Part shown: piece after piece, positions 1 to 64,000 of the stretch
Position numbering within the stretch: position 1 is the first letter of the stretch
Layout of the letters: each line of letters starts with the position of its first letter
NCBI GenBank assembly: GCA_021796435.1
Contig: JAJYXM010000016.1
Location: 626,625 to 690,624, forward strand
DNA length: 64,000 nt
From: a bacterium
GTDB taxonomy: Bacteria > Patescibacteriota > Patescibacteriia > 2-12-FULL-60-25
Reading direction: 5' to 3'
The notes under the pieces: generated by a model
Seen by the model: the letters and a program-made list of their open reading frames with translations, nothing else
Told to the model about the DNA's origin: nothing
The model's database searches: none
Position numbers and translations under genes: made by a program

Positions 1-1060
1 GACGATTTTTTTGGTCAAGAATAAACTGCTCGTTACCGTTCATTGAAACTCGATTTCAGCCAAAAATGTCCAGGTGCTTCCCAGAGCTGGTCTCACGGAC
101 AAAGGGTGATGCCGCAAGGCTAACCCGGTCCTACATGCGCGCAAGCGTGAAAAAGTGAGGCTGCAACAGCTCGGGCGGCGTTCCTGACCCCAGGCGGTGG
201 GCGAAAGCTCACGTAAGCAGACGTGTGCGACGCGACAGCGAAGCACTCGTCGTAAGTCTTGAAAGGGGCTCTAGGGACTAGTCGGAGTGGCCTTCGGGTC
301 AAGCTGGCGAAACTGAAGCAACTGGCATGGAGGCTGGTCGTGTGGCGTTTGTGGGGCAGGAGGTGTTAGTGACCGATGGGTCGGCACCGATTGCTTTTGA
401 CGCGGTCTAGGCGTGCGTCCCTTCAGTGGGCATGAAGGAGTCGGGAAGGAAAGAGCTCGATGTCCGAGTGCGTCAAGACACGTCAGGATGGACCTGTGGT
501 CCATGCACGACGGCACAAGGCCTGTGAGAGATACTGTCGGATCTGTAGGATACTTCCCTCCTGGGGGGTGGATGGGCACGAAGGATCGCGCCGCAAGGTG
601 CACCGAAGTGACGCATCGCCTCCTCAACCATAGGGTCGGCCTACATGACGTGCCTTTAGGCCGTCACGCAGCAACGATACGTAGCCTGAAAAGCAAGCCA
701 AAAGCTTGAAGGGCGAGCGCGTTGCCGTCCACCTCTATACCGCAGGCAAAAAGCGGCGTCACGAGCCGTGCGGATAGGTTCGACGAACCGAATGGAGTGT
801 GGATTCGTTGAGTGCGGATTCAGCAGGAAAGCTTCCCAGCATGCGCGTCATGGCAAATGCGCGGCTAGGGGAGAGTTCTCTCGGAGACGTTAGGGATAGC
901 TGATTAAGTTCGGCTGCTGATGCGAGGCAGGCCTCATCAGGGGTGTCCGAAGAGCCACTCGGTCAACAACCACCAGACCGAATCTCGATGGCCCCGCCCT
1001 ATACGTTCTTTCTTCTACTATGCGAGCGTCCCCGATACAGGTGACGCTCGTTTCTTTTTT
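1..1060 (+). ncRNA. Large structured noncoding RNA, family not recognised
   Basis: No convincing protein is encoded here, but the stretch is dense in hairpins closed by stable tetraloops. Nested helices GGAC/GTCC, GGGT/ACCC and GCC/GGC close on a GCAA loop (97-131). A six-pair stem closes on GAAA (197-212), GGCC/GGTC on TTCG (289-300) and GCGCC/GGTGC on GCAA (588-601). Two further hairpins lie at 488-504 and 694-708. The unit ends in an intrinsic terminator at 1023-1060. The 5' end may be near 46, behind a weak TTGGTC/TACCGT promoter at 11-39, or outside the window. I saw no RNase P, tmRNA, rRNA, SRP or group II domain V signature. That it is one transcript is inference. Confidence 0.55.
1023..1060 (+). 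terminator. Intrinsic terminator of the structured RNA
   Basis: CGAGCGTC (1023-1030) pairs perfectly with GACGCTCG (1043-1050) around a 12-base loop and is followed by TTTCTTTTTT. This is a textbook plus-strand Rho-independent terminator with no coding gene before it, which supports a transcribed RNA upstream. Confidence 0.8.
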
Positions 1061-1161
1061 GCGTCTGATCCCGTCCTCTGTCGGCATACGACCGAGTCGT
1101 AGGAAACATCCGTCGAAAGCGAGCATAAACGCCAAGCGTCAAGTGCAGCACATAGCGACCT

Positions 1162-1197
1162 GCCCGCCATCGCTACGCTCAGGCGTTGCGGGCGGGG
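1162..1197. repeat. GC-rich inverted repeat (CCCGCCAT...GCGTTGCGGGCGGG type)
   Basis: The arms GCCCGCC and GGCGGGG flank a variable centre followed by GGCGTTGC. The same arms and the GGCGTTGCGGGCGGGG block occur on the other strand at 63807-63839 with a different centre, so this is a dispersed repeat and not a chance hairpin. Confidence 0.6.
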
Positions 1198-1299
1198 GCG
1201 TAGTGAGTCTCGACGGATTTTCCCGGCGAGTGGAGTCTAGCCGGCTCTTTTGGCGCCACCTTTTGTAAAAAGGTGGTAAAAAGATGCAAAAAGATTTCT

Positions 1300-1331
1300 G
1301 GATCCCGGATCAAGTCCGGGATGACAAAGAA
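1300..1331. repeat. Palindromic repeat, GATCCCGG/CCGGGATGAC family
   Basis: GATCCCGGA and TCCGGGATG form an inverted repeat ending in ATGACAAAGAAA. Relatives lie at 5697-5723, 5783-5836, 35402-35470, 36070-36106 and 48770-48807. This copy lies just downstream of glyA and could fold in its 3' untranslated region. Confidence 0.75.
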
Positions 1332-1344
1332 ATGAAAATTTTAT

Positions 1345-2673
1345 TTATACCTCAACCGGGAATCTGTCGCAGAGCATCTTGACCTCTGCGGCGATATCGG
1401 AATAGAAAGCGTCCTGCAGGCTTGCGCGGAATTCCTTGAGCAGCGCGAGGCGTGATTCTTTGTCTCCCGGAAGCTGTACATCTTTGATTTTTTCGGCCAC
1501 GCGGGACATGAAATCGGCGATGAGCGCCATTTCGTCTTTGCCCATGGCGCGCGTCGTGACTGCCGGAGTGCCGAGGCGTAGGCCGCTGGGATAGAAAGGC
1601 GTGCTGGGATCGCCGGGTATCATGTTCTTGTTGGTGTAGATATGCGCGGCTTCGAGGGCTTCATGCAAAAACACGCCGCGGCCGTTGCCACCAGGCGTCA
1701 GGTCGACGAGCAACAGGTGATTATCGGTACCTCCGGAAACTAACTTGAAGCCATGTTCGATCAGGCCGTCGGCCAAGGCACGAGCATTCTCCACGATGCG
1801 TCGAGAATAATCCTTGAATTCCGGCTGTGATGCCTCGTGTAACGCGACGCCTATGGAGGCGATAGCGTTCATGTGCGGACCGCCTTGTAACCCAGGTATG
1901 ATGGCTTTATCTATCTTTTCCGGCAGTTCCGCGTCCTTGGCCAATCCTTTCTCGGTCACCATGATCATCGCGCCGCGCGGACCGCGTAGCGTCTTGTGCG
2001 TCGTGGTCGTGATCAGATGTGCGAAGGGCGCTGGGGAGGGATGTGCGCCGCCGACGATAAGTCCGCTGATATGCGAAACGTCAGCGACAAGATAGGCGCC
2101 GATTTCGTCAGCGATTTTCCCGAAACGTTCGAAATCTATCAGACGCGGCAGGGCCGTACCGCCGCACCAGATCAGCTTGGGTTTATTCTCTTGAGCGGAT
2201 TTTTCGAGCGCTTCGAAATCTATCTGCCCATCGGGCAATACGCCATACGGTACGCTTTTCCAGAATTTTGAAGTCGCGGAGAATTTCCAGCCATGCGTCA
2301 GATGACCTCCGTGCAGCAGATCAAGTCCCATGAAAGCGTCTCCAGGTTCGAGTAGGGCGAAATAGACGGCGAAGTTAGCCGGACTGCCGGAATAGGGCTG
2401 TACGTTGACGTAGGGAACGCCAAAAAGAGATTTGGCGCGGTCTCGCGCTAGATTCTCCACCTTGTCGACGGCTATATTCCCGGAGTAGTAGCGTTTGCCC
2501 GGATAGCCTTCGGCATATTTGTTGGTCAGAGATGATCCGAGGGCTTCCATCACAGCAGGACTGACGTAGTTTTCGCTGGGGATGAGCGCTAAGCCGTCAC
2601 GCTGGCGTGTTTGTTCGAGCTTCAGGAGCTCGGCCATCTGCGGATCTTTTTGATCGAGAAAATTGTATTGCAT
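1345..2673 (-). CDS. glyA: Serine hydroxymethyltransferase
   Basis: A PLP enzyme that interconverts serine and glycine and supplies one-carbon units on tetrahydrofolate, in the cytosol. The 442-residue length fits the family. The PLP lysine is K227 in TTTTHKTLRGPRG; the N-terminal IPSENYVSP block and the EGYPGKRYYSGN block are also typical. The usual Ala-Tyr-Pro-Arg stretch near residue 175 reads ALPR, a Tyr-to-Leu change seen directly. The ATG at 2673 matches the family N-terminus; no strong Shine-Dalgarno sequence precedes it. It stands alone, divergent from the acyltransferase-like gene, and its 3' end borders a palindromic repeat. Formyl-tetrahydrofolate from this pathway would feed the fmt gene elsewhere in the window. 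Confidence 0.96.
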   Translation of the reverse strand: MQYNFLDQKDPQMAELLKLEQTRQRDGLALIPSENYVSPAVMEALGSSLTNKYAEGYPGKRYYSGNIAVDKVENLARDRAKSLFGVPYVNVQPYSGSPANFAVYFALLEPGDAFMGLDLLHGGHLTHGWKFSATSKFWKSVPYGVLPDGQIDFEALEKSAQENKPKLIWCGGTALPRLIDFERFGKIADEIGAYLVADVSHISGLIVGGAHPSPAPFAHLITTTTHKTLRGPRGAMIMVTEKGLAKDAELPEKIDKAIIPGLQGGPHMNAIASIGVALHEASQPEFKDYSRRIVENARALADGLIEHGFKLVSGGTDNHLLLVDLTPGGNGRGVFLHEALEAAHIYTNKNMIPGDPSTPFYPSGLRLGTPAVTTRAMGKDEMALIADFMSRVAEKIKDVQLPGDKESRLALLKEFRASLQDAFYSDIAAEVKMLCDRFPVEV

Positions 2674-2762
2674 GGAGGAATGTTAGAACCGCATGCATTT
2701 TCTGCCAAGTAGAAAAGTTATCCACAGATGTTTTGATTCAAGATTCGAAGCTTGGTCTTGGT

Positions 2763-2791
2763 TTGACTTTAGCCGTGAAAAGAACTTAAAT
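2763..2791 (+). promoter_or_regulatory. Promoter of the hexapeptide acyltransferase-like gene
   Basis: TTGACT (2763-2768), a 17-base spacer and TTAAAT (2786-2791) match a vegetative promoter. It gives a leader of about 25 bases before the ATG at 2825, which has a GGAGG site at 2813-2817. Confidence 0.55.
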
Positions 2792-2824
2792 TGCGGCGTA
2801 CCTTTTTGCAGCGGAGGCAGACGC

Positions 2825-3829
2825 ATGGACCTGACGAATATCGACCCGAATGCCACAACGGACTTCGTTCCGCGAGTGAAAGATTTGTTCTATGGCTGCG
2901 TAGGGATTGAGGAGTTGGATCTCCCGGAGGTCTTGGAGCCGGAAATCTACGGCCCGCCCAGGCTCCTTAGGCTTTTTCGGCCCAACGCCTACCCTTGGGA
3001 GGCGCTCGATGAACTTGATTTGTTCATGACAGCGTTGTGCAAGAGGTTCGATCCGAGGATCCTCGAGGAAAAGCATTATGACGCTGCTATGGGGGAGATG
3101 GTCGAGGGGAGAGGCACGGCGGATAACCGGCGCAGATCCATCATCGTCAAGCAGAACATGACGCATCTTTATCCCTGTATTCGGGATGCGTGCAAATATA
3201 TAGCCTTCGGAGCGGTCCTGGATTGGCAGGCTGAAAAGCAGCGAGGTGGTCGCGATTGCGTGATCGACGGCAGCGTCTCGTTGGCTGGTAGGGTTTTTCT
3301 GGGCGATAAAGTTCAGCTTCGCGATAATAGTGCCATCATCGGTCCCGCGGTCATAGGCGACGATCGGACGTTCAATGATGATGCTTTCGATCCCAAGAAG
3401 CAGGTCGGGATCGGCGGCGTCATCGGCGACGGCGTCAAGGTGAAACGATCGATCGTCCGCGCCGGGGCGTACATCAGTTCCGGCACCGTCGTGAAGCATT
3501 CGATCATCGGTCGAGGCGTGGTGATGGATCCGGGTGCCACGATCCTGTACAAGCGCTTCGACCGCGAGGAGATCACGATCCGTCGCTTCGACGGCAGGAA
3601 AGGAGCGGAAGTGTTCCACACCGGCCGTCAGCGTCTCGGGGTCTTCATCGGAGATCGGTGCAACGTGGGCAGCGTGAGGCTGCATCCGGGCGTCATCCTG
3701 ATGCCGGGTTGCCAGGTGCCGACCCGCATCGGCGAACTTCGCGCTGGCGTCTATACTCCGGAGTTCTTCAAGCGGAAGCCGAAGAAGCAAAAGAACGCGA
3801 AGACTGAAGAGACTCCTACTGCCGGCTGA
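2825..3829 (+). CDS. Left-handed beta-helix (hexapeptide repeat) acyltransferase-like protein
   Basis: From about residue 170 to 325 the protein has hexapeptide-type repeats (for example VIDGSVSLAGRVFLGDKVQL and IGDGVKVKRSIV), the hallmark of left-handed beta-helix acyltransferases and of the C-terminal part of sugar-1-phosphate nucleotidyltransferases. No nucleotidyltransferase signature is visible in the first 160 residues, which I do not recognise. The C-terminus is lysine-rich. The start at 2825 is set by GGAGG seven bases upstream. The gene is free-standing, with its own promoter and a strong terminator, unlike the overlapping genes that follow. The substrate is unknown; a cell-surface sugar is a guess. 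Confidence 0.7.
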   Translation: MDLTNIDPNATTDFVPRVKDLFYGCVGIEELDLPEVLEPEIYGPPRLLRLFRPNAYPWEALDELDLFMTALCKRFDPRILEEKHYDAAMGEMVEGRGTADNRRRSIIVKQNMTHLYPCIRDACKYIAFGAVLDWQAEKQRGGRDCVIDGSVSLAGRVFLGDKVQLRDNSAIIGPAVIGDDRTFNDDAFDPKKQVGIGGVIGDGVKVKRSIVRAGAYISSGTVVKHSIIGRGVVMDPGATILYKRFDREEITIRRFDGRKGAEVFHTGRQRLGVFIGDRCNVGSVRLHPGVILMPGCQVPTRIGELRAGVYTPEFFKRKPKKQKNAKTEETPTAG

Positions 3830-3881
3830 TCAGCCTATGCGCGGACTCCTCAAACTCTGACAACCTCCGTGGGGACCTCCT

Positions 3882-3926
3882 ACAGCTCTGATGCGTCCAT
3901 CCTGGATGCGCCGGAGCTGTTTTCGT
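3882..3926 (+). terminator. Intrinsic terminator after the acyltransferase-like gene
   Basis: ACAGCTC (3882-3888) pairs with GAGCTGT (3914-3920). An inner GCGTCCA/TGGATGC hairpin fills the loop, and TTTTCGTTT follows. Confidence 0.75.
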
Positions 3927-3979
3927 TTGCCTCAAATATTACGCTCGAGTAACCTATGCGCATGCCCCGTTAGAAATTT

Positions 3980-4249
3980 ATGTGGTATGTTTACGTACTC
4001 CACAGCGTAAAAATACATCAGTGGTATACCGGTTCGACGAATGATCTAAGAAAAAGAATCTTATCCCACAATAAATTGATTAATAAATCGACAAAATTCG
4101 GTGCGCCGTGGAGATTGATATATTACGAAGCTTGTATGAATGAAAAAGACGCTAGAGCAAGAGAAAAGTACTTGAAATCCGGTATGGGAAAAAGATATCT
4201 GAAGAACAGGATGAAATCTTTTTTGTCGCTTATTTCTAACGGGGTATGA
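3980..4249 (+). CDS. GIY-YIG endonuclease domain protein (UPF0213/YhbQ-like)
   Basis: An 89-residue single-domain protein of the GIY-YIG nuclease superfamily. It shows WYVYVLHS at the start, WYTGSTNDLRKR with the second half of the motif and the conserved arginine, and a downstream EKYLKSG helix typical of the small UPF0213 members. The family cuts DNA, but the role of these stand-alone copies is not well established. The gene is visibly more AT-rich than its neighbours. Its stop overlaps the murC start by four bases (ATGA), so the two are probably co-translated. Recent acquisition is possible but not shown. Confidence 0.85.
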   Translation: MWYVYVLHSVKIHQWYTGSTNDLRKRILSHNKLINKSTKFGAPWRLIYYEACMNEKDARAREKYLKSGMGKRYLKNRMKSFLSLISNGV

Positions 4250-5712
4250 ATATCAGGGAAATCAAATCGGCCCATTTCGTGGGTATCGGCGGAATCAATA
4301 TTTCGGCCGTGGCAAAGCTTCTGTTGGCTCAGGGCGTAAGGGTCTCCGGTTCGGATCAGGCGGAGAACGAACAGGTTAGATTCTTGCGTGAACGCGGAGC
4401 GAAAGTCGCGATCGGACATTCGGCGGAGAACGTGCCTGCGGATGCCGAAGTCCTTATCCATACGTCTGCCGCTCCGGAGAATAATCCGGAACGTGAAGAG
4501 GCGAGACGGCGCGGTATCCCCGAAATGACGAATTTCCGTTTTTTGGGCGAATGGTTCAATGACGAGAAGACGATCCTGGTGACGGGGACACACGGTAAAA
4601 GCACGACGACCGGCATGCTCGCTTTGATGCTGATCGAAGCGGGTTTCGATCCGAATGTGATTCTGGGCAGCAAACTGCCGCAGTTCGTAGACGGAAATTT
4701 GAGGCTAAGCACGAAGCACGAGGTGCGGGGTACGAATATGTTCGTGATAGAGGGAGACGAGTATGCGCGACATTTTTTGGAGTTCCAACCATATGCGACG
4801 TTGATAAACAACATCGAGCTTGATCATACAGACATCTATCCGACGTTGGAGATTTATGTCGATGCGTTCCGTGAGCTGCTGGACAAGATGAAAGACGGCG
4901 GAATACTCGTCGTCAACATCGGTGATGAACGCGTCTTCGGTCTGTTGCGCAAGATGCAGGAAGTTCTGAAAGCACGGCGAATTAATGTCGTGACGTTCAC
5001 GGATGATGCCGACGTAGAGAAGGCGGCGCGCGACGCCGGCTTTTCCCCATGGAAGGTCAGCCACAGCGCAGCAGATGATTCGACTGAGATGCAGTTGTCG
5101 AAAGATGGGGTGACGTATCGGTTCTTTTTGCGCGTGCACGGATCGCATAACGCGCTGGATGCGGCCGGTGCGTCATTGCTGGCTCTGCAGCTCGGGGCGC
5201 CATACGAAAAAATAGCAGCCGCTTTGGACAGGTTCACCGGCATCTGGAGGCGTTTCGAATCCTTGGGCGAGATGAACGGCGCGAAGGTCTATTCCGATTA
5301 TGGCCATCATCCGACGGCTGTCGCCGCTACGTTGTCTGCGGCGCGTGAATTGTATCCCGACAGCCGCTTGGTCTTGTGCTTCCAGCCGCACCATCGTAAC
5401 CGCACGAAGAATCTTTTCCAGGATTTCGTGCCTTCATTCGATTTGGCGGACGCCTTGGTCTTGTGCGAGATCTATGATGTGGCGGGCAGGGATGCCTCGG
5501 AAGATGCGGATGTCTCTTCGCGCCAACTCGTCGATGCGATCAAGGAGAGGGATGAGGAACGAGGAGTGGAACGGCTGGTCGAGTTCGCCGCTGATCCGGA
5601 GTCGAGCATCAGACGAGTCAAGGATTTGGCCAAACCGGGCGATGTCGTCATAATAATGGGAGCAGGCGATATCGACGATGCGATCAGAGCCGTGATGTCA
5701 TCCCGGACTTGA
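4246..5712 (+). CDS. murC: UDP-N-acetylmuramate--L-alanine ligase
   Basis: A cytosolic Mur ligase that adds L-alanine to UDP-MurNAc using ATP. The N-terminal nucleotide-sugar motif reads FVGIGGINISAVAKLL where most members have GIGGxGMS. The ATP P-loop GTHGKSTTTGML lies near residue 113, the EGDEY catalytic segment follows, and YGHHPTAV and FQPHHRNRT lie in the C-terminal domain. The length of 488 fits. It overlaps the GIY-YIG gene by four bases and precedes murB. The last codons (ending SSRT) and the stop come from a palindromic repeat at 5697-5723, so the original C-terminus has been replaced or extended. Confidence 0.95.
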   Translation: MNIREIKSAHFVGIGGINISAVAKLLLAQGVRVSGSDQAENEQVRFLRERGAKVAIGHSAENVPADAEVLIHTSAAPENNPEREEARRRGIPEMTNFRFLGEWFNDEKTILVTGTHGKSTTTGMLALMLIEAGFDPNVILGSKLPQFVDGNLRLSTKHEVRGTNMFVIEGDEYARHFLEFQPYATLINNIELDHTDIYPTLEIYVDAFRELLDKMKDGGILVVNIGDERVFGLLRKMQEVLKARRINVVTFTDDADVEKAARDAGFSPWKVSHSAADDSTEMQLSKDGVTYRFFLRVHGSHNALDAAGASLLALQLGAPYEKIAAALDRFTGIWRRFESLGEMNGAKVYSDYGHHPTAVAATLSAARELYPDSRLVLCFQPHHRNRTKNLFQDFVPSFDLADALVLCEIYDVAGRDASEDADVSSRQLVDAIKERDEERGVERLVEFAADPESSIRRVKDLAKPGDVVIIMGAGDIDDAIRAVMSSRT

Positions 5713-5723
5713 TCCGGGATCTA
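5697..5723. repeat. Palindromic repeat overlapping the murC stop codon
   Basis: GTCATCCCGGACTTGATCC followed by GGGATC is the reverse-oriented match to the repeat at 1300-1331. The TGA stop of murC lies inside its central segment. Confidence 0.8.
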
Positions 5724-5782
5724 GACTCTTTTGGACCCTAGCCTTTGCTGAAATTTCGAAAACAGAAAAATAATCATAATAA

Positions 5783-5836
5783 CCGGATTCCCCGGTCGTG
5801 CCACGTTATGCGTGGTCAAGCCGTGGAATGACAAAG
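5783..5836. repeat. Palindromic repeat upstream of murB
   Basis: GGATTCCCCGG at the left and GTGGAATGACAAAG at the right are the ends of the same repeat family, with an inner CCACG/CGTGG hairpin. It fills most of the murC-murB gap and ends a few bases before the murB start. Confidence 0.65.
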
Positions 5837-5840
5837 CGAT

Positions 5841-6824
5841 ATGCATGAATTGACCGAGCAACAAATCAAGACATTCCTGTCAGTCTTCCCTGAAGCCAAA
5901 CGCGATGAGCCTCTGTCGGCGCATACTTATCTGAAGATAGGCGGGCCGGCACAGCTGTATTTCGACGCCAAGACCGCGGATGACTTGATCGGCGCCATCG
6001 AGACGGCGAAGGCACAGAATCTGCCTTGGTACATCTTAGGCGGCGGTTCGAACGTCTTGGTTTCGGACGACGGATACAAAGGTTTGGCTATCCGTTTCAG
6101 CGAACAGATATTCACCGTGCGCGAACGCACTGTCGTTTCCTCGGCCGGTGCGTTGATGGTCTTGGTGGCGAAGGCGGCGGCGGATGCGGGTTTGACCGGG
6201 TTCGAGTGGGGGACGACCGTCCCGGGGACCGTCGGCGGTGCGATCTACGGTAATGCCGGATGCTTCGGCGGCGAGATGAAGGATCTGGTCGTGACGGTGG
6301 ATGTGTACGATCCGGCGACGTCGAAACGCCGAGCGTTGCCGAAAGCCGAATGCAAGTTCGGCTATCGCGACAGCTTCTTCAAGCACAAGAATCTGGTCAT
6401 ACTGAAGACATTGCTCTCGCTCGCTCCGGGCGATAAGGATGCGATCAAGACGCGCGTCGAGGAATTGCAGGCGAAACGGAAGGCCTCGCAGCCACAGGGT
6501 GAATTCAGCGCCGGATGCATGTTCAAGAATTTCGAATTCAAGGACGAAGCCGAGCTTGAGATACTGAAGCGCCAAGGGGACGAGATCCCTGAAGACATGT
6601 TGAAAAGGAAGACCATCTCCGCCGGATGGTTGATAGACAAACTGGGCCTGAAGGGCATGAACGTCGGAGCCGCGAAAGTCAGCGATACCCATGCCAATTT
6701 CCTCGTCAACACCGGAGGTGCGAGGGCGCAGGATGTGTTGCAGTTGACTTCGTTCATCAAGATGAAAGTCCGCGATGAGTTGGGTGTCATGTTGGAAGAT
6801 GAGGTGCAGCTGGTAGGTTTTTGA
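5841..6824 (+). CDS. murB: UDP-N-acetylenolpyruvoylglucosamine reductase
   Basis: An FAD enzyme that reduces the enolpyruvyl group to make UDP-MurNAc, the substrate of MurC. The FAD-binding GGGSNVLV lies near residue 66, followed by GTTVPGTVGGAIYGNAGCFG and YRDSFFK. The position that holds the catalytic serine in the Escherichia coli enzyme is a cysteine here (SAGCMFKN, near residue 225); a thiol could serve as proton donor, but that is inference. The start is the first ATG after the repeat. The length of 327 residues fits the family, and murC lies directly upstream. Confidence 0.95.
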   Translation: MHELTEQQIKTFLSVFPEAKRDEPLSAHTYLKIGGPAQLYFDAKTADDLIGAIETAKAQNLPWYILGGGSNVLVSDDGYKGLAIRFSEQIFTVRERTVVSSAGALMVLVAKAAADAGLTGFEWGTTVPGTVGGAIYGNAGCFGGEMKDLVVTVDVYDPATSKRRALPKAECKFGYRDSFFKHKNLVILKTLLSLAPGDKDAIKTRVEELQAKRKASQPQGEFSAGCMFKNFEFKDEAELEILKRQGDEIPEDMLKRKTISAGWLIDKLGLKGMNVGAAKVSDTHANFLVNTGGARAQDVLQLTSFIKMKVRDELGVMLEDEVQLVGF

Positions 6825-6963
6825 GGTTGTAATTTTTTAGGCGTTTAGACCGTATTACTGGATGAAGGCGATGCGACGCGGAAGGGCCTATTGACCGGAT
6901 TTTGCAACATGTTGCGCGTCGGATATCATCTTAATGTAGTCTAATTATTAATCTTTCGGTTAT

Positions 6964-7281
6964 ATGACTATCAATATTCGTGCGGTAGGTATGGAATTGA
7001 CGCCTGCCATCCGCGATTATGTCGAGGAAAAGATGCAGTCCCTGGATAAGTTCGTAGAAGGGATATTGAACATGGACGTGGACATCGGTCTGGATACGCA
7101 CCACCATAACAAAGGCGAGATATACTCCTGTTCCGTAGTGGTCCAATTGCCTCAAGAAGTGATCAAGGTGGAGAAGACGGAAAAGAACCTGTACAAAGCA
7201 ATCGACAAGGTGAAGGATCATCTGCGTGAATCCGTGGTCAAGATGAAGGAAAAGAGGCGCGACGAAAAGAGGAAGGAATAG
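6964..7281 (+). CDS. hpf: Ribosome hibernation promoting factor, short form
   Basis: A 105-residue protein that starts MTINIRAVGMELTPAIRDYV and continues with the basic VEEKMQSLDKF and DKVKDHLRESVVKMKEKRR segments, typical of the HPF/YfiA N-terminal domain. The family binds the small ribosomal subunit in slow growth and blocks the mRNA/tRNA channel. The C-terminal dimerisation domain of the long form is absent. It sits alone between murB and secA, next to secA as often seen in bacteria. No Shine-Dalgarno site precedes the ATG. Confidence 0.92.
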   Translation: MTINIRAVGMELTPAIRDYVEEKMQSLDKFVEGILNMDVDIGLDTHHHNKGEIYSCSVVVQLPQEVIKVEKTEKNLYKAIDKVKDHLRESVVKMKEKRRDEKRKE

Positions 7282-7297
7282 CGGTTTTATTCGTTCG

Positions 7298-7351
7298 AAG
7301 GGGGTGTAACCCCTCCTGACCTCCCCCTTAACATAAGGGGAGGAGGTTTGG
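7298..7351. repeat. Pyrimidine-rich inverted repeat between hpf and secA
   Basis: GGGGTGTAACCCCTCC is followed by CTCCCCCTTAACATAAGGGG and AGGAGG. The CTCCCCTT/AAGGGGAG arms form a hairpin that may end the hpf transcript, though no T-run follows directly. It may belong to a separate dispersed repeat family. Confidence 0.45.
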
Positions 7352-7426
7352 TCAAATCATACAAGTTAGATTGTTGCTGTGGGTTTGTAATTCTTGGGGT
7401 TTAGGGCTAGAATGCGCCTACATAAT

Positions 7427-10162
7427 ATGAGCATAATGAGCAAAATTTTCGGAGATCCGAATGCCAAGGAAATAGGTAAAATTACACCACTCGTCGAGTC
7501 CATCGGAGCGCTTGAGACCACGATGAAGACGCTATCTCCGGAAGGCATGACAGAGAAGACAGCGGAGTTCAAGAGGCGTCTGGAGGAAGGCGCAAGCCTG
7601 GATGATATCTTGCCGGAAGCCTTCGCTTTGGTGCGCGAGGCCTCTTTCCGCATGTTGAAGCAGCGGCAGTATGACGTGCAGCTCATCGGAGGCATCGTGT
7701 TGCATCGCGGCATGATCGCGGAGATGCGAACAGGTGAAGGAAAGACTTTGACTGCCGTGGCGCCAGTGTATCTGAATGCATTGACCGGAAAAGGGGTCCA
7801 CGTGATCACGGTCAACGATTATCTGGCACGTCGCGATACCGTCTGGATGGGGCAAGTCTATCATGCCTTGGGATTGACGGTCGGTTGTATCCAGCATGAG
7901 AGCGGATTCGTGTACGATCCGGATTTCAAGGCCGAGCCGAAGCATGATGAAGAACGTGACGAGACAGGGAGCTTCCGCGTCGATATGGATTATCTGCGTC
8001 CGGTCAGCCGTCGTGAGGCATATTTTTCGGATATCACCTACGGCACCAACAACGAGTTCGGTTTCGACTATCTGCGCGACAACATGGTCAACCGTTACGA
8101 GGAAAAGGTGCAGCGCGAACTGAACTACGCGATCATCGACGAAGTCGATTCCATCCTCATCGATGAAGCGCGTACGCCTCTCATCATCTCGGCACCGGCG
8201 GAAGAGGCGGCCGACCTGTATTACCGTTTCGCGGATTTGGTGACGCACCTGGAACCCGAGAAGGACTATGTCGTGGACGAGAAGCTGCGCACTTCGACCT
8301 TGACGGAGGACGGCATAACCAAAGTCGAGAAAGCGTTGGGCGTCGATAACCTTTATGTCCAAGGCGGAGTCAAGCTGGTGCATCATCTGGAGCAGGCTTT
8401 GCGTGCCCATGCGCTCTACAAGATAGATCGCGATTATGTGGTCAAGGAGGGCGAGGTCATCATCGTGGATGAGTTCACAGGACGCCTGATGCAGGGGCGC
8501 CGTTACTCCGAGGGCCTGCATCAAGCCATCGAAGCCAAGGAGCATGTCAACATCCAGCGCGAGTCCATCACTTGGGCGACGGTGACTTTCCAGAACCTTT
8601 TCCGCATGTACGAAAAGCTGGCCGGTATGACGGGAACTGCGGTGACCGAGGCCGAAGAGTTCTCGAAGATCTACAAACTGGAGGTCCTTTCAATCCCGAC
8701 GAACAAGACACCGCAAAGGAAAGACCTTCCGGACCGCGTGTATAAGAATGAGCTGGGTAAGTTCAAGGCCGTGGTGCAGGAAGTTAAGGAGCGGCATAAA
8801 GCGGGGCAGCCGGTGCTGATCGGTACCGTGTCCATCGAGAAGAACGAGATCTTGGCGGAACTGCTTAAGCAGGAAGGCATCCCGTTCAACCTGTTGAACG
8901 CCAAGAACCATGAACGTGAAGGCGAATACATCGCACAAGCCGGACGCAAAGGCGCGGTCACGGTCGCGACGAACATGGCCGGACGCGGCGTGGACATCGT
9001 TTTGGGCGGCAATCCCGTGACGCCGGAAGAATCGGCGGAAGTCAGGGCTTTGGGCGGATTGCACGTATTGGGTACGGAACGTCATGAGAGCCGACGCATC
9101 GACAACCAGCTGCGCGGACGTTGCGGACGCCAGGGCGACCCAGGTTCGACGCAATTCTTCGTTTCGATGGAGGACGATCTGATGCGCATCTTCGGATCCG
9201 AACGCATGAAACAGCGCATGGAATTCCTCGGCTTACCGGACGACCAGCCGATCGAAAGCCGCGTGCTTTCGAAGGCCATCGAGTCGGCGCAGAAGAAAGT
9301 CGAAGGACATAACTTCGATATCCGCAAACATCTGCTCGAATATGATGACGTGTTGAACCGCCATCGCACCGTCATCTACGGAAAGCGCAACGAGGTCCTG
9401 AAGCTCGCGCATGAGCGGACGCAGGAAGGCGAACGTCCGCTGAAACGCATCGTGTTGGAAGCGGTGGAAGGCGAAGTCGAACAGACGGTGATGTTCCATA
9501 CGGCCGTGGAGGATCCCGAAGCTTGGGATATGGCCGAGATAGAGAAAGCTTGTCAGGCGATCTTCCCGTCGAATTTCGACGTGAAATCGCGTCTGCAGAA
9601 CATCGAGACAGGTCTTCAGGGCAAACTGGATATCGCGACGCGTCGCACCAAACTGATCGAAGGCATCATGGAGACTGCCAAAGAGGCGTATAAGGCGATC
9701 GAAGAGATGTTGGGCGACAGCGCCAGGATGGCTGACGTGGAAAAGGCCTTGATGCTGCATGCCATCGACACATTGTGGGTCGAGCATCTGGATTCCATGG
9801 ACCATCTGCGCAAAGGCATCGGGTTGCAGGGCTATGGGCAGCGTGATCCCTTGGTGGAATACAAGCGTGAGTCATATCGCATGTTCAACGATCTGCAGGC
9901 GGCGATGGACAGGCAGGTCGCAGGAGCCATCTTCAAGATCCAGATCGCACAGGACCTGGCCAAACAGGAAGCGGCGATGCAGGTGCGCGGCATGAGCGCG
10001 ATGCAGTTGTCAGGCCCGGTGAAGGAAGGGAATGGTTCCGGCGCCGCGTCCGACGTACCGCGTACCGCGTCAGAGGGTGGGAAGTTCGAGAAAGTGGGGA
10101 GGAACGATCCGTGTCCGTGTGGTTCGGGCAAGAAGTATAAGAAGTGCCATGGGGTCGAGTGA
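7427..10162 (+). CDS. secA: Preprotein translocase ATPase SecA
   Basis: The motor ATPase that drives unfolded proteins through SecYEG. Walker A is MRTGEGKTL near residue 101 and Walker B is DEVDSILIDEARTP near 237. TNMAGRGVDIVLGG and RGRCGRQGDPGST form the helicase-type motifs. The C-terminal zinc site is NDPCPCGSGKKYKKCHG. I chose the ATG at 7427 because MSKIFGDPN is the normal SecA beginning; the ATG at 7436 is equally possible and an upstream TTG is not credible. The linker before the zinc site contains a heptameric repeat (10054-10070). secA is followed after two bases by a MazG-like gene. Confidence 0.97.
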   Translation: MSIMSKIFGDPNAKEIGKITPLVESIGALETTMKTLSPEGMTEKTAEFKRRLEEGASLDDILPEAFALVREASFRMLKQRQYDVQLIGGIVLHRGMIAEMRTGEGKTLTAVAPVYLNALTGKGVHVITVNDYLARRDTVWMGQVYHALGLTVGCIQHESGFVYDPDFKAEPKHDEERDETGSFRVDMDYLRPVSRREAYFSDITYGTNNEFGFDYLRDNMVNRYEEKVQRELNYAIIDEVDSILIDEARTPLIISAPAEEAADLYYRFADLVTHLEPEKDYVVDEKLRTSTLTEDGITKVEKALGVDNLYVQGGVKLVHHLEQALRAHALYKIDRDYVVKEGEVIIVDEFTGRLMQGRRYSEGLHQAIEAKEHVNIQRESITWATVTFQNLFRMYEKLAGMTGTAVTEAEEFSKIYKLEVLSIPTNKTPQRKDLPDRVYKNELGKFKAVVQEVKERHKAGQPVLIGTVSIEKNEILAELLKQEGIPFNLLNAKNHEREGEYIAQAGRKGAVTVATNMAGRGVDIVLGGNPVTPEESAEVRALGGLHVLGTERHESRRIDNQLRGRCGRQGDPGSTQFFVSMEDDLMRIFGSERMKQRMEFLGLPDDQPIESRVLSKAIESAQKKVEGHNFDIRKHLLEYDDVLNRHRTVIYGKRNEVLKLAHERTQEGERPLKRIVLEAVEGEVEQTVMFHTAVEDPEAWDMAEIEKACQAIFPSNFDVKSRLQNIETGLQGKLDIATRRTKLIEGIMETAKEAYKAIEEMLGDSARMADVEKALMLHAIDTLWVEHLDSMDHLRKGIGLQGYGQRDPLVEYKRESYRMFNDLQAAMDRQVAGAIFKIQIAQDLAKQEAAMQVRGMSAMQLSGPVKEGNGSGAASDVPRTASEGGKFEKVGRNDPCPCGSGKKYKKCHGVE
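10054..10070. repeat. Heptameric CGTACCG repeat inside secA
   Basis: About 2.4 tandem copies of the 7-mer CGTACCG encode VPRTA in the flexible SecA linker. Longer copies lie at 35890-35915 and 36030-36051. Confidence 0.65.
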
Positions 10163-10164
10163 AG

Positions 10165-10467
10165 ATGAAGTACAACAAACTCATCAGGGATAAGATTCCA
10201 GACCATATCCGTGCAAAAGGTGGGACGCCGGTTTTTCATGTCGCGGATGAGGTTGAGTACTGGACTAAGCTGAAGGAAAAGGTCCTTGAGGAGTTCGAGG
10301 AGTTCAAGGCGGACGAAAGCGTCGAAGAGTTCGCGGACCTGATGGAGGTGCTGATGGCGATCGCAGAATATAAAAATTTTGATCCAGAAACCGTCGAGAA
10401 GGCTAGGGCAGAGAAGGTTGCCAAGCGCGGAGCGTTCAAGGAAAGATTGATTTTGGACGAATCGTGA
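10165..10467 (+). CDS. MazG-like nucleotide pyrophosphohydrolase (phosphoribosyl-ATP pyrophosphohydrolase-like)
   Basis: A 100-residue all-alpha protein beginning MKYNKLIRDKIPDHI, the usual start of a small house-cleaning subgroup of the MazG/HisE superfamily. The metal-binding glutamates sit in LEEFEEFKADESVEEFADLM. Members hydrolyse nucleoside triphosphates to monophosphates; the substrate cannot be read from sequence. The start at 10165 removes an N-terminal extension that would overlap secA. It lies two bases after secA, and its stop abuts pgeF. A second, different MazG-type gene is at 24889. Confidence 0.82.
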   Translation: MKYNKLIRDKIPDHIRAKGGTPVFHVADEVEYWTKLKEKVLEEFEEFKADESVEEFADLMEVLMAIAEYKNFDPETVEKARAEKVAKRGAFKERLILDES

Positions 10468-10469
10468 GT

Positions 10470-11177
10470 ATGAAAATCGGTTTTTCTAAAACGTATCCGG
10501 ATGTCCTCGCCGGTATTTCGGAACGGAAGGACGGAAACATGGTCTGGTATAACACCTTGCCTGTCGATCCGGAGATCAAGGCGCACAGGGATGCTTATTT
10601 TTCCCGTCTGAATCTGGACCCGGGTAGGGTAGTGGCTGGTGGAATAGCACACGGCACACGCGTGACGAAGGTCGGGCAAGCGGAAGCAGGAAAATACATC
10701 CTTGATTCGGATGCGTTGATGTCCGATGTGCCTGGTTTGATATTATCTATAACTTCGGCGGATTGTCTGCCGGTGTATTTCTTCGATCCACTGAAGCGCT
10801 GTATCGCCATGGTACACGCCGGATGGAAAGGCTTGGTGGCAGGCGTCTTGGAGAATGTGGTCAAGGAAATGGAGAGCGAATACGGGTCAGCGGCACAAAA
10901 CATCATGGTGGCGATCGGCCCACACATAAAAGTCTGTCATTACGAAATCGGATCGGAGATCGCAGGAAAGTTCGCTCCAGGGAGTATCGTGGAACGCGAC
11001 GGCAGATTGTTCGCCGATCTGACCAAAGAAGCCGCACGGAGGCTTAAGGGTTTAGGCATGGACAATGTCGATATCAGTTCTCCCTGTACCTTCTGCGAAG
11101 CAACAACGCTTTATTCGGCAAGGTACGACAAGACCAGCCCAGTCAACGGCATGGTGGCTTATATCGGATTGGAATAA
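10470..11177 (+). CDS. pgeF: Peptidoglycan editing factor / multicopper polyphenol oxidase (YfiH) family
   Basis: A laccase-domain protein (YfiH/LACC1 family). The zinc ligands are visible as His in GGIAHGTRV, Cys in TSADCLPVYFF and His in MVHAGWKGL; AIGPHIKVCHYEIG follows. Family members edit misincorporated amino acids in peptidoglycan precursors and also have purine nucleoside phosphorylase-type activity. Its place among mur genes fits the first role. A GTG at 10464 would overlap the preceding stop by four bases and is an alternative start. The 235-residue length is normal. Confidence 0.85.
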   Translation: MKIGFSKTYPDVLAGISERKDGNMVWYNTLPVDPEIKAHRDAYFSRLNLDPGRVVAGGIAHGTRVTKVGQAEAGKYILDSDALMSDVPGLILSITSADCLPVYFFDPLKRCIAMVHAGWKGLVAGVLENVVKEMESEYGSAAQNIMVAIGPHIKVCHYEIGSEIAGKFAPGSIVERDGRLFADLTKEAARRLKGLGMDNVDISSPCTFCEATTLYSARYDKTSPVNGMVAYIGLE

Positions 11178-11182
11178 AAAAA

Positions 11183-11236
11183 GCCGCGAGGGGAGTGACG
11201 ACGGATCTGAGGCGTAGACCCATCGAACCTCGCGGC
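11183..11236 (-). terminator. Inverted repeat with a minus-strand T-run
   Basis: GCCGCGAGG (11183-11191) pairs perfectly with CCTCGCGGC (11228-11236) across a 36-base loop. A run of A on the left reads as T on the minus strand, while no T-run follows on the plus strand, so it looks like a minus-strand terminator although no minus-strand gene lies to its right. A plus-strand role after pgeF is possible. Confidence 0.5.
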
Positions 11237-11449
11237 AGCCTAGAATGTCGGCTCCAGACAAGCCCGGAAGGATCGCTTATCGAGAGCAGACGACGAGTTC
11301 GGCCAGGACCCGTCGCGTCGATTTGAAACTAGCCTAAAACGCCGGAAATAGCAAGTCTCACGACGTGAATGCTCGGTCGCCTGTGGACAGACCTGGCTCG
11401 TTGACTTGTATTTCTGGCGCAATTTCGCTAGACTTGGCGCGATTATTCT

Positions 11450-13507
11450 ATGTCAAAACCTATCACTTCGTTCGTCTCGCGGTCGGCCCTGAAAAAACGG
11501 GCGATACTGCTGGTGCTCTTAGCGCTAATCGTCGGAGGCATCGCTTATCCGCCGGCGACAAATAAAGTCATCGATACCCTTAATTATTGGGTCGGGACAC
11601 ATTTCGGACATGTCGAAAAAGGATTTGTCCTGGGTCTTGATCTGCAAGGCGGTACGCACCTGGATTATGAGGCTGACGTCTCGAAGGTCGCGCAGAACGA
11701 GCGGGCTTCGGCGTTGGACGGCGTGCGCGACGTGATCGAACGACGCGTCAACAGCATCGGGGTCTCGGAACCGCAGATCACGACTGCTCAAGCGGGAAAT
11801 TCATGGCGCGTATCGGTCGATTTGGCAGGTATCCGCGACGTGAGCCAAGCCATCAAGCTTATCGGTGAGACGCCGATTTTGGAGTTCAAGGAACAGAATA
11901 CGGATGCGCCACGTTCCCTGACAGACGAGGAGAAGGCGAAGATGGATGCGGACAACAAAGCCGCTTTGGATAAGGCGAATGAAGACCTGAAGAAGGTATT
12001 GGCCGATCCAGCCTCTATCGAGGACCTGGCGAAAGACCATTCGAGCGACGATGCTTCCAAGGCTTTAGGCGGGGATTTGGGTTTCATCAAGGACAAGACG
12101 CAATATAAGGATATCTATGACGCGACCAAGGGTTTGGGTATGGGTCAGGTCTATCCTAAAGTGATCGATACGACGGATGCCTATGTAGTCGCTGAAGTCG
12201 TGGAGACGAAAGCCGCGGATCCGGAGATCCAAGCTAGGCACATTTTGATACAGTATGCCGGCGCGACGGGTGCTTCGACTTCCACCACCATGACCAAAGA
12301 CGAAGCCAAGCAGCGCATCGAAGAGATAAAGAAAGAAGTGACGCCGCAGAATTTCGCAGAGTTGGCCAAGAAATATTCGCAGGAGCCGGGCGCTGACGAA
12401 AGCGGCGGAGATTTGGGCTGGTTCGGTAAAGACGTGATGGTGGAGGATTTCGAGAAAGCAGCCTATGCCTTGAAGACCGGAGAGATCTCGGATGTGATAG
12501 AGACCCAATTCGGTTACCACCTGATATACAAGACCGGGGAACGTCCGGTGAATGACGTGCATGTACGCGCCATTTTCGAGAAGAAGACGACGGAAGCGGA
12601 CATTTTGCCTCCCCAGGATGAGTGGAAATCCACGCAACTGACGGGCAAACAACTCAAGAAGGCGAATATCGATTTTGACCAGCGGACGGGCAGCGCGCAG
12701 GTGGCACTCCAGTTCGACGATGAAGGCAAGCAGCTTTTCGCCGATATCACCAAACGCAACTTAGGCAAACCAGTGGCGATTTTCCTCGATGGTCAGCCGA
12801 TCTCCATGCCGACAGTCCAAAGCGAGATAACCGGCGGAGAGGCTGTGATCACCGGTAATTTCACCATCGACGAAGCCAAGCTTCTGGCCCAGAGACTGCA
12901 GGCCGGTGCTTTGCCGGTGCCCATCAAGCTCATCGCGCAACAGACGGTAGGCCCGACTTTGGGACAGGATTCGGTCAAGAAATCCATCGAGGCAGGTCTG
13001 TTGGGCTTTTTGTTGGTCGCACTGTTCATGATCGTCTGGTATCGCTTGCCGGGTCTTGTGGCGGTCGTCGCTTTGGCCTTGTATGCGGGCATCTCTTTCT
13101 CCATCTTCAAACTTTTGCCGGTCACGCTGACCTTATCGGGCATCGCGGGTTTCGTCCTTTCGATCGGCATGGCGGTGGACGCTAATGTGCTTATCTTCGA
13201 GCGCCTTAAGGAGGAATTCAAGCTGGGTAAGACTTGGCAGACGGCATTGGAAGAGGCTTTCCGCCGTGCCTGGACATCCATCCGCGACGGTAACCTGACC
13301 ACGCTCATCTCGTGCGGCGTGCTGTACTGGTTCTCGTCCGCGATCATCAGGGGTTTCGCGCTCACGCTCGCGATCGGTGTCGTAATCTCCATGTTCACCG
13401 CCGTCGTGACGACACGCACCATCATGCAGATGGTCATGTCGAGCTCGCTCATGAAACGCGCCCCGTGGCTCTTCATGCTAAGCCGCCAAACGGAGGAAAA
13501 GAAATAA
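11450..13507 (+). CDS. secD: Protein translocase subunit SecD with inserted parvulin (PPIC) region
   Basis: SecD works with SecF to complete export using the proton-motive force. There is an N-terminal membrane helix (about 18-35), the FVLGLDLQGGTHLDYE motif (59-74), the P1 domain, GALPVP (487-492) and six C-terminal helices with GMAVDANVLIFER (573-585). Unusually, about 240 residues are inserted at about 150-390, where SecD normally has a short segment. Residues 261-363 are a complete parvulin-type prolyl isomerase domain (ARHILIQY, FAELAKKYSQ, ESGGDLGWFG, TQFGYHLIY). Residues 184-253 look like a degraded copy (DLAKDHSSDDASK, GGDLGFI). After the insert the normal SecD sequence resumes (LTGKQLKKA). 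The insert would lie outside the membrane. secF follows after four bases. Confidence 0.96.
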   Translation: MSKPITSFVSRSALKKRAILLVLLALIVGGIAYPPATNKVIDTLNYWVGTHFGHVEKGFVLGLDLQGGTHLDYEADVSKVAQNERASALDGVRDVIERRVNSIGVSEPQITTAQAGNSWRVSVDLAGIRDVSQAIKLIGETPILEFKEQNTDAPRSLTDEEKAKMDADNKAALDKANEDLKKVLADPASIEDLAKDHSSDDASKALGGDLGFIKDKTQYKDIYDATKGLGMGQVYPKVIDTTDAYVVAEVVETKAADPEIQARHILIQYAGATGASTSTTMTKDEAKQRIEEIKKEVTPQNFAELAKKYSQEPGADESGGDLGWFGKDVMVEDFEKAAYALKTGEISDVIETQFGYHLIYKTGERPVNDVHVRAIFEKKTTEADILPPQDEWKSTQLTGKQLKKANIDFDQRTGSAQVALQFDDEGKQLFADITKRNLGKPVAIFLDGQPISMPTVQSEITGGEAVITGNFTIDEAKLLAQRLQAGALPVPIKLIAQQTVGPTLGQDSVKKSIEAGLLGFLLVALFMIVWYRLPGLVAVVALALYAGISFSIFKLLPVTLTLSGIAGFVLSIGMAVDANVLIFERLKEEFKLGKTWQTALEEAFRRAWTSIRDGNLTTLISCGVLYWFSSAIIRGFALTLAIGVVISMFTAVVTTRTIMQMVMSSSLMKRAPWLFMLSRQTEEKK

Positions 13508-13511
13508 ACAT

Positions 13512-14417
13512 ATGACTATCATCAAACGACGCGCGATCTGGTACCTGTTCTCCGGCACGCTCATCGCATTATCGATCGCGGCCCTGGCGACTTTCGGACT
13601 CAAACAGGGTATCGACTTCACTGGAGGCACGATGCTCTCGGTCCGTTTCGAGAACAGGCCGGCGACAACGGAAGCCGAGAAGGCATTGAGCATCTATGAC
13701 CTGAACGCCATCACCATACAGCCAGCCGGCGATAGCGACCTGATCTTCCGTTTCAAGACGATCGATGAAGATACGCATGACAAGATCATGCAGACCCTGC
13801 AATCGACCTTCGGTAACGTCACGGAACTGGAATATAACGCCATAGGCCCGGTGATCGGCGAAGAGCTGCGCCACAAATCGATCAACTCCTTGGTCATAAT
13901 CTTCCTGCTCATCACGGCGTTCATCGCCTGGTCTTTCCGCCGTGTCTCGGCTCCGGTGCAAAGCTGGAAGTACGGCCTGATCGTGATGTTCACGGCGTTC
14001 CATGACGTCATCATCCCGGTCGGTGTGTTCGCCTTATTGGGTAAGTACATGAATGTGGAGATAGGGACGCCGTTCATCGCGGCAATCCTGACCATCATGG
14101 GTTACTCGATCAACGATACCATCGTGGTGTTGGATCGCGTACGTGAGAACCTGCAAAAGGCTACAGGTACGTTTGAGGAGATAGCGGAGAAGTCCGTCAA
14201 CCAGACCATGGTAAGGTCATTCAACACTTCGTTGACTACGGTCTTGGCTTTGATCGCCGTGTATTTCTTCGGTGGGGATTCCATCAAATATTTCGCCTTG
14301 GCCTTGATCATCGGTATCCTGACAGGAACTTATTCCTCGATATTCATCGCATCACCGTTGCTCGTGGCTTGGAACCGATGGACGCGCAGGAAGGCTGTAG
14401 CGAAGGCAGGAAAGTAG
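13512..14417 (+). CDS. secF: Protein translocase subunit SecF
   Basis: A partner of SecD, 301 residues with six membrane helices. It starts with a first helix after KRRAIWYLFSG, then GIDFTGGTMLSVRF, the family's extracytoplasmic motif. Later YSINDTIVVLDRVRENLQK and the helix pairs near residues 230-290 match the conserved translocase core. It begins four bases after secD and is followed by a clear terminator, so secDF form one unit. Confidence 0.96.
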   Translation: MTIIKRRAIWYLFSGTLIALSIAALATFGLKQGIDFTGGTMLSVRFENRPATTEAEKALSIYDLNAITIQPAGDSDLIFRFKTIDEDTHDKIMQTLQSTFGNVTELEYNAIGPVIGEELRHKSINSLVIIFLLITAFIAWSFRRVSAPVQSWKYGLIVMFTAFHDVIIPVGVFALLGKYMNVEIGTPFIAAILTIMGYSINDTIVVLDRVRENLQKATGTFEEIAEKSVNQTMVRSFNTSLTTVLALIAVYFFGGDSIKYFALALIIGILTGTYSSIFIASPLLVAWNRWTRRKAVAKAGK

Positions 14418-14466
14418 TTTTTGGAGCAACTACTGGTAATAAGCATTCAGCGAATAAGCATAAGGG

Positions 14467-14492
14467 AAAGGCGGTCGAGAGGCCGCCTTTTT
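14467..14492 (+). terminator. Intrinsic terminator of secDF
   Basis: AAAGGCGG and CCGCCTTT enclose a short TCGAGAGG centre and run into TTTTTGG. It is a compact GC-rich stem with flanking A and T runs and may work in both directions. Confidence 0.8.
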
Positions 14493-14498
14493 GGTCCC

Positions 14499-14527
14499 TT
14501 ACAAGCCGGACGGATATCTGGTATAAT
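14499..14527 (+). promoter_or_regulatory. Near-leaderless promoter of the DUF8128-like gene
   Basis: TTACAA (14499-14504), 17 bases, then an extended -10, TGGTATAAT, with TATAAT at 14522-14527. The ATG at 14539 is only 11 bases after the -10 box, so the transcript should have a leader of about five bases or none. Confidence 0.75.
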
Positions 14528-14538
14528 TTTCGCATCAC

Positions 14539-15852
14539 ATGGATCAGATATTGAACATCGATTGGTCCTTCATAGACCAGATCGGCGACAACCCTTTTTT
14601 AGCGATGGGTTTCTTTCTGGCTAACGGCGGTTGGATAATCCTGTTGATAGTGATCGTATGGGGCGTCATACATCTGTGGTTGGACTGGCGCCAGTCGTTA
14701 TACGTTGGCAAGCGCGTGTATGTGGTCTTGGCCATCGATGTGCCGCGTCTGCAGGAGCAAGGACCGAAAGCCGTGGACAACATGTTCGCGTATCTGGCGG
14801 GTGCGCACGGCAGCCATAGTTTCGTGGATAAATGGTGGCGCGGTGCGTTGCAGGATACGATCTCCTGCGAGATCATCTCGATAGAAGGGAACATCCAATT
14901 CATCATCAGGACAGTCAGGAAATACCGTGACTTGGTAGAGGCGGCGATCTACGCACAATATCCGGATGCGCGTATCACGGAAGTAGAGGACTATGCGACG
15001 CACGTGCCGCAGCAGTTCCCGGATGAGGAGTGGGATATGTGGGGGACGGAGATGATACCGACGCAGAAGGTCGATTTTTATCCGTTACGTACCTACCCTG
15101 CTTTCGAAGACAAAGTTTCGCAGGAATTCAAGGATCCGCTTTCGGCCATGTTCGAAAGTTTCGGGCGTTTAGGACCTGGCGAACAAGCCTGGTACCAGAT
15201 AGTCTTGATCCCGATTTCACAAGGGGATTTCGTAAAGGCGGGTGCGTTGTTCATCAAGAAGCTGACAGGGCAGAAGGTCGAGGCCAAGAGGACCTTGCTG
15301 GACAAGACGGTGGATCTGCCCTTGACGGCACTCTCGATGACCATGGACGCGATTTCCGGTGCTGAACCGCCCAAAAAAGACGCTAAATCAGGACCTGACT
15401 TCCGCATGTTGGCCATGACGCCGGGCGAAAGGGACATCGTAGCTGCAGTAGAGAATAAATTGTCAAAACTGGTCTATCAAGTGAAGATCCGTTTCATCTA
15501 CGTGGCGCGTAAAGAGAAGAAGAGCAATCCGCGCATCGTCAATCCGTTCATCGGTGCGATCAAACAGTTCAACACCAACAATATGCAGTCGCTCAAGCCG
15601 GAGCTCAAGAAGATAGGCATGAGCAGTTCCATCATCCTGTTCAAGAACACACGCAACAATTGGCGCAAGACGAGCCTCATGCGTGCCTATAAGAACCGTT
15701 CTGACTGGGCCGGCTATCGTCGCTTCCATCTATGCACCGAAGAGCTGGCTACGCTTTGGCACTTTCCGCATAGCCTGCAGGTAAAAGCGCCTCAACTCAA
15801 GAAGACAGAAGCTAAATACACTGAACCGCCGGCCAACATACCGTTCGGGTGA
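14539..15852 (+). CDS. Membrane protein of the DUF8128 type, partner of the VirD4-like ATPase
   Basis: A 437-residue protein with one strong membrane helix at about 31-49 and a long soluble part. I recognise it as the type of protein that precedes a VirD4/TraG-like ATPase in many Patescibacteria, here called DUF8128-like from memory. The core includes DIPRLQEQGPKAV-type sequence, a tryptophan-rich FPDEEWDMWG segment and a proline-rich C-terminus. The downstream ATPase suggests it anchors or couples that ATPase at the membrane. No catalytic motif is visible. The start is fixed by the promoter 11 bases upstream. Confidence 0.7.
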   Translation: MDQILNIDWSFIDQIGDNPFLAMGFFLANGGWIILLIVIVWGVIHLWLDWRQSLYVGKRVYVVLAIDVPRLQEQGPKAVDNMFAYLAGAHGSHSFVDKWWRGALQDTISCEIISIEGNIQFIIRTVRKYRDLVEAAIYAQYPDARITEVEDYATHVPQQFPDEEWDMWGTEMIPTQKVDFYPLRTYPAFEDKVSQEFKDPLSAMFESFGRLGPGEQAWYQIVLIPISQGDFVKAGALFIKKLTGQKVEAKRTLLDKTVDLPLTALSMTMDAISGAEPPKKDAKSGPDFRMLAMTPGERDIVAAVENKLSKLVYQVKIRFIYVARKEKKSNPRIVNPFIGAIKQFNTNNMQSLKPELKKIGMSSSIILFKNTRNNWRKTSLMRAYKNRSDWAGYRRFHLCTEELATLWHFPHSLQVKAPQLKKTEAKYTEPPANIPFG

Positions 15853-15914
15853 CCCCCGGCGAATGGAGTACCGGACGCCGGCTTCCTTCGCTCCTTGTCC
15901 GATCTTTCCCTCTT

Positions 15915-18248
15915 ATGCCACTTGACTATAACCATGATCATGAGAATGAGATAACTCTTTTTGCAGAGACGAATTTTCGTAATGCGAAAAGGCGTTTCGG
16001 CATCAAGACGGACGATCGGCGGCGCCATATCTACATCATCGGAAAGACCGGCATGGGAAAGACGACGCTCATCGAGAACATGGTGCTTTCCGATATCATG
16101 GCGGGCCATGGCGTATGCTATGTGGATCCGCATGGGGACACGGCAGAGAAGCTGCTCGATTACATACCCTCTAACCGGATAAACGACGTCGTGTATTTCA
16201 ACCCGGGCGACCTGGAATATCCGGTAGGCTTCAATATCCTGGAGACGGTCGACGACGACAAGAAACATCTGGTCGCATCTGGCCTGATGGGCGTGTTCAA
16301 GAAGATCTGGCCAGACGTATGGAGCGCGCGCATGGAATACATCCTGCAGAATTGCGTCAATGCATTGTTGGATTATCCCGGCGCTACTCTTTTGGGCATC
16401 AATCGGCTGTTGGTCGACGCGGAGTACCGCAAGCGCGTCATCTCGAAGATCCGCGACCCGATAGTCAAGACTTTCTGGGTCGCTGAATTTTCTGCTTGGT
16501 CGGAGAAGTATGCCACCGAAGCCATCGCTCCTGTGCAGAACAAGGTGGGGCAGTTCCTTTCCGTCTCTTTGATCCGCAATATCGTATCGCAGGTCAAGTC
16601 GACCATCGATCCGTTGCGCATCATGGATGAAGGGAAGATCCTGATCGTCAACCTGTCTAAAGGTAAGATCGGCGAGGACAACATGCGCCTGTTGGGCGGC
16701 ATGATGATCACCAAGATCCAGATGGCCGCCATGGAGCGCGTGAACACGCCGGAAGCCGAACGTCGCGATTTCTATCTGTACGTCGACGAGTTCCAGAACT
16801 TCGCCAATGAATCGTTCGCCAGCATCCTTTCGGAAGCCCGTAAATATCGTCTGAATCTGGTGGTCGCCCATCAGTACATCAAACAGCTGGACGAAAAAGT
16901 GGCTTGGGCCGTATTCGGCAACGTGGGCACCATCATCTCTTTCCGCGTGGGTGCAGACGATGCCATGTTCATGGAGAATGAGTTTACCCCGACCTACACA
17001 CCTGAAGATCTGGTGAACCTTGCGAAATTCGAGATCTATCTGAAACTCATGGTGGACGGCGCCGCTACCCCGCCTTTTTCGGCGACCACGCTGCCTCCCA
17101 TCGCACAGCGCACAAATAACGAACAGAAGGTCATCGCAGTTTCGCGCGAAAGGTACGCTGCGGTGCGCAGCCTGATCGAAGAGAAAGTCCTGCGCTGGAG
17201 CGGTATGGAGTTGTCGATGGCCAACAAGTTGGAATATCCAGCCATCAAGACTCCAGAAGAACTGGAAGAGGCAGGTGAGGTGAGCGAGAAGAGCCAAGCG
17301 GATCAGGCTCTCGAGGAGTTGGAAGGCGTGTCGGATAATGAGGAATATCTGAAGATCTCCGACGAGCGCATGGCCTCCATGGTCAAACCGCAGCAGGGAA
17401 AGAAGAAAGATAAGCCGATGTTCAGCCATACCTGCACGCGTTGCGGCAAAGTCTGGGACATGCCGATACAGTTGGATCCGTCCAGGCCTATCTATTGCGC
17501 AGAATGCTTACCCATAGTCAGGGAAGAGCGAAAGACCAAGCAAGTGGTGCAGAAGAGCGCATTCCGCGGTCCGCGACCCGGTTCTGAGCTTCAGGCTCTT
17601 TTGGTCGAAGATGTCGCTCCTGCAGCGCCGGCTGAATCGAAGTTGGTCGATACGTTCAAGCGTATCGAAGGCGCTCCGCAGCAGCGTGCTCCGCAAACGC
17701 GTCCGTCAGAGCAGAACAGACCAAGGATCTCCGGCGAGGTGAAATCCTTCCCTCAGCCTAAGGGCACGATCAGGATCGTCGAAGGCGGAGAAGAAGACGA
17801 AAGCGGACTCATGAAACAGCTGCTCCAAGGAAAGACGGGCAAGGTTGAGACGAATAAGGACAAACTTACGAGTGAAGAGCCAGCAGCACCAGCCGCTCGC
17901 CCAGAGCCCATGCCACCCGATCTACAACATAAAAAGAAGCGTAGGAAGCATAGGACGGAAGACGGTCCGGGTAGGGTGCATCCCAATCCGTCCGAGCAGA
18001 AAGCGGAATTGCCGGAATCCATCATGACTCAACCTTCAGCGACGGTCTTCAAACGCACGGTCTCATCGGTCAATGGCGCGCAACAGCCGCGACAAGAGGA
18101 AGCGGAGCCGGATTACTCCAGGGCATTCGAGGTAGAGGTGTCTCGTCAGATGAACGTAGGTCCGTTAGACAAGCGTTTGGCTCATGGCAAGATCCCTGGG
18201 GCTTCAGGGCAGACTAGGCAATCTGACGACTCGGATCTGGAGTTATGA
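15915..18248 (+). CDS. VirD4/TraG-like type IV secretion coupling ATPase
   Basis: A hexameric P-loop ATPase of the VirD4/HerA class. Walker A is IGKTGMGKTTLIENM (about 43-56) and Walker B is FYLYVDEFQNFANESF (about 285-300), followed by ARKYRLNLVVAHQYIKQL as the sensor region. A zinc ribbon, CTRCGKVW and CAECL, lies at about 507-530. After that comes a low-complexity, proline- and charge-rich tail of some 250 residues. Family members move DNA or protein across membranes or resolve DNA. No relaxase or channel genes lie nearby, so the substrate is open. The ATG at 15915 is preferred; a GTG at 15849 that overlaps the previous stop is an alternative. Confidence 0.85.
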   Translation: MPLDYNHDHENEITLFAETNFRNAKRRFGIKTDDRRRHIYIIGKTGMGKTTLIENMVLSDIMAGHGVCYVDPHGDTAEKLLDYIPSNRINDVVYFNPGDLEYPVGFNILETVDDDKKHLVASGLMGVFKKIWPDVWSARMEYILQNCVNALLDYPGATLLGINRLLVDAEYRKRVISKIRDPIVKTFWVAEFSAWSEKYATEAIAPVQNKVGQFLSVSLIRNIVSQVKSTIDPLRIMDEGKILIVNLSKGKIGEDNMRLLGGMMITKIQMAAMERVNTPEAERRDFYLYVDEFQNFANESFASILSEARKYRLNLVVAHQYIKQLDEKVAWAVFGNVGTIISFRVGADDAMFMENEFTPTYTPEDLVNLAKFEIYLKLMVDGAATPPFSATTLPPIAQRTNNEQKVIAVSRERYAAVRSLIEEKVLRWSGMELSMANKLEYPAIKTPEELEEAGEVSEKSQADQALEELEGVSDNEEYLKISDERMASMVKPQQGKKKDKPMFSHTCTRCGKVWDMPIQLDPSRPIYCAECLPIVREERKTKQVVQKSAFRGPRPGSELQALLVEDVAPAAPAESKLVDTFKRIEGAPQQRAPQTRPSEQNRPRISGEVKSFPQPKGTIRIVEGGEEDESGLMKQLLQGKTGKVETNKDKLTSEEPAAPAARPEPMPPDLQHKKKRRKHRTEDGPGRVHPNPSEQKAELPESIMTQPSATVFKRTVSSVNGAQQPRQEEAEPDYSRAFEVEVSRQMNVGPLDKRLAHGKIPGASGQTRQSDDSDLEL

Positions 18249-18285
18249 TCGTTTGAGGCCGTACGGACGGCGAATTCAAAAAAAT

Positions 18286-18960
18286 ATGGCAGAAAAAATA
18301 AGTTTCAACACGGATGACGGCGTAAAGATAGTCGGCGACTGGCAGTCGGCGCCTACTATCTTAGGGGCTTTAGCTTTGTTCCATATGATGCCCGAGACCC
18401 GGATGTCGTGGATGCCGGTGCAACGGTCTTGCGCCAAATTCAATCTTGCAAGTCTGGCGATAGATATGCGCGGTCATGGCGACAGCAAAGAGACGACAGA
18501 TGATACGACGATCGACTATCACACTTTTACGGATGAGGAGCATCAGTCTACCTATGCCGACGTGATGGCTGCGGTGGGTTGGATCAAGAAACGCGGCATA
18601 GACAAACGCAGGATCGTCCTAGGTGGCGCGTCGTATGGTGCGAATTTGGCGTTGCAATTCTTGGCCAGCGATCCTTTGTTGCCCGGAGCTGTGCTGCTTT
18701 CGCCGAGTCTGGATTATCACGGTATCGAAACCGAAGAATCCATGAGGGATCTGACCTATAACCAGTCGGTGTTCATAGCCGCTTCCCAGGAAGACAAGAA
18801 TTCATTCGCCGACAGCAAGAGACTGTTCGATCTGGCGCCCTGCCAAAACAAGATTTTCGTGCCTTACAAAGGCGCGGGACACGGAACGTCGATGTTCGCT
18901 TATGATCGTGAGCTTCCGGAAAAAATCGTCGCGTGGGCAGCTTCATTGATCAATGAGTAG
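18286..18960 (+). CDS. Alpha/beta hydrolase, dienelactone hydrolase-like
   Basis: A 224-residue alpha/beta hydrolase. The nucleophile elbow is GGASYGANLAL (serine near residue 114), the acid is probably the aspartate in AASQEDKNS, and the histidine is in GAGHGTSMF. IDMRGHGDSKE is the typical strand after the oxyanion loop. The substrate is unknown; serine esterase or peptidase activity is expected from the family. It starts at an ATG after an A-rich stretch, 37 bases after the ATPase gene, and has no signal peptide. Confidence 0.82.
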   Translation: MAEKISFNTDDGVKIVGDWQSAPTILGALALFHMMPETRMSWMPVQRSCAKFNLASLAIDMRGHGDSKETTDDTTIDYHTFTDEEHQSTYADVMAAVGWIKKRGIDKRRIVLGGASYGANLALQFLASDPLLPGAVLLSPSLDYHGIETEESMRDLTYNQSVFIAASQEDKNSFADSKRLFDLAPCQNKIFVPYKGAGHGTSMFAYDRELPEKIVAWAASLINE

Positions 18961-19000
18961 GATCGTCGATGTCTAACGGAAAGAGCCATAAGTTGACCTG

Positions 19001-19960
19001 ATGGGATTTTTACGCGAAAATCAAGGCATGAAAGTACAGCGAGCTGTCAGATGGCGATCAACGGCGATTCTTTGTGGATTGATTTTTTGTGCTGCGGGCT
19101 TGTTTTATCCGGACCAACGAGCTCAAGCGGCGATCACACCGGCATTAAAGACCAACGCAGCGATGTATTCGCGCGCCGACGGGGAATTCGTCTCCGCGAT
19201 CGTCTTGGACTCGGCAAGCGGAAAAGTCCTGTACTCTTACCAGGCGGAAAAGAAGTGGCCGCCGGCCAGCATAACCAAGCTGATGTCGGCGTTGGTCACG
19301 CTGGATCATCATCAGGCATGGGATAAGCTAGTTGCCGTCTCCGCCCAGGACGAGGTCGGCGGCGCTAGGTTGAACGTAAAGCCCGGGACCAAAGTCAAGG
19401 TCAGGGATCTGTTCTACTCCAGTCTGGTAGGCAGCGCGAACAACACGACGATGACGTTGGCTCGCTTGAGCGGTTTGGGCATGACCGGTTTCGTCAAACA
19501 GATGAACCAGAAGGCGAAGGAACTCAAGATGACGGATACGGTATTCACCGAACCGACGGGCATCATGGAGACGAATCTGACTACGGCTTCCGATCTGGCC
19601 AAGCTGGCCGAAGCCGCTTTCTCGCAGTATACGATCCGCCGCGCAGCTTCGACCATGAGCTATCGCTTTTATGAGCAACCGAAATGGCTGTTGCATACTT
19701 TGACCAACACGAATCATCTCCTGACGCGCGATCCGGATATCTATGTCATCGGCGGAAAGACCGGTTACATCGACGAAGCGATGTATAATTTGGCGGTGAA
19801 GGTTAAGCTGATGAAGAAGACTGTCCCCGTCTTGACCATCGTAGTCATGGGTGCGCCCACCAAAGAGGCTTCATTCGCTTCGACCAAAGCCCTTGCTTTA
19901 TGGGCCTGGAATGCTTATGATTGGTCGCCCTCTGCAGCCAGGATCTCTTTGGCTCGTTAG
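19001..19960 (+). CDS. D-alanyl-D-alanine carboxypeptidase (S11 family)
   Basis: A secreted penicillin-binding protein that trims the terminal D-alanine of peptidoglycan stem peptides. A signal peptide runs to about residue 44, ending in RAQA. The active-site triad of motifs is PASITK (SxxK, near 88), GSANN (SxN, near 144) and GGKTGYI (KTG, near 252). The C-terminal beta domain of the large DacA type is missing, so it is a catalytic-domain form. The ATG at 19028, giving a shorter signal peptide, is an alternative start. Confidence 0.92.
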   Translation: MGFLRENQGMKVQRAVRWRSTAILCGLIFCAAGLFYPDQRAQAAITPALKTNAAMYSRADGEFVSAIVLDSASGKVLYSYQAEKKWPPASITKLMSALVTLDHHQAWDKLVAVSAQDEVGGARLNVKPGTKVKVRDLFYSSLVGSANNTTMTLARLSGLGMTGFVKQMNQKAKELKMTDTVFTEPTGIMETNLTTASDLAKLAEAAFSQYTIRRAASTMSYRFYEQPKWLLHTLTNTNHLLTRDPDIYVIGGKTGYIDEAMYNLAVKVKLMKKTVPVLTIVVMGAPTKEASFASTKALALWAWNAYDWSPSAARISLAR

Positions 19961-19975
19961 TAGGCGGCAATAAGC

Positions 19976-20998
19976 ATGAAAAACAAAGAATTCGCCAGCT
20001 GGTTAAAGGAACGCAAGGAACCCGGTTACCGTCTCGGGCAGTTTAAGCGTGCGTTTTATCAGGATCTGGTGCTCGGATGGGACCAACTGACCACTTATCC
20101 TAAAGTCTTACGCGAAGCCGCCGCCGATCGGTTCGCGTGGGATGAACTTGAGGTGGCGGACGAAAAGACCGATCCTGCGGACGGGACGTATAAAGTCCTC
20201 TTCGCCTGCAGGGACGGCAGCAAGATAGAATCGGTCCTGATGCGGCATGAGACCGGCAGGAATACGGTCTGCGTCTCGTGCCAAGTCGGTTGTCCGATGG
20301 GTTGTGCGTTTTGTGCGACGGGCAAGTTGGGTCTGAAGCGCAATCTGACGGCTGATGAGATCGTCGAACAGGTGATCCATATGGCGCGGATCCTGAAGAA
20401 GGAGGATGCGCATGTGACGAATGTCGTGTATATGGGCATGGGTGAGCCGTTCAACAATTATGATGCCGTGATGGAGTCCATCAGGGCGTTGAACGATCCG
20501 GACGGTTTCGGTCTAGGCGCGAGGCATATGACGGTTTCCACCTGCGGGATAGTGCCTGGCATATCGAAGTTCGCGGATGAGGATCTTCAGGTGAATCTGG
20601 CGATCTCGTTACACGCGCCGACGGATGCTATCCGCAACAAGATCATGCCAGTCAACAAAGCTTATCCTTTGGAGAAACTGATGGCTGCGGTCGGGGAGTA
20701 TACGGTAAAGACCAACCGTAAAGTGCTGTTCGAATACCTGATGCTCGAAGGCGTCAACGATTCATTGGATTGCGCGGAGGATTTGGCTGATCTGATGGAG
20801 CAGAACAAGCGCTTGTATCAAGTGAATCTGATAAAATACCATAGCACCGGCGGTTATGAGGCGTCGGATCAGCAGACGCGTCAGGAGTTCATGGATTTGT
20901 TGAAACGTCGCGGCATAAAAGTCACTTTCCGCGTCTCGTTCGGGGAAGAGATAGATGCGGCCTGCGGACAGCTGGCGGCGAAGGGAAAGACGGTCTAG
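19976..20998 (+). CDS. rlmN: 23S rRNA (adenine-C2)-methyltransferase RlmN
   Basis: A radical SAM enzyme that methylates A2503 of 23S rRNA and A37 of some tRNAs. The iron-sulfur cluster cysteines are C106, C110 and C113 in GCPMGCAFCATG. GMGEPFNNYD is the SAM-binding GEP motif. The second catalytic cysteine is in AACGQLA near the C-terminus. The 340 residues match the family. It lies 15 bases after the carboxypeptidase and 10 bases before mnmA. Confidence 0.96.
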   Translation: MKNKEFASWLKERKEPGYRLGQFKRAFYQDLVLGWDQLTTYPKVLREAAADRFAWDELEVADEKTDPADGTYKVLFACRDGSKIESVLMRHETGRNTVCVSCQVGCPMGCAFCATGKLGLKRNLTADEIVEQVIHMARILKKEDAHVTNVVYMGMGEPFNNYDAVMESIRALNDPDGFGLGARHMTVSTCGIVPGISKFADEDLQVNLAISLHAPTDAIRNKIMPVNKAYPLEKLMAAVGEYTVKTNRKVLFEYLMLEGVNDSLDCAEDLADLMEQNKRLYQVNLIKYHSTGGYEASDQQTRQEFMDLLKRRGIKVTFRVSFGEEIDAACGQLAAKGKTV

Positions 20999-21008
20999 GG
21001 CTAAAGAA

Positions 21009-22100
21009 ATGGGCAGCAAGAAGAAAAAAATACTTGTCGGCATGTCGGGTGGCGTAGATTCAAGCGTAGCCGCGGCTTTGTTGTTGAAGCATGGTCATGA
21101 AGTGATAGGAGGCTTCATCAAGAATTGGAGCGACTCGAAGGATCTGGCTACAGGCGAATGCGCGTGGAAAAGCGAAAGGCGTGATGCGATCCGCGTCGCA
21201 GCCAAACTCGGGATTCCGCTCATGACATTCGATTTCGAGAAGCAATATCGTCAGAAGGTCGTAGACGAGATATTCCGCGGATATGCGGCGGGCATCACCC
21301 CAAACCCTGACGTCTTATGCAACCAATACATCAAGTTCGGGTTGTTCCTCGATGCGGCGGATGAAGTGGGTGCTGATTCCATCGCGACTGGTCATTATGC
21401 AAGGGTCAAAAGGGATAAGGACGGTCAGGCGCATCTATATCGCGGCCTAGACCAAGACAAGGACCAGTCGTATTTCCTGTATCGAATCGCGCAACGAGCT
21501 TTGCGCAAGACTTTTTTTCCTGTCGGTGACCTGAAGAAACAAGCAGTCAGGTCTTTGGCTAAGCGGTTCAGGTTGCCGGTCTTCGATAAGCCTGATAGCC
21601 AGGGCATCTGCTTCATCGGCAAGTTGGACATGGTCGAATTCTTGCGCAAGAAGATACCCTCAAAGCCTGGGGATATCGAAGACGAAAACGGCAAGGTGTT
21701 AGGACGGCATTCCGGGCTTGATGCATATACGATAGGTCAGCGCCAGAGGATTTTGGTTTCCAGCGGCGGTCAGGCATGGTATGTTGCACGCAAGGATGTA
21801 GATAGGAATGCATTGGTGGTCGTGGCCGGAGCGGAACATCCTTTGCTCTATTCCAAGTCAGCGGAGGTGGCTGATATGGCTTGGATAGCGGGTAAGAAAC
21901 CGACCGATCCAACCTTGGATTGTCGAGCACAGATACGTTATCGACAGGACGCGGTCAAAGCCGTCCTATCCAAGGGTGCGAAAAGCGGTCGGTACAGGAT
22001 CGATTTTAGGCAGCCGGTAAAGGCGGTTTCGCCGGGTCAATCGGCTGTAATCTATAAACGACAGGAATGCCTCGGTGGAGGCGTAATAATCGGTACATGA
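21009..22100 (+). CDS. mnmA: tRNA-specific 2-thiouridylase MnmA
   Basis: Thiolates U34 of Lys, Glu and Gln tRNAs. The N-terminal PP-loop is GMSGGVDSSVAA (residues 12-23). The first catalytic cysteine is in NPDVLCNQYIKF and the second in DSQGICFIGK. HSGLDAYTIGQR follows, and the C-terminal beta domain is present. The 363-residue length is normal. The ATG at 21009 removes an extension that would overlap rlmN. The stop overlaps the next start by four bases. Confidence 0.96.
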   Translation: MGSKKKKILVGMSGGVDSSVAAALLLKHGHEVIGGFIKNWSDSKDLATGECAWKSERRDAIRVAAKLGIPLMTFDFEKQYRQKVVDEIFRGYAAGITPNPDVLCNQYIKFGLFLDAADEVGADSIATGHYARVKRDKDGQAHLYRGLDQDKDQSYFLYRIAQRALRKTFFPVGDLKKQAVRSLAKRFRLPVFDKPDSQGICFIGKLDMVEFLRKKIPSKPGDIEDENGKVLGRHSGLDAYTIGQRQRILVSSGGQAWYVARKDVDRNALVVVAGAEHPLLYSKSAEVADMAWIAGKKPTDPTLDCRAQIRYRQDAVKAVLSKGAKSGRYRIDFRQPVKAVSPGQSAVIYKRQECLGGGVIIGT

Positions 22101-22933
22101 GAGCTGATATGCCTGAAGCAAAAGATGAAGGTCGTTTGAGCTATACGAAGCGCGCAGAATGGATTTCCTTGGTATATCTCGTGATTTTCGTGCTTGCGGT
22201 CATGGCGCCTTCGATCGTGCGCGGAGATTTCCTCGGCATACCCGAAGCGCAAGTCGAAGAGATACTCATATTCATCTTCGGTCTGGTCGGTTTGGTGACT
22301 TTTTCGCTGTACGAGAGGGTCATGGAGAAGCGTCTCAAAGAACGGGATGAAGCCCAAGATACGGCGAAACGCGCTTTGAACGAGTTAGTTGATTCATATA
22401 AATACATCGGTTCGATCAACCGGCACATAGAGCTGCTGCAGAAACTGGTCAACCAGACCTCGTTGTCGCTGGTCGAAAGGAATGCCTACGGTAAGGATAT
22501 CCTGCAATCGATGATAGCCAGCGCTGTCTCGACGGTGGATGCGGAAAGCGCTTTCATCCGCGTCGTGGAACTGGACAAGCTGCGGACGGATTATGAGATA
22601 TTCCATAAGACAGCGGAACCGAACCTGAAGGTAGCGAACAAGGAATTACGCAATCTGCATCAGTACAACGCTTCACACGCTTTCGTGGCGACGGAGGACG
22701 GTAAGGAAGTCCTGGTCGTGCCATCGGACAGGAAACAGACGGGGAGCAAGGCTTATCTGCTCATGAAGGTGGACCCGGCTAAAATCACCGAAATAGACAT
22801 TTCTTTGCTCAAAGTCTTCGTGAACCAGGCGGAACTCGTTTATCATCAATTACTGCGTAAGAAAGACGGTAATGGTACGGCGTTGGAGCACGTGGATGAT
22901 GTCTCCAAAATGGCGGTCGGGGAGGTGGGTTGA
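22097..22933 (+). CDS. Membrane-anchored protein with coiled coil and GAF-like domain
   Basis: I do not recognise a named family. Two membrane helices (about 20-40 and 54-71) are followed by a charged coiled coil (EKRLKERDEAQDTAKRAL). A region of about 150 residues with alternating strands and helices resembles a GAF-type sensor domain; the resemblance is weak and based on pattern alone. The four-base overlap with mnmA implies co-translation. There is no effector domain. Confidence 0.6.
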   Translation: MRADMPEAKDEGRLSYTKRAEWISLVYLVIFVLAVMAPSIVRGDFLGIPEAQVEEILIFIFGLVGLVTFSLYERVMEKRLKERDEAQDTAKRALNELVDSYKYIGSINRHIELLQKLVNQTSLSLVERNAYGKDILQSMIASAVSTVDAESAFIRVVELDKLRTDYEIFHKTAEPNLKVANKELRNLHQYNASHAFVATEDGKEVLVVPSDRKQTGSKAYLLMKVDPAKITEIDISLLKVFVNQAELVYHQLLRKKDGNGTALEHVDDVSKMAVGEVG

Positions 22934-23011
22934 AGCGAAGATGGTCCGCAGTCCGATCGATGAATGGGACTGTACGAACTTTGAAGTACAGGGTACGATT
23001 ATCCCCTGAAT

Positions 23012-24877
23012 ATGACATTATCCGAATTACGCCAGAAATATCTGGATTTTTTCAAAAGCAAGGGACATGAGATCATTCCCTCTGCTTCGCTGATACCCGA
23101 AAACGATCCCTCGACTCTATTCACCGGTTCAGGCATGCAACCTATGGTCCCGTATCTGTTGGGGGAAGCGCATCCTTTGGGCACCCGGTTAACAGATAGC
23201 CAGAAGTGTTTCAGGGCGCAGGATATCGACGAAGTCGGTGATAATCGGCATACGACTTTTTTCGAGATGTTGGGTAATTGGTCGCTGGGAGACTATTTCA
23301 AACGCGAACAGATAGCCTGGATGTATGAATTCCTGACGCACGAGATAGGCCTGGATCCCAAGAGATTGTACGTGACAGTATTCCGCGGGAGCGAAAAATG
23401 GGGCGTGCCCAGAGATGAGGAAACCGTGGGGGTCTGGCAGGCGCAATTCGCCATGCACGGCGTAGTCGCCGAAGCCGTGGATTTCCCTGAGGAGCGCGGC
23501 ATGCAAGGTGGCCGTATTTTCTATTACGACGAAAAGAAGAATTGGTGGTCCAGATCCGGAGTGCCGGAGAATATGCCGGAAGGCGAACCAGGAGGTCCGG
23601 ACTCAGAGATGTTCTGGGATTTCGGAGAGGAGCTGAAGCTGCATGAAGCTTCAGAGTGGTCCGATAAGCCGTGCCACGTGAACTGCGATTGCGGACGTTT
23701 TGTGGAGATAGGCAACAATGTGTTCATGGAATACATCAAGACCGGCGATGGATTCGAGAAACTGGCGAAACAGAACGTCGATTTCGGTGGTGGATTGGAA
23801 CGCTGCTTGGCGGCACAGATAGATGACCCCGATATCTACCGGACGAACGTGTTGGCTACGATCATCTCCGGTCTAGAAGGCATATCAGGAAAAAAATACG
23901 GAGAATCCGCTGAGATCACGCGGTCTTTCCGCATCATCGCTGACCACATCCGCGCAGCGACCTTCATCATCGGCGATCCAAGAGGCGTGATTCCGTCAAA
24001 CGTAGGCCAGGGCTATGTCGTGAGGCGCTTATTGAGGCGTGCGGTGCGTGAAGGCAGACGCTTGGGCATCATAGAGCCGTTCTTGGCGCATATCTCTTCG
24101 GTCGTGATCGGCTTATACGGCGAGCACTATGTAGAATTGGAGACGAATCGGCAAAGGATAATCGATGAGATCTCGAAAGAGGAGGATAAATTCGCCAAGA
24201 CGATAGAGAAGGGCCTGAAGGAATTCGAGCGGATGTCGCGTGACCACGTGATTTCCGGCGCCGAGGCATTCATCCTGTTCTCGACGTACGGTTTCCCTCT
24301 TGAATTGACGCAGGAACTCGTGCAGGAAGCCGGGGCGGAGTTGGATATCGTGGCTTTCCAGGATGAATTCAAGAAACATCAAGAACTTTCGCGGACTGCA
24401 TCGGCGGGTGCTTTTAAGGGCGGTCTGCAGGACCATACGGTCGAGACGACGAGGTTGCATACGGCGACGCACCTGCTGCAACAGGCCTTGCGGCGAGTCT
24501 TGGGTGATCATGTGGCGCAGAAAGGCAGCAACATCACCGGAGAGAGATTACGCTTCGATTTTTCGCATGGCCAAAAGATGACACCGGAAGAGATAAAGAA
24601 GGTCGAAGATATCGTGAATGACGTCATCAAGCGTGATTTGCCGGTGACGCGGGAAGAGATGACGGTGGATCAGGCTAAGGCGTCTGGAGCCATCGGCCTT
24701 TTCGAACAGAAATACGGAGACAAGGTGAGTGTCTATACGGTAGGTGATTTCTCCAAGGAGATATGCGGCGGACCGCACGTGACCCATACGGGAGAGCTGG
24801 GGCATTTCAAGATACTCAAGGAAGAAGCCGTTTCGGCTGGCGTCAGGAGGATCAAGGCGGCGGTAGACGGAAATTAG
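23012..24877 (+). CDS. alaS: Alanyl-tRNA synthetase, C-terminally truncated form
   Basis: Charges tRNA-Ala. The class II catalytic core is clear (FTGSGMQPMVPYL, HTTFFEMLGNWS, GGGLERC). The editing domain has HTATH (483-487) and CGGPH (584-588), which bind the zinc that clears mischarged Ser- and Gly-tRNA. The protein ends at residue 621 just after the editing domain; the C-Ala domain present in the roughly 870-residue bacterial form is absent. No frameshift is apparent and the next gene starts 12 bases later, so the short form is probably native. A CTGTAC/GTACAG inverted repeat lies about 20-40 bases upstream of the start. Confidence 0.95.
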   Translation: MTLSELRQKYLDFFKSKGHEIIPSASLIPENDPSTLFTGSGMQPMVPYLLGEAHPLGTRLTDSQKCFRAQDIDEVGDNRHTTFFEMLGNWSLGDYFKREQIAWMYEFLTHEIGLDPKRLYVTVFRGSEKWGVPRDEETVGVWQAQFAMHGVVAEAVDFPEERGMQGGRIFYYDEKKNWWSRSGVPENMPEGEPGGPDSEMFWDFGEELKLHEASEWSDKPCHVNCDCGRFVEIGNNVFMEYIKTGDGFEKLAKQNVDFGGGLERCLAAQIDDPDIYRTNVLATIISGLEGISGKKYGESAEITRSFRIIADHIRAATFIIGDPRGVIPSNVGQGYVVRRLLRRAVREGRRLGIIEPFLAHISSVVIGLYGEHYVELETNRQRIIDEISKEEDKFAKTIEKGLKEFERMSRDHVISGAEAFILFSTYGFPLELTQELVQEAGAELDIVAFQDEFKKHQELSRTASAGAFKGGLQDHTVETTRLHTATHLLQQALRRVLGDHVAQKGSNITGERLRFDFSHGQKMTPEEIKKVEDIVNDVIKRDLPVTREEMTVDQAKASGAIGLFEQKYGDKVSVYTVGDFSKEICGGPHVTHTGELGHFKILKEEAVSAGVRRIKAAVDGN

Positions 24878-24888
24878 CACTTAGATCT

Positions 24889-25224
24889 GTGGAGATAGAA
24901 GAATTCCAAAAGTTCGTGACCGAATTCAAGACCGCGCGCGGGTGGCATAAACATCATGAGCCTAAGGATTTGTTGTTGGGCTTGGTCGAGGAGATAGGGG
25001 AGTTCAGGAACTTGATCAAGTGGGAGCAGGATGCGGCCGTGATCAAGCGGATAGTCACGGACAAGACCGATAAGAAGACGCGCGATGAAGTGGTGAACTT
25101 TTTCGGTGATGCTTTGTGGCTGGTCTCGTCTTTGGCTGAATACTGCGAGGTGGATTTGAGGGAAGCGATGGATTTATTGAAGACCGAATTCGAGGTCAGG
25201 TTTCCGGTGGAAGGGGGAAAATAA
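24889..25224 (+). CDS. MazG-type nucleotide pyrophosphohydrolase
   Basis: A 111-residue all-alpha NTP pyrophosphohydrolase. The metal site shows as [10 protein letters not shown] and, about 50 residues later, [14 protein letters not shown], giving the EExxE...ExxxxxxD pattern of MazG and RS21-C6 proteins. Family members remove damaged or non-canonical nucleotides. I chose the GTG at 24889 because longer starts run into alaS and add an unrelated arginine-rich tail. Confidence 0.8.
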
Positions 25225-25234
25225 GCCGCTTCTC

Positions 25235-25263
25235 TTGTCCTTATAGTCATTCTTTGCTACTAT
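25235..25263 (+). promoter_or_regulatory. Promoter of the infA-ribosomal protein operon
   Basis: TTGTCC (25235-25240), exactly 17 bases, then TACTAT (25258-25263). It is followed by an untranslated leader of about 55 bases before infA, longer than most leaders in this window. The leader contains AACGTTG and CCAACGT, which could form a small hairpin. Confidence 0.6.
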
Positions 25264-25325
25264 CTCAACGTTGTTTCCAACGTTTATCACAATTATTCGC
25301 ATCAAAAACGCGACAAATTTTAATT

Positions 25326-25553
25326 ATGGCAGCCAGTAAAACCGGTAAGGATTTTATCGTAGTCAAGGGTGTCATCGAGGAGGCTTTGCCTTCGGCGATG
25401 TTCAGGGTAAAGCTCGATAATGGGCACTCGATTTTGTGTCATTTAGCAGGAAAATTGAGGATGTATCGCATCCGTCTGACCCCGGGTGACGAGGTGCAGG
25501 TAGAGATAACCCCCTACGATTTGACAAAAGGCAGAATAACATATAGATTATAG
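25326..25553 (+). CDS. infA: Translation initiation factor IF-1
   Basis: A 75-residue OB-fold protein that binds the ribosomal A site during initiation. The conserved [37 protein letters not shown] and [12 protein letters not shown] stretches are present. The ATG at 25326 gives the standard length. It heads the operon infA-rpmJ-rpsM-rpsK-rpsD-rpoA-rplQ-rplM-rpsI. Confidence 0.95.
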
Positions 25554-25604
25554 CCCACTTGACAGCTCTTAGCGTATTAGTTCATGGCTTAATTTACGAC
25601 TCTT

Positions 25605-25718
25605 ATGAAAGTTAGATCATCGGTGAAGGCAATGTGCCGCAATTGTCAGGTCATACGTCGGAAAGGGCGGGTTGTTGTGATTTGCAAAAATCCTAAACAT
25701 AAGCAGAGACAGGGCTAA
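25605..25718 (+). CDS. rpmJ: 50S ribosomal protein L36
   Basis: A 37-residue zinc-ribbon ribosomal protein that starts [14 protein letters not shown] and ends PKHKQRQG. Zinc ligands are C11, C14, C27 and H32, so this is the zinc-binding form of L36. It lies between infA and rpsM, its usual place, with 12 bases before rpsM. Confidence 0.95.
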
Positions 25719-25730
25719 TTAAATTCGATT

Positions 25731-26117
25731 ATGGCTAGAATCGCTGGAGTCACTCTCCCCAACGCAAAACGCATCGAGATCGGGTTGACCTATATCTATG
25801 GGATCGGCCAGGTTACGGCGAAGAAGATATTGAAAGAGACCGGTCTTGACCCGAACATCCGCGTCAAGGATCTGACCGAAGACCAGGCCAACACCCTGCG
25901 TGATTACGTCGAGAAGAACTACAAGGTTGAAGGCGAGATGCGACGTGAGGTCTTGAGCCACATCAAACGTCTGAAGGACATCGGTTCGTTCCGCGGTTCA
26001 CGTCACATAAAAGGATTACCAGCCAGAGGACAGAGGACTAAAACCAACTGCCGTACCGTGAGAGGCAATGTGCGCCGTACCATGGGTTCGGGTAAACGTA
26101 AGCTTGAAAAGAAGTAA
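25731..26117 (+). CDS. rpsM: 30S ribosomal protein S13
   Basis: A 128-residue S13 of the small-subunit head that contacts tRNA and bridges to the large subunit. It shows [20 protein letters not shown], the helix-two-turn-helix [12 protein letters not shown], and the C-terminal [20 protein letters not shown] that reaches the P site. The gene order rpmJ-rpsM-rpsK is standard. Confidence 0.97.
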
Positions 26118-26120
26118 AGT

Positions 26121-26567
26121 ATGACTGACGAGCAAACGAAAAACGTAGAAGCGACAGCTTCCGCGACGCCCGAAAAGAAAACAGCTAAGGGGCGTACCAA
26201 AAAAGCCAAAGCCAAGGGTGTGATTTCCCATGGAAAGGCGTATATCCAGGCGACGTACAACAATACGATCGTGACGTTGACTGACCTTAACGGAAACGTC
26301 CTCTCTTGGTCTAGCGCCGGTGGTGCTGGTTTCAAGGGTCCCAAGAAATCGACACCATACGCAGCTTCGATAGTAGTCAGGAATGCGGTGGATAAGGCTT
26401 CTGCTTATGGACTTAAGGACGTCAATATATTCGTTTCAGGCGTCGGTCAGGGCAGAGAAGGCGCTATCCGTGCTTTTCAGGCCAACAACGTAGGAGTTTT
26501 AAGCATAAAAGACATCACCCCAATCCCGCACAACGGTTGCAGACCGCCGCGGCCACGCAGGGTATAA
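26121..26567 (+). CDS. rpsK: 30S ribosomal protein S11
   Basis: S11 forms part of the platform and contacts mRNA near the E site. The conserved core GKAYIQATYNNTIVTLTD, SWSSAGGAGFKG and NGCRPPRPRRV is intact. The first 35 residues are an alanine/lysine-rich extension (EKKTAKGRTKKAKAKG) longer than in model species. It starts three bases after rpsM. Confidence 0.97.
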   Translation: MTDEQTKNVEATASATPEKKTAKGRTKKAKAKGVISHGKAYIQATYNNTIVTLTDLNGNVLSWSSAGGAGFKGPKKSTPYAASIVVRNAVDKASAYGLKDVNIFVSGVGQGREGAIRAFQANNVGVLSIKDITPIPHNGCRPPRPRRV

Positions 26568-26574
26568 ACCATCT

Positions 26575-27186
26575 ATGAGATTACGAGTCACAGCAAAACG
26601 CGTCAGGCGTGAAGGATTGAACCTGGACGGTCGCGAAAAGATGGCCAGGATTTTGGAGAAACGCCCTTATGGTCCTGGTGTGCATGGTCCGACCAGCCGC
26701 AGGCGTATCACTGATTACGGCAAGCAGCTGCGCGAGAAACAGCGCGCTAAATTGGTTTACGGCGTGATGGAGAAGCAGTTCAGCAACTATTTCGAGAAGG
26801 CGACGAACATGAAAGGCGATACGGCGCAGAATCTGGTGCGTCTCCTGGAGACCCGCTTGGATAACGTGTTGTTCCGCGCCGGATTGACCAAGACCCGCGC
26901 TGCGGCACGCCAGGTGATTTCGCACGCGCATGTCGCAGTCAACGGCAAGAAGGTGGATGTGGCTTCGTTCCAGGTGAAACCGGGAGATGTCGTTTCCATA
27001 CGCGATACCAAGAAAGATAAGAAGATCTGGAAGATTTTCCTCGAGAACCTACCCAAGGTGGAAGTGCCGTCTTGGTTGACGTCAGACATAAAGAGTTTGA
27101 CGGTCAAGGTCACGAGCCTTCCGGCAGCGGACGATCTGAAGCAGATATTTGAACCCCAACTAATCGTCGAATATTATTCGCGCTAA
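26575..27186 (+). CDS. rpsD: 30S ribosomal protein S4
   Basis: A 203-residue primary rRNA-binding protein of the small subunit. The N-terminus (RLRVTAKRVRREGL) lacks the four-cysteine zinc site of the other S4 class. The S4 domain is seen as LDNVLFRAGLTKTRAAAR, QVISHAHVAVNGKKVDV and KPGDVVSI. It often acts as an autoregulator of this operon in other bacteria; no leader signal is evident here. Confidence 0.97.
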   Translation: MRLRVTAKRVRREGLNLDGREKMARILEKRPYGPGVHGPTSRRRITDYGKQLREKQRAKLVYGVMEKQFSNYFEKATNMKGDTAQNLVRLLETRLDNVLFRAGLTKTRAAARQVISHAHVAVNGKKVDVASFQVKPGDVVSIRDTKKDKKIWKIFLENLPKVEVPSWLTSDIKSLTVKVTSLPAADDLKQIFEPQLIVEYYSR

Positions 27187-27204
27187 TAATCACGTACCTT
27201 AAGT

Positions 27205-27909
27205 ATGGAGTCATTACTTCTTCCGTCCAAAATAGTCTTTGCCCACGGCGAACGCGCCGGTGAGGGTATACTTACAGTCGAACCCTGCATGCCGGGTTAC
27301 GGCACGACCATCGGTAACGCACTACGTCGCGTGCTTTTGTCGTCCTTGCCAGGTGCCGCAGTCACGGCAGTCAAGATCAAGGGCGCAGAGCATGAATTTT
27401 CTACCATACCGAACGTGAAGGAAGACGTGCTGGAGATCATCCTCAACCTCAAGTCGTTGCGTCTGAAGTGTTTCGCCGAAGAACCGGTGAAACTGACGTT
27501 GAGCGTCAAAGGTGAGAAGGCGGTGACAGCAGCGGATTTTTCCAAGAATGCCGATGTCGAGATCGTCAATCCTGAATTGGTGATCGCGACCTTGACCGAC
27601 AAGAACGCCGCTTTGGAGATGGAGATCACGGTTTCCCCGGGACGCGGCTATCGCTCAACCGAAGAACGCATCAAGGAAAAGCTGGAATTGGGGACGATCG
27701 CCATAGACGCGCTCTACAACCCGGTGATCAACGTGTCGTATAAGGTCGAAGCCACCCGTCTGGGTGAGAAGACCGACTATGACAAACTGGTCTTGACCAT
27801 CGAGACCGACGGAACGATCGATCCTATCGATGCGTGTAAATCAGCGGTCGGTATAATGCTTGACCATTTGAACCTGCTTAAGGATTTGGAATATGAAGCA
27901 CAATCGTAA
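27205..27909 (+). CDS. rpoA: RNA polymerase alpha subunit lacking the C-terminal domain
   Basis: The alpha subunit forms the dimer on which RNA polymerase assembles. The N-terminal domain is complete: PGYGTTIGNALRRVLLSSLPG, then the insert domain, then SPGRGYRSTEERIKE and a final helix with ACKSAVGIMLDHLNLL. The protein ends at residue 234, where most bacterial alphas continue through a linker into the 80-residue C-terminal domain that binds UP elements and activators. No remnant of that domain follows, because rplQ starts inside the last codons (17-base overlap). Confidence 0.96.
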   Translation: MESLLLPSKIVFAHGERAGEGILTVEPCMPGYGTTIGNALRRVLLSSLPGAAVTAVKIKGAEHEFSTIPNVKEDVLEIILNLKSLRLKCFAEEPVKLTLSVKGEKAVTAADFSKNADVEIVNPELVIATLTDKNAALEMEITVSPGRGYRSTEERIKEKLELGTIAIDALYNPVINVSYKVEATRLGEKTDYDKLVLTIETDGTIDPIDACKSAVGIMLDHLNLLKDLEYEAQS

Positions 27910-28249
27910 AGGTAAGACACTGGACCGCAAGAATGGCCCGCGCAAAGCTCTGTTGCGTAACTTAGCGACGAGTTTGGTGTTGTACGAAAGGATGAACACG
28001 ACTTTGGCGAAGGCCAAGGCAGTGAGGCCGATGGTCGAGAAATTGATCACAACCGGACGCAAAAAGACCCTGACTTCCCGCAGAGAACTGGCCAAGGTAC
28101 TGACGGTGGAATCAGCGGTCAACAAAGTGCTGGAAGAGCTCGGACCGCGCTACGCTACACGCCCCGGAGGCTATACACGTATCATCAAGATAGGCCAGCG
28201 CCAAGGCGATGGAGCGGAGATGGCGCAGATCCAATTCGTAAAAGACTAA
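27893..28249 (+). CDS. rplQ: 50S ribosomal protein L17
   Basis: A 118-residue L17 near the tunnel exit. MKHNRKGKTLDRKNGPRKAL, the LATSLVLYERMNTTLAKAKA helix and the C-terminal GGYTRIIKIGQRQGDGAEMA are conserved. The start overlaps the end of rpoA by 17 bases, which implies coupled translation. Confidence 0.97.
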   Translation: MKHNRKGKTLDRKNGPRKALLRNLATSLVLYERMNTTLAKAKAVRPMVEKLITTGRKKTLTSRRELAKVLTVESAVNKVLEELGPRYATRPGGYTRIIKIGQRQGDGAEMAQIQFVKD

Positions 28250-28253
28250 TGAT

Positions 28254-28637
28254 ATGACGTGGAAATCACAGAAGGGGATGCCCCAGGTACAACGCGCAAC
28301 GCACGAGATCGACGCCGAAGGGATGGTCGTGGGTCGTTTGGCGACCAAGATCGCGACTTTCCTTACAGGGAAGCACAAGCCGGAATACACACCGCATATC
28401 GATATGGGTGACTTCGTGCGCGTTAAGAACGCGGATAAGGTCGTATTCACAGGAAAGAAGTGGGAACAGAAGGTGCATTTCAGCACGAGTAACCGCCCAG
28501 GCGGCCTGAAACGCAAACCGGTTGCTAAATTGCGCGAAGAGAATCCGTCGGAGATCCTGCGTCATGCCGTAAAGTACATGTTGCCGAAGAACTCGACACA
28601 AGACAGAAGGCTTAAGAGATTGACTTTCGTTAAATAG
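28254..28637 (+). CDS. rplM: 50S ribosomal protein L13
   Basis: A 127-residue L13, an early assembly protein of the large subunit. It carries the motif VVGRLATKIATFLTGKHKPE, then NADKVVFTGKKWEQKVHF and LRHAVKYMLPKN. The protein is shorter than the roughly 142 residues of model species, with a trimmed C-terminus. It lies five bases after rplQ and two before rpsI. Confidence 0.96.
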   Translation: MTWKSQKGMPQVQRATHEIDAEGMVVGRLATKIATFLTGKHKPEYTPHIDMGDFVRVKNADKVVFTGKKWEQKVHFSTSNRPGGLKRKPVAKLREENPSEILRHAVKYMLPKNSTQDRRLKRLTFVK

Positions 28638-28639
28638 CT

Positions 28640-29227
28640 ATGCCGATCAAGAAAGACGACAAAGAAAAGGATAAGAAGAAGGCGCCAGCCAAAGCCAAGA
28701 AGACCGAGACCAAAGAAAAGAAGGTTCCGGCCAAGAAGAAGGCTTCCGAAGAAACTCCCGAAAAAGCCGAGAAGGAACTTAAGGAGATGGAGGCTGCAGA
28801 GGAAGTGGAACTGGCTGCGGGCGAATCGGCGAAAGGCGGTTCGTTCATCAGTGCCGTGGGCCGCAGGAAGACTTCGATCGCTCGCGTGCGTCTGATCAAG
28901 AACGGCAAAGGCCTTATCACGGTGAACGGCAAGCCTTACGACAAGTACTTCACGACTTTCGAACTGCGCGATACGGTGACGAGTCCGCTCAAGACGGCCG
29001 GTCAGGAAGGCGCAGTCGATATCAGCGCTAAGGTCGTCGGCGGAGGGATCCGCGGCCAGGCCGATGCCGTACGTCATGGCATCTCACGTGCCTTGTTGCA
29101 GCTGAATCCGACCTACCGCAAAGCTCTGAAGAAATTGGGATTCCTGAAACGCGATGCGCGCAAGAAGGAACGCAAGAAATTCGGTCTGAAGGGCGCACGT
29201 CGCGCACCGCAGTGGTCAAAGCGTTAA
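28640..29227 (+). CDS. rpsI: 30S ribosomal protein S9 with lysine-rich N-terminal extension
   Basis: S9 reaches the P site with its C-terminal tail. The S9 core starts near residue 68 (SAVGRRKTSIARVRL) and ends with the canonical GARRAPQWSKR. In front lies an extension of about 65 residues rich in Lys, Ala and Glu (DKKKAPAKAKKTETKEKK), probably disordered and absent from most S9 proteins. It is the last gene of the operon, followed by a terminator. Confidence 0.97.
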   Translation: MPIKKDDKEKDKKKAPAKAKKTETKEKKVPAKKKASEETPEKAEKELKEMEAAEEVELAAGESAKGGSFISAVGRRKTSIARVRLIKNGKGLITVNGKPYDKYFTTFELRDTVTSPLKTAGQEGAVDISAKVVGGGIRGQADAVRHGISRALLQLNPTYRKALKKLGFLKRDARKKERKKFGLKGARRAPQWSKR

Positions 29228-29240
29228 AAGAAATTCAATA

Positions 29241-29270
29241 AGATCCGGCGTAAGCCGGGTCTTTTGTTTT
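29241..29270 (+). terminator. Terminator of the ribosomal protein operon
   Basis: AGATCCGGC and GCCGGGTCT form a nine-pair stem with one G-T pair and a GTAA loop, followed by TTTTGTTTT. Confidence 0.85.
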
Positions 29271-29371
29271 AAAAGAATCGTTTGATGAGACAGGAGAAAT
29301 AGGCATATCCCGTGGGTGGGGATGGGCGGAAAAAACTTGGGAAGACCGGCGCTATTAGCAGGGTGAATAAT

Positions 29372-29400
29372 TTGACATTACCGTGTCTTTATCCGAAGAT
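29372..29400 (+). promoter_or_regulatory. Promoter of the SAMHD1-like gene
   Basis: A perfect TTGACA (29372-29377), 17 bases, then GAAGAT (29395-29400). The same TTGACA-17-GAAGAT arrangement precedes the gene at 48193 on the other strand. The leader contains GAGGAG at 29421-29426. Confidence 0.5.
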
Positions 29401-29433
29401 TCGGCCAGGTCTTTCGATTCGAGGAGCTGTGCG

Positions 29434-30927
29434 ATGAACTATCTCGACTTGTGCCGTTCGATCCATGACGGGCTTTATGGGCTGATAAGGCTCACGCAGG
29501 AAGAGATGGACATCATCGACCATCCGCTCTTCCAGAGGCAGCGCTGGGTCTGCCAGACAGGTCTGCTGCATTACGTCTTTCCGACGGCGCGGCAGACGCG
29601 CTTCGAACACTGCATCGGCGTCGTCCGCATGACGCAGAAGATGTTGGACGCGGTGAGCGCCGGTTCGCGCTCCGCGGCGTCTAAATTGCGTCCGCCGCAG
29701 GATGCGTGGCCGGGTCAGGCGATCAGATTCTTCGAGCTCGATCGCGAGCTCAAGATGACGCTCCAGCGCGTGGCGCGGATCTTGGCTCTGGTGCACGATC
29801 TGGGCCACGGGCCTTTGTCGCATGCCTTCAAGAGGTTCGCGCCTATGTTGGCCGACATGCCGGCGGTCTTCGACGATCCGAGGCTGGCTGTGCTGGCGAC
29901 ATACCGTGAAGCCATGTCGCAGGGTAACGGCAGGAGGATAAGCCATGAAGCCTCGGCTTGCATCCTCTTCGCGACGTTGTGGAACGATGTGGCCAGGGGC
30001 AAAGAGCCTTGGATGCCTGCGCTTCTGGCTGCTGTGCTTCTCGACGTTCCGCCCTCGTCAAATGTGCCGGAAGCGCTGCATCCCTGGGTGCCGTTCCTGC
30101 GCGACATCATCTCGTCGGCGCCGGTGGATGCCGATCGGATGGACTATCTGTTGCGCGACAGCCGTGCGTGTGGAGTCAGCTATGGCCTCTACGAGCCGAA
30201 CCGCATCCTCAAGTCGGTGTTGTGCGTCAGAAGCCTGGATCAGGAAGGCGTGGCGTTCCGTCTGGGCTGGAAGGCGAGCGGACTGCGTGCCATAGAGAAC
30301 TTCGCGCAAGCAAGGTTCCAGATGTTCGCGCAGATCTACCGCCACAAGACGCTGCGTGCGATCGAATTGATGATGGATGAGATCGTACGACTGGCGGAAG
30401 CGGCTCAGGCGATCGTGTTCGGTTCGCGGACGCTGGACGAGTTCGTCGACGGATACCTGGGCATGAGCGATGAGTCGTTCCTCAAGGCGCTCATGGGTGG
30501 CCTGGGGAATCTTCCATTCACGACCAACGGAACGGCCGAGCTGGCACGACGCATCGTGCAGCGTGACCTGTGGAAACGGCTCTACGAGTTCGGCTGCGAT
30601 GAGGATGAACTTGCGTGGAATGTCCTGCAAGTCATGTCCGAAGAACACCCCGACGAGAAGTTCGTGATGGATCGTCAGCCCCTCAAGGCGATGCGTGACC
30701 TGGAACGCGGTGCGTACCTCTTGGCGCTAGATGGTGAAGGGAAGTATGCCTGCGACGACAGGAGCGATTCCTGGATCAAGGCGTCGCCCATCATGCGGAC
30801 GCTCATGGAGGAGGAGAAGTCTGTGACGCGGCTTTACCTCGCGACCAAGCCGGCGGTCAACGATCCGCGAAAAGTCAGACAAGAGGTGCTGAGGCACGTC
30901 TATTTCAGGAAAAGCCGTCAAGCTTGA
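29434..30927 (+). CDS. HD-domain phosphohydrolase, SAMHD1/YwfO-like dNTPase
   Basis: A metal-dependent HD hydrolase of the COG1078 type, related to dNTP triphosphohydrolases such as SAMHD1. The N-terminus carries IHDGLYGLIRLTQEEMDIID and FQRQRWVCQTGLLHYVFP, then the first metal histidine in RFEHCIGV, the HD pair in VHDLGHGPLSH, and DADRMDYLLRDS with the last metal aspartate. Likely substrates are dNTPs. The ATG at 29434 is chosen for its GAGGAG site. The gene is free-standing with its own promoter and terminator. The 497-residue length suits the family. Confidence 0.85.
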   Translation: MNYLDLCRSIHDGLYGLIRLTQEEMDIIDHPLFQRQRWVCQTGLLHYVFPTARQTRFEHCIGVVRMTQKMLDAVSAGSRSAASKLRPPQDAWPGQAIRFFELDRELKMTLQRVARILALVHDLGHGPLSHAFKRFAPMLADMPAVFDDPRLAVLATYREAMSQGNGRRISHEASACILFATLWNDVARGKEPWMPALLAAVLLDVPPSSNVPEALHPWVPFLRDIISSAPVDADRMDYLLRDSRACGVSYGLYEPNRILKSVLCVRSLDQEGVAFRLGWKASGLRAIENFAQARFQMFAQIYRHKTLRAIELMMDEIVRLAEAAQAIVFGSRTLDEFVDGYLGMSDESFLKALMGGLGNLPFTTNGTAELARRIVQRDLWKRLYEFGCDEDELAWNVLQVMSEEHPDEKFVMDRQPLKAMRDLERGAYLLALDGEGKYACDDRSDSWIKASPIMRTLMEEEKSVTRLYLATKPAVNDPRKVRQEVLRHVYFRKSRQA

Positions 30928-30931
30928 ATTC

Positions 30932-30957
30932 AGCCGGTGGGCCCTAACCCGCCGGCT
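30932..30957 (+). terminator. Probable terminator after the SAMHD1-like gene
   Basis: AGCCGGTGGG and CCCGCCGGCT form a stem around CCCTAA, followed by CTTCG. The T-run is weak, so termination is likely but not certain. Confidence 0.55.
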
Positions 30958-30990
30958 CTTCGTAAACTGGCGTTTTTTGCCTAAAAAAGC

Positions 30991-31003
30991 TAATATTCCT
31001 TTG
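30991..31003 (+). promoter_or_regulatory. -10 box of a leaderless flippase transcript
   Basis: TAATAT (30991-30996) lies six bases before the GTG start at 31003, so transcription would begin at the start codon itself. A good -35 box is not evident. Confidence 0.45.
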
Positions 31004-32466
31004 TGACAGAAGGCCATAGGATAGCCAAGAATGCCTCTTGGCTGGTGGGTGCGATGAGCCTGAATAAGCTCATAGCTTTTGGATATTTTTGGGCTGTCGC
31101 CAAGCTTCTGGGCCCGCAGATCACGGGCACGTATTTTTTCAGCGTTTCCGTGACGTCCTTATTCATCGTGTTGTCTGATTTGGGCATAACCCAGGTCATC
31201 ATCTTGGCGTACGCAGGTTCCCGGGGGAACGAGAATCGTGTCTTAAGCGCTGCTTTGAAGATCAAGTTGGCCTTGCTGCCACTGGCCATCGGAGCTTCTT
31301 TGGGTTACGGCTGGCTTAAAGGAGCGAATCCAGAGACGATGACCGCGATCTCCATCGCGTGTCTCGTGATGGCGGCTGACACCATCCACCTGATGCTGTA
31401 CGGGGCTTTACGAGGCAGACAGAACCTACGGTTCGAGGCTGTCGGCATGTTGGTGGGCCAAATCATGACTGCCATCGCATCGATATCCGCGGCTTTTCTC
31501 GGGTTAGGCGCCAAGGGTCTGGTCGGAGGATTGTTGCTCGGCAGCGTCTGGAATCTGCTTTGGGCTTGGCGCAAGACTTTTGCCCAGAACATCAAATGGG
31601 AACGCTCGTCTTGGCTGGACGTGAGGCACCTGGCACACGAGGCATTGCCGTTCGCCATCGCTGGTTTGGCGGTCAAGACTTATTCGTATCTGGACACTTT
31701 ATTCCTTGAGGCTTTCCACGGTTTGACGGCGGTCGGCATCTATTCGGTGGCGTATAAGATGACTTATGCCCTGCAGTTCGTGCCGATGACGGTGACCGCG
31801 GCAGTCTATCCGGCGATCGCTGCTTCTTGGGCCAAACATGACCACGAACAGATCAAAAGGACATATACAGGCGCGTTGCGCCTGATGGCGTTTTTAGGTC
31901 TTGGGCTTGCAGCCGGACTTTCAGCATTGGCGCCGCGTATCGTCCCTTTGGTGTATGGCGCAAAGTATATCGATGCCGTAGTCCCGTTCACGGTCTTGCC
32001 CTGGGTGCTGTTGGCCTTATTCATGGATTTTCCGTTAGGTTCGTTGTTGAATGCGACAAAGCGGGCACATCTCAAGACGACAGCGATGGTTTTGACGATG
32101 CTGATGAATATCGTGCTCAATATCCTCCTGGTCCCGCCTTTTGGCGCTCTGGGTGCGGCTTGGGCGAGCTTGTTGAGTTTCTGGTCGTTGTTCTTTTTCG
32201 GGATTTATTTTACGCGAAATGATGCGGGAGGCTGGAGGAACGTGCTTTGGGTCCTGTTCCGCGCAATGCTAGTAGCCGTCTTCGCCTGGTTCGTCTGGAG
32301 GGTCATCGGCTCGCATCTGCCTTTCCTCATCGCTTTCCTGTTGGGTACTTTGGCGGCGACCGCTGGATCGTTGTTGTTGGGCGTCATAACCAAGAAGGAT
32401 CTGCACTTCATCCTGGATTTGCGTAAGCGGGTAGTGCCGCAGGAAGAAATAAATGACGAAACCTGA
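31003..32466 (+). CDS. Lipid-linked oligosaccharide flippase (Wzx/MurJ-like, MOP superfamily)
   Basis: An integral membrane protein of 487 residues with about 14 helices. The opening IAKNASWLVGAMSLNKLIAF and later PFAIAGLAVKTYSYLDTLFL are typical of polysaccharide flippases. It should move lipid-linked glycans from the inner to the outer face of the membrane. It heads a run of overlapping glycosyltransferase genes, which supports O-antigen or exopolysaccharide export over a lipid II role. The GTG start follows a -10 box directly. The next gene overlaps by 14 bases. Confidence 0.85.
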   Translation: MTEGHRIAKNASWLVGAMSLNKLIAFGYFWAVAKLLGPQITGTYFFSVSVTSLFIVLSDLGITQVIILAYAGSRGNENRVLSAALKIKLALLPLAIGASLGYGWLKGANPETMTAISIACLVMAADTIHLMLYGALRGRQNLRFEAVGMLVGQIMTAIASISAAFLGLGAKGLVGGLLLGSVWNLLWAWRKTFAQNIKWERSSWLDVRHLAHEALPFAIAGLAVKTYSYLDTLFLEAFHGLTAVGIYSVAYKMTYALQFVPMTVTAAVYPAIAASWAKHDHEQIKRTYTGALRLMAFLGLGLAAGLSALAPRIVPLVYGAKYIDAVVPFTVLPWVLLALFMDFPLGSLLNATKRAHLKTTAMVLTMLMNIVLNILLVPPFGALGAAWASLLSFWSLFFFGIYFTRNDAGGWRNVLWVLFRAMLVAVFAWFVWRVIGSHLPFLIAFLLGTLAATAGSLLLGVITKKDLHFILDLRKRVVPQEEINDET

Positions 32467-33544
32467 AATCACAATACTGACGCTTGATTATCCTCCCGAA
32501 CATGGCGGTGTCGCGCGTTTTTTGGGGAACTTGACGAGAGAATCGGCTGGCAGGATCGAGGTGATCGTCCCGATGGGTCATGCGCTTGAGGGTCCGGGTG
32601 CAGTCAAGGCTGCCAAGATGTTGAGGCGCGTTTGGCCGCATTGGTGGCCCATGGTCCGTTTGGCTCGTGGTTTGAAGACGAAAACGGTTTTCGTGAGCCA
32701 TGTTTTTCCTTTAGGCACAGCCGTCTGGTTGGCGAGATTATCCGGCGGACCGGATTACGCCATTCTGTTCCACGGATTGGACATCAAGCTGGCTGATAAC
32801 GCATGGAAGAGATGGCTGTTGCGCCGCATCTCCAAGAAAGCCAAGGCACTTTTCTCGAACAGCGAGGCGACGAAGCTGGAGCTGCTTAAGAACGTCCCGA
32901 ATGCCGAGGTAACCGTAATTACGCCTGGAATCGAACCGAGGGAAACCATCCCGAAACAAGAGGCTCGACGGAAGTTGGATCTTGATGGCGAGACGCCGAT
33001 CGTCTTATCTGTCACGCGTTTGGTGCCACGTAAGGGAGTCGACGCTTCTTTGCATGCGATAGCCCGTATCCAGGCGAAAAGGCAAGCGGAATATGTCGTC
33101 ATCGGCGATGGGCCGGATGGTGAGAGATTAGAGAAGTTGGCCGTGGAACATCGGACTAAAGTCAGATGGATCAAAGACGCGGACGATGATGAGAAGTGGT
33201 TGTGGTATGCGGCGGCGGACGTCTTTCTGTTGCCCGTACGCGAAGAGGAGAGGGACATGGAAGGCTTCGGCATCGTTTATCTGGAAGCTGCGTTGGCTGG
33301 GCTCCCATCGATCGCCGGTAGAAGCGGTGGGGCAGGTGAGGCGGTGCGTGACGGATATACTGGACTGCTGGTGAAGCCTACTTCGATAGATGAGATAGAA
33401 TCAGCCGTCTTGAGATTGCTGGACGATCCGGAACTGGCTAAAAGATTAGGTGAACAGGGGCGTAAGAGAGCGCAGGAAGATTTCAGGTGGGCGGACAGAT
33501 GGGAGGAAATGAAGAATCGATTACGAATGCCAAATGACGAATGA
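32453..33544 (+). CDS. GT4-family glycosyltransferase
   Basis: A GT-B fold glycosyltransferase of 363 residues. The start ITILTLDYPPEHGGVARFL holds the glycine-rich acceptor loop. VLSVTRLVPRKGVD and VVIGDGPDGERL mark the donor domain, and EGFGIVYLEAALAG is the conserved ExxxxxxxE motif. Sugar donor and acceptor are unknown. It lies in the flippase operon and overlaps both neighbours. Its stop lies within a heptameric repeat (33521-33548). Confidence 0.9.
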   Translation: MTKPEITILTLDYPPEHGGVARFLGNLTRESAGRIEVIVPMGHALEGPGAVKAAKMLRRVWPHWWPMVRLARGLKTKTVFVSHVFPLGTAVWLARLSGGPDYAILFHGLDIKLADNAWKRWLLRRISKKAKALFSNSEATKLELLKNVPNAEVTVITPGIEPRETIPKQEARRKLDLDGETPIVLSVTRLVPRKGVDASLHAIARIQAKRQAEYVVIGDGPDGERLEKLAVEHRTKVRWIKDADDDEKWLWYAAADVFLLPVREEERDMEGFGIVYLEAALAGLPSIAGRSGGAGEAVRDGYTGLLVKPTSIDEIESAVLRLLDDPELAKRLGEQGRKRAQEDFRWADRWEEMKNRLRMPNDE

Positions 33545-33548
33545 CGAA
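33521..33548. repeat. Heptameric TGACGAA-type repeat at a gene junction
   Basis: Four 7-base units in a row, TTACGAA, TGCCAAA, TGACGAA and TGACGAA, span the end of the GT4 gene and the start of the GT2 gene, supplying the stop of one and the ATG of the other. Confidence 0.6.
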
Positions 33549-34268
33549 TTGAGCAACAAAGATCAAGGAATTGCGATTGTGATTCCATGCTATAACCACG
33601 CGAAGGAGCTGGTGGCTTGCTTAGAGAGTTTGACGCAGCAGACTTTGCGGCCTGCAGAGGTACTAGTGATCGATAATGCCTCGGAAGACCACCCGGAGGT
33701 GATGGCTGATAGGTTCAAGTGCTGCCTACCGGTTAGTGTTACTAGGTTTACGGAAAAGCAAGGTGCGCCCGCGGCAAGGAACCATGGAGCCGGTTTGACG
33801 CATTCGCCAAGGTTGATCTTTTTGGATGCTGATGTTGTCCTGGAACCGGACGCTTTAGCTAAATTGTCGGAAGCCTTGGATAAAAATGCTGAAGCCGATT
33901 TCGCGTATTCGAGTTTCTACTGGGATTTCAAAAAATTTCCGTCAAGAACATGGGACGCCGCGTCTTTGCATAAAATGAATTACATTCACACTACGTCGCT
34001 GATCCGGAGAAAGGCGTTTCCAGGCTTTGATGAATCACTCAAGAAGTTTCAGGACTGGGATTTGTGGTTGACCATGGCGAAGAACGGTGCGAAAGGGGTT
34101 TTCGTGGATAAGTTTTTGTTCAGGGTAAGGCAGAGGTCTTCAGGAATAAGCACTTGGTTGCCGAGCTTCGTACATAAAATTCCGTGGCCTATTCTTGGTT
34201 GGATGCCGAAAGAAATCAGGAAATATCGTGAGGCAGAAAAGATCATAAGGGAAAAACATAAGATATGA
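33534..34268 (+). CDS. GT2-family glycosyltransferase
   Basis: A 244-residue GT-A glycosyltransferase. The N-terminus has IVIPCYNHAKELVACLESL and VLVIDNASEDHPEV, then the metal-binding FLDADVVLEPDAL and, near 170, the acceptor-side FQDWDLWL. No membrane helix is evident. It probably adds one sugar to a lipid-linked glycan. The ATG lies inside the heptameric repeat and the end overlaps the next gene by four bases. Confidence 0.88.
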   Translation: MTNDELSNKDQGIAIVIPCYNHAKELVACLESLTQQTLRPAEVLVIDNASEDHPEVMADRFKCCLPVSVTRFTEKQGAPAARNHGAGLTHSPRLIFLDADVVLEPDALAKLSEALDKNAEADFAYSSFYWDFKKFPSRTWDAASLHKMNYIHTTSLIRRKAFPGFDESLKKFQDWDLWLTMAKNGAKGVFVDKFLFRVRQRSSGISTWLPSFVHKIPWPILGWMPKEIRKYREAEKIIREKHKI

Positions 34269-36673
34269 AGGATTTAAGGATAGTCATCGTCTCGTGGAAT
34301 GTCTCTGACCTGTTGGAGAAGAATCTTTTGAGTTTACCCAAGGCCTGTGAGGGTTTGGATTGGGAATGCGTGGTCGTGGATAACGCTTCAAAGGACGATT
34401 CGGTTACGATTGCGGAATCCGTGGCGGCGAAAAATCATTTGCCTGTACGAGTGATAAAGAATTCCGAGAACCTGGGTTTTGCTAAGGCCTGCAACATAGG
34501 CGCAAAGGGTGCAGACGCAAAGTATGTCTTATTCTTGAATCCTGATACGGAATGTCCAGCTGGTTCCTTAGCCAAGCTCGTCAGACTGGCGGATGAGAGG
34601 CCTCGGGCGGGTATACTCGGTCCGAAGTTGGTTTACGGCGACGGTCGTACGCAGGAAAGTGTGAGACGTTTTCCCGGTTTGATTGATCAACTGTTGATCG
34701 TGCTTAAGATCGCTCACTTCCTTCCGTGGTTGCCTTGGTTGAAGAGGTATTTCGGTAGGGATATCGATCTTGATAAGGAACAGGACGTAGATCAGGTGAT
34801 GGGCGCGTGTTTTTTGGTGAGGAAGGAGTTGGTTGATCAGGGATTGGGTTATGACGAAAGGTACTTCATCTGGATGGAAGAAGTGGATTTCTGTAAGACG
34901 GCCAGATCAAAGGGTTGGAGCGTGACCTATCTGCCGCAAGTGACAGTCATGCATCATCTGGGAAAATCATTCGCTAAGGAATTCCAGCCGTTGCGCCAAC
35001 GCTATTTCACTACGAGCCTTAAGCAGTATTTCGCTAAGTGGCATCCAGGTTGGAGATATCGGTTGATTTCCGCGGCAGTGCCGTTCGGTCAGCTGACGGT
35101 CGATGCGGTCGATTTTTTCCGACAGAGGACTGGGAAATGGTTCTTGGCGCTTGCGGGTCTGGAGCTTCTGTCATTTCTGGTCCTGAATATAAGCTGGCTG
35201 AACAGCGCGGTCGCCATCGGACTCGCTTGCCTGGTATTTTATTGGGCCTGGAAAAAACCGGAGTTGGCGTTGACTGCGTTACTTCTGGAGTTGATGTTGG
35301 GATCTAAGGGATACCTTTTCCAGATCGGAGTTTGGCCTGATACCGTTTCATTGCGCATAGCGTTCTTTGTCGCTTTTTTCGCTGGTTGGATACTGCACTT
35401 AGTCATTCCGGGCGAAGACCCGGGATCTGGATCCCGGTTCGCGCTCCGCTTGGCCGGGATGACAGAAAGCGCAAGGAGAACGCTATCAGGCCGTTGGCAG
35501 TATCTTGTCTTGGCTGCGCTTCTTGTCTTTGCCTTCATCCGTGGGTGGCAAAGCGGAGATCGTCGTTTCCTGTTCAGTGACGCGAATGCCTGGTTGGATC
35601 TTCTGTTGTTGGTTCCGGTCTTGGATGTCGCTTATCGCAAACGCAAAGAGTTGGCCACGACTTTGGTTCCTATCGCTATCGTAGGTGTTTTTTGGGTCGC
35701 GTTAAAGACCCTTTTCATCGAGTACGTCTTTTCGCACGGGTTATGGTTCACCGATAGCCTGTATGTCTGGATAAGGCGGAGTGGGGTAGGCGAGATAACT
35801 TTCGCCGGACAGAACGTCTGGCGAGTCTTCTTCCAATCCCACGTGTTCGAAGTCGCGGCACTGTTGCTCTCGATGGCGTGGATGCTGAACGTACAGCGTA
35901 CCGCGTACCGCGTACAAAAGAGAATCGCGTGGTGGATCATGGCTACGAGCGGTGCGGTGCTGCTGATCAGCTTGTCGCGAAGTTTTTGGATGGGTGCGGC
36001 GGCAGGGATGGTTATGCTGGCCGTACTCTCGTACCGCGTACCGCGTACCGCAATTCCTGAAGAAAATGTAGATTCCCCGGTCGAGCCGGGGGATGACAAA
36101 GAAAGCAAGCTGTGGAATGATGTTTTCAGAACGGGTAAAACGATAGTCTCGGCAGGCGCATTCTCCATCATTCTGGTCCTGGTGGCTTTGGTTTTTCCGC
36201 TTCCGTACGTGCCGTTCGGTTCGTTCGCGGATGCGGTGGTGAAGCGTGCGAATATGGAGGAGGAAGCGGCTGTCAGCAGATGGAATCTGTTGCCTAAGAT
36301 GTGGGAGAAGATATCGGAACATCCGATCCTCGGTTCAGGTTTCGGGGCGACGGTGACGTATGAATCTAAAGATCCGAGAGTCGTCCAGACGACCGGCGGA
36401 AAGCTGGAGACTTATGCTTTCGAATGGGGTTGGTTGGAACATTGGATAAAATTCGGGATCCTGGGCATTCCGGTCATGTTGTGGATCTTGATTTCGCTCA
36501 GTTGGCGCATATGGAAAACCGAAGAGCCGCGGTGGATTCGCGTCGGCGCCGTTTCATCCCTTTTCGCTTTGGCTGTATTGCATTTCTTCACGCCCTACCT
36601 CAATCACCCTCTAGGTTTCGCGTTCTTGCTCTTGGGGGAGGGACTTACGGAAAAAGATAGGATCGATCAATGA
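34265..36673 (+). CDS. Fusion of GT2 rhamnosyltransferase-like domain and O-antigen-ligase-like membrane domain
   Basis: Residues 1-270 are a GT2 domain of the WbbL type (LRIVIVSWNVSDLLEKNL, VVDNASKDDSV, FLNPDTECP, WMEEVDFCKTARSKGW). From about 280 come some ten membrane helices, and near residue 680 a loop HPILGSGFGATVTY like that of Wzy/WaaL O-antigen polymerases or ligases. The fusion would join sugar addition to polymerisation or ligation; this is inference. Four repeat insertions keep the frame and fall between helices: residues about 380-402 and 602-614 from palindromic repeats, and about 542-551 and 589-596 from heptamers. Confidence 0.8.
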   Translation: MKDLRIVIVSWNVSDLLEKNLLSLPKACEGLDWECVVVDNASKDDSVTIAESVAAKNHLPVRVIKNSENLGFAKACNIGAKGADAKYVLFLNPDTECPAGSLAKLVRLADERPRAGILGPKLVYGDGRTQESVRRFPGLIDQLLIVLKIAHFLPWLPWLKRYFGRDIDLDKEQDVDQVMGACFLVRKELVDQGLGYDERYFIWMEEVDFCKTARSKGWSVTYLPQVTVMHHLGKSFAKEFQPLRQRYFTTSLKQYFAKWHPGWRYRLISAAVPFGQLTVDAVDFFRQRTGKWFLALAGLELLSFLVLNISWLNSAVAIGLACLVFYWAWKKPELALTALLLELMLGSKGYLFQIGVWPDTVSLRIAFFVAFFAGWILHLVIPGEDPGSGSRFALRLAGMTESARRTLSGRWQYLVLAALLVFAFIRGWQSGDRRFLFSDANAWLDLLLLVPVLDVAYRKRKELATTLVPIAIVGVFWVALKTLFIEYVFSHGLWFTDSLYVWIRRSGVGEITFAGQNVWRVFFQSHVFEVAALLLSMAWMLNVQRTAYRVQKRIAWWIMATSGAVLLISLSRSFWMGAAAGMVMLAVLSYRVPRTAIPEENVDSPVEPGDDKESKLWNDVFRTGKTIVSAGAFSIILVLVALVFPLPYVPFGSFADAVVKRANMEEEAAVSRWNLLPKMWEKISEHPILGSGFGATVTYESKDPRVVQTTGGKLETYAFEWGWLEHWIKFGILGIPVMLWILISLSWRIWKTEEPRWIRVGAVSSLFALAVLHFFTPYLNHPLGFAFLLLGEGLTEKDRIDQ
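35402..35470. repeat. Palindromic repeat inserted in frame in a coding gene
   Basis: GTCATTCCGGGCGAAGACCC, an inner GATCTGGATC and a closing CCGGGATGACAGAAAGC are two arms of the palindromic repeat family. It encodes about 23 residues (starting VIPGEDPGSGS) in a loop between two membrane helices of the fusion protein. Confidence 0.8.
35890..35915. repeat. Heptameric CGTACCG repeat, first copy in the fusion gene
   Basis: About 3.5 units of GCGTACC in tandem, read in frame as RTAYRV between membrane helices. Confidence 0.7.
36030..36051. repeat. Heptameric CGTACCG repeat, second copy in the fusion gene
   Basis: Three tandem units of CGTACCG (21 bases, which keeps the frame) encode YRVPRTA, 19 bases before another palindromic repeat. 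Confidence 0.7.
36070..36106. repeat. Palindromic repeat, second in-frame copy
   Basis: GATTCCCCGG and CCGGGGGATGACAAAGAAAGC are the arms of a short member of the palindromic family. It is read in frame and adds about 12 residues between membrane helices. Confidence 0.75.
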
Positions 36674-38748
36674 GTATGGAAAAATTCGAAGGTGCGAGGA
36701 AAAGAGAGAAAGCAGAACGCCAGGAGACGTCAGGTGTCAGGCGGCGTTCCGATCTTTTCAAGGAGAAAGATTTGCTTAAGTCGGACATCGAAGAGAGCGA
36801 GTCCAGAGTGGAGGATCTCTCGGCAAAGATAGCCTCTCTCGAGGTTGACGAAGGCACGGGAAAGAATGCGGCTGTGCCGGCGATCAAGGAAGAGAAGCAC
36901 GGTTTCATGGTTCGACTGGCAAAAAAAGCCAAGAAACATAAGTTCGCGGTCGCCCTGCTGGCCGCGATGGGTGTCCATCTTCCCATCACGCCGCAAGGCC
37001 AGGCAATGACCGACAGGATCGTGGAAGCCGTCAAGGGCGCGAAGACCGTTTGGGAAAAGAAGGGCATGGTCCTGCATCCGCAAAGCGACGAGGACAAGGA
37101 GCGGATAAAAGCCAAGATTTTCGAACGTGGCGCGCGTTCGGATGCGGCAGGACAGGAGAGGTTCAAGACGGAGATGGATGAGAAGCTGGGGGCAGGGGAG
37201 GACGTGCCGTTAGCGCAAGAATATTTCGGTTTGGCGAAGCTGAACGGAGAAGACCCGGCGCGGGTCCAGGAGGCCCAAGAAAAGAAAGAGCAGCTGGTCG
37301 AGCGTTTGGCTGCCAGGATGGGTGAGGAGATGAGCGACGATTTCATACGTTCCGTCGTGGATGAGATGTTCGGTCCGGACGAGAATTACGTCTGGGGGCA
37401 AGCATCTGTGACTGAATATTTTTTGACCGGCAAAAGGAATTGCGTCTCCATAGCACGTGCCGAGCAGATGGTGTTCGAAGAATTGATCGCGAGGTTGCCG
37501 GAGAAAGAGCGTAAACGATATCAGATATGGCAAGGTTTCGAGAAACAGCATGAGATCGCTGCCATTGCGGTATTGGACGAAGATGGTTCGGTGAACCGTA
37601 CTCTATATCTCCAACCTCCGGTGAGGACTTTGGTCGGAGCCATAGAAGAGACCGGTGCGCCGACTATACCTTTGTCTAAGATCAAGAAAGCCATCGTGTC
37701 CCCGAAACCCATCAATGTGAAGTCGACCGTGAAAGCAGGCGAGACAGTCGAGGATAGCCCGGATATCGAAGCGTTGAGCAACGATCCGGTGGCGTTGAAC
37801 ATCAAGATCGAAGGACCGCTGCGTGGTTCCGATTATGTCCGGACGATCGCGCAGCAAAGGAACATCGTCCCGGTAAAGGCGGTTCCGGAGAAATTAGTCG
37901 GGGTGCAGGAGCTGGAGATAGAGGAGAGCGCCCAAGCCGGAATCGCGAGAGCGAATCAGGAAACGATAGAACAGATGAAAGACGCTTTCGATTATCAGCA
38001 GGTCTATGGCCAAGACAAAGCCATAGAAGTAACTCTGAGCGATCTGAAGAGCAAAGAACAGCTCAAGCTGTTGAGGGATTGGAAGGGGAGAAGCAAGATA
38101 GAGAAGGTCTTTTTCCAGAAATTCACGGCTGAAGACCATGAACTGGGTTTAGGCGATCTGAGCGGCTTACCCGTACAAGAGATTTGGTTCGACGCCAGGA
38201 AGGCGACGGATATGCAGCGTTATCATGCCATCGTCAAAGATTTGGGTCATCACATCACGGCTAGGCAGCAGGAAGGCCCGAGGCTTGGATTAAAGCTGGA
38301 GTCGGTGACGGACTTGGAGCCGTTCGATTTCAATAACGTGGACTCTTTAGCGCTGGATGTGGATCCTGAAGCGATGCATGACGCTTCGGTCAAGGACGTC
38401 CAGGCTTCTGTCGATAGGGAGCTTAGGGCTCTTTTGGATCTGCCGGTCTATAATCTCTACCTCAAAGGTTATCTGATGACCCAATTCGATGCGGATCTGG
38501 CCAAGAAGATGGAGAACAATACGACCTTAGGCGAGCGGAAGAAGTTCTATATCGATGCCGTCAAATACGTCGATCTGCTGCATGAATACCCGGGATTGGT
38601 GAAGATCAAGAACATAAAGCCCTGGGTGAACGAAAAAATCGACGACAGCGTATCCTCGTGTTGGCTCTCGATGGAGAGCCCGGAGGTACTCAACGTCATC
38701 CTCGATATAATCAAACAAAGCAAAGAGAAATACGATTTGGGGTCTTAA
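36670..38748 (+). CDS. Large protein of unknown function, possible transglutaminase-like centre
   Basis: I do not recognise this 692-residue protein. It begins with a basic, coiled-coil-rich region (KEKDLLKSDIEESESRVEDL), then a mildly hydrophobic stretch at about 95-112 (KFAVALLAAMGVHLPI). Near residue 255 TGKRNCVSIARAEQMVFEEL, followed about 40 residues later by FEKQHEIAAIAVLDEDG, resembles the Cys and His/Asp parts of transglutaminase-like cysteine enzymes; this is a weak pattern match. The last 300 residues are helical with leucine spacing. It overlaps the polysaccharide fusion gene by four bases and ends the operon, so a role at the cell surface is plausible. Confidence 0.6.
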   Translation: MSMEKFEGARKREKAERQETSGVRRRSDLFKEKDLLKSDIEESESRVEDLSAKIASLEVDEGTGKNAAVPAIKEEKHGFMVRLAKKAKKHKFAVALLAAMGVHLPITPQGQAMTDRIVEAVKGAKTVWEKKGMVLHPQSDEDKERIKAKIFERGARSDAAGQERFKTEMDEKLGAGEDVPLAQEYFGLAKLNGEDPARVQEAQEKKEQLVERLAARMGEEMSDDFIRSVVDEMFGPDENYVWGQASVTEYFLTGKRNCVSIARAEQMVFEELIARLPEKERKRYQIWQGFEKQHEIAAIAVLDEDGSVNRTLYLQPPVRTLVGAIEETGAPTIPLSKIKKAIVSPKPINVKSTVKAGETVEDSPDIEALSNDPVALNIKIEGPLRGSDYVRTIAQQRNIVPVKAVPEKLVGVQELEIEESAQAGIARANQETIEQMKDAFDYQQVYGQDKAIEVTLSDLKSKEQLKLLRDWKGRSKIEKVFFQKFTAEDHELGLGDLSGLPVQEIWFDARKATDMQRYHAIVKDLGHHITARQQEGPRLGLKLESVTDLEPFDFNNVDSLALDVDPEAMHDASVKDVQASVDRELRALLDLPVYNLYLKGYLMTQFDADLAKKMENNTTLGERKKFYIDAVKYVDLLHEYPGLVKIKNIKPWVNEKIDDSVSSCWLSMESPEVLNVILDIIKQSKEKYDLGS

Positions 38749-38763
38749 GATCCATCTCGGCGT

Positions 38764-39684
38764 CTACCAGACATTCTTTCCCCTCAAATAATCCTCGCCG
38801 GTCATCGCACTCTTTCCCTCCAGCTGCAGCCGCGTGATCTCGAGAGCAGTGCCGTCGGCGCAGGCAAGGCAGGGTAAGCCTTCATTAATGAAGCGTGTTC
38901 CTGGAGTCTTGTTTTCGTTGGAAACACCTAATCGTGCGGACAAGATCTTGATCCGTTTGCCTTCGATCTCCATCCAGGTGCCGGGCCAGGGCTGGAAAGC
39001 GCGGATCAGTCGTTCCAATCCATCAGCCGGTTTTTCGAAATCAAGCTTGCCGTCGTCACGCGTCAGGATCTTGCAGTACGTCGCTTTTTCGTGGTCCTGC
39101 TCTTGCGGTTGGATTTTATTATCTAAATAGTCGGCCAATATGTCTGGCAGGATGCGGCCGCCAAGTTCGGCGAGCCTGTCATGGAGCGAGCCGCCGGTAT
39201 CTTCGGGAAGTATCTTTTCGTCAGCAGTCGCCAAAATCGGGCCATGGTCCATTTCGGCATCGATGAGCATGATCGTCACGCCGCTCAAATCGTCTCCGGA
39301 GGCGATGGCAGCTTGGATAGGCGAAGCGCCGCGCCATCGAGGCAGCAGGGAGCCATGGACATTGACGATGCCTTTCTTCGGCAGGTCCAAGAGCCATTGA
39401 GGAAGGATCTTGCCGTAAGACACGATGACGAAAGCGTCGCAGCTCGGGCCGGCTTCGCTGATCCAGGCTTTGAAGCTTTCGTCTTTGAGTTTTTCCGGTT
39501 GGAATATCCGGCCGATGCCTTGAGCGGATTTTTTCACGGCAGGTGGGGTCAAGATCGCATGGCGTCCGACTGGACGGTCGGGTTGCGTGACGATGCCAAT
39601 GATTTCGAACCGCTCGTCCTGCGCGAGAGCTTTGAGAGCCGGTACAGCGAAGTCAGAGGTACCGAAGAAGATTATTTTTTTCAT
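38764..39684 (-). CDS. fmt: Methionyl-tRNA formyltransferase
   Basis: Formylates Met-tRNA for initiation using 10-formyl-tetrahydrofolate. Asn and His of the catalytic site are in VNVHGSLLPRWRGASPIQ, and the aspartate is in AEMDHGPILAT. VSYGKILPQWLLDLP and the opening IIFFGTSDFAVPAL are also typical. The 306 residues include the C-terminal tRNA-binding domain. It starts two bases after def in the same minus-strand operon, so formylation and deformylation are paired. Confidence 0.96.
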   Translation of the reverse strand: MKKIIFFGTSDFAVPALKALAQDERFEIIGIVTQPDRPVGRHAILTPPAVKKSAQGIGRIFQPEKLKDESFKAWISEAGPSCDAFVIVSYGKILPQWLLDLPKKGIVNVHGSLLPRWRGASPIQAAIASGDDLSGVTIMLIDAEMDHGPILATADEKILPEDTGGSLHDRLAELGGRILPDILADYLDNKIQPQEQDHEKATYCKILTRDDGKLDFEKPADGLERLIRAFQPWPGTWMEIEGKRIKILSARLGVSNENKTPGTRFINEGLPCLACADGTALEITRLQLEGKSAMTGEDYLRGKNVW

Positions 39685-39686
39685 GG

Positions 39687-40175
39687 TCAGACAGATTTCG
39701 TGTTTTCCCCTTTGGTGGCGTGAGTCATCTTGTCGATGAAAAGGATGCCTTCAAGGTGATCGAATTCGTGCTGGAAGACGATAGCTTCGAAACCGCGTGC
39801 GACGAACACCATCTTGCGGCCGTTCCTGTCGAGCGCCTTGACCTTAACTTTTTTGGAACGCGGGACGATGCCCCAGACGTTCGGTACGCTGAAACAGCCT
39901 TCTTCGCTCTCCACGATGGCTTCGGACAGGATCTCTATCTCCGGGTTGATGAAGACTTTCGGGCCCCAACGTTCGTTTATGACGAAGATCCGTTCATTGC
40001 GTCCGACCTGCGGAGCGGCGATGCCGGCGGCGTTGGGCTGTTCGTTCATGGTAGCTATGAGGTCGTCCAGGAACTCCTGGAATTCAGGCGAAGCGATGTC
40101 CTTCGTGTCGACCTCAACAGAACGCTGGCGTAGCGTTTTTGCCGGAACAGTGACGATTTCGTAGATTTTCCCCAT
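39687..40175 (-). CDS. def: Peptide deformylase
   Basis: A metal enzyme that removes the N-formyl group from new proteins. All three motifs are present: GIAAPQVG, EGCFSVP with the metal cysteine (Leu replaced by Phe in the usual EGCLS), and QHEFDHLEG with the HExxH histidines. The 162-residue length is normal. It lies between the priA-like gene and fmt. Confidence 0.96.
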   Translation of the reverse strand: MGKIYEIVTVPAKTLRQRSVEVDTKDIASPEFQEFLDDLIATMNEQPNAAGIAAPQVGRNERIFVINERWGPKVFINPEIEILSEAIVESEEGCFSVPNVWGIVPRSKKVKVKALDRNGRKMVFVARGFEAIVFQHEFDHLEGILFIDKMTHATKGENTKSV

Positions 40176-40208
40176 GTGGTCTATTTTCCCTTAAATCAAT
40201 CGTTCAGT

Positions 40209-41924
40209 CTAGCTGAAAAAGGCAATCGGGTCAAGGTCGACCAGGGCCATGGCACGGAAGGGTTTCAGCATCCCTGACAGCTCGAGATCACGGATCTCTT
40301 TGGGACAGGAGAGCTGTATCACCCAGCGCGGTTTGCGCGTGTCCGCGCGGAACGGCACAGGGAACGGTCCGTTAAGCCTGAAACCTTCGGGAACGGTCGC
40401 AGAAAGGTTCTTGAAGACCTCGTGGGCCGTGTTTGGTTCGCCGTCCACCAGGAGTTTTATCAGGCGCTTGGCTGGCGGATAACCGAAAAGCGCACGATCT
40501 TCGAGCTCTTTGGTCCAGGCGGTTTTGAGACCCTGGGATGTCAGCCACACGAGGCAGTCGGCAAGCGACGCCTCTTTGCCTTGGACCATCAAGGTAGAGG
40601 AGGAGGCGAGTATCTTGGCGGATAAACGGCGCCAAGCGATGATGAGACGTTCACGGCGTCGGATATCCTCCAATGCGCCAGCTAGGAGGTCCAGATCCGT
40701 GAGCAGGACGAAGGAAGAGCTCGGGAATTCCGTTTCGAATGCTTGTGTCGTGGTGAGGGTGGTGAGCTTATTGGTCTCCAATGATTTTTCGAGGGCTGCC
40801 TTGATAGTCTCGACGCCGGCGATGCTGCGATCGAATTTCGTCCCTTGGCAATTCGGACAGACGGTGGGCAACGGTTGGTTCCTGCGGCCACATTTTTTGC
40901 ATAACCCTGCTCCGCCGACGACGGAGAGGCCGAAACCGCAAGATGAACATGCCGCTTGCCACCCACAGTCGCTGCATGTGTGGCGGGCGCGCAGACCGGA
41001 GACGGGGTGTATCAAAAATATGTCACGTCCGTCTTCCAGCGCTTCACGCAGTCTGTTCAGCGAGACAGAGCTGATGCCTCGTATATCCGATCGGCTGGCT
41101 TTAGTGATCGGTTCGCGGATGATGTCGGCGGCTATGTCGAAGTCCGGGAAATCGTCCGAACCCAGACGCGGTGTCAGGCAAAAGCTCTTGAGCGCCAAGT
41201 CGTGGCGCAACCGGTGAGCCCAGGAAACCATCCATCTGGCGTCATAGCGGGGAGACAGTTCATCCTGTTTATGGTCGTCGTTCTCCGGTTCCAATACGAG
41301 CACAGTATCAGCCACGGAAGAGAGCCAGGCCCCTATTTTCGTCGTCACCAGCATCGTGGCTGAAGATTCGCTGAATGCCTTCAGGGTGTTCCAGGCTTTC
41401 GCCATGGCCGTGGTCGAATCAAGAGAAGGTATATCCAGTGCTGACGCGATTTTTTGGGCTTGGCTGATCCAAGGCACTACGATCAGAGTGCGACCGGACA
41501 ACGTCTTGGCTTGAGAAATCAGGTCTATCGTCGGATTAAGCGAATAGACGATCTCGTCTCCGTTATCCTGCAAAGAAAGCTGCCGCGCATCCGGTCTGAA
41601 AGGAAGTGCGCGTTTAGGTATCTGGCGGATCCAAGAAGCGAGGACGCTGGGGCGTGAGCTTTGCGTGCGCTCGGCTGTCGCGTCAAGCAGCTGGCAGCCT
41701 GATTTCCCGATGTCCAAAAGTACAGTCGCGTCTTCAATCATCTTTGCTTTTGCGGCGTAAGCTGAATTCTTCTTGGCTTCGATCACCAGTCCAGGAATGA
41801 GTTTTTTGCGGAAGGGGACGCGAATGATGTTCCCTGGACGAAGATCAGATTTCACATCCATGGCATAATCAAAAATCTCTACGCCAGGTATGGTGCGTAG
41901 TGCCGGAACTACCGTGACGTACAT
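40209..41924 (-). CDS. PriA-family primosomal protein N' lacking ATPase motifs
   Basis: The N-terminus (YVTVVPALRTIPGVEIFDYA) is a PriA DNA-binding domain. The zinc region is intact, with four CxxC pairs (CSDCGWQAACSSCG, LCKKCG, VCPNCQG). The helicase motifs are not. The Walker A lysine loop is replaced by YSLNPTIDLISQAK, the DEEH box reads EPEN within LEPENDDHKQDELSPRYDAR, and the TQxxxKG and QVAGRAGR segments are unrecognisable. The frame is open for 571 codons, so this is a maintained protein, not a decayed gene. It may bind forked DNA without unwinding it. The ATG at 41924 is preferred because the longer start overlaps the upstream gene by 53 bases. Confidence 0.85.
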   Translation of the reverse strand: MYVTVVPALRTIPGVEIFDYAMDVKSDLRPGNIIRVPFRKKLIPGLVIEAKKNSAYAAKAKMIEDATVLLDIGKSGCQLLDATAERTQSSRPSVLASWIRQIPKRALPFRPDARQLSLQDNGDEIVYSLNPTIDLISQAKTLSGRTLIVVPWISQAQKIASALDIPSLDSTTAMAKAWNTLKAFSESSATMLVTTKIGAWLSSVADTVLVLEPENDDHKQDELSPRYDARWMVSWAHRLRHDLALKSFCLTPRLGSDDFPDFDIAADIIREPITKASRSDIRGISSVSLNRLREALEDGRDIFLIHPVSGLRARHTCSDCGWQAACSSCGFGLSVVGGAGLCKKCGRRNQPLPTVCPNCQGTKFDRSIAGVETIKAALEKSLETNKLTTLTTTQAFETEFPSSSFVLLTDLDLLAGALEDIRRRERLIIAWRRLSAKILASSSTLMVQGKEASLADCLVWLTSQGLKTAWTKELEDRALFGYPPAKRLIKLLVDGEPNTAHEVFKNLSATVPEGFRLNGPFPVPFRADTRKPRWVIQLSCPKEIRDLELSGMLKPFRAMALVDLDPIAFFS

Positions 41925-41928
41925 CAAA

Positions 41929-42720
41929 TCAGACAATGTCGTATCGGGCAGTGAGGTATCCGACGCCGAAGGGTGCTTCATAACAGAGTTGTTTCGGCGT
42001 TACGTTAATCTCATTCAGCGTACCGAGCAAGGTCATGATCGGTCGATAACCGCATTGTCCGGAATTCTCTACGATATCCAGGGAAAGTTTGGACAGGTCT
42101 TCCCAGCGGTTTGCGGTCGCCATCTCGCAGACGGCCTTGTCGAATTCAGGACCTTCTTTGGAGGCCCCGCCGGGAGAATTGGCGTCGAGTTTGTGCGATA
42201 GGTCGGCGCTGGCGATGACGGCGACCCGGTGCTCTTCGGCGTGCAGGATGCGTTTGAGCTGTGTGCCGAAATCATAATGGGCCTTGCCGTCCAGCATCGA
42301 AGGAGAGACGGGGATGAGCTTCCATTCCGGCAGGTGTGACGTCAACATCATGATCGGTACGCTGTAGCCATAATCCAACTCTTCGCTCGAAGTCAGGGTG
42401 AAAGGCACGTCTTCTTCACGCAGTTTGCGCTGCATGTGATCGATCATCAGGAAGTCGCCCTTGGCCGTCACGGTCGTCGAGAAATCGCCGAAAGCCTTGA
42501 AATTACCCGTGTACTTCTGTGCCAGATTGATGCTGAAAGCGTCGGGATAACGGCTGCCATGAGGTGCGATGATGCAGATGGTCTCCGGTTTGACCAGATA
42601 GAGCGCCTGTTCTATCTCGGAAATGGCGGCGATGGTGGCATTGAGTTTTTCCCGATGTTCCTTGCCTATCGAAGGCACGAGGAGCGGGGAGTGCGGGACG
42701 ATGGCGGCGAAGACGATCAT
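41929..42720 (-). CDS. MEMO1/LigB-like protein (AmmeMemoRadiSam protein B type)
   Basis: A 263-residue protein of the class III extradiol dioxygenase-like fold. VFAAIVPHSPLLVPSIG, ICIIAPHGSRYPDAF and VIASADLSHKLDAN carry the histidines and acids that form the metal site in LigB-type enzymes. In many bacteria and archaea MEMO proteins sit with an AMMECR1 protein and a radical SAM protein; neither is nearby here. The reaction is unknown. The stop is five bases before the priA-like start. Confidence 0.8.
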   Translation of the reverse strand: MIVFAAIVPHSPLLVPSIGKEHREKLNATIAAISEIEQALYLVKPETICIIAPHGSRYPDAFSINLAQKYTGNFKAFGDFSTTVTAKGDFLMIDHMQRKLREEDVPFTLTSSEELDYGYSVPIMMLTSHLPEWKLIPVSPSMLDGKAHYDFGTQLKRILHAEEHRVAVIASADLSHKLDANSPGGASKEGPEFDKAVCEMATANRWEDLSKLSLDIVENSGQCGYRPIMTLLGTLNEINVTPKQLCYEAPFGVGYLTARYDIV

Positions 42721-44183
42721 ATCATTGGTGTAGTTGAAGCCGTCTGCGTCGTATCGGGAGCGGATGAGGCGACCGACGTGACAGGCTTTAAGTTGAAGGT
42801 ATCGCCGATAGGATAGCTCGAAATCAGCTTATCGGGAACGGTCACGATGTTCTTCCATTTCCAACCCATGCCTTCGAAGACCGCAGCGCTCGGGATGGGG
42901 CGTAGGGCGCCTTCATCCACGACATAGACCGTTGTGGTCTTGTCGCCTTTGACCAGCTCGGCATTATGGAAAGTATAGTCAGGCGCCGACGCGTAGGCGT
43001 CCAGGGTCTTGGTCGTGACCTGCTTGGGTTTCCAGTTCTTGAAGTAGAGGTTGAGGATGGCGGCGCTGGGGATCAGATGCTTGCCGTCATCATCGACGTA
43101 CCAGACTTTCTTCGTGGTCTTGTCCTGCATCAGCACGCCCTGGGGGAATTCGGTGTTCTCATCGATATCCTTGGCTATAGGATAATCCGCAAGATCAGCA
43201 TCCTCCACATCGATGACCTCATCTTCGTTGAAGCTGAATTTATTGAAGACCTCCATGGTCGTGATATGGCGGAGTCCCGTATCGCTCAAGAGCCAGATGC
43301 GGTGCTCCGGATCCTTCAGCAAGGCGTATTTGGGGAACTGTATGGTCGTCCCGTCAGGATATGCCGCGAGTTCGGTATCCGATGTCTCGACGACCTTGTT
43401 TTCATCGACCATCGAGGCCATGACCACAGGACTGGCGAAGGGCCGTTTTTCACCCAAGCGGATCAGGTAGGTCTTTCCGGAAGGCGTGCCGCGCACGACG
43501 CTACCGTCAGGGAAGGTCAGGCTGAACCAGCGATGCCAGATGCGCCAAAGGTTCAGGTTGCCGTGTATGTGCGGAGTGTAGCTATACAGCATGGCGGTGG
43601 CGTTGTTGACCGGAGTCACGACCATGCCATCGATCGGGATGGCTTGCCCGGCCGCCTTACCCGCGATCGTCTGGCCTTTCATCAGGATCTGGAAAAGATA
43701 TTTTTCCCGATGCTGTTTGGCTGCCCACTCGAGTTGTGCGGCGAAGCCTTTGAAGTTCTGGATGGCGGGATCGTCTTTGCTGCAGCTGTCGCAGACGCCA
43801 TAACCGGCGGCCCAATCCATCTGGCGTTGGCTGGGGTTAGGGTCTTCGACAAGCGACTGTTCCTTCTGCAGCAGGACCATCAGATACTTGGGGTTCATCT
43901 TGTAGCTCTGCGAGACGCGCCAGATTATTTCGGCTGCCGTCTTCGGGACTCCGTCGATGTCGGTGGTGACGTAATCAGCCAAGGTCCCCTTGGAACGCAG
44001 GAAACTGACCATGCGGTCATAGCTCATGCCGTTGGCGTCGAAAATATCGTCATCGTCGAGTATATGGTCAGGATCGAAGCCCGGATCCATATCCACGGTC
44101 TGCGCTTTGATCGCGAAAGGGAACACGAGTTGGAAGACGCTGGCGATCAATAAACAATAAGTAGCGAATTTCTTCGTTTGCAT
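42717..44183 (-). CDS. Secreted protein with lysozyme-like domain and surface repeats
   Basis: The ATG at 44183 gives a signal peptide (TYCLLIASVFQLVFPFAIKA). Residues about 40-200 contain EIIWRVSQSYKMNPKYLMVL followed by QKEQSLVE, where the glutamate sits as in lytic transglycosylase-like folds, and WAAGYGVCDSCS. Then come at least three degenerate repeats of about 55 residues (such as RIWLLSDTGLRHITTMEVF, VWYVDDDGKHLIPSAAILN, VYVVDEGALRPIPSAAVFE), each ending near a YP or AP turn. I know such repeats from envelope proteins of Patescibacteria. It probably binds or cleaves peptidoglycan on the cell surface. It overlaps the next gene by four bases. Confidence 0.72.
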   Translation of the reverse strand: MQTKKFATYCLLIASVFQLVFPFAIKAQTVDMDPGFDPDHILDDDDIFDANGMSYDRMVSFLRSKGTLADYVTTDIDGVPKTAAEIIWRVSQSYKMNPKYLMVLLQKEQSLVEDPNPSQRQMDWAAGYGVCDSCSKDDPAIQNFKGFAAQLEWAAKQHREKYLFQILMKGQTIAGKAAGQAIPIDGMVVTPVNNATAMLYSYTPHIHGNLNLWRIWHRWFSLTFPDGSVVRGTPSGKTYLIRLGEKRPFASPVVMASMVDENKVVETSDTELAAYPDGTTIQFPKYALLKDPEHRIWLLSDTGLRHITTMEVFNKFSFNEDEVIDVEDADLADYPIAKDIDENTEFPQGVLMQDKTTKKVWYVDDDGKHLIPSAAILNLYFKNWKPKQVTTKTLDAYASAPDYTFHNAELVKGDKTTTVYVVDEGALRPIPSAAVFEGMGWKWKNIVTVPDKLISSYPIGDTFNLKPVTSVASSAPDTTQTASTTPMI

Positions 44184-44297
44184 GTGGTTACGGTAACATA
44201 AAATAGGGGTAGAGGGTAGAAGACAGGGGAAGAAGGTCATTTAGGGATGAGATAAATCGTCATTAAGAGCTAGTTCTACCCATGCAGAGTATGTTCG

Positions 44298-44313
44298 TGC
44301 TAAGATTCACGCA
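44298..44313 (+). promoter_or_regulatory. Extended -10 box of a leaderless GT-C gene transcript
   Basis: TGCTAAGAT with TAAGAT at 44301-44306 lies six bases before the ATG at 44313, placing the likely transcription start on the start codon. No clear -35 is seen at the right distance, as expected for extended -10 promoters. Confidence 0.55.
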
Positions 44314-45875
44314 TGCAAAAGTCAGGTAAAGCCATCATTTATCTTGGGATTTTTGTCTTGGGGATAACTCTGTTCGGTGTGATCCCACGTCTGTTTTTGG
44401 ACGTGTATATGAGTCCGGACGAGACAGCGGTGGCGGTCAGCGCAAAATTTTTGGCGCAACATGGCACGATGAAGATAGCTGATCCGCTTTTGGCACGATT
44501 CCCATGGTTGCATCCTCGCAGCTTCGTGAGCCAAGGGGGCTATATGGTGCCGGTCGGTTTTTTGGGCTTACCGATCCTGATGGCGCTGGTCTATCTTTTT
44601 TTCGGGCAGTTCGCCACGCTTTGGTTCACTCCGCTGTTAGCGCTGTCGGTCGTCATACCTCTTTGGAACCTGACGAAAAAGATGGGTTCCGCGGCGCAGA
44701 TACTCGCGTCGTTGACATGGCTGACTTTCCCGACTGTGATCCTTTACGCGAATCGCGGGCTTTTTCCGAATCTGATTGTCGTTGCTTTGTGTATTTGGGC
44801 CATGTACCTGTTTTGGATCGTCTGGGGTGAGAAGAACCGTGCCAAGGATCCGGCGCAATATCTCTATCTCGGTGTAGCGGGGCTTGCATCGGGCACGGCT
44901 CTGGCCATACGGCCGGTAGAGGCTTTTTGGATTGCGGTTTGGTTCGCGGCGATATTGGCCATCAGATGGGATGTCATCAGGACGGATCGGGCGAAGTATA
45001 AAAAAGCGGCACTGTTCGTCTTGGCCGGCTCTATGGTGCCTTTGATCGCGGCTTGGTTCTCATATAAGACGTATGGCTCCTTCTTGGCCATCGGCTATAA
45101 TCTGCGCGATACCGTCTTGGCGCCGCAAGCGAGTTCGGTCGGTCAAGTGAGTCAGAATCTTTTGCCTTTCGGCCTGCATCCAAGGGCACTCTGGGCGAAT
45201 TTCCGTGACTATCTTTTCGGTATGTATTGGCCTTGGCTTTTGGCCGCAGGTTTGGCCATCTATTTCACCTGGAAAGGCAGGACTGCCAAGATTTTGGCCG
45301 CGGCTGGGTTTTTGACGACGATTGTCCTGGCTATCGTCTATGGACAGGCCCTGTATCAGGACCATGTAGGAGTGAATGTCGTATCCATAGGGAATTCTTT
45401 CTTGCGTTATTTCTTGCCTTTGACGCCGTTTTTCGTCCTGTCTGTCGCAGCCACGGTCCAGGCGATACAGAAAAGATTCGGCCAACCCAAGGGACTTGCC
45501 TTATTCATCATCCCGTTTTTGGCTTTGTCGGTATATGGCACTTACTTAGGCCTATACCAGGACGGTGAAGGCGCGGCGATATCGGATCAGGAGCTTTTGC
45601 GTTATGCCGAGATCCGACAACAGGCGCAAGCCCAAGCGGGCGAGGACGCTGTCGTTTTATCCGACCGCAGCGATAAGATATTCTTTCCCCAGTTCGACGC
45701 CGTGAGTCCTATGCCCGAAGATGATAGGATGAAGGAGCTCGCAGCGCAGAATAAGGTCTTGATGTTCATGACGACGCAAGACGAGGCGGGCATGGTCGAT
45801 TGGCAGGCGCGCGGTTTCAACCTGATGCCGCTCTTCAGCAGCAGCAACCAGACCTTATACGAACTAAGTCTGTGA
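44313..45875 (+). CDS. GT-C membrane glycosyltransferase (GT39/ArnT-like)
   Basis: A 520-residue protein with 10-12 membrane helices. The first outside loop has VYMSPDETAVAVSAKFLAQH, holding the acidic Asp-Glu pair typical of GT39-type enzymes that use a lipid-phosphate sugar. It should transfer a sugar to a lipid or protein outside the membrane. The following gene overlaps by four bases (GTGA) and encodes a membrane-bound extracytoplasmic protein, perhaps a partner. Confidence 0.78.
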   Translation: MQKSGKAIIYLGIFVLGITLFGVIPRLFLDVYMSPDETAVAVSAKFLAQHGTMKIADPLLARFPWLHPRSFVSQGGYMVPVGFLGLPILMALVYLFFGQFATLWFTPLLALSVVIPLWNLTKKMGSAAQILASLTWLTFPTVILYANRGLFPNLIVVALCIWAMYLFWIVWGEKNRAKDPAQYLYLGVAGLASGTALAIRPVEAFWIAVWFAAILAIRWDVIRTDRAKYKKAALFVLAGSMVPLIAAWFSYKTYGSFLAIGYNLRDTVLAPQASSVGQVSQNLLPFGLHPRALWANFRDYLFGMYWPWLLAAGLAIYFTWKGRTAKILAAAGFLTTIVLAIVYGQALYQDHVGVNVVSIGNSFLRYFLPLTPFFVLSVAATVQAIQKRFGQPKGLALFIIPFLALSVYGTYLGLYQDGEGAAISDQELLRYAEIRQQAQAQAGEDAVVLSDRSDKIFFPQFDAVSPMPEDDRMKELAAQNKVLMFMTTQDEAGMVDWQARGFNLMPLFSSSNQTLYELSL

Positions 45876-47323
45876 TCTTACCGAAACCTTTATCTTACAT
45901 CCTACTTGCGTTGCCGTGGCTGGCCGCAGTTTTTTTGGTCTTTTGGCCGATCGTCATGCGCTTCCCGCCCTCCGGCATCTTCGCGGTGCAGACCGATCTG
46001 GTCCGGGGCAGTGCCTGGATAAACCCTTTTTTGCCGAGCGAGCGTGTGACGCCACCGGGTAAGCAGGCGGATGGTTGGGTCGGGCAAGCCATCATAGACG
46101 ATCCCGTATATTTCACCTCCGTCGTTCCCGGACCGTATCAGACGGTCGATGTGAGCGTAGAATATAAGACCATCAGACAGCCGGTGCTAGAATTCGGTTT
46201 GACCCGAGACGCGGCCGGTCAGCAGTTGGAGATGCGTCCCATGTATTCCGAAGAGATGGATAACGCGCATTGGAGCAAAGTCGATAAGCCTGTCCCGGCG
46301 TATGTCTTCGATGGCGCGACAGCTGTCTTGAGCAAGCAAGACGTGTCGTCGTTAGCGGTATGGGATGCCACCAGCGTTTCGCCTGCGGTCTATGATGGAG
46401 CTGCGGGCGCGGCGCAAGATACGAAGATCTCCTTACGCGGTGCCCATGACTTCTATTTCATCCCGACCACGCCATTCAGGACGGTGTTCAGTCTGCAGGC
46501 GGCGAACCGCGATCAAGGTAATGATACGGTGGGCTTCAGGATTTTCTGCGGAAACGAAGAGATTGCGCAGGACGCAGTCGGCGCTTCGGGGAGCAGGGAC
46601 GTAAAGATGGGCAAGGAATTCAAGCATACGATATCGATTGAGGATCCGAAGCATTGCGTCTATCGCGTTTCAGTCGTCATGAGCGACGACGTCTTCATCC
46701 GCAACGTCAATACGACGGCCAAACATTGGGTGGTGGGCCCTAGGTTGAATTTCGGAGACCTCGTCGGTTTCGCCACGACTACGCAAGTCGGCTTGGCCTG
46801 GACGAATTCCCGTCACATCGTAGCGGAGACATTCCACAATGAAGGTCTCCAGACAGTTTCATTCGGCCAAAAGACGGTGACGCTCAAGAAGACGCATACG
46901 ACCGTAAGGGCAAATCGTGATTTGGCGGATACGGGATTGGCCGTGCTGAAGGCGCCGTTGGGTGATGTGCGGATCGTGGCTGACGGATATTTTTCCTTCA
47001 CGCCACAGAGCTATTTCGAGCCGCAGCCGCGCAGGTTCAGCGATTCGACCCAACTCGCGGCGGAAGGCGTCAAGGCCGTACTGACGGATTACGAAAAACC
47101 GGAACTGTTATCCGACGGTTGGATGAAGTCGCATTTCACGTTCAGCCTGAACCCGAACATGGATAGATTGAAGTTCGTGCTGTCTGCGCCGGGCATCATG
47201 TCGCGGTCCGGCGCGGTCTATGTCCGTAAGATCTCATTGGATTATAAACGCCAGGCGGTGGACCTGCATGACTGGTTCGGGATATTGCGCAGCGAAGCGG
47301 CGAATGCTTGGCACAGGTTCTGA
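45872..47323 (+). CDS. Membrane-anchored extracytoplasmic protein of unknown function
   Basis: Not recognised. The GTG at 45872 overlaps the preceding stop and gives an N-terminal signal anchor (LSYILLALPWLAAVFLVFWP). The remaining 450 residues look like beta-rich jelly-roll domains (LEFGLTRDAAG, DFYFIPTTPFRTVFSL, HFTFSLNPNMDRLKFVLSAP) without cysteine pairs or catalytic signatures. It is co-translated with the GT-C enzyme and the small membrane protein after it, which suggests a surface glycan or adhesion role. Confidence 0.65.
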   Translation: MILPKPLSYILLALPWLAAVFLVFWPIVMRFPPSGIFAVQTDLVRGSAWINPFLPSERVTPPGKQADGWVGQAIIDDPVYFTSVVPGPYQTVDVSVEYKTIRQPVLEFGLTRDAAGQQLEMRPMYSEEMDNAHWSKVDKPVPAYVFDGATAVLSKQDVSSLAVWDATSVSPAVYDGAAGAAQDTKISLRGAHDFYFIPTTPFRTVFSLQAANRDQGNDTVGFRIFCGNEEIAQDAVGASGSRDVKMGKEFKHTISIEDPKHCVYRVSVVMSDDVFIRNVNTTAKHWVVGPRLNFGDLVGFATTTQVGLAWTNSRHIVAETFHNEGLQTVSFGQKTVTLKKTHTTVRANRDLADTGLAVLKAPLGDVRIVADGYFSFTPQSYFEPQPRRFSDSTQLAAEGVKAVLTDYEKPELLSDGWMKSHFTFSLNPNMDRLKFVLSAPGIMSRSGAVYVRKISLDYKRQAVDLHDWFGILRSEAANAWHRF

Positions 47324-47328
47324 ATCAT

Positions 47329-47694
47329 ATGACACCGTTGGAGCTACTCGAAAAGTTTTATCGGCAAAGCGCCATCGCTGCGGCTTTCGTCTGTCTTGTC
47401 TGGTTGGCGATGGAAAAGTTCGTGCCTGGTTTCATCGTCCCGTTCGCCAATCTGCCGCTTTTCGTCCTGGTCGTGCTGTTTTTCTTGGCTTCGAGCGTTT
47501 TTCTGTCGTCTGCGACTAATGCACCGAACATCGTCATGCGGTTTTTGGTCTTTGTCGTCGCTGCGTCTATCGGTTGGTATGCTTATGCGAAGGTGGAGAT
47601 GACGACGATGGGTTTGGCCTTGGCGTTAGTGACGGGCGCTGCGAGCCTCGTGCTGTTGATGGAACTTTCGAATCCGGGACAAAACCATGATTGA
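47329..47694 (+). CDS. Small integral membrane protein
   Basis: Not recognised. 121 residues with four likely membrane helices (near 20-34, 42-60, 70-88 and 95-113) and short loops. It follows the jelly-roll protein by five bases and is the last gene of that operon. Confidence 0.65.
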   Translation: MTPLELLEKFYRQSAIAAAFVCLVWLAMEKFVPGFIVPFANLPLFVLVVLFFLASSVFLSSATNAPNIVMRFLVFVVAASIGWYAYAKVEMTTMGLALALVTGAASLVLLMELSNPGQNHD

Positions 47695-47724
47695 GAGGGA
47701 CTGAGCTGAATTAATCTTGAATCA

Positions 47725-47730
47725 TATAAT
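47725..47730 (+). promoter_or_regulatory. -10 box upstream of the HIT gene
   Basis: A perfect TATAAT lies 11 bases before the ATG at 47742, in the same spacing as at 14539. No convincing -35 box is present. Confidence 0.45.
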
Positions 47731-47741
47731 CAAGAATAAAT

Positions 47742-48149
47742 ATGGAAGATTGCCTATTCTGCAAAATCATTAATAAGGAGATACCGTCGACACAGGTCTA
47801 TGAGGACGATACGGTTTACGCATTCTTGGACATCCACCCGGTGAATCCTGGGCATGTGCTGATTGCGCCGAAGAAACACAGCACGAACCTGATGGACATC
47901 GAAGATGCGGACATGGAAGCGGTCATACGTCTGTCGAAGAAGATTGCGCAAGCATTGACGGCGCAAGGCGCGGCCGGAATAAATCTAGAGATGAATAATG
48001 GCCAGGTTGCGGGCCAGGTGATACCGCATACGCATCTGCATGTCGTGCCGCGCACCGAATCCGATGGCCTGAAGCATTGGCCGGGAAAGGAATACGCCCC
48101 GGGCGAGGCGGAGGCAGTGGCGGAGGGGATAAGAAAAAACCTACAATAA
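47742..48149 (+). CDS. HIT-family nucleotide hydrolase (HinT-like)
   Basis: A 135-residue histidine-triad protein. CLFCKIINKEIPSTQVYE gives the N-terminal zinc-type cysteines, AFLDIHPVNPGHVLIAPKKH is the core strand region, and the triad HTHLHVVP is complete. HinT proteins hydrolyse aminoacyl- or lysyl-AMP and related phosphoramidates. It is a single gene with a -10 box upstream and a shared terminator downstream. Confidence 0.93.
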   Translation: MEDCLFCKIINKEIPSTQVYEDDTVYAFLDIHPVNPGHVLIAPKKHSTNLMDIEDADMEAVIRLSKKIAQALTAQGAAGINLEMNNGQVAGQVIPHTHLHVVPRTESDGLKHWPGKEYAPGEAEAVAEGIRKNLQ

Positions 48150-48156
48150 CGGCGAA

Positions 48157-48185
48157 GCGGTCGGAGAAGTCTCCGGCCGCTTTTC
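48157..48185. terminator. Bidirectional terminator between converging genes
   Basis: GCGG-T-CGGAG and CTCCG-G-CCGC form a stem with an AAGT loop followed by TTTTC. On the other strand the stem is followed by a looser T-rich stretch. It separates the HIT gene (plus) from the gene at 48193 (minus). Confidence 0.75.
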
Positions 48186-48192
48186 GGTTGGT

Positions 48193-48699
48193 TCAGGGCT
48201 TGACCTCGAAATCGTCGGACACGGTGACGTCCAAGGCCAGCAGAAGGTGATGCTGCTCGTGGGATCGGCTCCGCTCCGAGAGTTGACGCGCAAGGCTGTT
48301 CTGTAGGTCGCGTGCAGCGTGGATGTGCATACCCGTCCCGTTCGACTGCATGAGGATGAGCGCTTTGCCGCTGAACGGCGAGAACCCCTTGAGTTCCTGG
48401 AATTCCTGTCCATCGACCCAGTCGCCGCACTGTCCGAGGATGAGGGCGAAGAGCCGAGACCAGGCCTTGCGGTTTTTCCGCACCAGGAAGTCGAGGAACA
48501 GCGCGGCGCCGTCTTCACGGCTCGAACCTCCTTCGACCACGAAGAGCCAGTTTTGGTAAGCCATGACATCGTTCACGGCCGTGGCTTGTTTTTCCTTGTC
48601 CCATTGATCCTTCAGCAGCGCCAGGATCGAACGGACAAGGGCGATCCGGCGTTCGTGCGCCAGCGTCATTCGGAACGCATCAGTCATCCCATCGCTCAT
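48193..48699 (-). CDS. Protein of unknown function with strong ribosome binding site
   Basis: Not recognised. A 168-residue soluble protein with several tryptophans (NWLFVVEGGSS, AWSRLFALILGQCGDW) and a short glycine/histidine stretch (SNGTGMHIHAARDLQ). No membrane helix or catalytic motif is visible. GGAGGT lies about eight bases before the ATG. It is free-standing, with a TTGACA promoter and a terminator, like the other isolated genes in this window. Confidence 0.65.
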   Translation of the reverse strand: MSDGMTDAFRMTLAHERRIALVRSILALLKDQWDKEKQATAVNDVMAYQNWLFVVEGGSSREDGAALFLDFLVRKNRKAWSRLFALILGQCGDWVDGQEFQELKGFSPFSGKALILMQSNGTGMHIHAARDLQNSLARQLSERSRSHEQHHLLLALDVTVSDDFEVKP

Positions 48700-48731
48700 G
48701 GTATTTACCTCCGCAAAAAAGATCCGTCGGT

Positions 48732-48760
48732 ATCTTCAGGCAAATAGAAAAAAGTGTCAA
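48732..48760 (-). promoter_or_regulatory. Promoter of the minus-strand gene at 48193-48699
   Basis: On the minus strand TTGACA (48760-48755), 17 bases, then GAAGAT (48737-48732). Both boxes and the spacing are identical to those of the promoter at 29372-29400. The leader is about 25-30 bases with GGAGG near its end. Confidence 0.5.
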
Positions 48761-48769
48761 TCATCATTC

Positions 48770-48807
48770 AGATCCCGGCTCTCGTTCCATTTGGCCGGGA
48801 TGACAAG
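48770..48807. repeat. Palindromic repeat upstream of two minus-strand genes
   Basis: GATCCCGGCTCTCGTTCC and GGCCGGGATGACAAGAAAA are the ends of the palindromic family; the inner part resembles that of the 35402 copy (CGCTCCG...TTGGCCGGG). It lies between the genes at 48193 and 48845. Confidence 0.7.
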
Positions 48808-48844
48808 AAAAGTTCGGGACCGCAATGTCGAAGAAGCGTCAAAA

Positions 48845-49507
48845 TTAAATTTCGCCTTCCCACTCTGAATAGAATTGTTCCAGATATTTTTCCATGAAGG
48901 CGTGGCGCTGTTCAGCCAGACGTCTTCCGGTCTCGGTGTTCATCCTGTCCTTGAGCAACAGAAGTTTTTCGTAGAAGTGGTTGAGCGTCGGAGCGGCAGC
49001 TTTCTTGTATTCCTCCTTGGTCATCTCAAGATTCGGTCTGATATCGGGGTTGTAGAGTTCGCGTCCGACGTGTCCGCCGAAGTTGAAGGCCCGGGCGATG
49101 CCGATGGCGCCCATGGCATCGAGCCGATCTGCGTCTTGGATGACGTCGAGTTCGGGCGACCTGAACTTCTGTTCATGCTTGCCGCCTTTGAACGAAATGT
49201 TGGCGACGATCAAACCCACGTGTTCCACGACGCCTTCGTCTAACCCGAGTTCCGAAAGGAATCCGCGGGCCGTGCGCGGGCCGATGTCCTCATCTCCGTC
49301 GTGGAATTTGGAATCCGCGATATCGTGCAACAGCGCGCCGAGCTCGACGACGAAAGTATCGACTGATTCGTGTTCAGCGATGTGCTTGGCGGTCGTCCAG
49401 ACGCGATGGATATGCCACCAATCATGGCCTGCTTCGGCGCCGGAAAGCCGTTGTTTCACGAATCCGACGGTCTTATCGATTACGGCTCGTCGATCCATGT
49501 CGTTCAT
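48845..49507 (-). CDS. HD-domain phosphohydrolase (YedJ-like)
   Basis: A 220-residue HD-superfamily protein. The metal ligands are in GHDWWHIHRVW, LGALLHDIADSKF and, later, IQDADRLDAMGAIG. NFGGHVG and the C-terminal EKLLLLKDRMNTETGR helix resemble the YedJ group. These are phosphohydrolases of uncertain substrate. The ATG at 49507 overlaps the stop of the PEGA gene by three bases, which sets the start and implies coupling. Confidence 0.82.
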   Translation of the reverse strand: MNDMDRRAVIDKTVGFVKQRLSGAEAGHDWWHIHRVWTTAKHIAEHESVDTFVVELGALLHDIADSKFHDGDEDIGPRTARGFLSELGLDEGVVEHVGLIVANISFKGGKHEQKFRSPELDVIQDADRLDAMGAIGIARAFNFGGHVGRELYNPDIRPNLEMTKEEYKKAAAPTLNHFYEKLLLLKDRMNTETGRRLAEQRHAFMEKYLEQFYSEWEGEI

Positions 49508-50802
49508 TCTACCGTCAATACCCATAAGCCTGTATGGTCATCGCGCGTGGCGAGAATGTATAGCTTGCCGTCGTAGTACGCGAAATCGCTAACTTCATCG
49601 AAAGTCGCGAGAGGGGAGATTTGCCTGCCGTCGCGCGGATCGAGGTTGATGACGCGTACGTCTTTTTCCGTGGCGTAGAATATGTTGTCGCCGCTTGCGT
49701 GCCAGGCGGCGTTCAGGATGCGGTCGCTTTGGCGCAGGATGAGGTCAGGCTCGGAAAGCGGGTCCCAGACCAGAAGTTCAGTCCCGTTGACGAAAAGGTA
49801 GTAATCCGTTTTTTTGTTGATCAACAGACGAGGCGAGTCTCCGGTGATCTTCCGATATTGCGGTGGATTGCTTTCGGTCTGCAAAGAAAGCCAGTCCCAA
49901 CCATCGTTAAGCAGGAGGAAATTGTTCTGTGAGACGTAGAAGTTCCAATCGCCGGAAGGCAAAAGCAGCGCGCGTGTCGGATCCTTCAGTGTCGTATAGA
50001 GCAAAGCTGGAGTGTCAGTGGCGGTCTTCAGATCGGCGGTGTCGTTGGTGTCGATCAGCGGTTTTTCCAGCGGCACTTTCTCTAACGCATAGTTGCTGGT
50101 CTGCAGTATCGTCTGGACGCTGTGATCGATTCCGACCAGCCGGTTGCCTTCCCAGCGATAGGCGCCGTCGGGCAGCGTGAGCGGTTCGTGTTTCGCGAAA
50201 GAATCGATGAGCCAGGCCTTGTTCTCGTCCACCGCCCGCATCAGCGCATAGCGGGAGTTGTCGGACCAGACGAAGGTCAGATCGTCAGGGGTAGGATCGT
50301 CGATCACGGATTTTTGCGTCTTGAAGTCCTTGGTGGTGTAGATCTCGATTTCCGTGCTGGAAGGAGTAAGCGTGTCGATGGTCACGAGACGTGTACCGTC
50401 AGGACTGATCGCGGCGTGCGACGCAGAGCTATCTGCCGTGAACTGCGGTTCCGATTTTTTCCACAGATAGGCGGAGTTGGCGAAAGTGACTTTTTCGGAA
50501 TGGACGTCAAGCGATTTCGACCATGAGGTATAGCCGGTGCGTTCCATCGTGTATTTGTGCGTACCTGGAGCCATATCCTGGATAGTGTAAGGCGTGACTT
50601 TATCCAGGGGACGGTCATCGACGGAGATGGAGGCGCCAGTCGGGATAGAATCCAAGATGACGGTGCCGTTCCTTTCGACCTTGCCTTTCTTGGGGTTCCA
50701 GCGGTAACCAGACGTATAAAAAAGTATCGCAGGCGCTACGGCGATGAAAACTACGGCGAAAATCAGAGGCAGGATCCTGCGGTGAAAAGGCGCTTTATGC
50801 AT
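49504..50802 (-). CDS. PEGA-domain membrane-anchored protein with propeller-like region
   Basis: A 432-residue protein with a membrane anchor at about 10-31 (ILPLIFAVVFIAVAPAILFY). A PEGA domain of about 60 residues follows (VILDSIPTGASISVDDRPLD, MAPGTHKYTMERTGY). The rest has repeated strands of the type ISPDGTRLVTIDT and DVRVINLDPRDGRQ, consistent with a beta-propeller. PEGA domains are common in surface proteins. It is co-translated with the HD protein. No enzyme motif is seen. Confidence 0.75.
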   Translation of the reverse strand: MHKAPFHRRILPLIFAVVFIAVAPAILFYTSGYRWNPKKGKVERNGTVILDSIPTGASISVDDRPLDKVTPYTIQDMAPGTHKYTMERTGYTSWSKSLDVHSEKVTFANSAYLWKKSEPQFTADSSASHAAISPDGTRLVTIDTLTPSSTEIEIYTTKDFKTQKSVIDDPTPDDLTFVWSDNSRYALMRAVDENKAWLIDSFAKHEPLTLPDGAYRWEGNRLVGIDHSVQTILQTSNYALEKVPLEKPLIDTNDTADLKTATDTPALLYTTLKDPTRALLLPSGDWNFYVSQNNFLLLNDGWDWLSLQTESNPPQYRKITGDSPRLLINKKTDYYLFVNGTELLVWDPLSEPDLILRQSDRILNAAWHASGDNIFYATEKDVRVINLDPRDGRQISPLATFDEVSDFAYYDGKLYILATRDDHTGLWVLTVE

Positions 50803-50807
50803 ATGGA

Positions 50808-50836
50808 TTGACTAGGGTAGATTATCATCTTATTAT
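50808..50836 (+). promoter_or_regulatory. Leaderless promoter of the S41 peptidase gene
   Basis: TTGACT (50808-50813), 17 bases, TATTAT (50831-50836). The ATG at 50844 is seven bases after the -10 box, so the transcript should start at or one base before the start codon. This also fixes the start, against an in-frame ATG at 50808 that overlaps the -35 box. Confidence 0.75.
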
Positions 50837-50843
50837 CGATAAC

Positions 50844-52133
50844 ATGCAAATCCAAAATAGTCCTAATATAAAGAGAGTGGTTTGGGCTCTGGGAGTGTCA
50901 GTTACCGTGGTTTTGGCCTTTTGGGCCGGCTTTGCCGTGGGCAGGCCGCAGAACCTGATGGCGGCCCAAAACGGTGAGAATGCCTCGGGGACCGTGGCCA
51001 GCATCACGGGAGTGGGCTCATCTCCGCCGAGCGACCTTAAATTAGGTACGGATTTCAAGGAATTTTGGGACCTGTGGAAAAAGCTGAAGGATAATTTTTA
51101 CGTCAAACCGTTGGATGAACAGAAGATGATGTATGGTGCGATGAAGGGCTTGGCGGAATCATTGGATGATCCATATACCGTCTTCCTTGAACCGACTACC
51201 GCAAACGAATTCAGTCAGGCGTTGCAGGGTAAATTCGAAGGCATCGGCGCGGAAATCGGCATAAAGGACGAACAGCTGCAGGTGATCTCACCTTTGCCTG
51301 ATTCTCCTGCGGAAAAAGCCGGTCTGTTGGCTGGTGATTTCATCCTGAAGATCGACGGGACGGATACGACAGGCATGCCGGTGGAAAAGGCCGTCTCCCT
51401 GATCCGTGGCGATAAAGGGACGGAAGTCGTATTGACTGTCGGCCGTTACAAGACGGAGAAGGACAGCAAGGGCAAGGAGATAAAGACGCCTTTGACCGAA
51501 GAGATAAAGATCACGCGTGATGTCATCGTAGTGAAGAGCGTGAACGTCAAATACCGCGAAGATGGAATCGCCGTGATTTCGATCTCGAGCTTCAACCAGG
51601 ATACTTCCGACTTGATGGCGAAGGCTGCGGATGAGGTGACGTCGAAAGGAGTGAAGGGGATAATCCTGGATCTGCGCAACGACCCAGGCGGTTATCTTGA
51701 GAGCGCCATCAGCGTAGCCGGTGAATGGGCCGGCAGCCAAGTGGTGGTCAAGGAACGCAGACAGGGTCAAGTGGTCGATCAGTATCACGGGACAGCCAGC
51801 GGGATATTGCGCCAGATCCCGACCGTCGTGTTGGTGAACGGCGGTTCGGCATCGGCCTCGGAGATCGTAGCGGGCGCGTTGCAGGATTACGCCATCGCCA
51901 AACTGGTCGGCACCAAGACGTACGGAAAAGGCTCGGTCCAGGATTATATGGATTTCGCTGACGGCAGCGCGGTCAAGATCACTATCGCTCAGTGGTTGAC
52001 CCCGCACGGCAGATTGATCGATAAGCTCGGCATCGATCCCGACGTAGTCGTGGAGATGACCGACGAAGACTACCATGCAAACAGAGATCCGCAGCTCGAC
52101 AAGGCCGTCGAGTTACTCACCACGAAGAAATAA
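50844..52133 (+). CDS. C-terminal processing serine protease (S41, CtpA/Prc-like)
   Basis: A secreted or membrane-anchored protease of 429 residues. An N-terminal anchor (VVWALGVSVTVVLAFWAGFA) is followed by the FWDLWKKLKDNFYVK segment. A PDZ domain lies near 95-175 (IGAEIGIKDEQLQVISPLPD). The catalytic serine is in NGGSASASEIVAGAL and the lysine in GTKTYGKGSVQ. It trims C-termini of envelope proteins. The downstream NUDIX gene overlaps its 3' end. Confidence 0.93.
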   Translation: MQIQNSPNIKRVVWALGVSVTVVLAFWAGFAVGRPQNLMAAQNGENASGTVASITGVGSSPPSDLKLGTDFKEFWDLWKKLKDNFYVKPLDEQKMMYGAMKGLAESLDDPYTVFLEPTTANEFSQALQGKFEGIGAEIGIKDEQLQVISPLPDSPAEKAGLLAGDFILKIDGTDTTGMPVEKAVSLIRGDKGTEVVLTVGRYKTEKDSKGKEIKTPLTEEIKITRDVIVVKSVNVKYREDGIAVISISSFNQDTSDLMAKAADEVTSKGVKGIILDLRNDPGGYLESAISVAGEWAGSQVVVKERRQGQVVDQYHGTASGILRQIPTVVLVNGGSASASEIVAGALQDYAIAKLVGTKTYGKGSVQDYMDFADGSAVKITIAQWLTPHGRLIDKLGIDPDVVVEMTDEDYHANRDPQLDKAVELLTTKK

Positions 52134-52635
52134 GCGCGTCCAGGGCGCAAGGCGCGGCCCAAGGCTTAGGCCTGAAGTCGGGCATTCCCTGGAAGCGATC
52201 AGCAATGAGATATCCGCCGGCGGGATAATCTTCAGGCGCCGCAACGGGTCGGTGGAGATATTCTTCATCAAAGACCCGTTTTCGCGTTGGACTTTCCCCA
52301 AAGGCCATCAGGAGTCAGGCGAGAACCTGGTGGAGACGGCGATCAGGGAAATCGAAGAAGAGACAGGTTTGAGGAGGTTGCGTTATATCTCACCGCTCGG
52401 ACGCACGTCTTTCCGGTTCCGTCGGCCGAATGGGGTCATCCAAAAAGTCGTGCATATCTTCCTTTTCGAGGCACCGCCTGACGCAAAAGAACATCTGACG
52501 GGGGAGGGGGCCATCTTCGAAGGCAAGTGGGTCAAGGCGCAGAACGTCTTTTCCATCAGCGGATACAAGAATCTGGATAGGTTACTCGCCAGAGCTTTGC
52601 GGGCGATCGCCCAGCAGACGCAGATAAGGAGATAG
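52075..52635 (+). CDS. NUDIX hydrolase
   Basis: The NUDIX box is complete: glycine in KGHQESGE, then RE, EE and G in IREIEEETGL, following G-x5-E-x7-RE-x2-EE-x-G. ISAGGIIFRRRNGSVEIFFI is the first strand. The protein hydrolyses a nucleoside diphosphate linked to another group; the substrate is unknown. The only in-frame ATG is at 52075, inside the end of the S41 gene (59-base overlap), which gives an arginine-rich N-terminal extension of about 40 residues. A non-canonical start further in cannot be ruled out. Confidence 0.85.
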   Translation: MQTEIRSSTRPSSYSPRRNKRVQGARRGPRLRPEVGHSLEAISNEISAGGIIFRRRNGSVEIFFIKDPFSRWTFPKGHQESGENLVETAIREIEEETGLRRLRYISPLGRTSFRFRRPNGVIQKVVHIFLFEAPPDAKEHLTGEGAIFEGKWVKAQNVFSISGYKNLDRLLARALRAIAQQTQIRR

Positions 52636-52650
52636 AACGACAAGAGAAGA

Positions 52651-52683
52651 TTGACAAAAATAGCAGTTTCTGCTATTTTTTTT
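52651..52683 (+). promoter_or_regulatory. Promoter embedded in a perfect palindrome
   Basis: TTGACA (52651-52656), 17 bases, TATTTT (52674-52679). The spacer and -10 form the palindrome AAATAGCAG-TTT-CTGCTATTT with a following T-run. It can be read as the terminator of the S41-NUDIX unit, as an operator on the promoter of the next gene, or both. Confidence 0.6.
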
Positions 52684-52733
52684 GATCCTGAACACGGGAT
52701 GGTCTTTGACTCTAACGGGAGGTAACGGGTGAG

Positions 52734-53069
52734 ATGAACCACAGCGAAAACGGGTCTGAGCGCAGGAAGAGTTTGTGGGCCAACACCTTTCCGCGTCCGG
52801 GCATGCCGCTCGAGTATGAAGTGAGCTACGATATGATTCACGGCTGCTACAGGTGCAGCAAGTGCCGTGCGGAGTTTTACGGCGAAGGCAGTGCAGTCCA
52901 CAGCGACGTCTGTACCGAGAGAGGCTACGGCTCGTGCGTGTTAGTCATCGGTCCCGAGATCGTCAAGAACGTGAAGGCCTGGGCGGCGGAGCATGGCACA
53001 AGCAAGGTGGAACCGAACTCCGGCATCTGCCTAGACTTTCTCATCAAGCAACTCCCATACCTCCGCTGA
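52734..53069 (+). CDS. Small protein with a possible zinc site, unknown function
   Basis: Not recognised. 111 residues. CYRCSKC near 39-45 and a later HSDVC could bind one zinc ion (CxxC...HxxxC), which suggests a zinc-finger-like core. The last 45 residues contain a helix (EIVKNVKAWAAEHG). GGGAGG lies ten bases before the ATG. The gene is free-standing with its own promoter and terminator. Confidence 0.65.
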   Translation: MNHSENGSERRKSLWANTFPRPGMPLEYEVSYDMIHGCYRCSKCRAEFYGEGSAVHSDVCTERGYGSCVLVIGPEIVKNVKAWAAEHGTSKVEPNSGICLDFLIKQLPYLR

Positions 53070-53085
53070 AGCAACTTCTCTGGAC

Positions 53086-53119
53086 GGGCGTCGATTCTTA
53101 GGTCGACGCCCTCTTCATT
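53086..53119 (+). terminator. Terminator after the small zinc-site protein
   Basis: GGGCGTCGA (53086-53094) pairs with TCGACGCCC (53103-53111) around TTCTTAGG, followed by TCTTCATTT. Confidence 0.75.
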
Positions 53120-53137
53120 TACGAAGAAATAAGCGTA

Positions 53138-53167
53138 TTACAACAAAGCTTGTCGATGGTGTATAAT
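53138..53167 (+). promoter_or_regulatory. Near-leaderless pyrG promoter
   Basis: TTACAA (53138-53143), 18 bases, TATAAT (53162-53167). The ATG at 53178 is ten bases after the -10. The same TTACAA/TATAAT pair drives the gene at 14539. Confidence 0.7.
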
Positions 53168-53177
53168 CCAATTCCGT

Positions 53178-54839
53178 ATGGGGAAAACTTTACGGAACAA
53201 AAAAAGTCGTCGTAGGACGACTATCTTTATTGCCGGCGGAGTGATGAGCGGCGTCGGTAAGGGTGTGGCTACGGCCTCACTCGGAGCACTGCTTAAAGCG
53301 CGCGGTTTACGCGTCACGGCCGTCAAGATCGACCCGTATCTGAACGTCGATCCAGGTACCATGAACCCCACCGAGCACGGTGAGGTTTTTGTCACCAAGG
53401 ACGGGCTGGAGACGGACCAGGATTTGGGGAATTACGAACGTTTCCTGGATGAGGATCTGGGACGCGAGAATTCCATCACGTCGGGTCTGGTCTTCCAGAC
53501 GATCATCAACCGCGAGAGATCCATGGGTTATGGCGGAAAGACCGTGGAATGGGTACCGGATGTGCCGCTGGAGATAATTGGTCGCATCAAGGCTGCGGCC
53601 GAAGCCGCTGACGCAGATGTGACGCTGGTCGAGATCGGCGGGACCGTCGGTGAATACCAGAACCTGCTTTATCTCGAAGCGTGCCGCATGATGAGGCTGG
53701 AACATCCGGGTGACGTGTTGGTGGCGCTGGTGAGCTATCTGCCTGTCCCTGGCAATGTCGGGGAGATGAAGACCAAGCCGACGCAATACGCAGTCAGGTC
53801 GTTGAATTCAGCCGGTCTGCAACCGGATCTGATAATTTGCCGTTCATCCGTGCCGATAGACGCACCCAGAAAGCGTAAATTGAGCGTGAGCTGCAACGTG
53901 GCACCGGAAGACGTCATCGCTTGTCCCGACGTAGAATCGATCTATGCCGTTCCGATGATGCTGGAGCAGGAGGGCGCGGCTAATGAAGTGGTCAAGAAGT
54001 TGAAGTTCAAGAAGACTAAAGCAGATGGCGAGCAATGGAGGAGTCTGGTGCATCGGATAAAGGCTTCGACTAAACCGCTGAAGATCGGAGTCGTGGGTAA
54101 ATATTTCTCGACCGGGGATTTCACCTTGACTGATGCGTACCTTTCCGTCTTGGAAGCCATCAAGCATTCGTGTTGGCACGAACACCGCAGGCCGGAGATC
54201 GTTTGGCTGAACAGCGAAGATTTCGAGAAGAATCCGGCTAAAGTCGCGCCGACGTTGAAGGCCTTGGACGGAATCATCGTCCCGGGAGGTTTCGGTTCGC
54301 GTGGCGTCCAAGGCAAATTGCTGGCGATAAAATATGCCCGCGAGCATAAGATGCCTTATCTTGGCCTGTGCTACGGCATGCAGATGGCGTTGATCGAGAT
54401 CGCGCGTGACGTGTTGGGCTGGAAAGACGCGAACACGACCGAGATAAACCCAGAGACTTCGCATCCGGTCATCCATCTGATGGATGAACAGCAGAAGAAG
54501 ATGGAAGACAGGAACTATGGCGGTACGATGCGTTTAGGCGACTATCCTTGCGTACTAAAAAGAGGCAGCAAAGCCCGTGAATTGTATGACGCGGAGATCG
54601 TCCAGGAACGTCACAGACATCGTTATGAGGCGAATCCGCAGTACCGGAAAGATCTTGAATCGACAGGCGTTGTGTTCTCCGGCATGTCTCCGGACGATAA
54701 GCTCGCCGAGATCATGGAGCTCAAGAACCATCCGTTCTTCATGGCCTCGCAGTTCCACCCTGAATTGACGTCAAGACCATTCAGGCCCAATCCATTGTTC
54801 TTGGGATTCATCAAAGCGGCGGCGAAGAGGAAGAAGTAG
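53178..54839 (+). CDS. pyrG: CTP synthase
   Basis: Makes CTP from UTP, ATP and glutamine. The amidoligase P-loop is IAGGVMSGVGKGVA (near 15-28), followed by KIDPYLNVDPGTMNPTEHGE. The glutaminase domain has the nucleophile cysteine in LGLCYGMQMALIE and the His-Glu pair in FHPELTSRPF. The 553 residues are normal, with a basic N-terminal addition of about ten residues. It is a single-gene unit between two terminators. Confidence 0.97.
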   Translation: MGKTLRNKKSRRRTTIFIAGGVMSGVGKGVATASLGALLKARGLRVTAVKIDPYLNVDPGTMNPTEHGEVFVTKDGLETDQDLGNYERFLDEDLGRENSITSGLVFQTIINRERSMGYGGKTVEWVPDVPLEIIGRIKAAAEAADADVTLVEIGGTVGEYQNLLYLEACRMMRLEHPGDVLVALVSYLPVPGNVGEMKTKPTQYAVRSLNSAGLQPDLIICRSSVPIDAPRKRKLSVSCNVAPEDVIACPDVESIYAVPMMLEQEGAANEVVKKLKFKKTKADGEQWRSLVHRIKASTKPLKIGVVGKYFSTGDFTLTDAYLSVLEAIKHSCWHEHRRPEIVWLNSEDFEKNPAKVAPTLKALDGIIVPGGFGSRGVQGKLLAIKYAREHKMPYLGLCYGMQMALIEIARDVLGWKDANTTEINPETSHPVIHLMDEQQKKMEDRNYGGTMRLGDYPCVLKRGSKARELYDAEIVQERHRHRYEANPQYRKDLESTGVVFSGMSPDDKLAEIMELKNHPFFMASQFHPELTSRPFRPNPLFLGFIKAAAKRKK

Positions 54840-54873
54840 TCGTCCGTGAATAATCGGAATAATCGAAGAAAAC

Positions 54874-54905
54874 AAAAACACCCCGGTTTCATCGGGGTGT
54901 TTCGT
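54874..54905. terminator. Bidirectional terminator between pyrG and the converging gene
   Basis: ACACCCCG and CGGGGTGT form an eight-pair stem with a short GTTTCAT loop, A-rich on the left and TTTCGTT on the right. Confidence 0.8.
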
Positions 54906-54924
54906 TCGCGTTTGAAGCAGGAAC

Positions 54925-55866
54925 TCAGTCGGACAGCGTGGCGGCGTTCGTCGGCATGTCGTCCTTGTAGTCGTTCCACCAATCGCGCGACTTCGGGTCG
55001 GTCGAGGTGTAGTAGTGCGGCAGGGCAGACATGTCTGACCAGACGAAGAGCCCCGGGTATTCCGCTGAAGCATCCCCATAGGCCGAGTTATCGATATTGT
55101 AGATGCCTTTGCCTATGATATTGAATGGAGGAGCTGAAGCGTTGACCAGAAAGCCCTGTGCTGCTTGTTGCTGCGGGATGCGCAACAGGCTGGTCGAGAC
55201 ATAGTTGCCTGGGAGCACGTTAGAGGCTGTCGCACGAAGCGAATAGACGTAGCCGCTGCCGGCGATCACCTGTTCGCTCGTGAAGGACACGACGACGTAA
55301 TTGGTCTGTTGGCTGCCGAGTTGGGCGTTCTTCAGGCTGTATGCATCACTGGGGTTGATGATGTCGTATTCGGAAGGTTGCATCATGGTCGCGCCGCGGT
55401 ATAGCCTGAAATTACTTAGGTTTACGCTCGGCGTCTTGTTCACCAGGAAAGCGATCTGTTTGACGGCGATAGGCCCGCTGGATTTAGCGCCGACCAAGAC
55501 CCTGTAAAGTTCGGATTCAAGATTGTTGGACAAAACGTTATTGGCGATATTCTGGAACGTCAATATCGGGGCGCTTTTTGGAGTCGTATCACCTGGTGGT
55601 GTGGTATAGCCCGGAGGAGTATAGCCTGGGGGAGTATAGCCGGGCGGGGTGTAACCTGGTGCGGTGTATCCCGGTGGCGTATAGCCTGGAGCGGTATAAC
55701 CGGCTGTCGTTATCGATCCGGGTTTTATGGCGATAGGAGTCCTGATCGGTGTGATCCTATCGCGGACAATAAAAAAGCCGAGCGCTGCTGCGATGGCGAG
55801 TCCTGCGCCGGCTAATGCCAATACGCGCGTATTGGTCTTGGAGACAGTGGATGTCTTGTTATCCAT
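54925..55866 (-). CDS. Secreted or anchored protein with GYTPP tandem repeats
   Basis: A 313-residue protein. A membrane anchor (VLALAGAGLAIAAALGFFIV) precedes about seven tandem pentapeptides GYTPP/GYTAP at residues about 56-90. A beta-sandwich-like region follows, and a C-terminal segment with FVWSDMSALPHYYTSTD near the end. I know such endings from surface proteins of Patescibacteria but cannot name the family. The proline-rich repeats probably act as a stalk through the cell envelope. Confidence 0.65.
   Translation of the reverse strand: MDNKTSTVSKTNTRVLALAGAGLAIAAALGFFIVRDRITPIRTPIAIKPGSITTAGYTAPGYTPPGYTAPGYTPPGYTPPGYTPPGYTTPPGDTTPKSAPILTFQNIANNVLSNNLESELYRVLVGAKSSGPIAVKQIAFLVNKTPSVNLSNFRLYRGATMMQPSEYDIINPSDAYSLKNAQLGSQQTNYVVVSFTSEQVIAGSGYVYSLRATASNVLPGNYVSTSLLRIPQQQAAQGFLVNASAPPFNIIGKGIYNIDNSAYGDASAEYPGLFVWSDMSALPHYYTSTDPKSRDWWNDYKDDMPTNAATLSD
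55591..55706. repeat. 15-base tandem repeats encoding GYTPP
   Basis: About seven tandem units of 15 bases encode Gly-Tyr-Thr-Pro-Pro or Gly-Tyr-Thr-Ala-Pro. The third codon positions vary between units, so the array is not newly expanded. Confidence 0.7.
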
Positions 55867-55897
55867 AGGGTGTTATTGCGGATGATTAAATTTGTAC

Positions 55898-57850
55898 TTA
55901 TTTTACCAGATTCTCTTCAGGATAGACAGTTTGTCGTTTGATGACCAGGATGTCAGTGCCTGTCTCTTTCCAACTCGTGCCGAAGCCCGAGAGTTTTATG
56001 GCCGTCGAGCCTTGATCATCCCAGGTGTGGGGGATGATTACGTAAATTTCGTCCGCAGGCGTATAGGCGAAGATATCCTTCAGGATCGGCAGCGGATCGG
56101 CGACTCTGTATAAAAGCAGGTATTCGGCGTAAAGCCTGCCGCCGGTCGGGATGGAATAGGGATAGATGTTGCCGTCCTGCGTCTGGATTCCGTTCTCGAA
56201 ACCGAAAGTCTTGAGCGCGGCGGCGGAGAACATCTGCGGCGCCAAGACGAGATACGTGCTGCCGGCTGAACGGCTCTCGATGTGTTTGACAGTATCCATC
56301 TCGTCGGCAGAGACGGATGGCATGGTGGAATGAGCTATGGCGTCATTTTGCGGATAGGTCATGTACCAGGAGAAGCCGACGAGGGGAATCAGGCAAATGG
56401 CTAGGGCAATGCGGCGCTTGATCGATTCCGAGGCGAGGAATCCGTCGAGCCAAAGGATGAGTCCTGGCAGAGTGATCAGGGCAGCGAAACGTATCAAGCG
56501 GAAAGCGAATTCGAATTGTTCAGCAGAGATGATGTCCGGGAGTCTGATGGATTGAGCCACGAGCAGCGCGGAGAGGAAGACTCCGAGTGAGGGGAAAGCC
56601 AACAGATGTCTATCGGGAAGCAGTCGTGTTTTTTTGGATAAAGCCAAGGAGAACAAGCCTAGGGCTCCCAGAAGAAGGAATGAGTAGCGCCAAATGGCAT
56701 GCACGAGAAATAGCCAGAATGGATCTGTGTTGTCCTTGAAGGGTATATCGAACAAGATGGTAAGCGTGGAACGGAAATCAATCGATAGGTCAGGAGCCGC
56801 AGCGTCGTAGCGATGGCCATAGATCAGGAAGGCGGCGACAAGCATCACAGGCAGAAGCAGTATCAACGACCAGGAGATGTAGGGGTTGATTTTTTTGGGG
56901 ATCAGCAGATGCCAGAGTGTCATGAGACATAACGGAATACCGATAAGCGGATGCGTCAGCAGCGCTAAAAGAGCCAGCAGGGAAAGCAGGATTTTGTTCT
57001 TTGCGTCCTGGCTGCCGAAAAGCGGCAAAGACAGCAGGGCTAGCAGAAGAGCGAGGTTGAAGGGGATGGTGAAGGTCAAATCGGCCAAGGGAAACAGCAG
57101 GAAGACTACGAGCGATGAAGGATCGACTTTGGTTCCGTCTGGGCGTCTGAGTTTGGCATAGACAAGCGGCAGAAGCGCAGCGGAGGCGAGCGGTACGAGG
57201 ATCTTATCCCAAAAATCGGCAGACAGGCCGGTCAGAAGAGAAAGCGAAGATATGAGCGCGTATTGACCGCTGTAGAGGATGGTCTTGGGCAGCAGGAAGC
57301 CATGCATCACGACATATCTTTCTGCGGCTTGATGGATGAAGGGGTCGAAGCCAAAACCGATCTTGAAGATCATGAGCGAGGCTCCCCAGGCAGTGAACAG
57401 GTGCAGCATCCAAGCGGCTATGCTCAGGCTACGGTCGATTTGCCGGTCGAGCAGCACTAAAGATAGCGTTGACAACACGAAAAGCGGAATGATGAACGGG
57501 TGCACTGCGTCCCAGGGCGTGACGATGGCTGCGTCAGTCCTGGATAAGATGAAGCAAACGAGGATGAAAAGATCGATTGCGACAGGTAGGACCGAGGCTA
57601 AGGGAAGTCTCAGCTTATGCGTGAGCGCTTCTGATCGGTGCAAGAGCTCCCTCGGTTTGGTGTGGCGTAATGAAAACAGGATCGACGCCGCGAAAACTAC
57701 GGAAACAACGTAGACACTGCTTTTATCCAAACCGTTAAAGAAAAAAAGCGCGATCAAGGCTAGCCAAGCGAAACAAAAAAACAGAGCGGCTTTGAGCGGG
57801 AGGCCGGTCGCTTCGATCAATGATGCGGTGTCTCCTGATGTGCGTGCCAT
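55898..57850 (-). CDS. Multi-pass membrane protein, GT-C-like glycosyltransferase candidate
   Basis: A 650-residue protein with about 14 membrane helices and a soluble C-terminal domain of about 130 residues (VSADEMDTVKHIESRSAGST, DEIYVIIPHTWDD). The first long outside loop has FGFDPFIHQAAERYV, similar in position to the acidic loop of GT-C enzymes, but no certain motif is present. The ATG at 57850 overlaps the AAA+ gene by 34 bases; longer starts add an arginine-rich, unlikely N-terminus. Its function as a lipid-linked sugar transferase is an inference. Confidence 0.62.
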   Translation of the reverse strand: MARTSGDTASLIEATGLPLKAALFFCFAWLALIALFFFNGLDKSSVYVVSVVFAASILFSLRHTKPRELLHRSEALTHKLRLPLASVLPVAIDLFILVCFILSRTDAAIVTPWDAVHPFIIPLFVLSTLSLVLLDRQIDRSLSIAAWMLHLFTAWGASLMIFKIGFGFDPFIHQAAERYVVMHGFLLPKTILYSGQYALISSLSLLTGLSADFWDKILVPLASAALLPLVYAKLRRPDGTKVDPSSLVVFLLFPLADLTFTIPFNLALLLALLSLPLFGSQDAKNKILLSLLALLALLTHPLIGIPLCLMTLWHLLIPKKINPYISWSLILLLPVMLVAAFLIYGHRYDAAAPDLSIDFRSTLTILFDIPFKDNTDPFWLFLVHAIWRYSFLLLGALGLFSLALSKKTRLLPDRHLLAFPSLGVFLSALLVAQSIRLPDIISAEQFEFAFRLIRFAALITLPGLILWLDGFLASESIKRRIALAICLIPLVGFSWYMTYPQNDAIAHSTMPSVSADEMDTVKHIESRSAGSTYLVLAPQMFSAAALKTFGFENGIQTQDGNIYPYSIPTGGRLYAEYLLLYRVADPLPILKDIFAYTPADEIYVIIPHTWDDQGSTAIKLSGFGTSWKETGTDILVIKRQTVYPEENLVK

Positions 57851-58812
57851 TCTTTTGCCACTTGATGCACGTCTTCGGGCGTGACGATGGGGTTTTCTCC
57901 GCCGCATTCGGCTTTGGCTTTGGCCGAAGCCGCATGGACCAGACCGAGCGCCGAAGCTTCGTGCCTTTCGGCTTCGATCGAGACCTTGGCGCAAGCCTCG
58001 TCTATCACATCGAAGGCCTTATCCGGCAAGAAACGGTTCTTCACGAAGTGTATGGAATCTTGGACTGCGGCTTCGATCGTCTCTTGCGGGATGCAGACGC
58101 CATGGAATTTTTCGTAGGATTCCTTGACGCCGGTGAGGATGGCGATTGCCGTCTTCTCACTCGGCTCCTCGACCAATACGGGTTGGAAGCGCCGTTCGAT
58201 GGCGGCATCCGGTTTGAGGAATTTTTCGTATTCATCCCAAGTCGTGGCGCCGATGACCTGCAGGTCGCCGCGGGATAAGGCGGGTTTGAGGATATCGGCG
58301 ATGTCGAGGGAGCCTTCGCTGCCGCGCGCCTGTTCTAGCATGTGTATCTCGTCGATGAACAGGATGGTTTCGCGGCTGTGTTCTTCGAGGTTCTTGATCA
58401 TGGCCTGCAACCTTTGTTCGAGTGCGCCGCGGTATTTGGTGCCTGCCATGAGGTCGGCTAAGCTCAAACCGAGTATGCGCATGCCTTTGAAGTCCTCCGG
58501 CACGTCGCCGGCTACGATGCGCTGGGCCAAGCCTTCGACGACGGCTGTCTTGCCGACGCCAGGTTCACCGATCAGCAGGGGATTATTTTTTTGTTTACGC
58601 GCGAGGACGTGGATTAGACGTTCGGTGATCTTCTCCATGCCGACGACTTTTTCGAGCTTGCCGGCCTTGGCTTTAGCCGTCATGTCTACGGTGAATGAAT
58701 CGTCTTGGGTTTTTTCCGGTTTTTTGTCCTTGTTCCAGAAGAAGATGGCGAGACCGACCAGGACGATGGCGACTACCGCCATGATTGTTTCGTAGGGCAT
58801 AGTTTTGGCCAT
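57817..58812 (-). CDS. Membrane-anchored single-ring AAA+ ATPase related to ClpB/ClpC D1
   Basis: Residues 7-26 are a membrane helix (ETIMAVVAIVLVGLAIFFW). The rest is one AAA+ module of the Clp D1 type: VVGMEKITERLIHVL, Walker A GEPGVGKTAVVEG (82-94), Walker B TILFIDEIHML, KYRGALEQRL pore region, and GATTWDEYEKF followed by the arginine finger in AIERRF. The ClpN repeats and the second AAA ring of ClpA/B/C are missing. No ClpP gene is in the window. It may unfold or extract proteins at the membrane. The ATG at 58800 is an alternative start. Confidence 0.85.
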   Translation of the reverse strand: MAKTMPYETIMAVVAIVLVGLAIFFWNKDKKPEKTQDDSFTVDMTAKAKAGKLEKVVGMEKITERLIHVLARKQKNNPLLIGEPGVGKTAVVEGLAQRIVAGDVPEDFKGMRILGLSLADLMAGTKYRGALEQRLQAMIKNLEEHSRETILFIDEIHMLEQARGSEGSLDIADILKPALSRGDLQVIGATTWDEYEKFLKPDAAIERRFQPVLVEEPSEKTAIAILTGVKESYEKFHGVCIPQETIEAAVQDSIHFVKNRFLPDKAFDVIDEACAKVSIEAERHEASALGLVHAASAKAKAECGGENPIVTPEDVHQVAKEWHAHQETPHH

Positions 58813-58849
58813 AGTATAGAAGAAAAGACAGGTCTTTGGAAACAAAAGG

Positions 58850-58880
58850 AAAAACGGGCTCAAGCCCGTTTTTCCTTTTT
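58850..58880. terminator. Bidirectional terminator downstream of rpmA
   Basis: AAAAACGGGCT and AGCCCGTTTTT form a near-perfect stem around CAA. On the minus strand it lies just after the rpmA stop. Confidence 0.8.
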
Positions 58881-58895
58881 ATGTGCGGAATGCAG

Positions 58896-59186
58896 TTATT
58901 TCTTTTCTTCGACGGGGGTCACATTGGCGAATTTCACGGTCTTGAAAGCACCGGTGAAACGCTTGACCTTCTTGTCTATGAACGAGACGACGCCGTCAGC
59001 TGCCGCGAACAAGGTGTCATCCTTGCCCATCGAGACGTTGTCGCCTGGGCGGATCTTCGAACCGCGCTGGCGGACGATGATGTTGCCTACCTTGGCGAAT
59101 TCGCCGGCATACAACTTAACACCAAGGCGTTGACCTTGGGAATCGCGGCCGTAACTAGTAGAGCCGCCTGCTTTCTTATGTGCCAT
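58896..59186 (-). CDS. rpmA: 50S ribosomal protein L27
   Basis: A 96-residue L27 whose N-terminal tail reaches the peptidyl transferase centre. It starts [20 protein letters not shown] and keeps [19 protein letters not shown]. The usual partner rplU (L21) is not adjacent. The leader on the minus strand is about 75 bases long and carries a potential 13-codon frame that overlaps the rpmA start. Confidence 0.96.
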
Positions 59187-59270
59187 ATGATTTTAGTGGG
59201 TTGTAGTCAGCATTCATGGGCTAATCCTCAAATGCCGAGGCTGTTGCAGTTGCCTAAACAGATAGCCACA

Positions 59271-59299
59271 AGATTACGGTAAAACCGGCATCTTGTCAA
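59271..59299 (-). promoter_or_regulatory. Promoter of rpmA
   Basis: On the minus strand TTGACA (59299-59294), 17 bases, TAATCT (59276-59271). Its -35 box overlaps that of the divergent NifU-like gene promoter. Confidence 0.65.
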
Positions 59300-59321
59300 G
59301 GCTCTGCGGAACAAGTAAATT
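59293..59321 (+). promoter_or_regulatory. Leaderless promoter of the NifU-like gene
   Basis: TTGTCA (59293-59298), 17 bases, TAAATT (59316-59321). The ATG at 59332 is ten bases downstream, while the ATG at 59323 would lie upstream of the expected transcription start, so 59332 is preferred. Confidence 0.6.
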
Positions 59322-59331
59322 TATGTTAATT

Positions 59332-59580
59332 ATGGATGAAAAACAGCTCGAAATAGAGGGGAAAATCAATGCGATCCTGGATAAGTTGCGCGAGGGCATA
59401 ATGATGCACGGCGGTGATATCGAGTTCGTGGGGTATGATGGCCCGAGCGGCAGGGTTACGGTCCGTTTGAGAGGCGCTTGCGTCGGTTGCGTCTATGCCA
59501 ACGAGACTTTGAAGGAAGGAGTCGAGGAAACCTTACGGGAGTTCATCCCGGAAATAAAGGAGGTCGTGAATATAGATTGA
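59332..59580 (+). CDS. NifU C-terminal-like iron-sulfur scaffold protein
   Basis: An 82-residue protein corresponding to the NifU C-terminal (Nfu) domain. The cluster-binding CxxC is in RGACVGCVYANETLKEGVE, after GGDIEFVGYDGPSGRVTV. Nfu proteins carry iron-sulfur clusters to target enzymes, which here could include the radical SAM protein RlmN. It precedes a small membrane protein by four bases. Confidence 0.88.
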   Translation: MDEKQLEIEGKINAILDKLREGIMMHGGDIEFVGYDGPSGRVTVRLRGACVGCVYANETLKEGVEETLREFIPEIKEVVNID

Positions 59581-59584
59581 AGCA

Positions 59585-59962
59585 ATGGCTTTGGCGGAGA
59601 TCAAGCTGTCAGCCAAAAGGGCGTGGCAAAATGCATTCATCCGGTGGAACCTCATCGGGGATTTATTGGTCGTCATATTCGCCGGTTCTTTTTTCCTGTG
59701 GCGGCTCATCCCGGAAGGGCTCAGGTCGGATGTGCTGGTGATGCACTATAATATATTCTTGGGGATAGACAATGTGCAGACTTGGTGGTGGATCATTTTG
59801 GTGCCCGTGGCCATGCTTGGAGTGCTGATCCTGAATTACCTTTTGGCGTTCTATCTTTTCCGCTTCGACGCGTTGGCGGCGAAGACCTTGGCCGGCTTGA
59901 CTTCGGTCTTGATAGCCGTCTGGTGCGTCTCTTCATTCTTCTTAATGCTCGTCAATATCTGA
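59585..59962 (+). CDS. Small membrane protein upstream of mraY
   Basis: Not recognised. 125 residues with three membrane helices (about 23-41, 66-88 and 96-120). It starts four bases after the NifU-like gene and ends three bases before mraY, so it is expressed with the peptidoglycan genes. A helper role in that pathway is possible. Confidence 0.65.
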   Translation: MALAEIKLSAKRAWQNAFIRWNLIGDLLVVIFAGSFFLWRLIPEGLRSDVLVMHYNIFLGIDNVQTWWWIILVPVAMLGVLILNYLLAFYLFRFDALAAKTLAGLTSVLIAVWCVSSFFLMLVNI

Positions 59963-59965
59963 TTT

Positions 59966-61012
59966 ATGCATCCAGCTCCGTTCGACGTCATCCGTACGCT
60001 CACGATCACTTTCGGCAGTTTCTTGTTGGCCATGCTGTTGGCGCCGCTGCTTCTTAAGCTGCTGCGCAAGTTCAAGATGGGCAAGACCATAAGGACCTCG
60101 GAGAGCGCGCCCATCGCAGCGGCGCTACATGCGGCCAAATCAGGCACTCCTGTAGGCGGTGGGATACTTGTCTGGGGCACGGTCACTTTCATCATCCTTG
60201 TCTTGTCGGCTGGTTGTGGTTTATGGGATACAGAATTCTGTTCTTGGAACTTCCTTTCACGTTCCCAGACACTTCTGCCTTTGGGTGCGATGATCGCTGC
60301 GGCCTTGGTAGGTCTATTGGATGATTACCTCAACGTAAGGAAAATCGGTCCTGCCGGCGGAGGCTTGAGGATGCGGCACAGGTTGCTTTCCTATTCCTCG
60401 ATCGCTTTGGTAGCCGCTTGGTGGTTCTATTCGAAACTGGACTGGGATATCCTGCATGTACCTTTCGTCGGGGATTTCGCGTTAGGTTGGCTATATATCC
60501 CGGCTTTCGCCATAGTCATCATAGCGACCTCCAATTCGGTCAATGAGACCGACGGACTGGACGGGCTGGCTGGCGGTCCGTTGATGGCTGCTTTCGCTGC
60601 GTATGCGGCCATCGCATATTCGCAAGGCAAGCATGATCTGGCGATTTTCTGTTCCGCCATTTCCGGTGCGTTGATGGCTTTCCTGTGGTTCAATGTGACT
60701 CCGGCCACCTTTTTCATGGGAGATACGGGAGCCATGTCTTTAGGCACTTTGTTGGGGATAGTCGCGATGTTGACCAACCAGCCGCTGCTTTTGCTGATCA
60801 TCGGGCTGCCTTTCGTCATCGAATCGCTTTCGGTCATCATCCAGGTGACTTCGAAGAAGTTACGCAAGAAGAAGGTCTTCAGGAGCGCGCCGATCCATCA
60901 TCATCTAGAAGCGATCGGGTGGAAGGAATCGCAGATCGTATTCCGCACCTGGCTCATCTCGATGTTCTGTGCCGGTATAGGCGTGGTCTTGGCGATGGCG
61001 GATAAGCTGTAA
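59966..61012 (+). CDS. mraY: Phospho-N-acetylmuramoyl-pentapeptide transferase
   Basis: An integral membrane enzyme that forms lipid I from UDP-MurNAc-pentapeptide and undecaprenyl phosphate. It shows ten helices, NETDGLDGLAGG, FMGDTGAMSLG, and the cytosolic histidine motif APIHHHLEAIGW. The first acidic motif reads LLDDYLNVRK; the usual lysine of DDxxK is Asn. The 348 residues fit. The genes mraY-ftsW-murG form a compact part of the division and cell-wall cluster. Confidence 0.95.
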   Translation: MHPAPFDVIRTLTITFGSFLLAMLLAPLLLKLLRKFKMGKTIRTSESAPIAAALHAAKSGTPVGGGILVWGTVTFIILVLSAGCGLWDTEFCSWNFLSRSQTLLPLGAMIAAALVGLLDDYLNVRKIGPAGGGLRMRHRLLSYSSIALVAAWWFYSKLDWDILHVPFVGDFALGWLYIPAFAIVIIATSNSVNETDGLDGLAGGPLMAAFAAYAAIAYSQGKHDLAIFCSAISGALMAFLWFNVTPATFFMGDTGAMSLGTLLGIVAMLTNQPLLLLIIGLPFVIESLSVIIQVTSKKLRKKKVFRSAPIHHHLEAIGWKESQIVFRTWLISMFCAGIGVVLAMADKL

Positions 61013-61021
61013 ATTTTTGAC

Positions 61022-62125
61022 ATGCGAGCTAACCAACCGATAGATAGACGATTCCTCCTGCTTCTGGCGGGTGTGGTTATGTTCGGTCTGGTCATGCTCC
61101 TTTCGGCGGCAGGCCCTTTGGGCGTCCAGAAGTTCGGCGACTCATGGTATTTCTTCAAGCATCAGCTGGTGAACGGTGTCATTCCCGGGATTTTCGTCTT
61201 TTTCATCATGGCTAAGCTCGACTATCGGAAGCTTCGTCCTTTGGCTGTGCCGGCGGTGATCTTGAGCATCATCATGTTGATCCTCGTGTACGTCCCGGGC
61301 GTGGGTATGCGATATGGCGGTGCGGGACGTTGGATCGACTTGTTGGGTATCGCATTCCAGCCTTCGGAATTCGTGAAGGTCGGATTCCTCGTATATGTGG
61401 CGGCCTGGTTGGCGTCAAAACATGAGTCGCAGGCCAAGACATTGCAGGAAGGTCTGCTGCCTTTTTTGGCGGTCCTTGGTCTAGTAGTGGGCTTGTTGGT
61501 TTTCCAGCCGAATACTGGTTCGATGGCCGTCATCTCGGGCATGGCGCTGCTCATGTATTTCGTGGCTGGGGCGCCAGTGATCTGGTTCGTGGTCTTGGGT
61601 TTTTCGTTCTTGAGCCTGGTCGCGCTGCTCATCAAAGTCACCCCTTATCGCGCTGCGCGTTTCATGACTTTCCTGCATCCGGAATTGGATCCGCAGGGAA
61701 TCGGATACCATATCAACCAGGCTTTTTTGGCCATCGGATCAGGAGGGCTGTTCGGTTTAGGCTATGGTCATTCGCGGCAGAAGTATCAGTATCTGCCGGA
61801 GGTCGCCGGCGATTCCATCTTCGCGGTGATGGCCGAGGAGTTGGGATTCTTCTTGTCCGTGGCTTTCATCGTGGCCCTTGCATTCATGATCCATCGTTGC
61901 TTCGTGATCGCCGCTGGCGCGAAGGATGAGTTCGGACGCTTCTTGGCGACCGGCGTCGGAGCCTGGTTCGCGATCCAGGCGGTATTGAATATCTCCTCCA
62001 TGATCGGTCTGATGCCGATGACGGGCGTGACTTTGCCTTTCGTGAGTTATGGCAGTTCCGCTTTCGTCGCTTTGGCCATGGGGGCCGGGATAGTCGCTTC
62101 GGTCTCAAGACAATCTAACGTATGA
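61022..62125 (+). CDS. ftsW: Lipid II polymerase FtsW (SEDS family)
   Basis: A SEDS glycosyltransferase of 367 residues with ten helices. GGAGRWIDLLGIAFQPSEFVK is split by the catalytic loop; QGIGYHINQAFLAIGSGGLF and AVMAEELGFF carry the conserved residues, and MTGVTLPFVSYGSSAFVA is the C-terminal signature. FtsW is favoured over RodA because it lies between mraY and murG. It overlaps murG by four bases. Confidence 0.93.
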   Translation: MRANQPIDRRFLLLLAGVVMFGLVMLLSAAGPLGVQKFGDSWYFFKHQLVNGVIPGIFVFFIMAKLDYRKLRPLAVPAVILSIIMLILVYVPGVGMRYGGAGRWIDLLGIAFQPSEFVKVGFLVYVAAWLASKHESQAKTLQEGLLPFLAVLGLVVGLLVFQPNTGSMAVISGMALLMYFVAGAPVIWFVVLGFSFLSLVALLIKVTPYRAARFMTFLHPELDPQGIGYHINQAFLAIGSGGLFGLGYGHSRQKYQYLPEVAGDSIFAVMAEELGFFLSVAFIVALAFMIHRCFVIAAGAKDEFGRFLATGVGAWFAIQAVLNISSMIGLMPMTGVTLPFVSYGSSAFVALAMGAGIVASVSRQSNV

Positions 62126-63189
62126 AGATACTTTTTTGCGGCGGGGGAACACTGGGTCCGGTCACGCCATTGATCGCCGTATTGCGGCGCATGCGTTTGA
62201 TGCGGCCGGATAGCGAGTTCGTCTGGATCGGCACGCCGCATGGTCCAGAAGCGCCGCTAGTCGAAGCCGAAGAGGTCTCTTTCCATTCGATTCCGGTCGC
62301 CAAGTTGTCACGCCATGCGAGCCTTGATTGGTTGAGTTTTCCTTTCGACTATCTACGGGCCTCGAAAGCAGCTAAATTGATCATCAGGCACGAGGCGCCG
62401 GACGCGATCTTCTCCGCCGGGGGATACACCCAAGTGCCGGTGATACGAGCTGCGGCCAAACGAGGCATCACTTGTGCCATCCATCAATTGGACGCCACGC
62501 CGATACGTTCGAATCTCGCAGTCGCGAGATTCTGCAGGAAAATCACCACATCATTCGCTTATCCTGCGGTAAAACCTTTCGGGAACAGAATCGACGTCGA
62601 ACAGGTGGCGATACCATGTCGTTTTTCTGGAGTGAAAGTTCCGAGTCGTGAAGAAGCGTGTGAACGATTAGGTGTGGATCCGAAGAGACCTATCTTGTTC
62701 GTCACAGGTGGAGGCACGGGCGCGTTGTCGTTGAACCAAGCCCTCCTCTCCATAGCCGATGAGCTCTTGGGACAGATGCAGATCGTCCATCAAGTAGGTA
62801 GGGGAAAGGGGTCGGATTTCAAGCGAGATGGTTATCTGCAGGCAGAGTCGTTCGATGAAGCGCACATGCTGGCTGCTTATGTCGCAGCGGATTTGGTCGT
62901 CTCAAGAGCCGGTTTCGGCGCGTTAAGCGAGTTGGCGAATCTTCATAAGGCTGTGATCGCGGTGCCTTTGCCGAATAGCCCACAGTCAGGGAACGTCGAG
63001 AGACTGATGGATTCCTTGGTCGTGGTTGAGCAAGGGGACGGTTTTCCGCACAGGTTGAGACAGGAAATCCTGGCTTTGATGGATGATGAGCAAAAACGCG
63101 AGAAGTTGGGCGATTCATTGACTAAAATTTTGAAGACAGATGATGGTTCTGCATTAGCCAAGCTTTGGTTCGGCTTGTTAAAGGGTTGA
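62122..63189 (+). CDS. murG: Lipid II synthase MurG (N-acetylglucosaminyl transferase)
   Basis: A GT28 glycosyltransferase of 355 residues that adds GlcNAc to lipid I. The N-terminal loop is CGGGTLGPVTPLIAVLRRM, where the standard enzyme has GGTGGH. The motif usually reading HEQN is HQLDATPIRSN. FVTGGGTGALSLN and the donor-site SRAGFGALSELANLHKAVIA are well conserved. Position after ftsW confirms the assignment. The changed N-terminal loops may reflect a lineage-specific variant. Confidence 0.92.
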   Translation: MKILFCGGGTLGPVTPLIAVLRRMRLMRPDSEFVWIGTPHGPEAPLVEAEEVSFHSIPVAKLSRHASLDWLSFPFDYLRASKAAKLIIRHEAPDAIFSAGGYTQVPVIRAAAKRGITCAIHQLDATPIRSNLAVARFCRKITTSFAYPAVKPFGNRIDVEQVAIPCRFSGVKVPSREEACERLGVDPKRPILFVTGGGTGALSLNQALLSIADELLGQMQIVHQVGRGKGSDFKRDGYLQAESFDEAHMLAAYVAADLVVSRAGFGALSELANLHKAVIAVPLPNSPQSGNVERLMDSLVVVEQGDGFPHRLRQEILALMDDEQKREKLGDSLTKILKTDDGSALAKLWFGLLKG

Positions 63190-63214
63190 CAAAACCAGGA
63201 AATTTGCTTATCTT
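63186..63214 (+). promoter_or_regulatory. Promoter of the tRNA-like element and small gene
   Basis: TTGACA (63186-63191), 17 bases, TATCTT (63209-63214). The -35 overlaps the murG stop. Transcription would start near 63221, about 16 bases before the tRNA-like element. Confidence 0.7.
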
Positions 63215-63236
63215 ATCTGACATGTTCATTCTGTCG

Positions 63237-63299
63237 GCGTCCTTTTCCTCTGGTTTGAGGAAAGCGCAGTTCCGGGTTCGATTCCTGTAGGACGCACCA
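63237..63299 (+). ncRNA. tRNA-like element without anticodon arm
   Basis: A 63-base element with the acceptor stem GCGTCCT (63237-63243) paired exactly with AGGACGC (63289-63295), then A and an encoded CCA. A T-arm has loop TTCGATT (63277-63283) and a stem of four pairs. Between them lies only one hairpin, TTTCCTC-TGGTTT-GAGGAAA, whose loop has the GG of a D-loop. No anticodon arm exists, so it cannot decode. It lies in the leader of the gene at 63330. It may mimic tRNA for CCA-adding or RNase P/Z processing, or be a deletion relic; both are inference. Confidence 0.6.
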
Positions 63300-63329
63300 C
63301 TTCGGCGGTCCGCCGAGAAAGGCTTTACG

Positions 63330-63629
63330 ATGCAACGGGTTTGCTACACGGCATGGGACGATTCGAAGATCGTATGCCCGCCTCAGAGTGGGTTTCCCCT
63401 GGAGCAGTTCAGGGATCTCATCCAGCGCATCGTGCGCGGAGAACCGATCCGGCTGATCGAGCTGAAGCCGCTCGTTTCCTTTCTGTGCAATGACGACCTG
63501 ATTGCATTGCTCGACGATCGTGAGCAGAATCTGGTGGTATGCTCCATCAGGCCGGCGGTCAATGCCTGGCTGCAACAGCAAGCCCGTCGTATACGGGCCA
63601 AGAGAGCGGCGCAGCGGAACGCCAACTGA
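63330..63629 (+). CDS. Small protein of unknown function downstream of a tRNA-like element
   Basis: Not recognised. 99 residues with an acidic-hydrophobic core (LEQFRDLIQRIVRGEPIRLI, SFLCNDDLIALLDDREQ) and an arginine/alanine-rich C-terminal helix (QQQARRIRAKRAAQRNAN). AAAGG lies seven bases before the ATG. Just upstream is a CGGCG/CGCCG hairpin at 63303-63315. Its own promoter and strong terminator mark it as a single unit. Confidence 0.6.
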   Translation: MQRVCYTAWDDSKIVCPPQSGFPLEQFRDLIQRIVRGEPIRLIELKPLVSFLCNDDLIALLDDREQNLVVCSIRPAVNAWLQQQARRIRAKRAAQRNAN

Positions 63630-63635
63630 AGGCTT

Positions 63636-63683
63636 GCGGTCCGGATAGCACTATCGAGTGTCGTCCGGACCGCTGATTTTTTT
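63636..63683 (+). terminator. Terminator of the small gene
   Basis: GCGGTCCGGA (63636-63645) pairs perfectly with TCCGGACCGC (63664-63673); TGATTTTTTT follows. Confidence 0.85.
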
Positions 63684-63687
63684 AAAC

Positions 63688-63716
63688 GATAAAGCCCGGT
63701 AATTCCGGGCTTTATC
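63688..63716. terminator. Second, bidirectional terminator
   Basis: GATAAAGCCCGG and CCGGGCTTTATC form a perfect 12-pair stem with a TAATT loop. Being A/T-flanked on both sides, it can end minus-strand transcripts from the tRNA region to the right. Confidence 0.75.
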
Positions 63717-63740
63717 TGACTTGGTCGCGTTTGACGCGAC

Positions 63741-63759
63741 GGTGACGCGGGTGGGATTC
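63741..63759 (-). repeat. Duplicated 3' end of a tRNA gene
   Basis: The 19 bases GGTGACGCGGGTGGGATTC are identical to 63977-63995, the T-arm and acceptor end of the tRNA gene at the window edge, in the same orientation. Beyond them the sequences differ and no tRNA can be folded here. Confidence 0.8.
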
Positions 63760-63944
63760 TCACGTCCCCAGCCTCTCGTGAGAGGTTGGGTCCCACGAAA
63801 GGGCTTCCCCGCCCGCAACGCCTTGCTTGCATGGCGGGCGCGGCGCCCTCTCGTGAGCTCACCTCGACTGAAGTGGGGAAATATACTCTGTTTGTTTCCC
63901 CAAACCCCTTCAACGGTTCTCATCCCACCAAGTTCGGTCTATCA
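63760..63944 (-). other. Spacer between tRNA-end repeats with GC-rich inverted repeat
   Basis: I see no real gene. The minus-strand reading frame at 63651-63923 is low-complexity, arginine-rich and runs through the repeats and a terminator. The segment holds the inverted copy of the GC-rich repeat (63807-63839), several CTCTCGTGAG-type inverted repeats, and a GTGGGGAAA/TTTCCCCA inverted repeat. Confidence 0.5.
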
Positions 63945-63971
63945 CAAAACCCGGATGATCTCCGGGTTTTG
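63945..63971 (-). terminator. Terminator downstream of the tRNA gene
   Basis: CAAAACCCGGA and TCCGGGTTTTG form an 11-pair stem around TGATC, just after the tRNA CCA end on the minus strand. Its T-run reads in the tRNA direction. Confidence 0.75.
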
Positions 63972-63975
63972 TACA

Positions 63976-64000
63976 TGGTGACGCGGGTGGGATTCGAACC
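63976..64000 (-). tRNA. tRNA gene, 3' part only (T-arm and acceptor)
   Basis: The minus strand shows a T-loop TTCGAAT, T-stem, acceptor strand CCGCGTC, discriminator A and an encoded CCA. The rest, including the anticodon, lies beyond the window, so identity cannot be given. The matching 5' acceptor strand should read GACGCGG. Confidence 0.85.

Follow-up and report, generated by a model that had tools for sequence, protein, structure and literature searches.

The 64,000-nt window analysed here (C1:626625-690624; the genome measures 1.63 Mb, and its congeners carry the label Candidatus Uhrbacteria or Patescibacteria) opens with ~1.06 kb of plus-strand DNA between folD and glyA that holds no ORF common to its homologues, and the question raised by this locus is what such an interval encodes. 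Patescibacteria are streamlined and mostly uncultured. To our knowledge, bacteria have few large structured RNAs besides rRNA, RNase P RNA and tmRNA, and every one of them came as a surprise.

Flanking genes were identified with Pfam as folD upstream and glyA (SHMT) downstream, both on the minus strand; the neighbourhood, which also includes a hexapeptide transferase, is made up of ordinary genes of the chromosome. Judged from its boxes, the promoter is sigma-70-like and the gene starts slightly outside the window: the -35 box TTGACG has its first 2 bases ahead of position 1 and straddles the window edge, for which reason the promoter scan gave no match here. A promoter of the form TTGAC[A/G], 16-18 nt, TA-type -10 box was present in all ten members of the family examined. 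The RNA start at ~35 is an estimate, placed 7-8 nt past the -10 box, and yields an RNA of ~1,025 nt as far as the terminator. The canonical terminator described in an earlier note on this DNA was located at the end of this span as a GC-rich stem with arms CGAGCGTC and GACGCTCG followed by TTTCTTTTTT. The longest ORFs in positions 1-1060 are of 118 aa (minus strand) and 98 aa (plus strand, GTG start), neither of them common to the homologues, and no similarity was detectable among the longest ATG ORFs (17-100 aa) inside the homologous RNAs; the earlier statement that ~1,000 bases carry no protein was borne out, and a conserved reading frame, which had been named among the findings that would speak against a structured RNA, was not found in the comparison across homologous RNAs. 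On these boundaries, ~35-1060 is predicted to be a stand-alone non-coding RNA gene on the plus strand between folD and glyA (Table 1). Between the RNA terminator and glyA (window 1300-1330), TGGATCCCGGATCAAGTCCGGGATGACA looks like one of the dispersed bacterial repeats built around a palindrome. A dispersed repeat unrelated to the RNA is the palindrome GCGAGGCATGCCTCG followed by CCCCTAC, of which G006 has many copies and G000 and G036 fewer.

Table 1. Positions in the window of the RNA gene and its predicted elements.
Feature	Position	Strand	Basis or remark
RNA gene, whole	35..1060	+	promoter-to-terminator span; no ORF in common; homologues at folD|glyA
Promoter	1..27	+	-35 TTGACG, 17-nt spacer, -10 TAAACT at 22-27
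5' domain, variable	35..518	+	holds four GNRA/UNCG hairpins; absent in G023, the shortest member
Loop-strand pairing, 5' strand GGCCUGU	519..525	+	inside conserved motif GGCCUGUGAGAGAU; alignment A7
P2 5' arm GAGAGA	526..531	+	directly 3' of the CUGU strand in six members
P2-enclosed variable domain	532..876	+	distance from CUGU strand to hairpin b varies
P2 3' arm UCUCUC	877..882	+	
Four-way junction, outer helix, 5' arm GACGUUAGGG	886..895	+	unconstrained local fold
Hairpin a of junction	897..916	+	same place, different sequence in every genus; local fold
Hairpin b, UGAUGCGAGGCAGGCCUCAUCA	918..939	+	covariation in stem and in loop-strand pairing
P.last, last junction helix	941..995	+	local fold; begins 0-4 nt past hairpin b in 10/10 members
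Outer helix, 3' arm CCCUAUACGUU	997..1007	+	local fold; opens conserved pyrimidine-rich tract
Intrinsic terminator	1023..1060	+	CGAGCGUC...GACGCUCG + UUUCUUUUUU

The fold energy of positions 60-1059 was -422 kcal/mol, compared with -389 +/- 8 for dinucleotide shuffles (z = -4.0), and z ranged from -2.3 to -6.5 in the ten members tested, all of which were included in this range. Hairpins with GNRA or UNCG loops were counted where the stem had at least 4 bp; the RNA in the window has six (loops at 141, 203, 261, 293, 593 and 893) against 1.3 expected, a number reached by 1 of 300 shuffles, and the ten members together have 51 against 9.4 expected (maximum 21 among 300 shuffles). The GNRA/UNCG-type hairpins and further stems that had been noted from the letters alone are thus real; they lie mostly in the variable periphery, and the conserved core had not been singled out.

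Whether the RNA belongs to a known family was examined with Rfam. The whole window gave no match at gathering threshold, and relaxing the limit to E <= 10 added nothing but a snoRNA model on the opposite strand (E = 0.19); window positions 1-1400 gave no covariance-model match in Rfam 15, which includes GOLLD, ROOL, OLE, HEARO and the group I and II introns; and in ten loci (this RNA and nine homologues, covering all members but G015) the one match at E <= 3 was a chance hit that lay beyond the RNAs. The earlier assignment to no recognised family accordingly stands for the window and these nine homologues. Motifs of RNase P RNA and tmRNA had been reported as not visible in the interval, and both genes lie elsewhere in the same genome: the only RF00010 match of the genome is at C1:1266348-1266945, and the tmRNA gene is at C1:955626-956024 (RF00023 / ARAGORN). 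The RNase P RNA is unusually long, covering ~598 nt where the model has 367 positions, and its score of 85.8 bits falls below the cut-off of 100; structured RNAs seem to be enlarged in this lineage.

Such enlargement lends some colour to a reading of the RNA as a highly derived housekeeping RNA (SRP RNA or 6S RNA) beyond the recognition of the Rfam models, as does the failure to find an SRP RNA elsewhere, either with a hand-made domain IV descriptor over 94% of the genome (1.52 of 1.63 Mb of G000:C1) or with Rfam over 420 kb. The domain IV motif itself (CAGG-stem-GNRA-stem-AGCAG) is, however, missing from the RNA, AGCAG being absent from 9 of the 13 RNAs scanned; tmRNA and RNase P RNA are accounted for; and the nine homologous loci gave no Rfam match at E <= 3. 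The SRP rival is weakened, not closed, and a derived housekeeping RNA is regarded as very improbable.

Homologues were recognised in ten other species of one family-level clade, Candidatus Uhrbacteria, so that at least eleven species carry the RNA: with the genome of the window, members are G000, G006, G007 and G008 (genus g1), G010 (g5), G015 (g8), G020 and G021 (g13), G022 and G023 (g14), and G024 (g15). Most of them have nearly no sequence in common and share an architecture. BLAST with the whole RNA against 41 genomes reached one congener only, in patches of 72-83% identity. Synteny at folD|glyA gave the RNA in two further species of g1, marked by GGCCTGTGA and GCGAGGCAGGCYTCG; a pattern scan of GTDB genomes gave a fifth member, G024, from another genus; covariance models of the 3' module (R1-R3) added G022, G020 and G010 and also matched G024; G021 and G023 were found in the region upstream of rpsA; and the folD|glyA interval of G015 held the eleventh member. 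Other R1-R3 hits (G349, G140, G038, G004, G001, G036 and others) were coding or chance, and a combined descriptor run over ~0.49 Mb of loci returned seven members plus three coding false positives. The folD-glyA intervals of G037 (L240) and G016 (L018) carry a promoter and were not counted, having a different loop pairing and failing the junction test. From promoter to terminator these two span ~300 nt, with junction-like folds, and may be diverged members.

Lengths of ten members run from 416 to 1,383 nt, the short ones being G023 (~415 nt) and G010 (~430 nt), so that "kilobase-scale", as the RNA had been called, is apt for this species (~1,025 nt) and fails for the family (~415 to ~1,380 nt). 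In the same ten, 2-572 nt separate the start from the CUGU strand and 160-645 nt separate that strand from hairpin b; the hairpin and T tract that end every member lie 106-166 nt past the start of hairpin b, and only this 3' module is near-constant in size. Tetraloop-capped variable domains occupy both the region 5' of the strand and that between strand and junction. All ten have the promoter, RRYCUGU, a complementary CAGRY loop, a nearby P.last and the terminator; G015 has the same save the exact strand motif. The order in the family is promoter; RRYCUGUGA, the conserved strand; P2 (six members) around a variable domain; the junction, whose middle hairpin bears the CAGRY loop complementary to the RRYCUGUGA strand; and terminator. 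A pyrimidine tract (1005-1019 here) precedes the terminator in all members.

Members were labelled by letters, A being the RNA in the window. In A, C, D, F, I and J, P2 starts immediately 3' of the CUGU strand and closes shortly ahead of the outer helix; it beats at least 95% of shuffles in each of these but A. In the unconstrained local folds of A, B, C, D, H, I and J, hairpin a and P.last flank hairpin b, which forms the middle branch. By a fixed criterion, 8 of 10 members have the four-way junction (flank shuffles: 36 of 2,000), as does G015 (0 of 200 shuffles), which makes 9 of 11 members overall by unconstrained fold against 1.6% of shuffles; in F and G it is incomplete in the local MFE. 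The outer helix has a lineage-specific sequence (GACGUUAGGG/CCCUAUACGU here, GAGAAGG/CCUUCUC in G021). An invariant GAGG/CCUC was considered as an inner stem and dropped, as G023 and G010 show no need for it. Helices besides hairpin b were recognised by folding rather than by a formal test such as R-scape.

Covariation was assessed in alignment A7, made with MAFFT from the strand motif plus hairpin b and left unedited, which comprises ten sequences and few independent events. RRYCUGU is kept in all ten, and the loop segment GCAGGCC of hairpin b (927-933) is complementary to 519-525. Changes on both sides were found in 3 of 7 pairs of the loop-strand helix and in 2 of 4 pairs of the hairpin-b stem; 97% of cells are paired, compared with 26-54% when partners are slid, and the five doubly changed pairs, a number reached by 2 of 500 shuffles, compare with a shuffle average of 1.9 and with none or one for a slid partner. 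Versions of the loop-strand helix are GGCCUGU/GCAGGCC, GGUCUGU/GCAGACC (G020) and GAUCUGU/GCAGAUC (G021). A per-sequence test of loop complementarity gave Fisher P = 0.24, a 6-7 nt upstream complement being expected by chance, and was not used as evidence; covariation counts for P.last, whose arms were trimmed by hand, are illustrative only. Support for the proposed loop-strand pairing comes from the alignment, with the changes seen in two or three lineages. Compensatory changes, the absence of which had been named as counting against a structured RNA, are present in both this pairing and the hairpin-b stem. The conserved core is predicted to be the CUGU strand together with the 3' four-way junction, with the GNRA/UNCG hairpins mostly peripheral and variable.

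Sites of the gene differ among genera: the four g1 species, g5 and g8 have it at folD|glyA, g13 and g14 have it upstream of rpsA, and g15 has it elsewhere. The RNA is therefore not tied to one neighbour gene. An antisense or local regulator, acting on a read-through glyA-folD message or, in g13 and g14, on rpsA just downstream, was weighed against this distribution. Many genera lack an RNA between glyA and folD and have the two genes almost side by side on one strand; in g1, g5 and g8 the RNA gene lies between the two on the opposite strand, and in g13 and g14 it sits immediately 5' of rpsA, in the same orientation. Yet the core is kept though the neighbours change, to unrelated genes in g15, its own terminator ends the RNA ahead of rpsA, and antisense action does not need a covarying core. 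A role that is purely local agrees poorly with the differing sites; antisense action on the glyA-folD message is possible for part of the family, as is some local role opposite glyA-folD or upstream of rpsA, and as an account of the RNA local regulation is judged unlikely.

Differing loci, large size and a loop-strand pairing also recall the remnant or autonomous part of a mobile element (an intron, a GOLLD/ROOL-type phage RNA or an omega RNA) carried by chance. Against this, the neighbours are ordinary chromosomal genes, the RNA is single-copy and one genus keeps one site. Hairpin-pattern matches in IMG/VR carried no partner strand, the Rfam searches gave no group I or II intron, HEARO, GOLLD or ROOL match, and no tRNA was found in the 64-kb window, which lacks the phage or prophage and tRNA-array setting of GOLLD and ROOL. 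An origin of this kind is held to be highly improbable.

The hairpin pattern was further searched in 381 genomes of the class and 84,980 GTDB genomes; outside the clade, all matches either had no matching strand or lay in coding sequence, and in the 381 genomes no members with these motifs were found outside the family. G015 shows that the motifs are not fixed, so these searches do not establish absence elsewhere. On an S1-protein tree, carriers fall in both halves of the family with four changes of state, a pattern that fits an ancestral gene moved, lost or diverged past recognition, and is no proof of one.

Taken as a whole, the comparison demonstrates an apparently independent gene with a structured core and a fast-evolving periphery, the core being a predicted match between the CUGU strand and the loop of a 3' hairpin in a four-way junction. 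The gene probably encodes a structured, non-coding, trans-acting RNA that stands alone and founds a new family of one Uhrbacteria clade. The core would fold as a long-range pseudoknot or pair between two molecules as in GOLLD; the peripheral domains would be tolerated expansions, and the RNA would serve as a structural RNA (RNP scaffold or RNA-only oligomer) rather than as an mRNA leader.

A trans-acting structural RNA like OLE, ROOL and GOLLD is most likely. GOLLD is likewise large and ornate, its 3' part conserved and its 5' part far more variable, and has a loop-to-strand contact revealed by covariation (PMC12286853); its kissing contact, first seen by covariation, is an intermolecular bridge (PMC12286853). 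Unlike GOLLD, the present RNA has no Rfam similarity, is chromosomal, lies outside phage or tRNA islands and has a smaller conserved core. ROOL is a large non-coding RNA with pseudoknots whose protein partner is not known (PMC12286853), and resembles in this the RNA described here, which is likewise large with a predicted pseudoknot, has no ROOL match in Rfam and is not phage-linked. OLE is similarly chromosomal, large, structured and stand-alone, outside the rRNA/RNase P/tmRNA set, but has no sequence or model similarity to the present RNA. RNase P RNA (bacterial class A) and tmRNA are also stand-alone large structured RNAs, the former enlarged in this clade, but both sit elsewhere in the same genome.

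Searches of open-access literature found no RNA like this one described in Patescibacteria, and it is classed here as a new family in the loosely defined group of large structured RNAs of bacteria. More tentatively, the family may have no described relatives and be ancestral to the clade, its pairing joining molecules into an RNA-only oligomer or building the active core of an RNP or ribozyme, in bacteria that are adapted to symbiosis and have small genomes. The ~415-nt G023 and ~430-nt G010 RNAs are minimal targets for structure determination and the search for partners. Covariance libraries miss fast-evolving RNAs, which synteny combined with folding can find. In this clade the sequence has been almost wholly replaced and the RNA is still kept across several genera, which implies a function.
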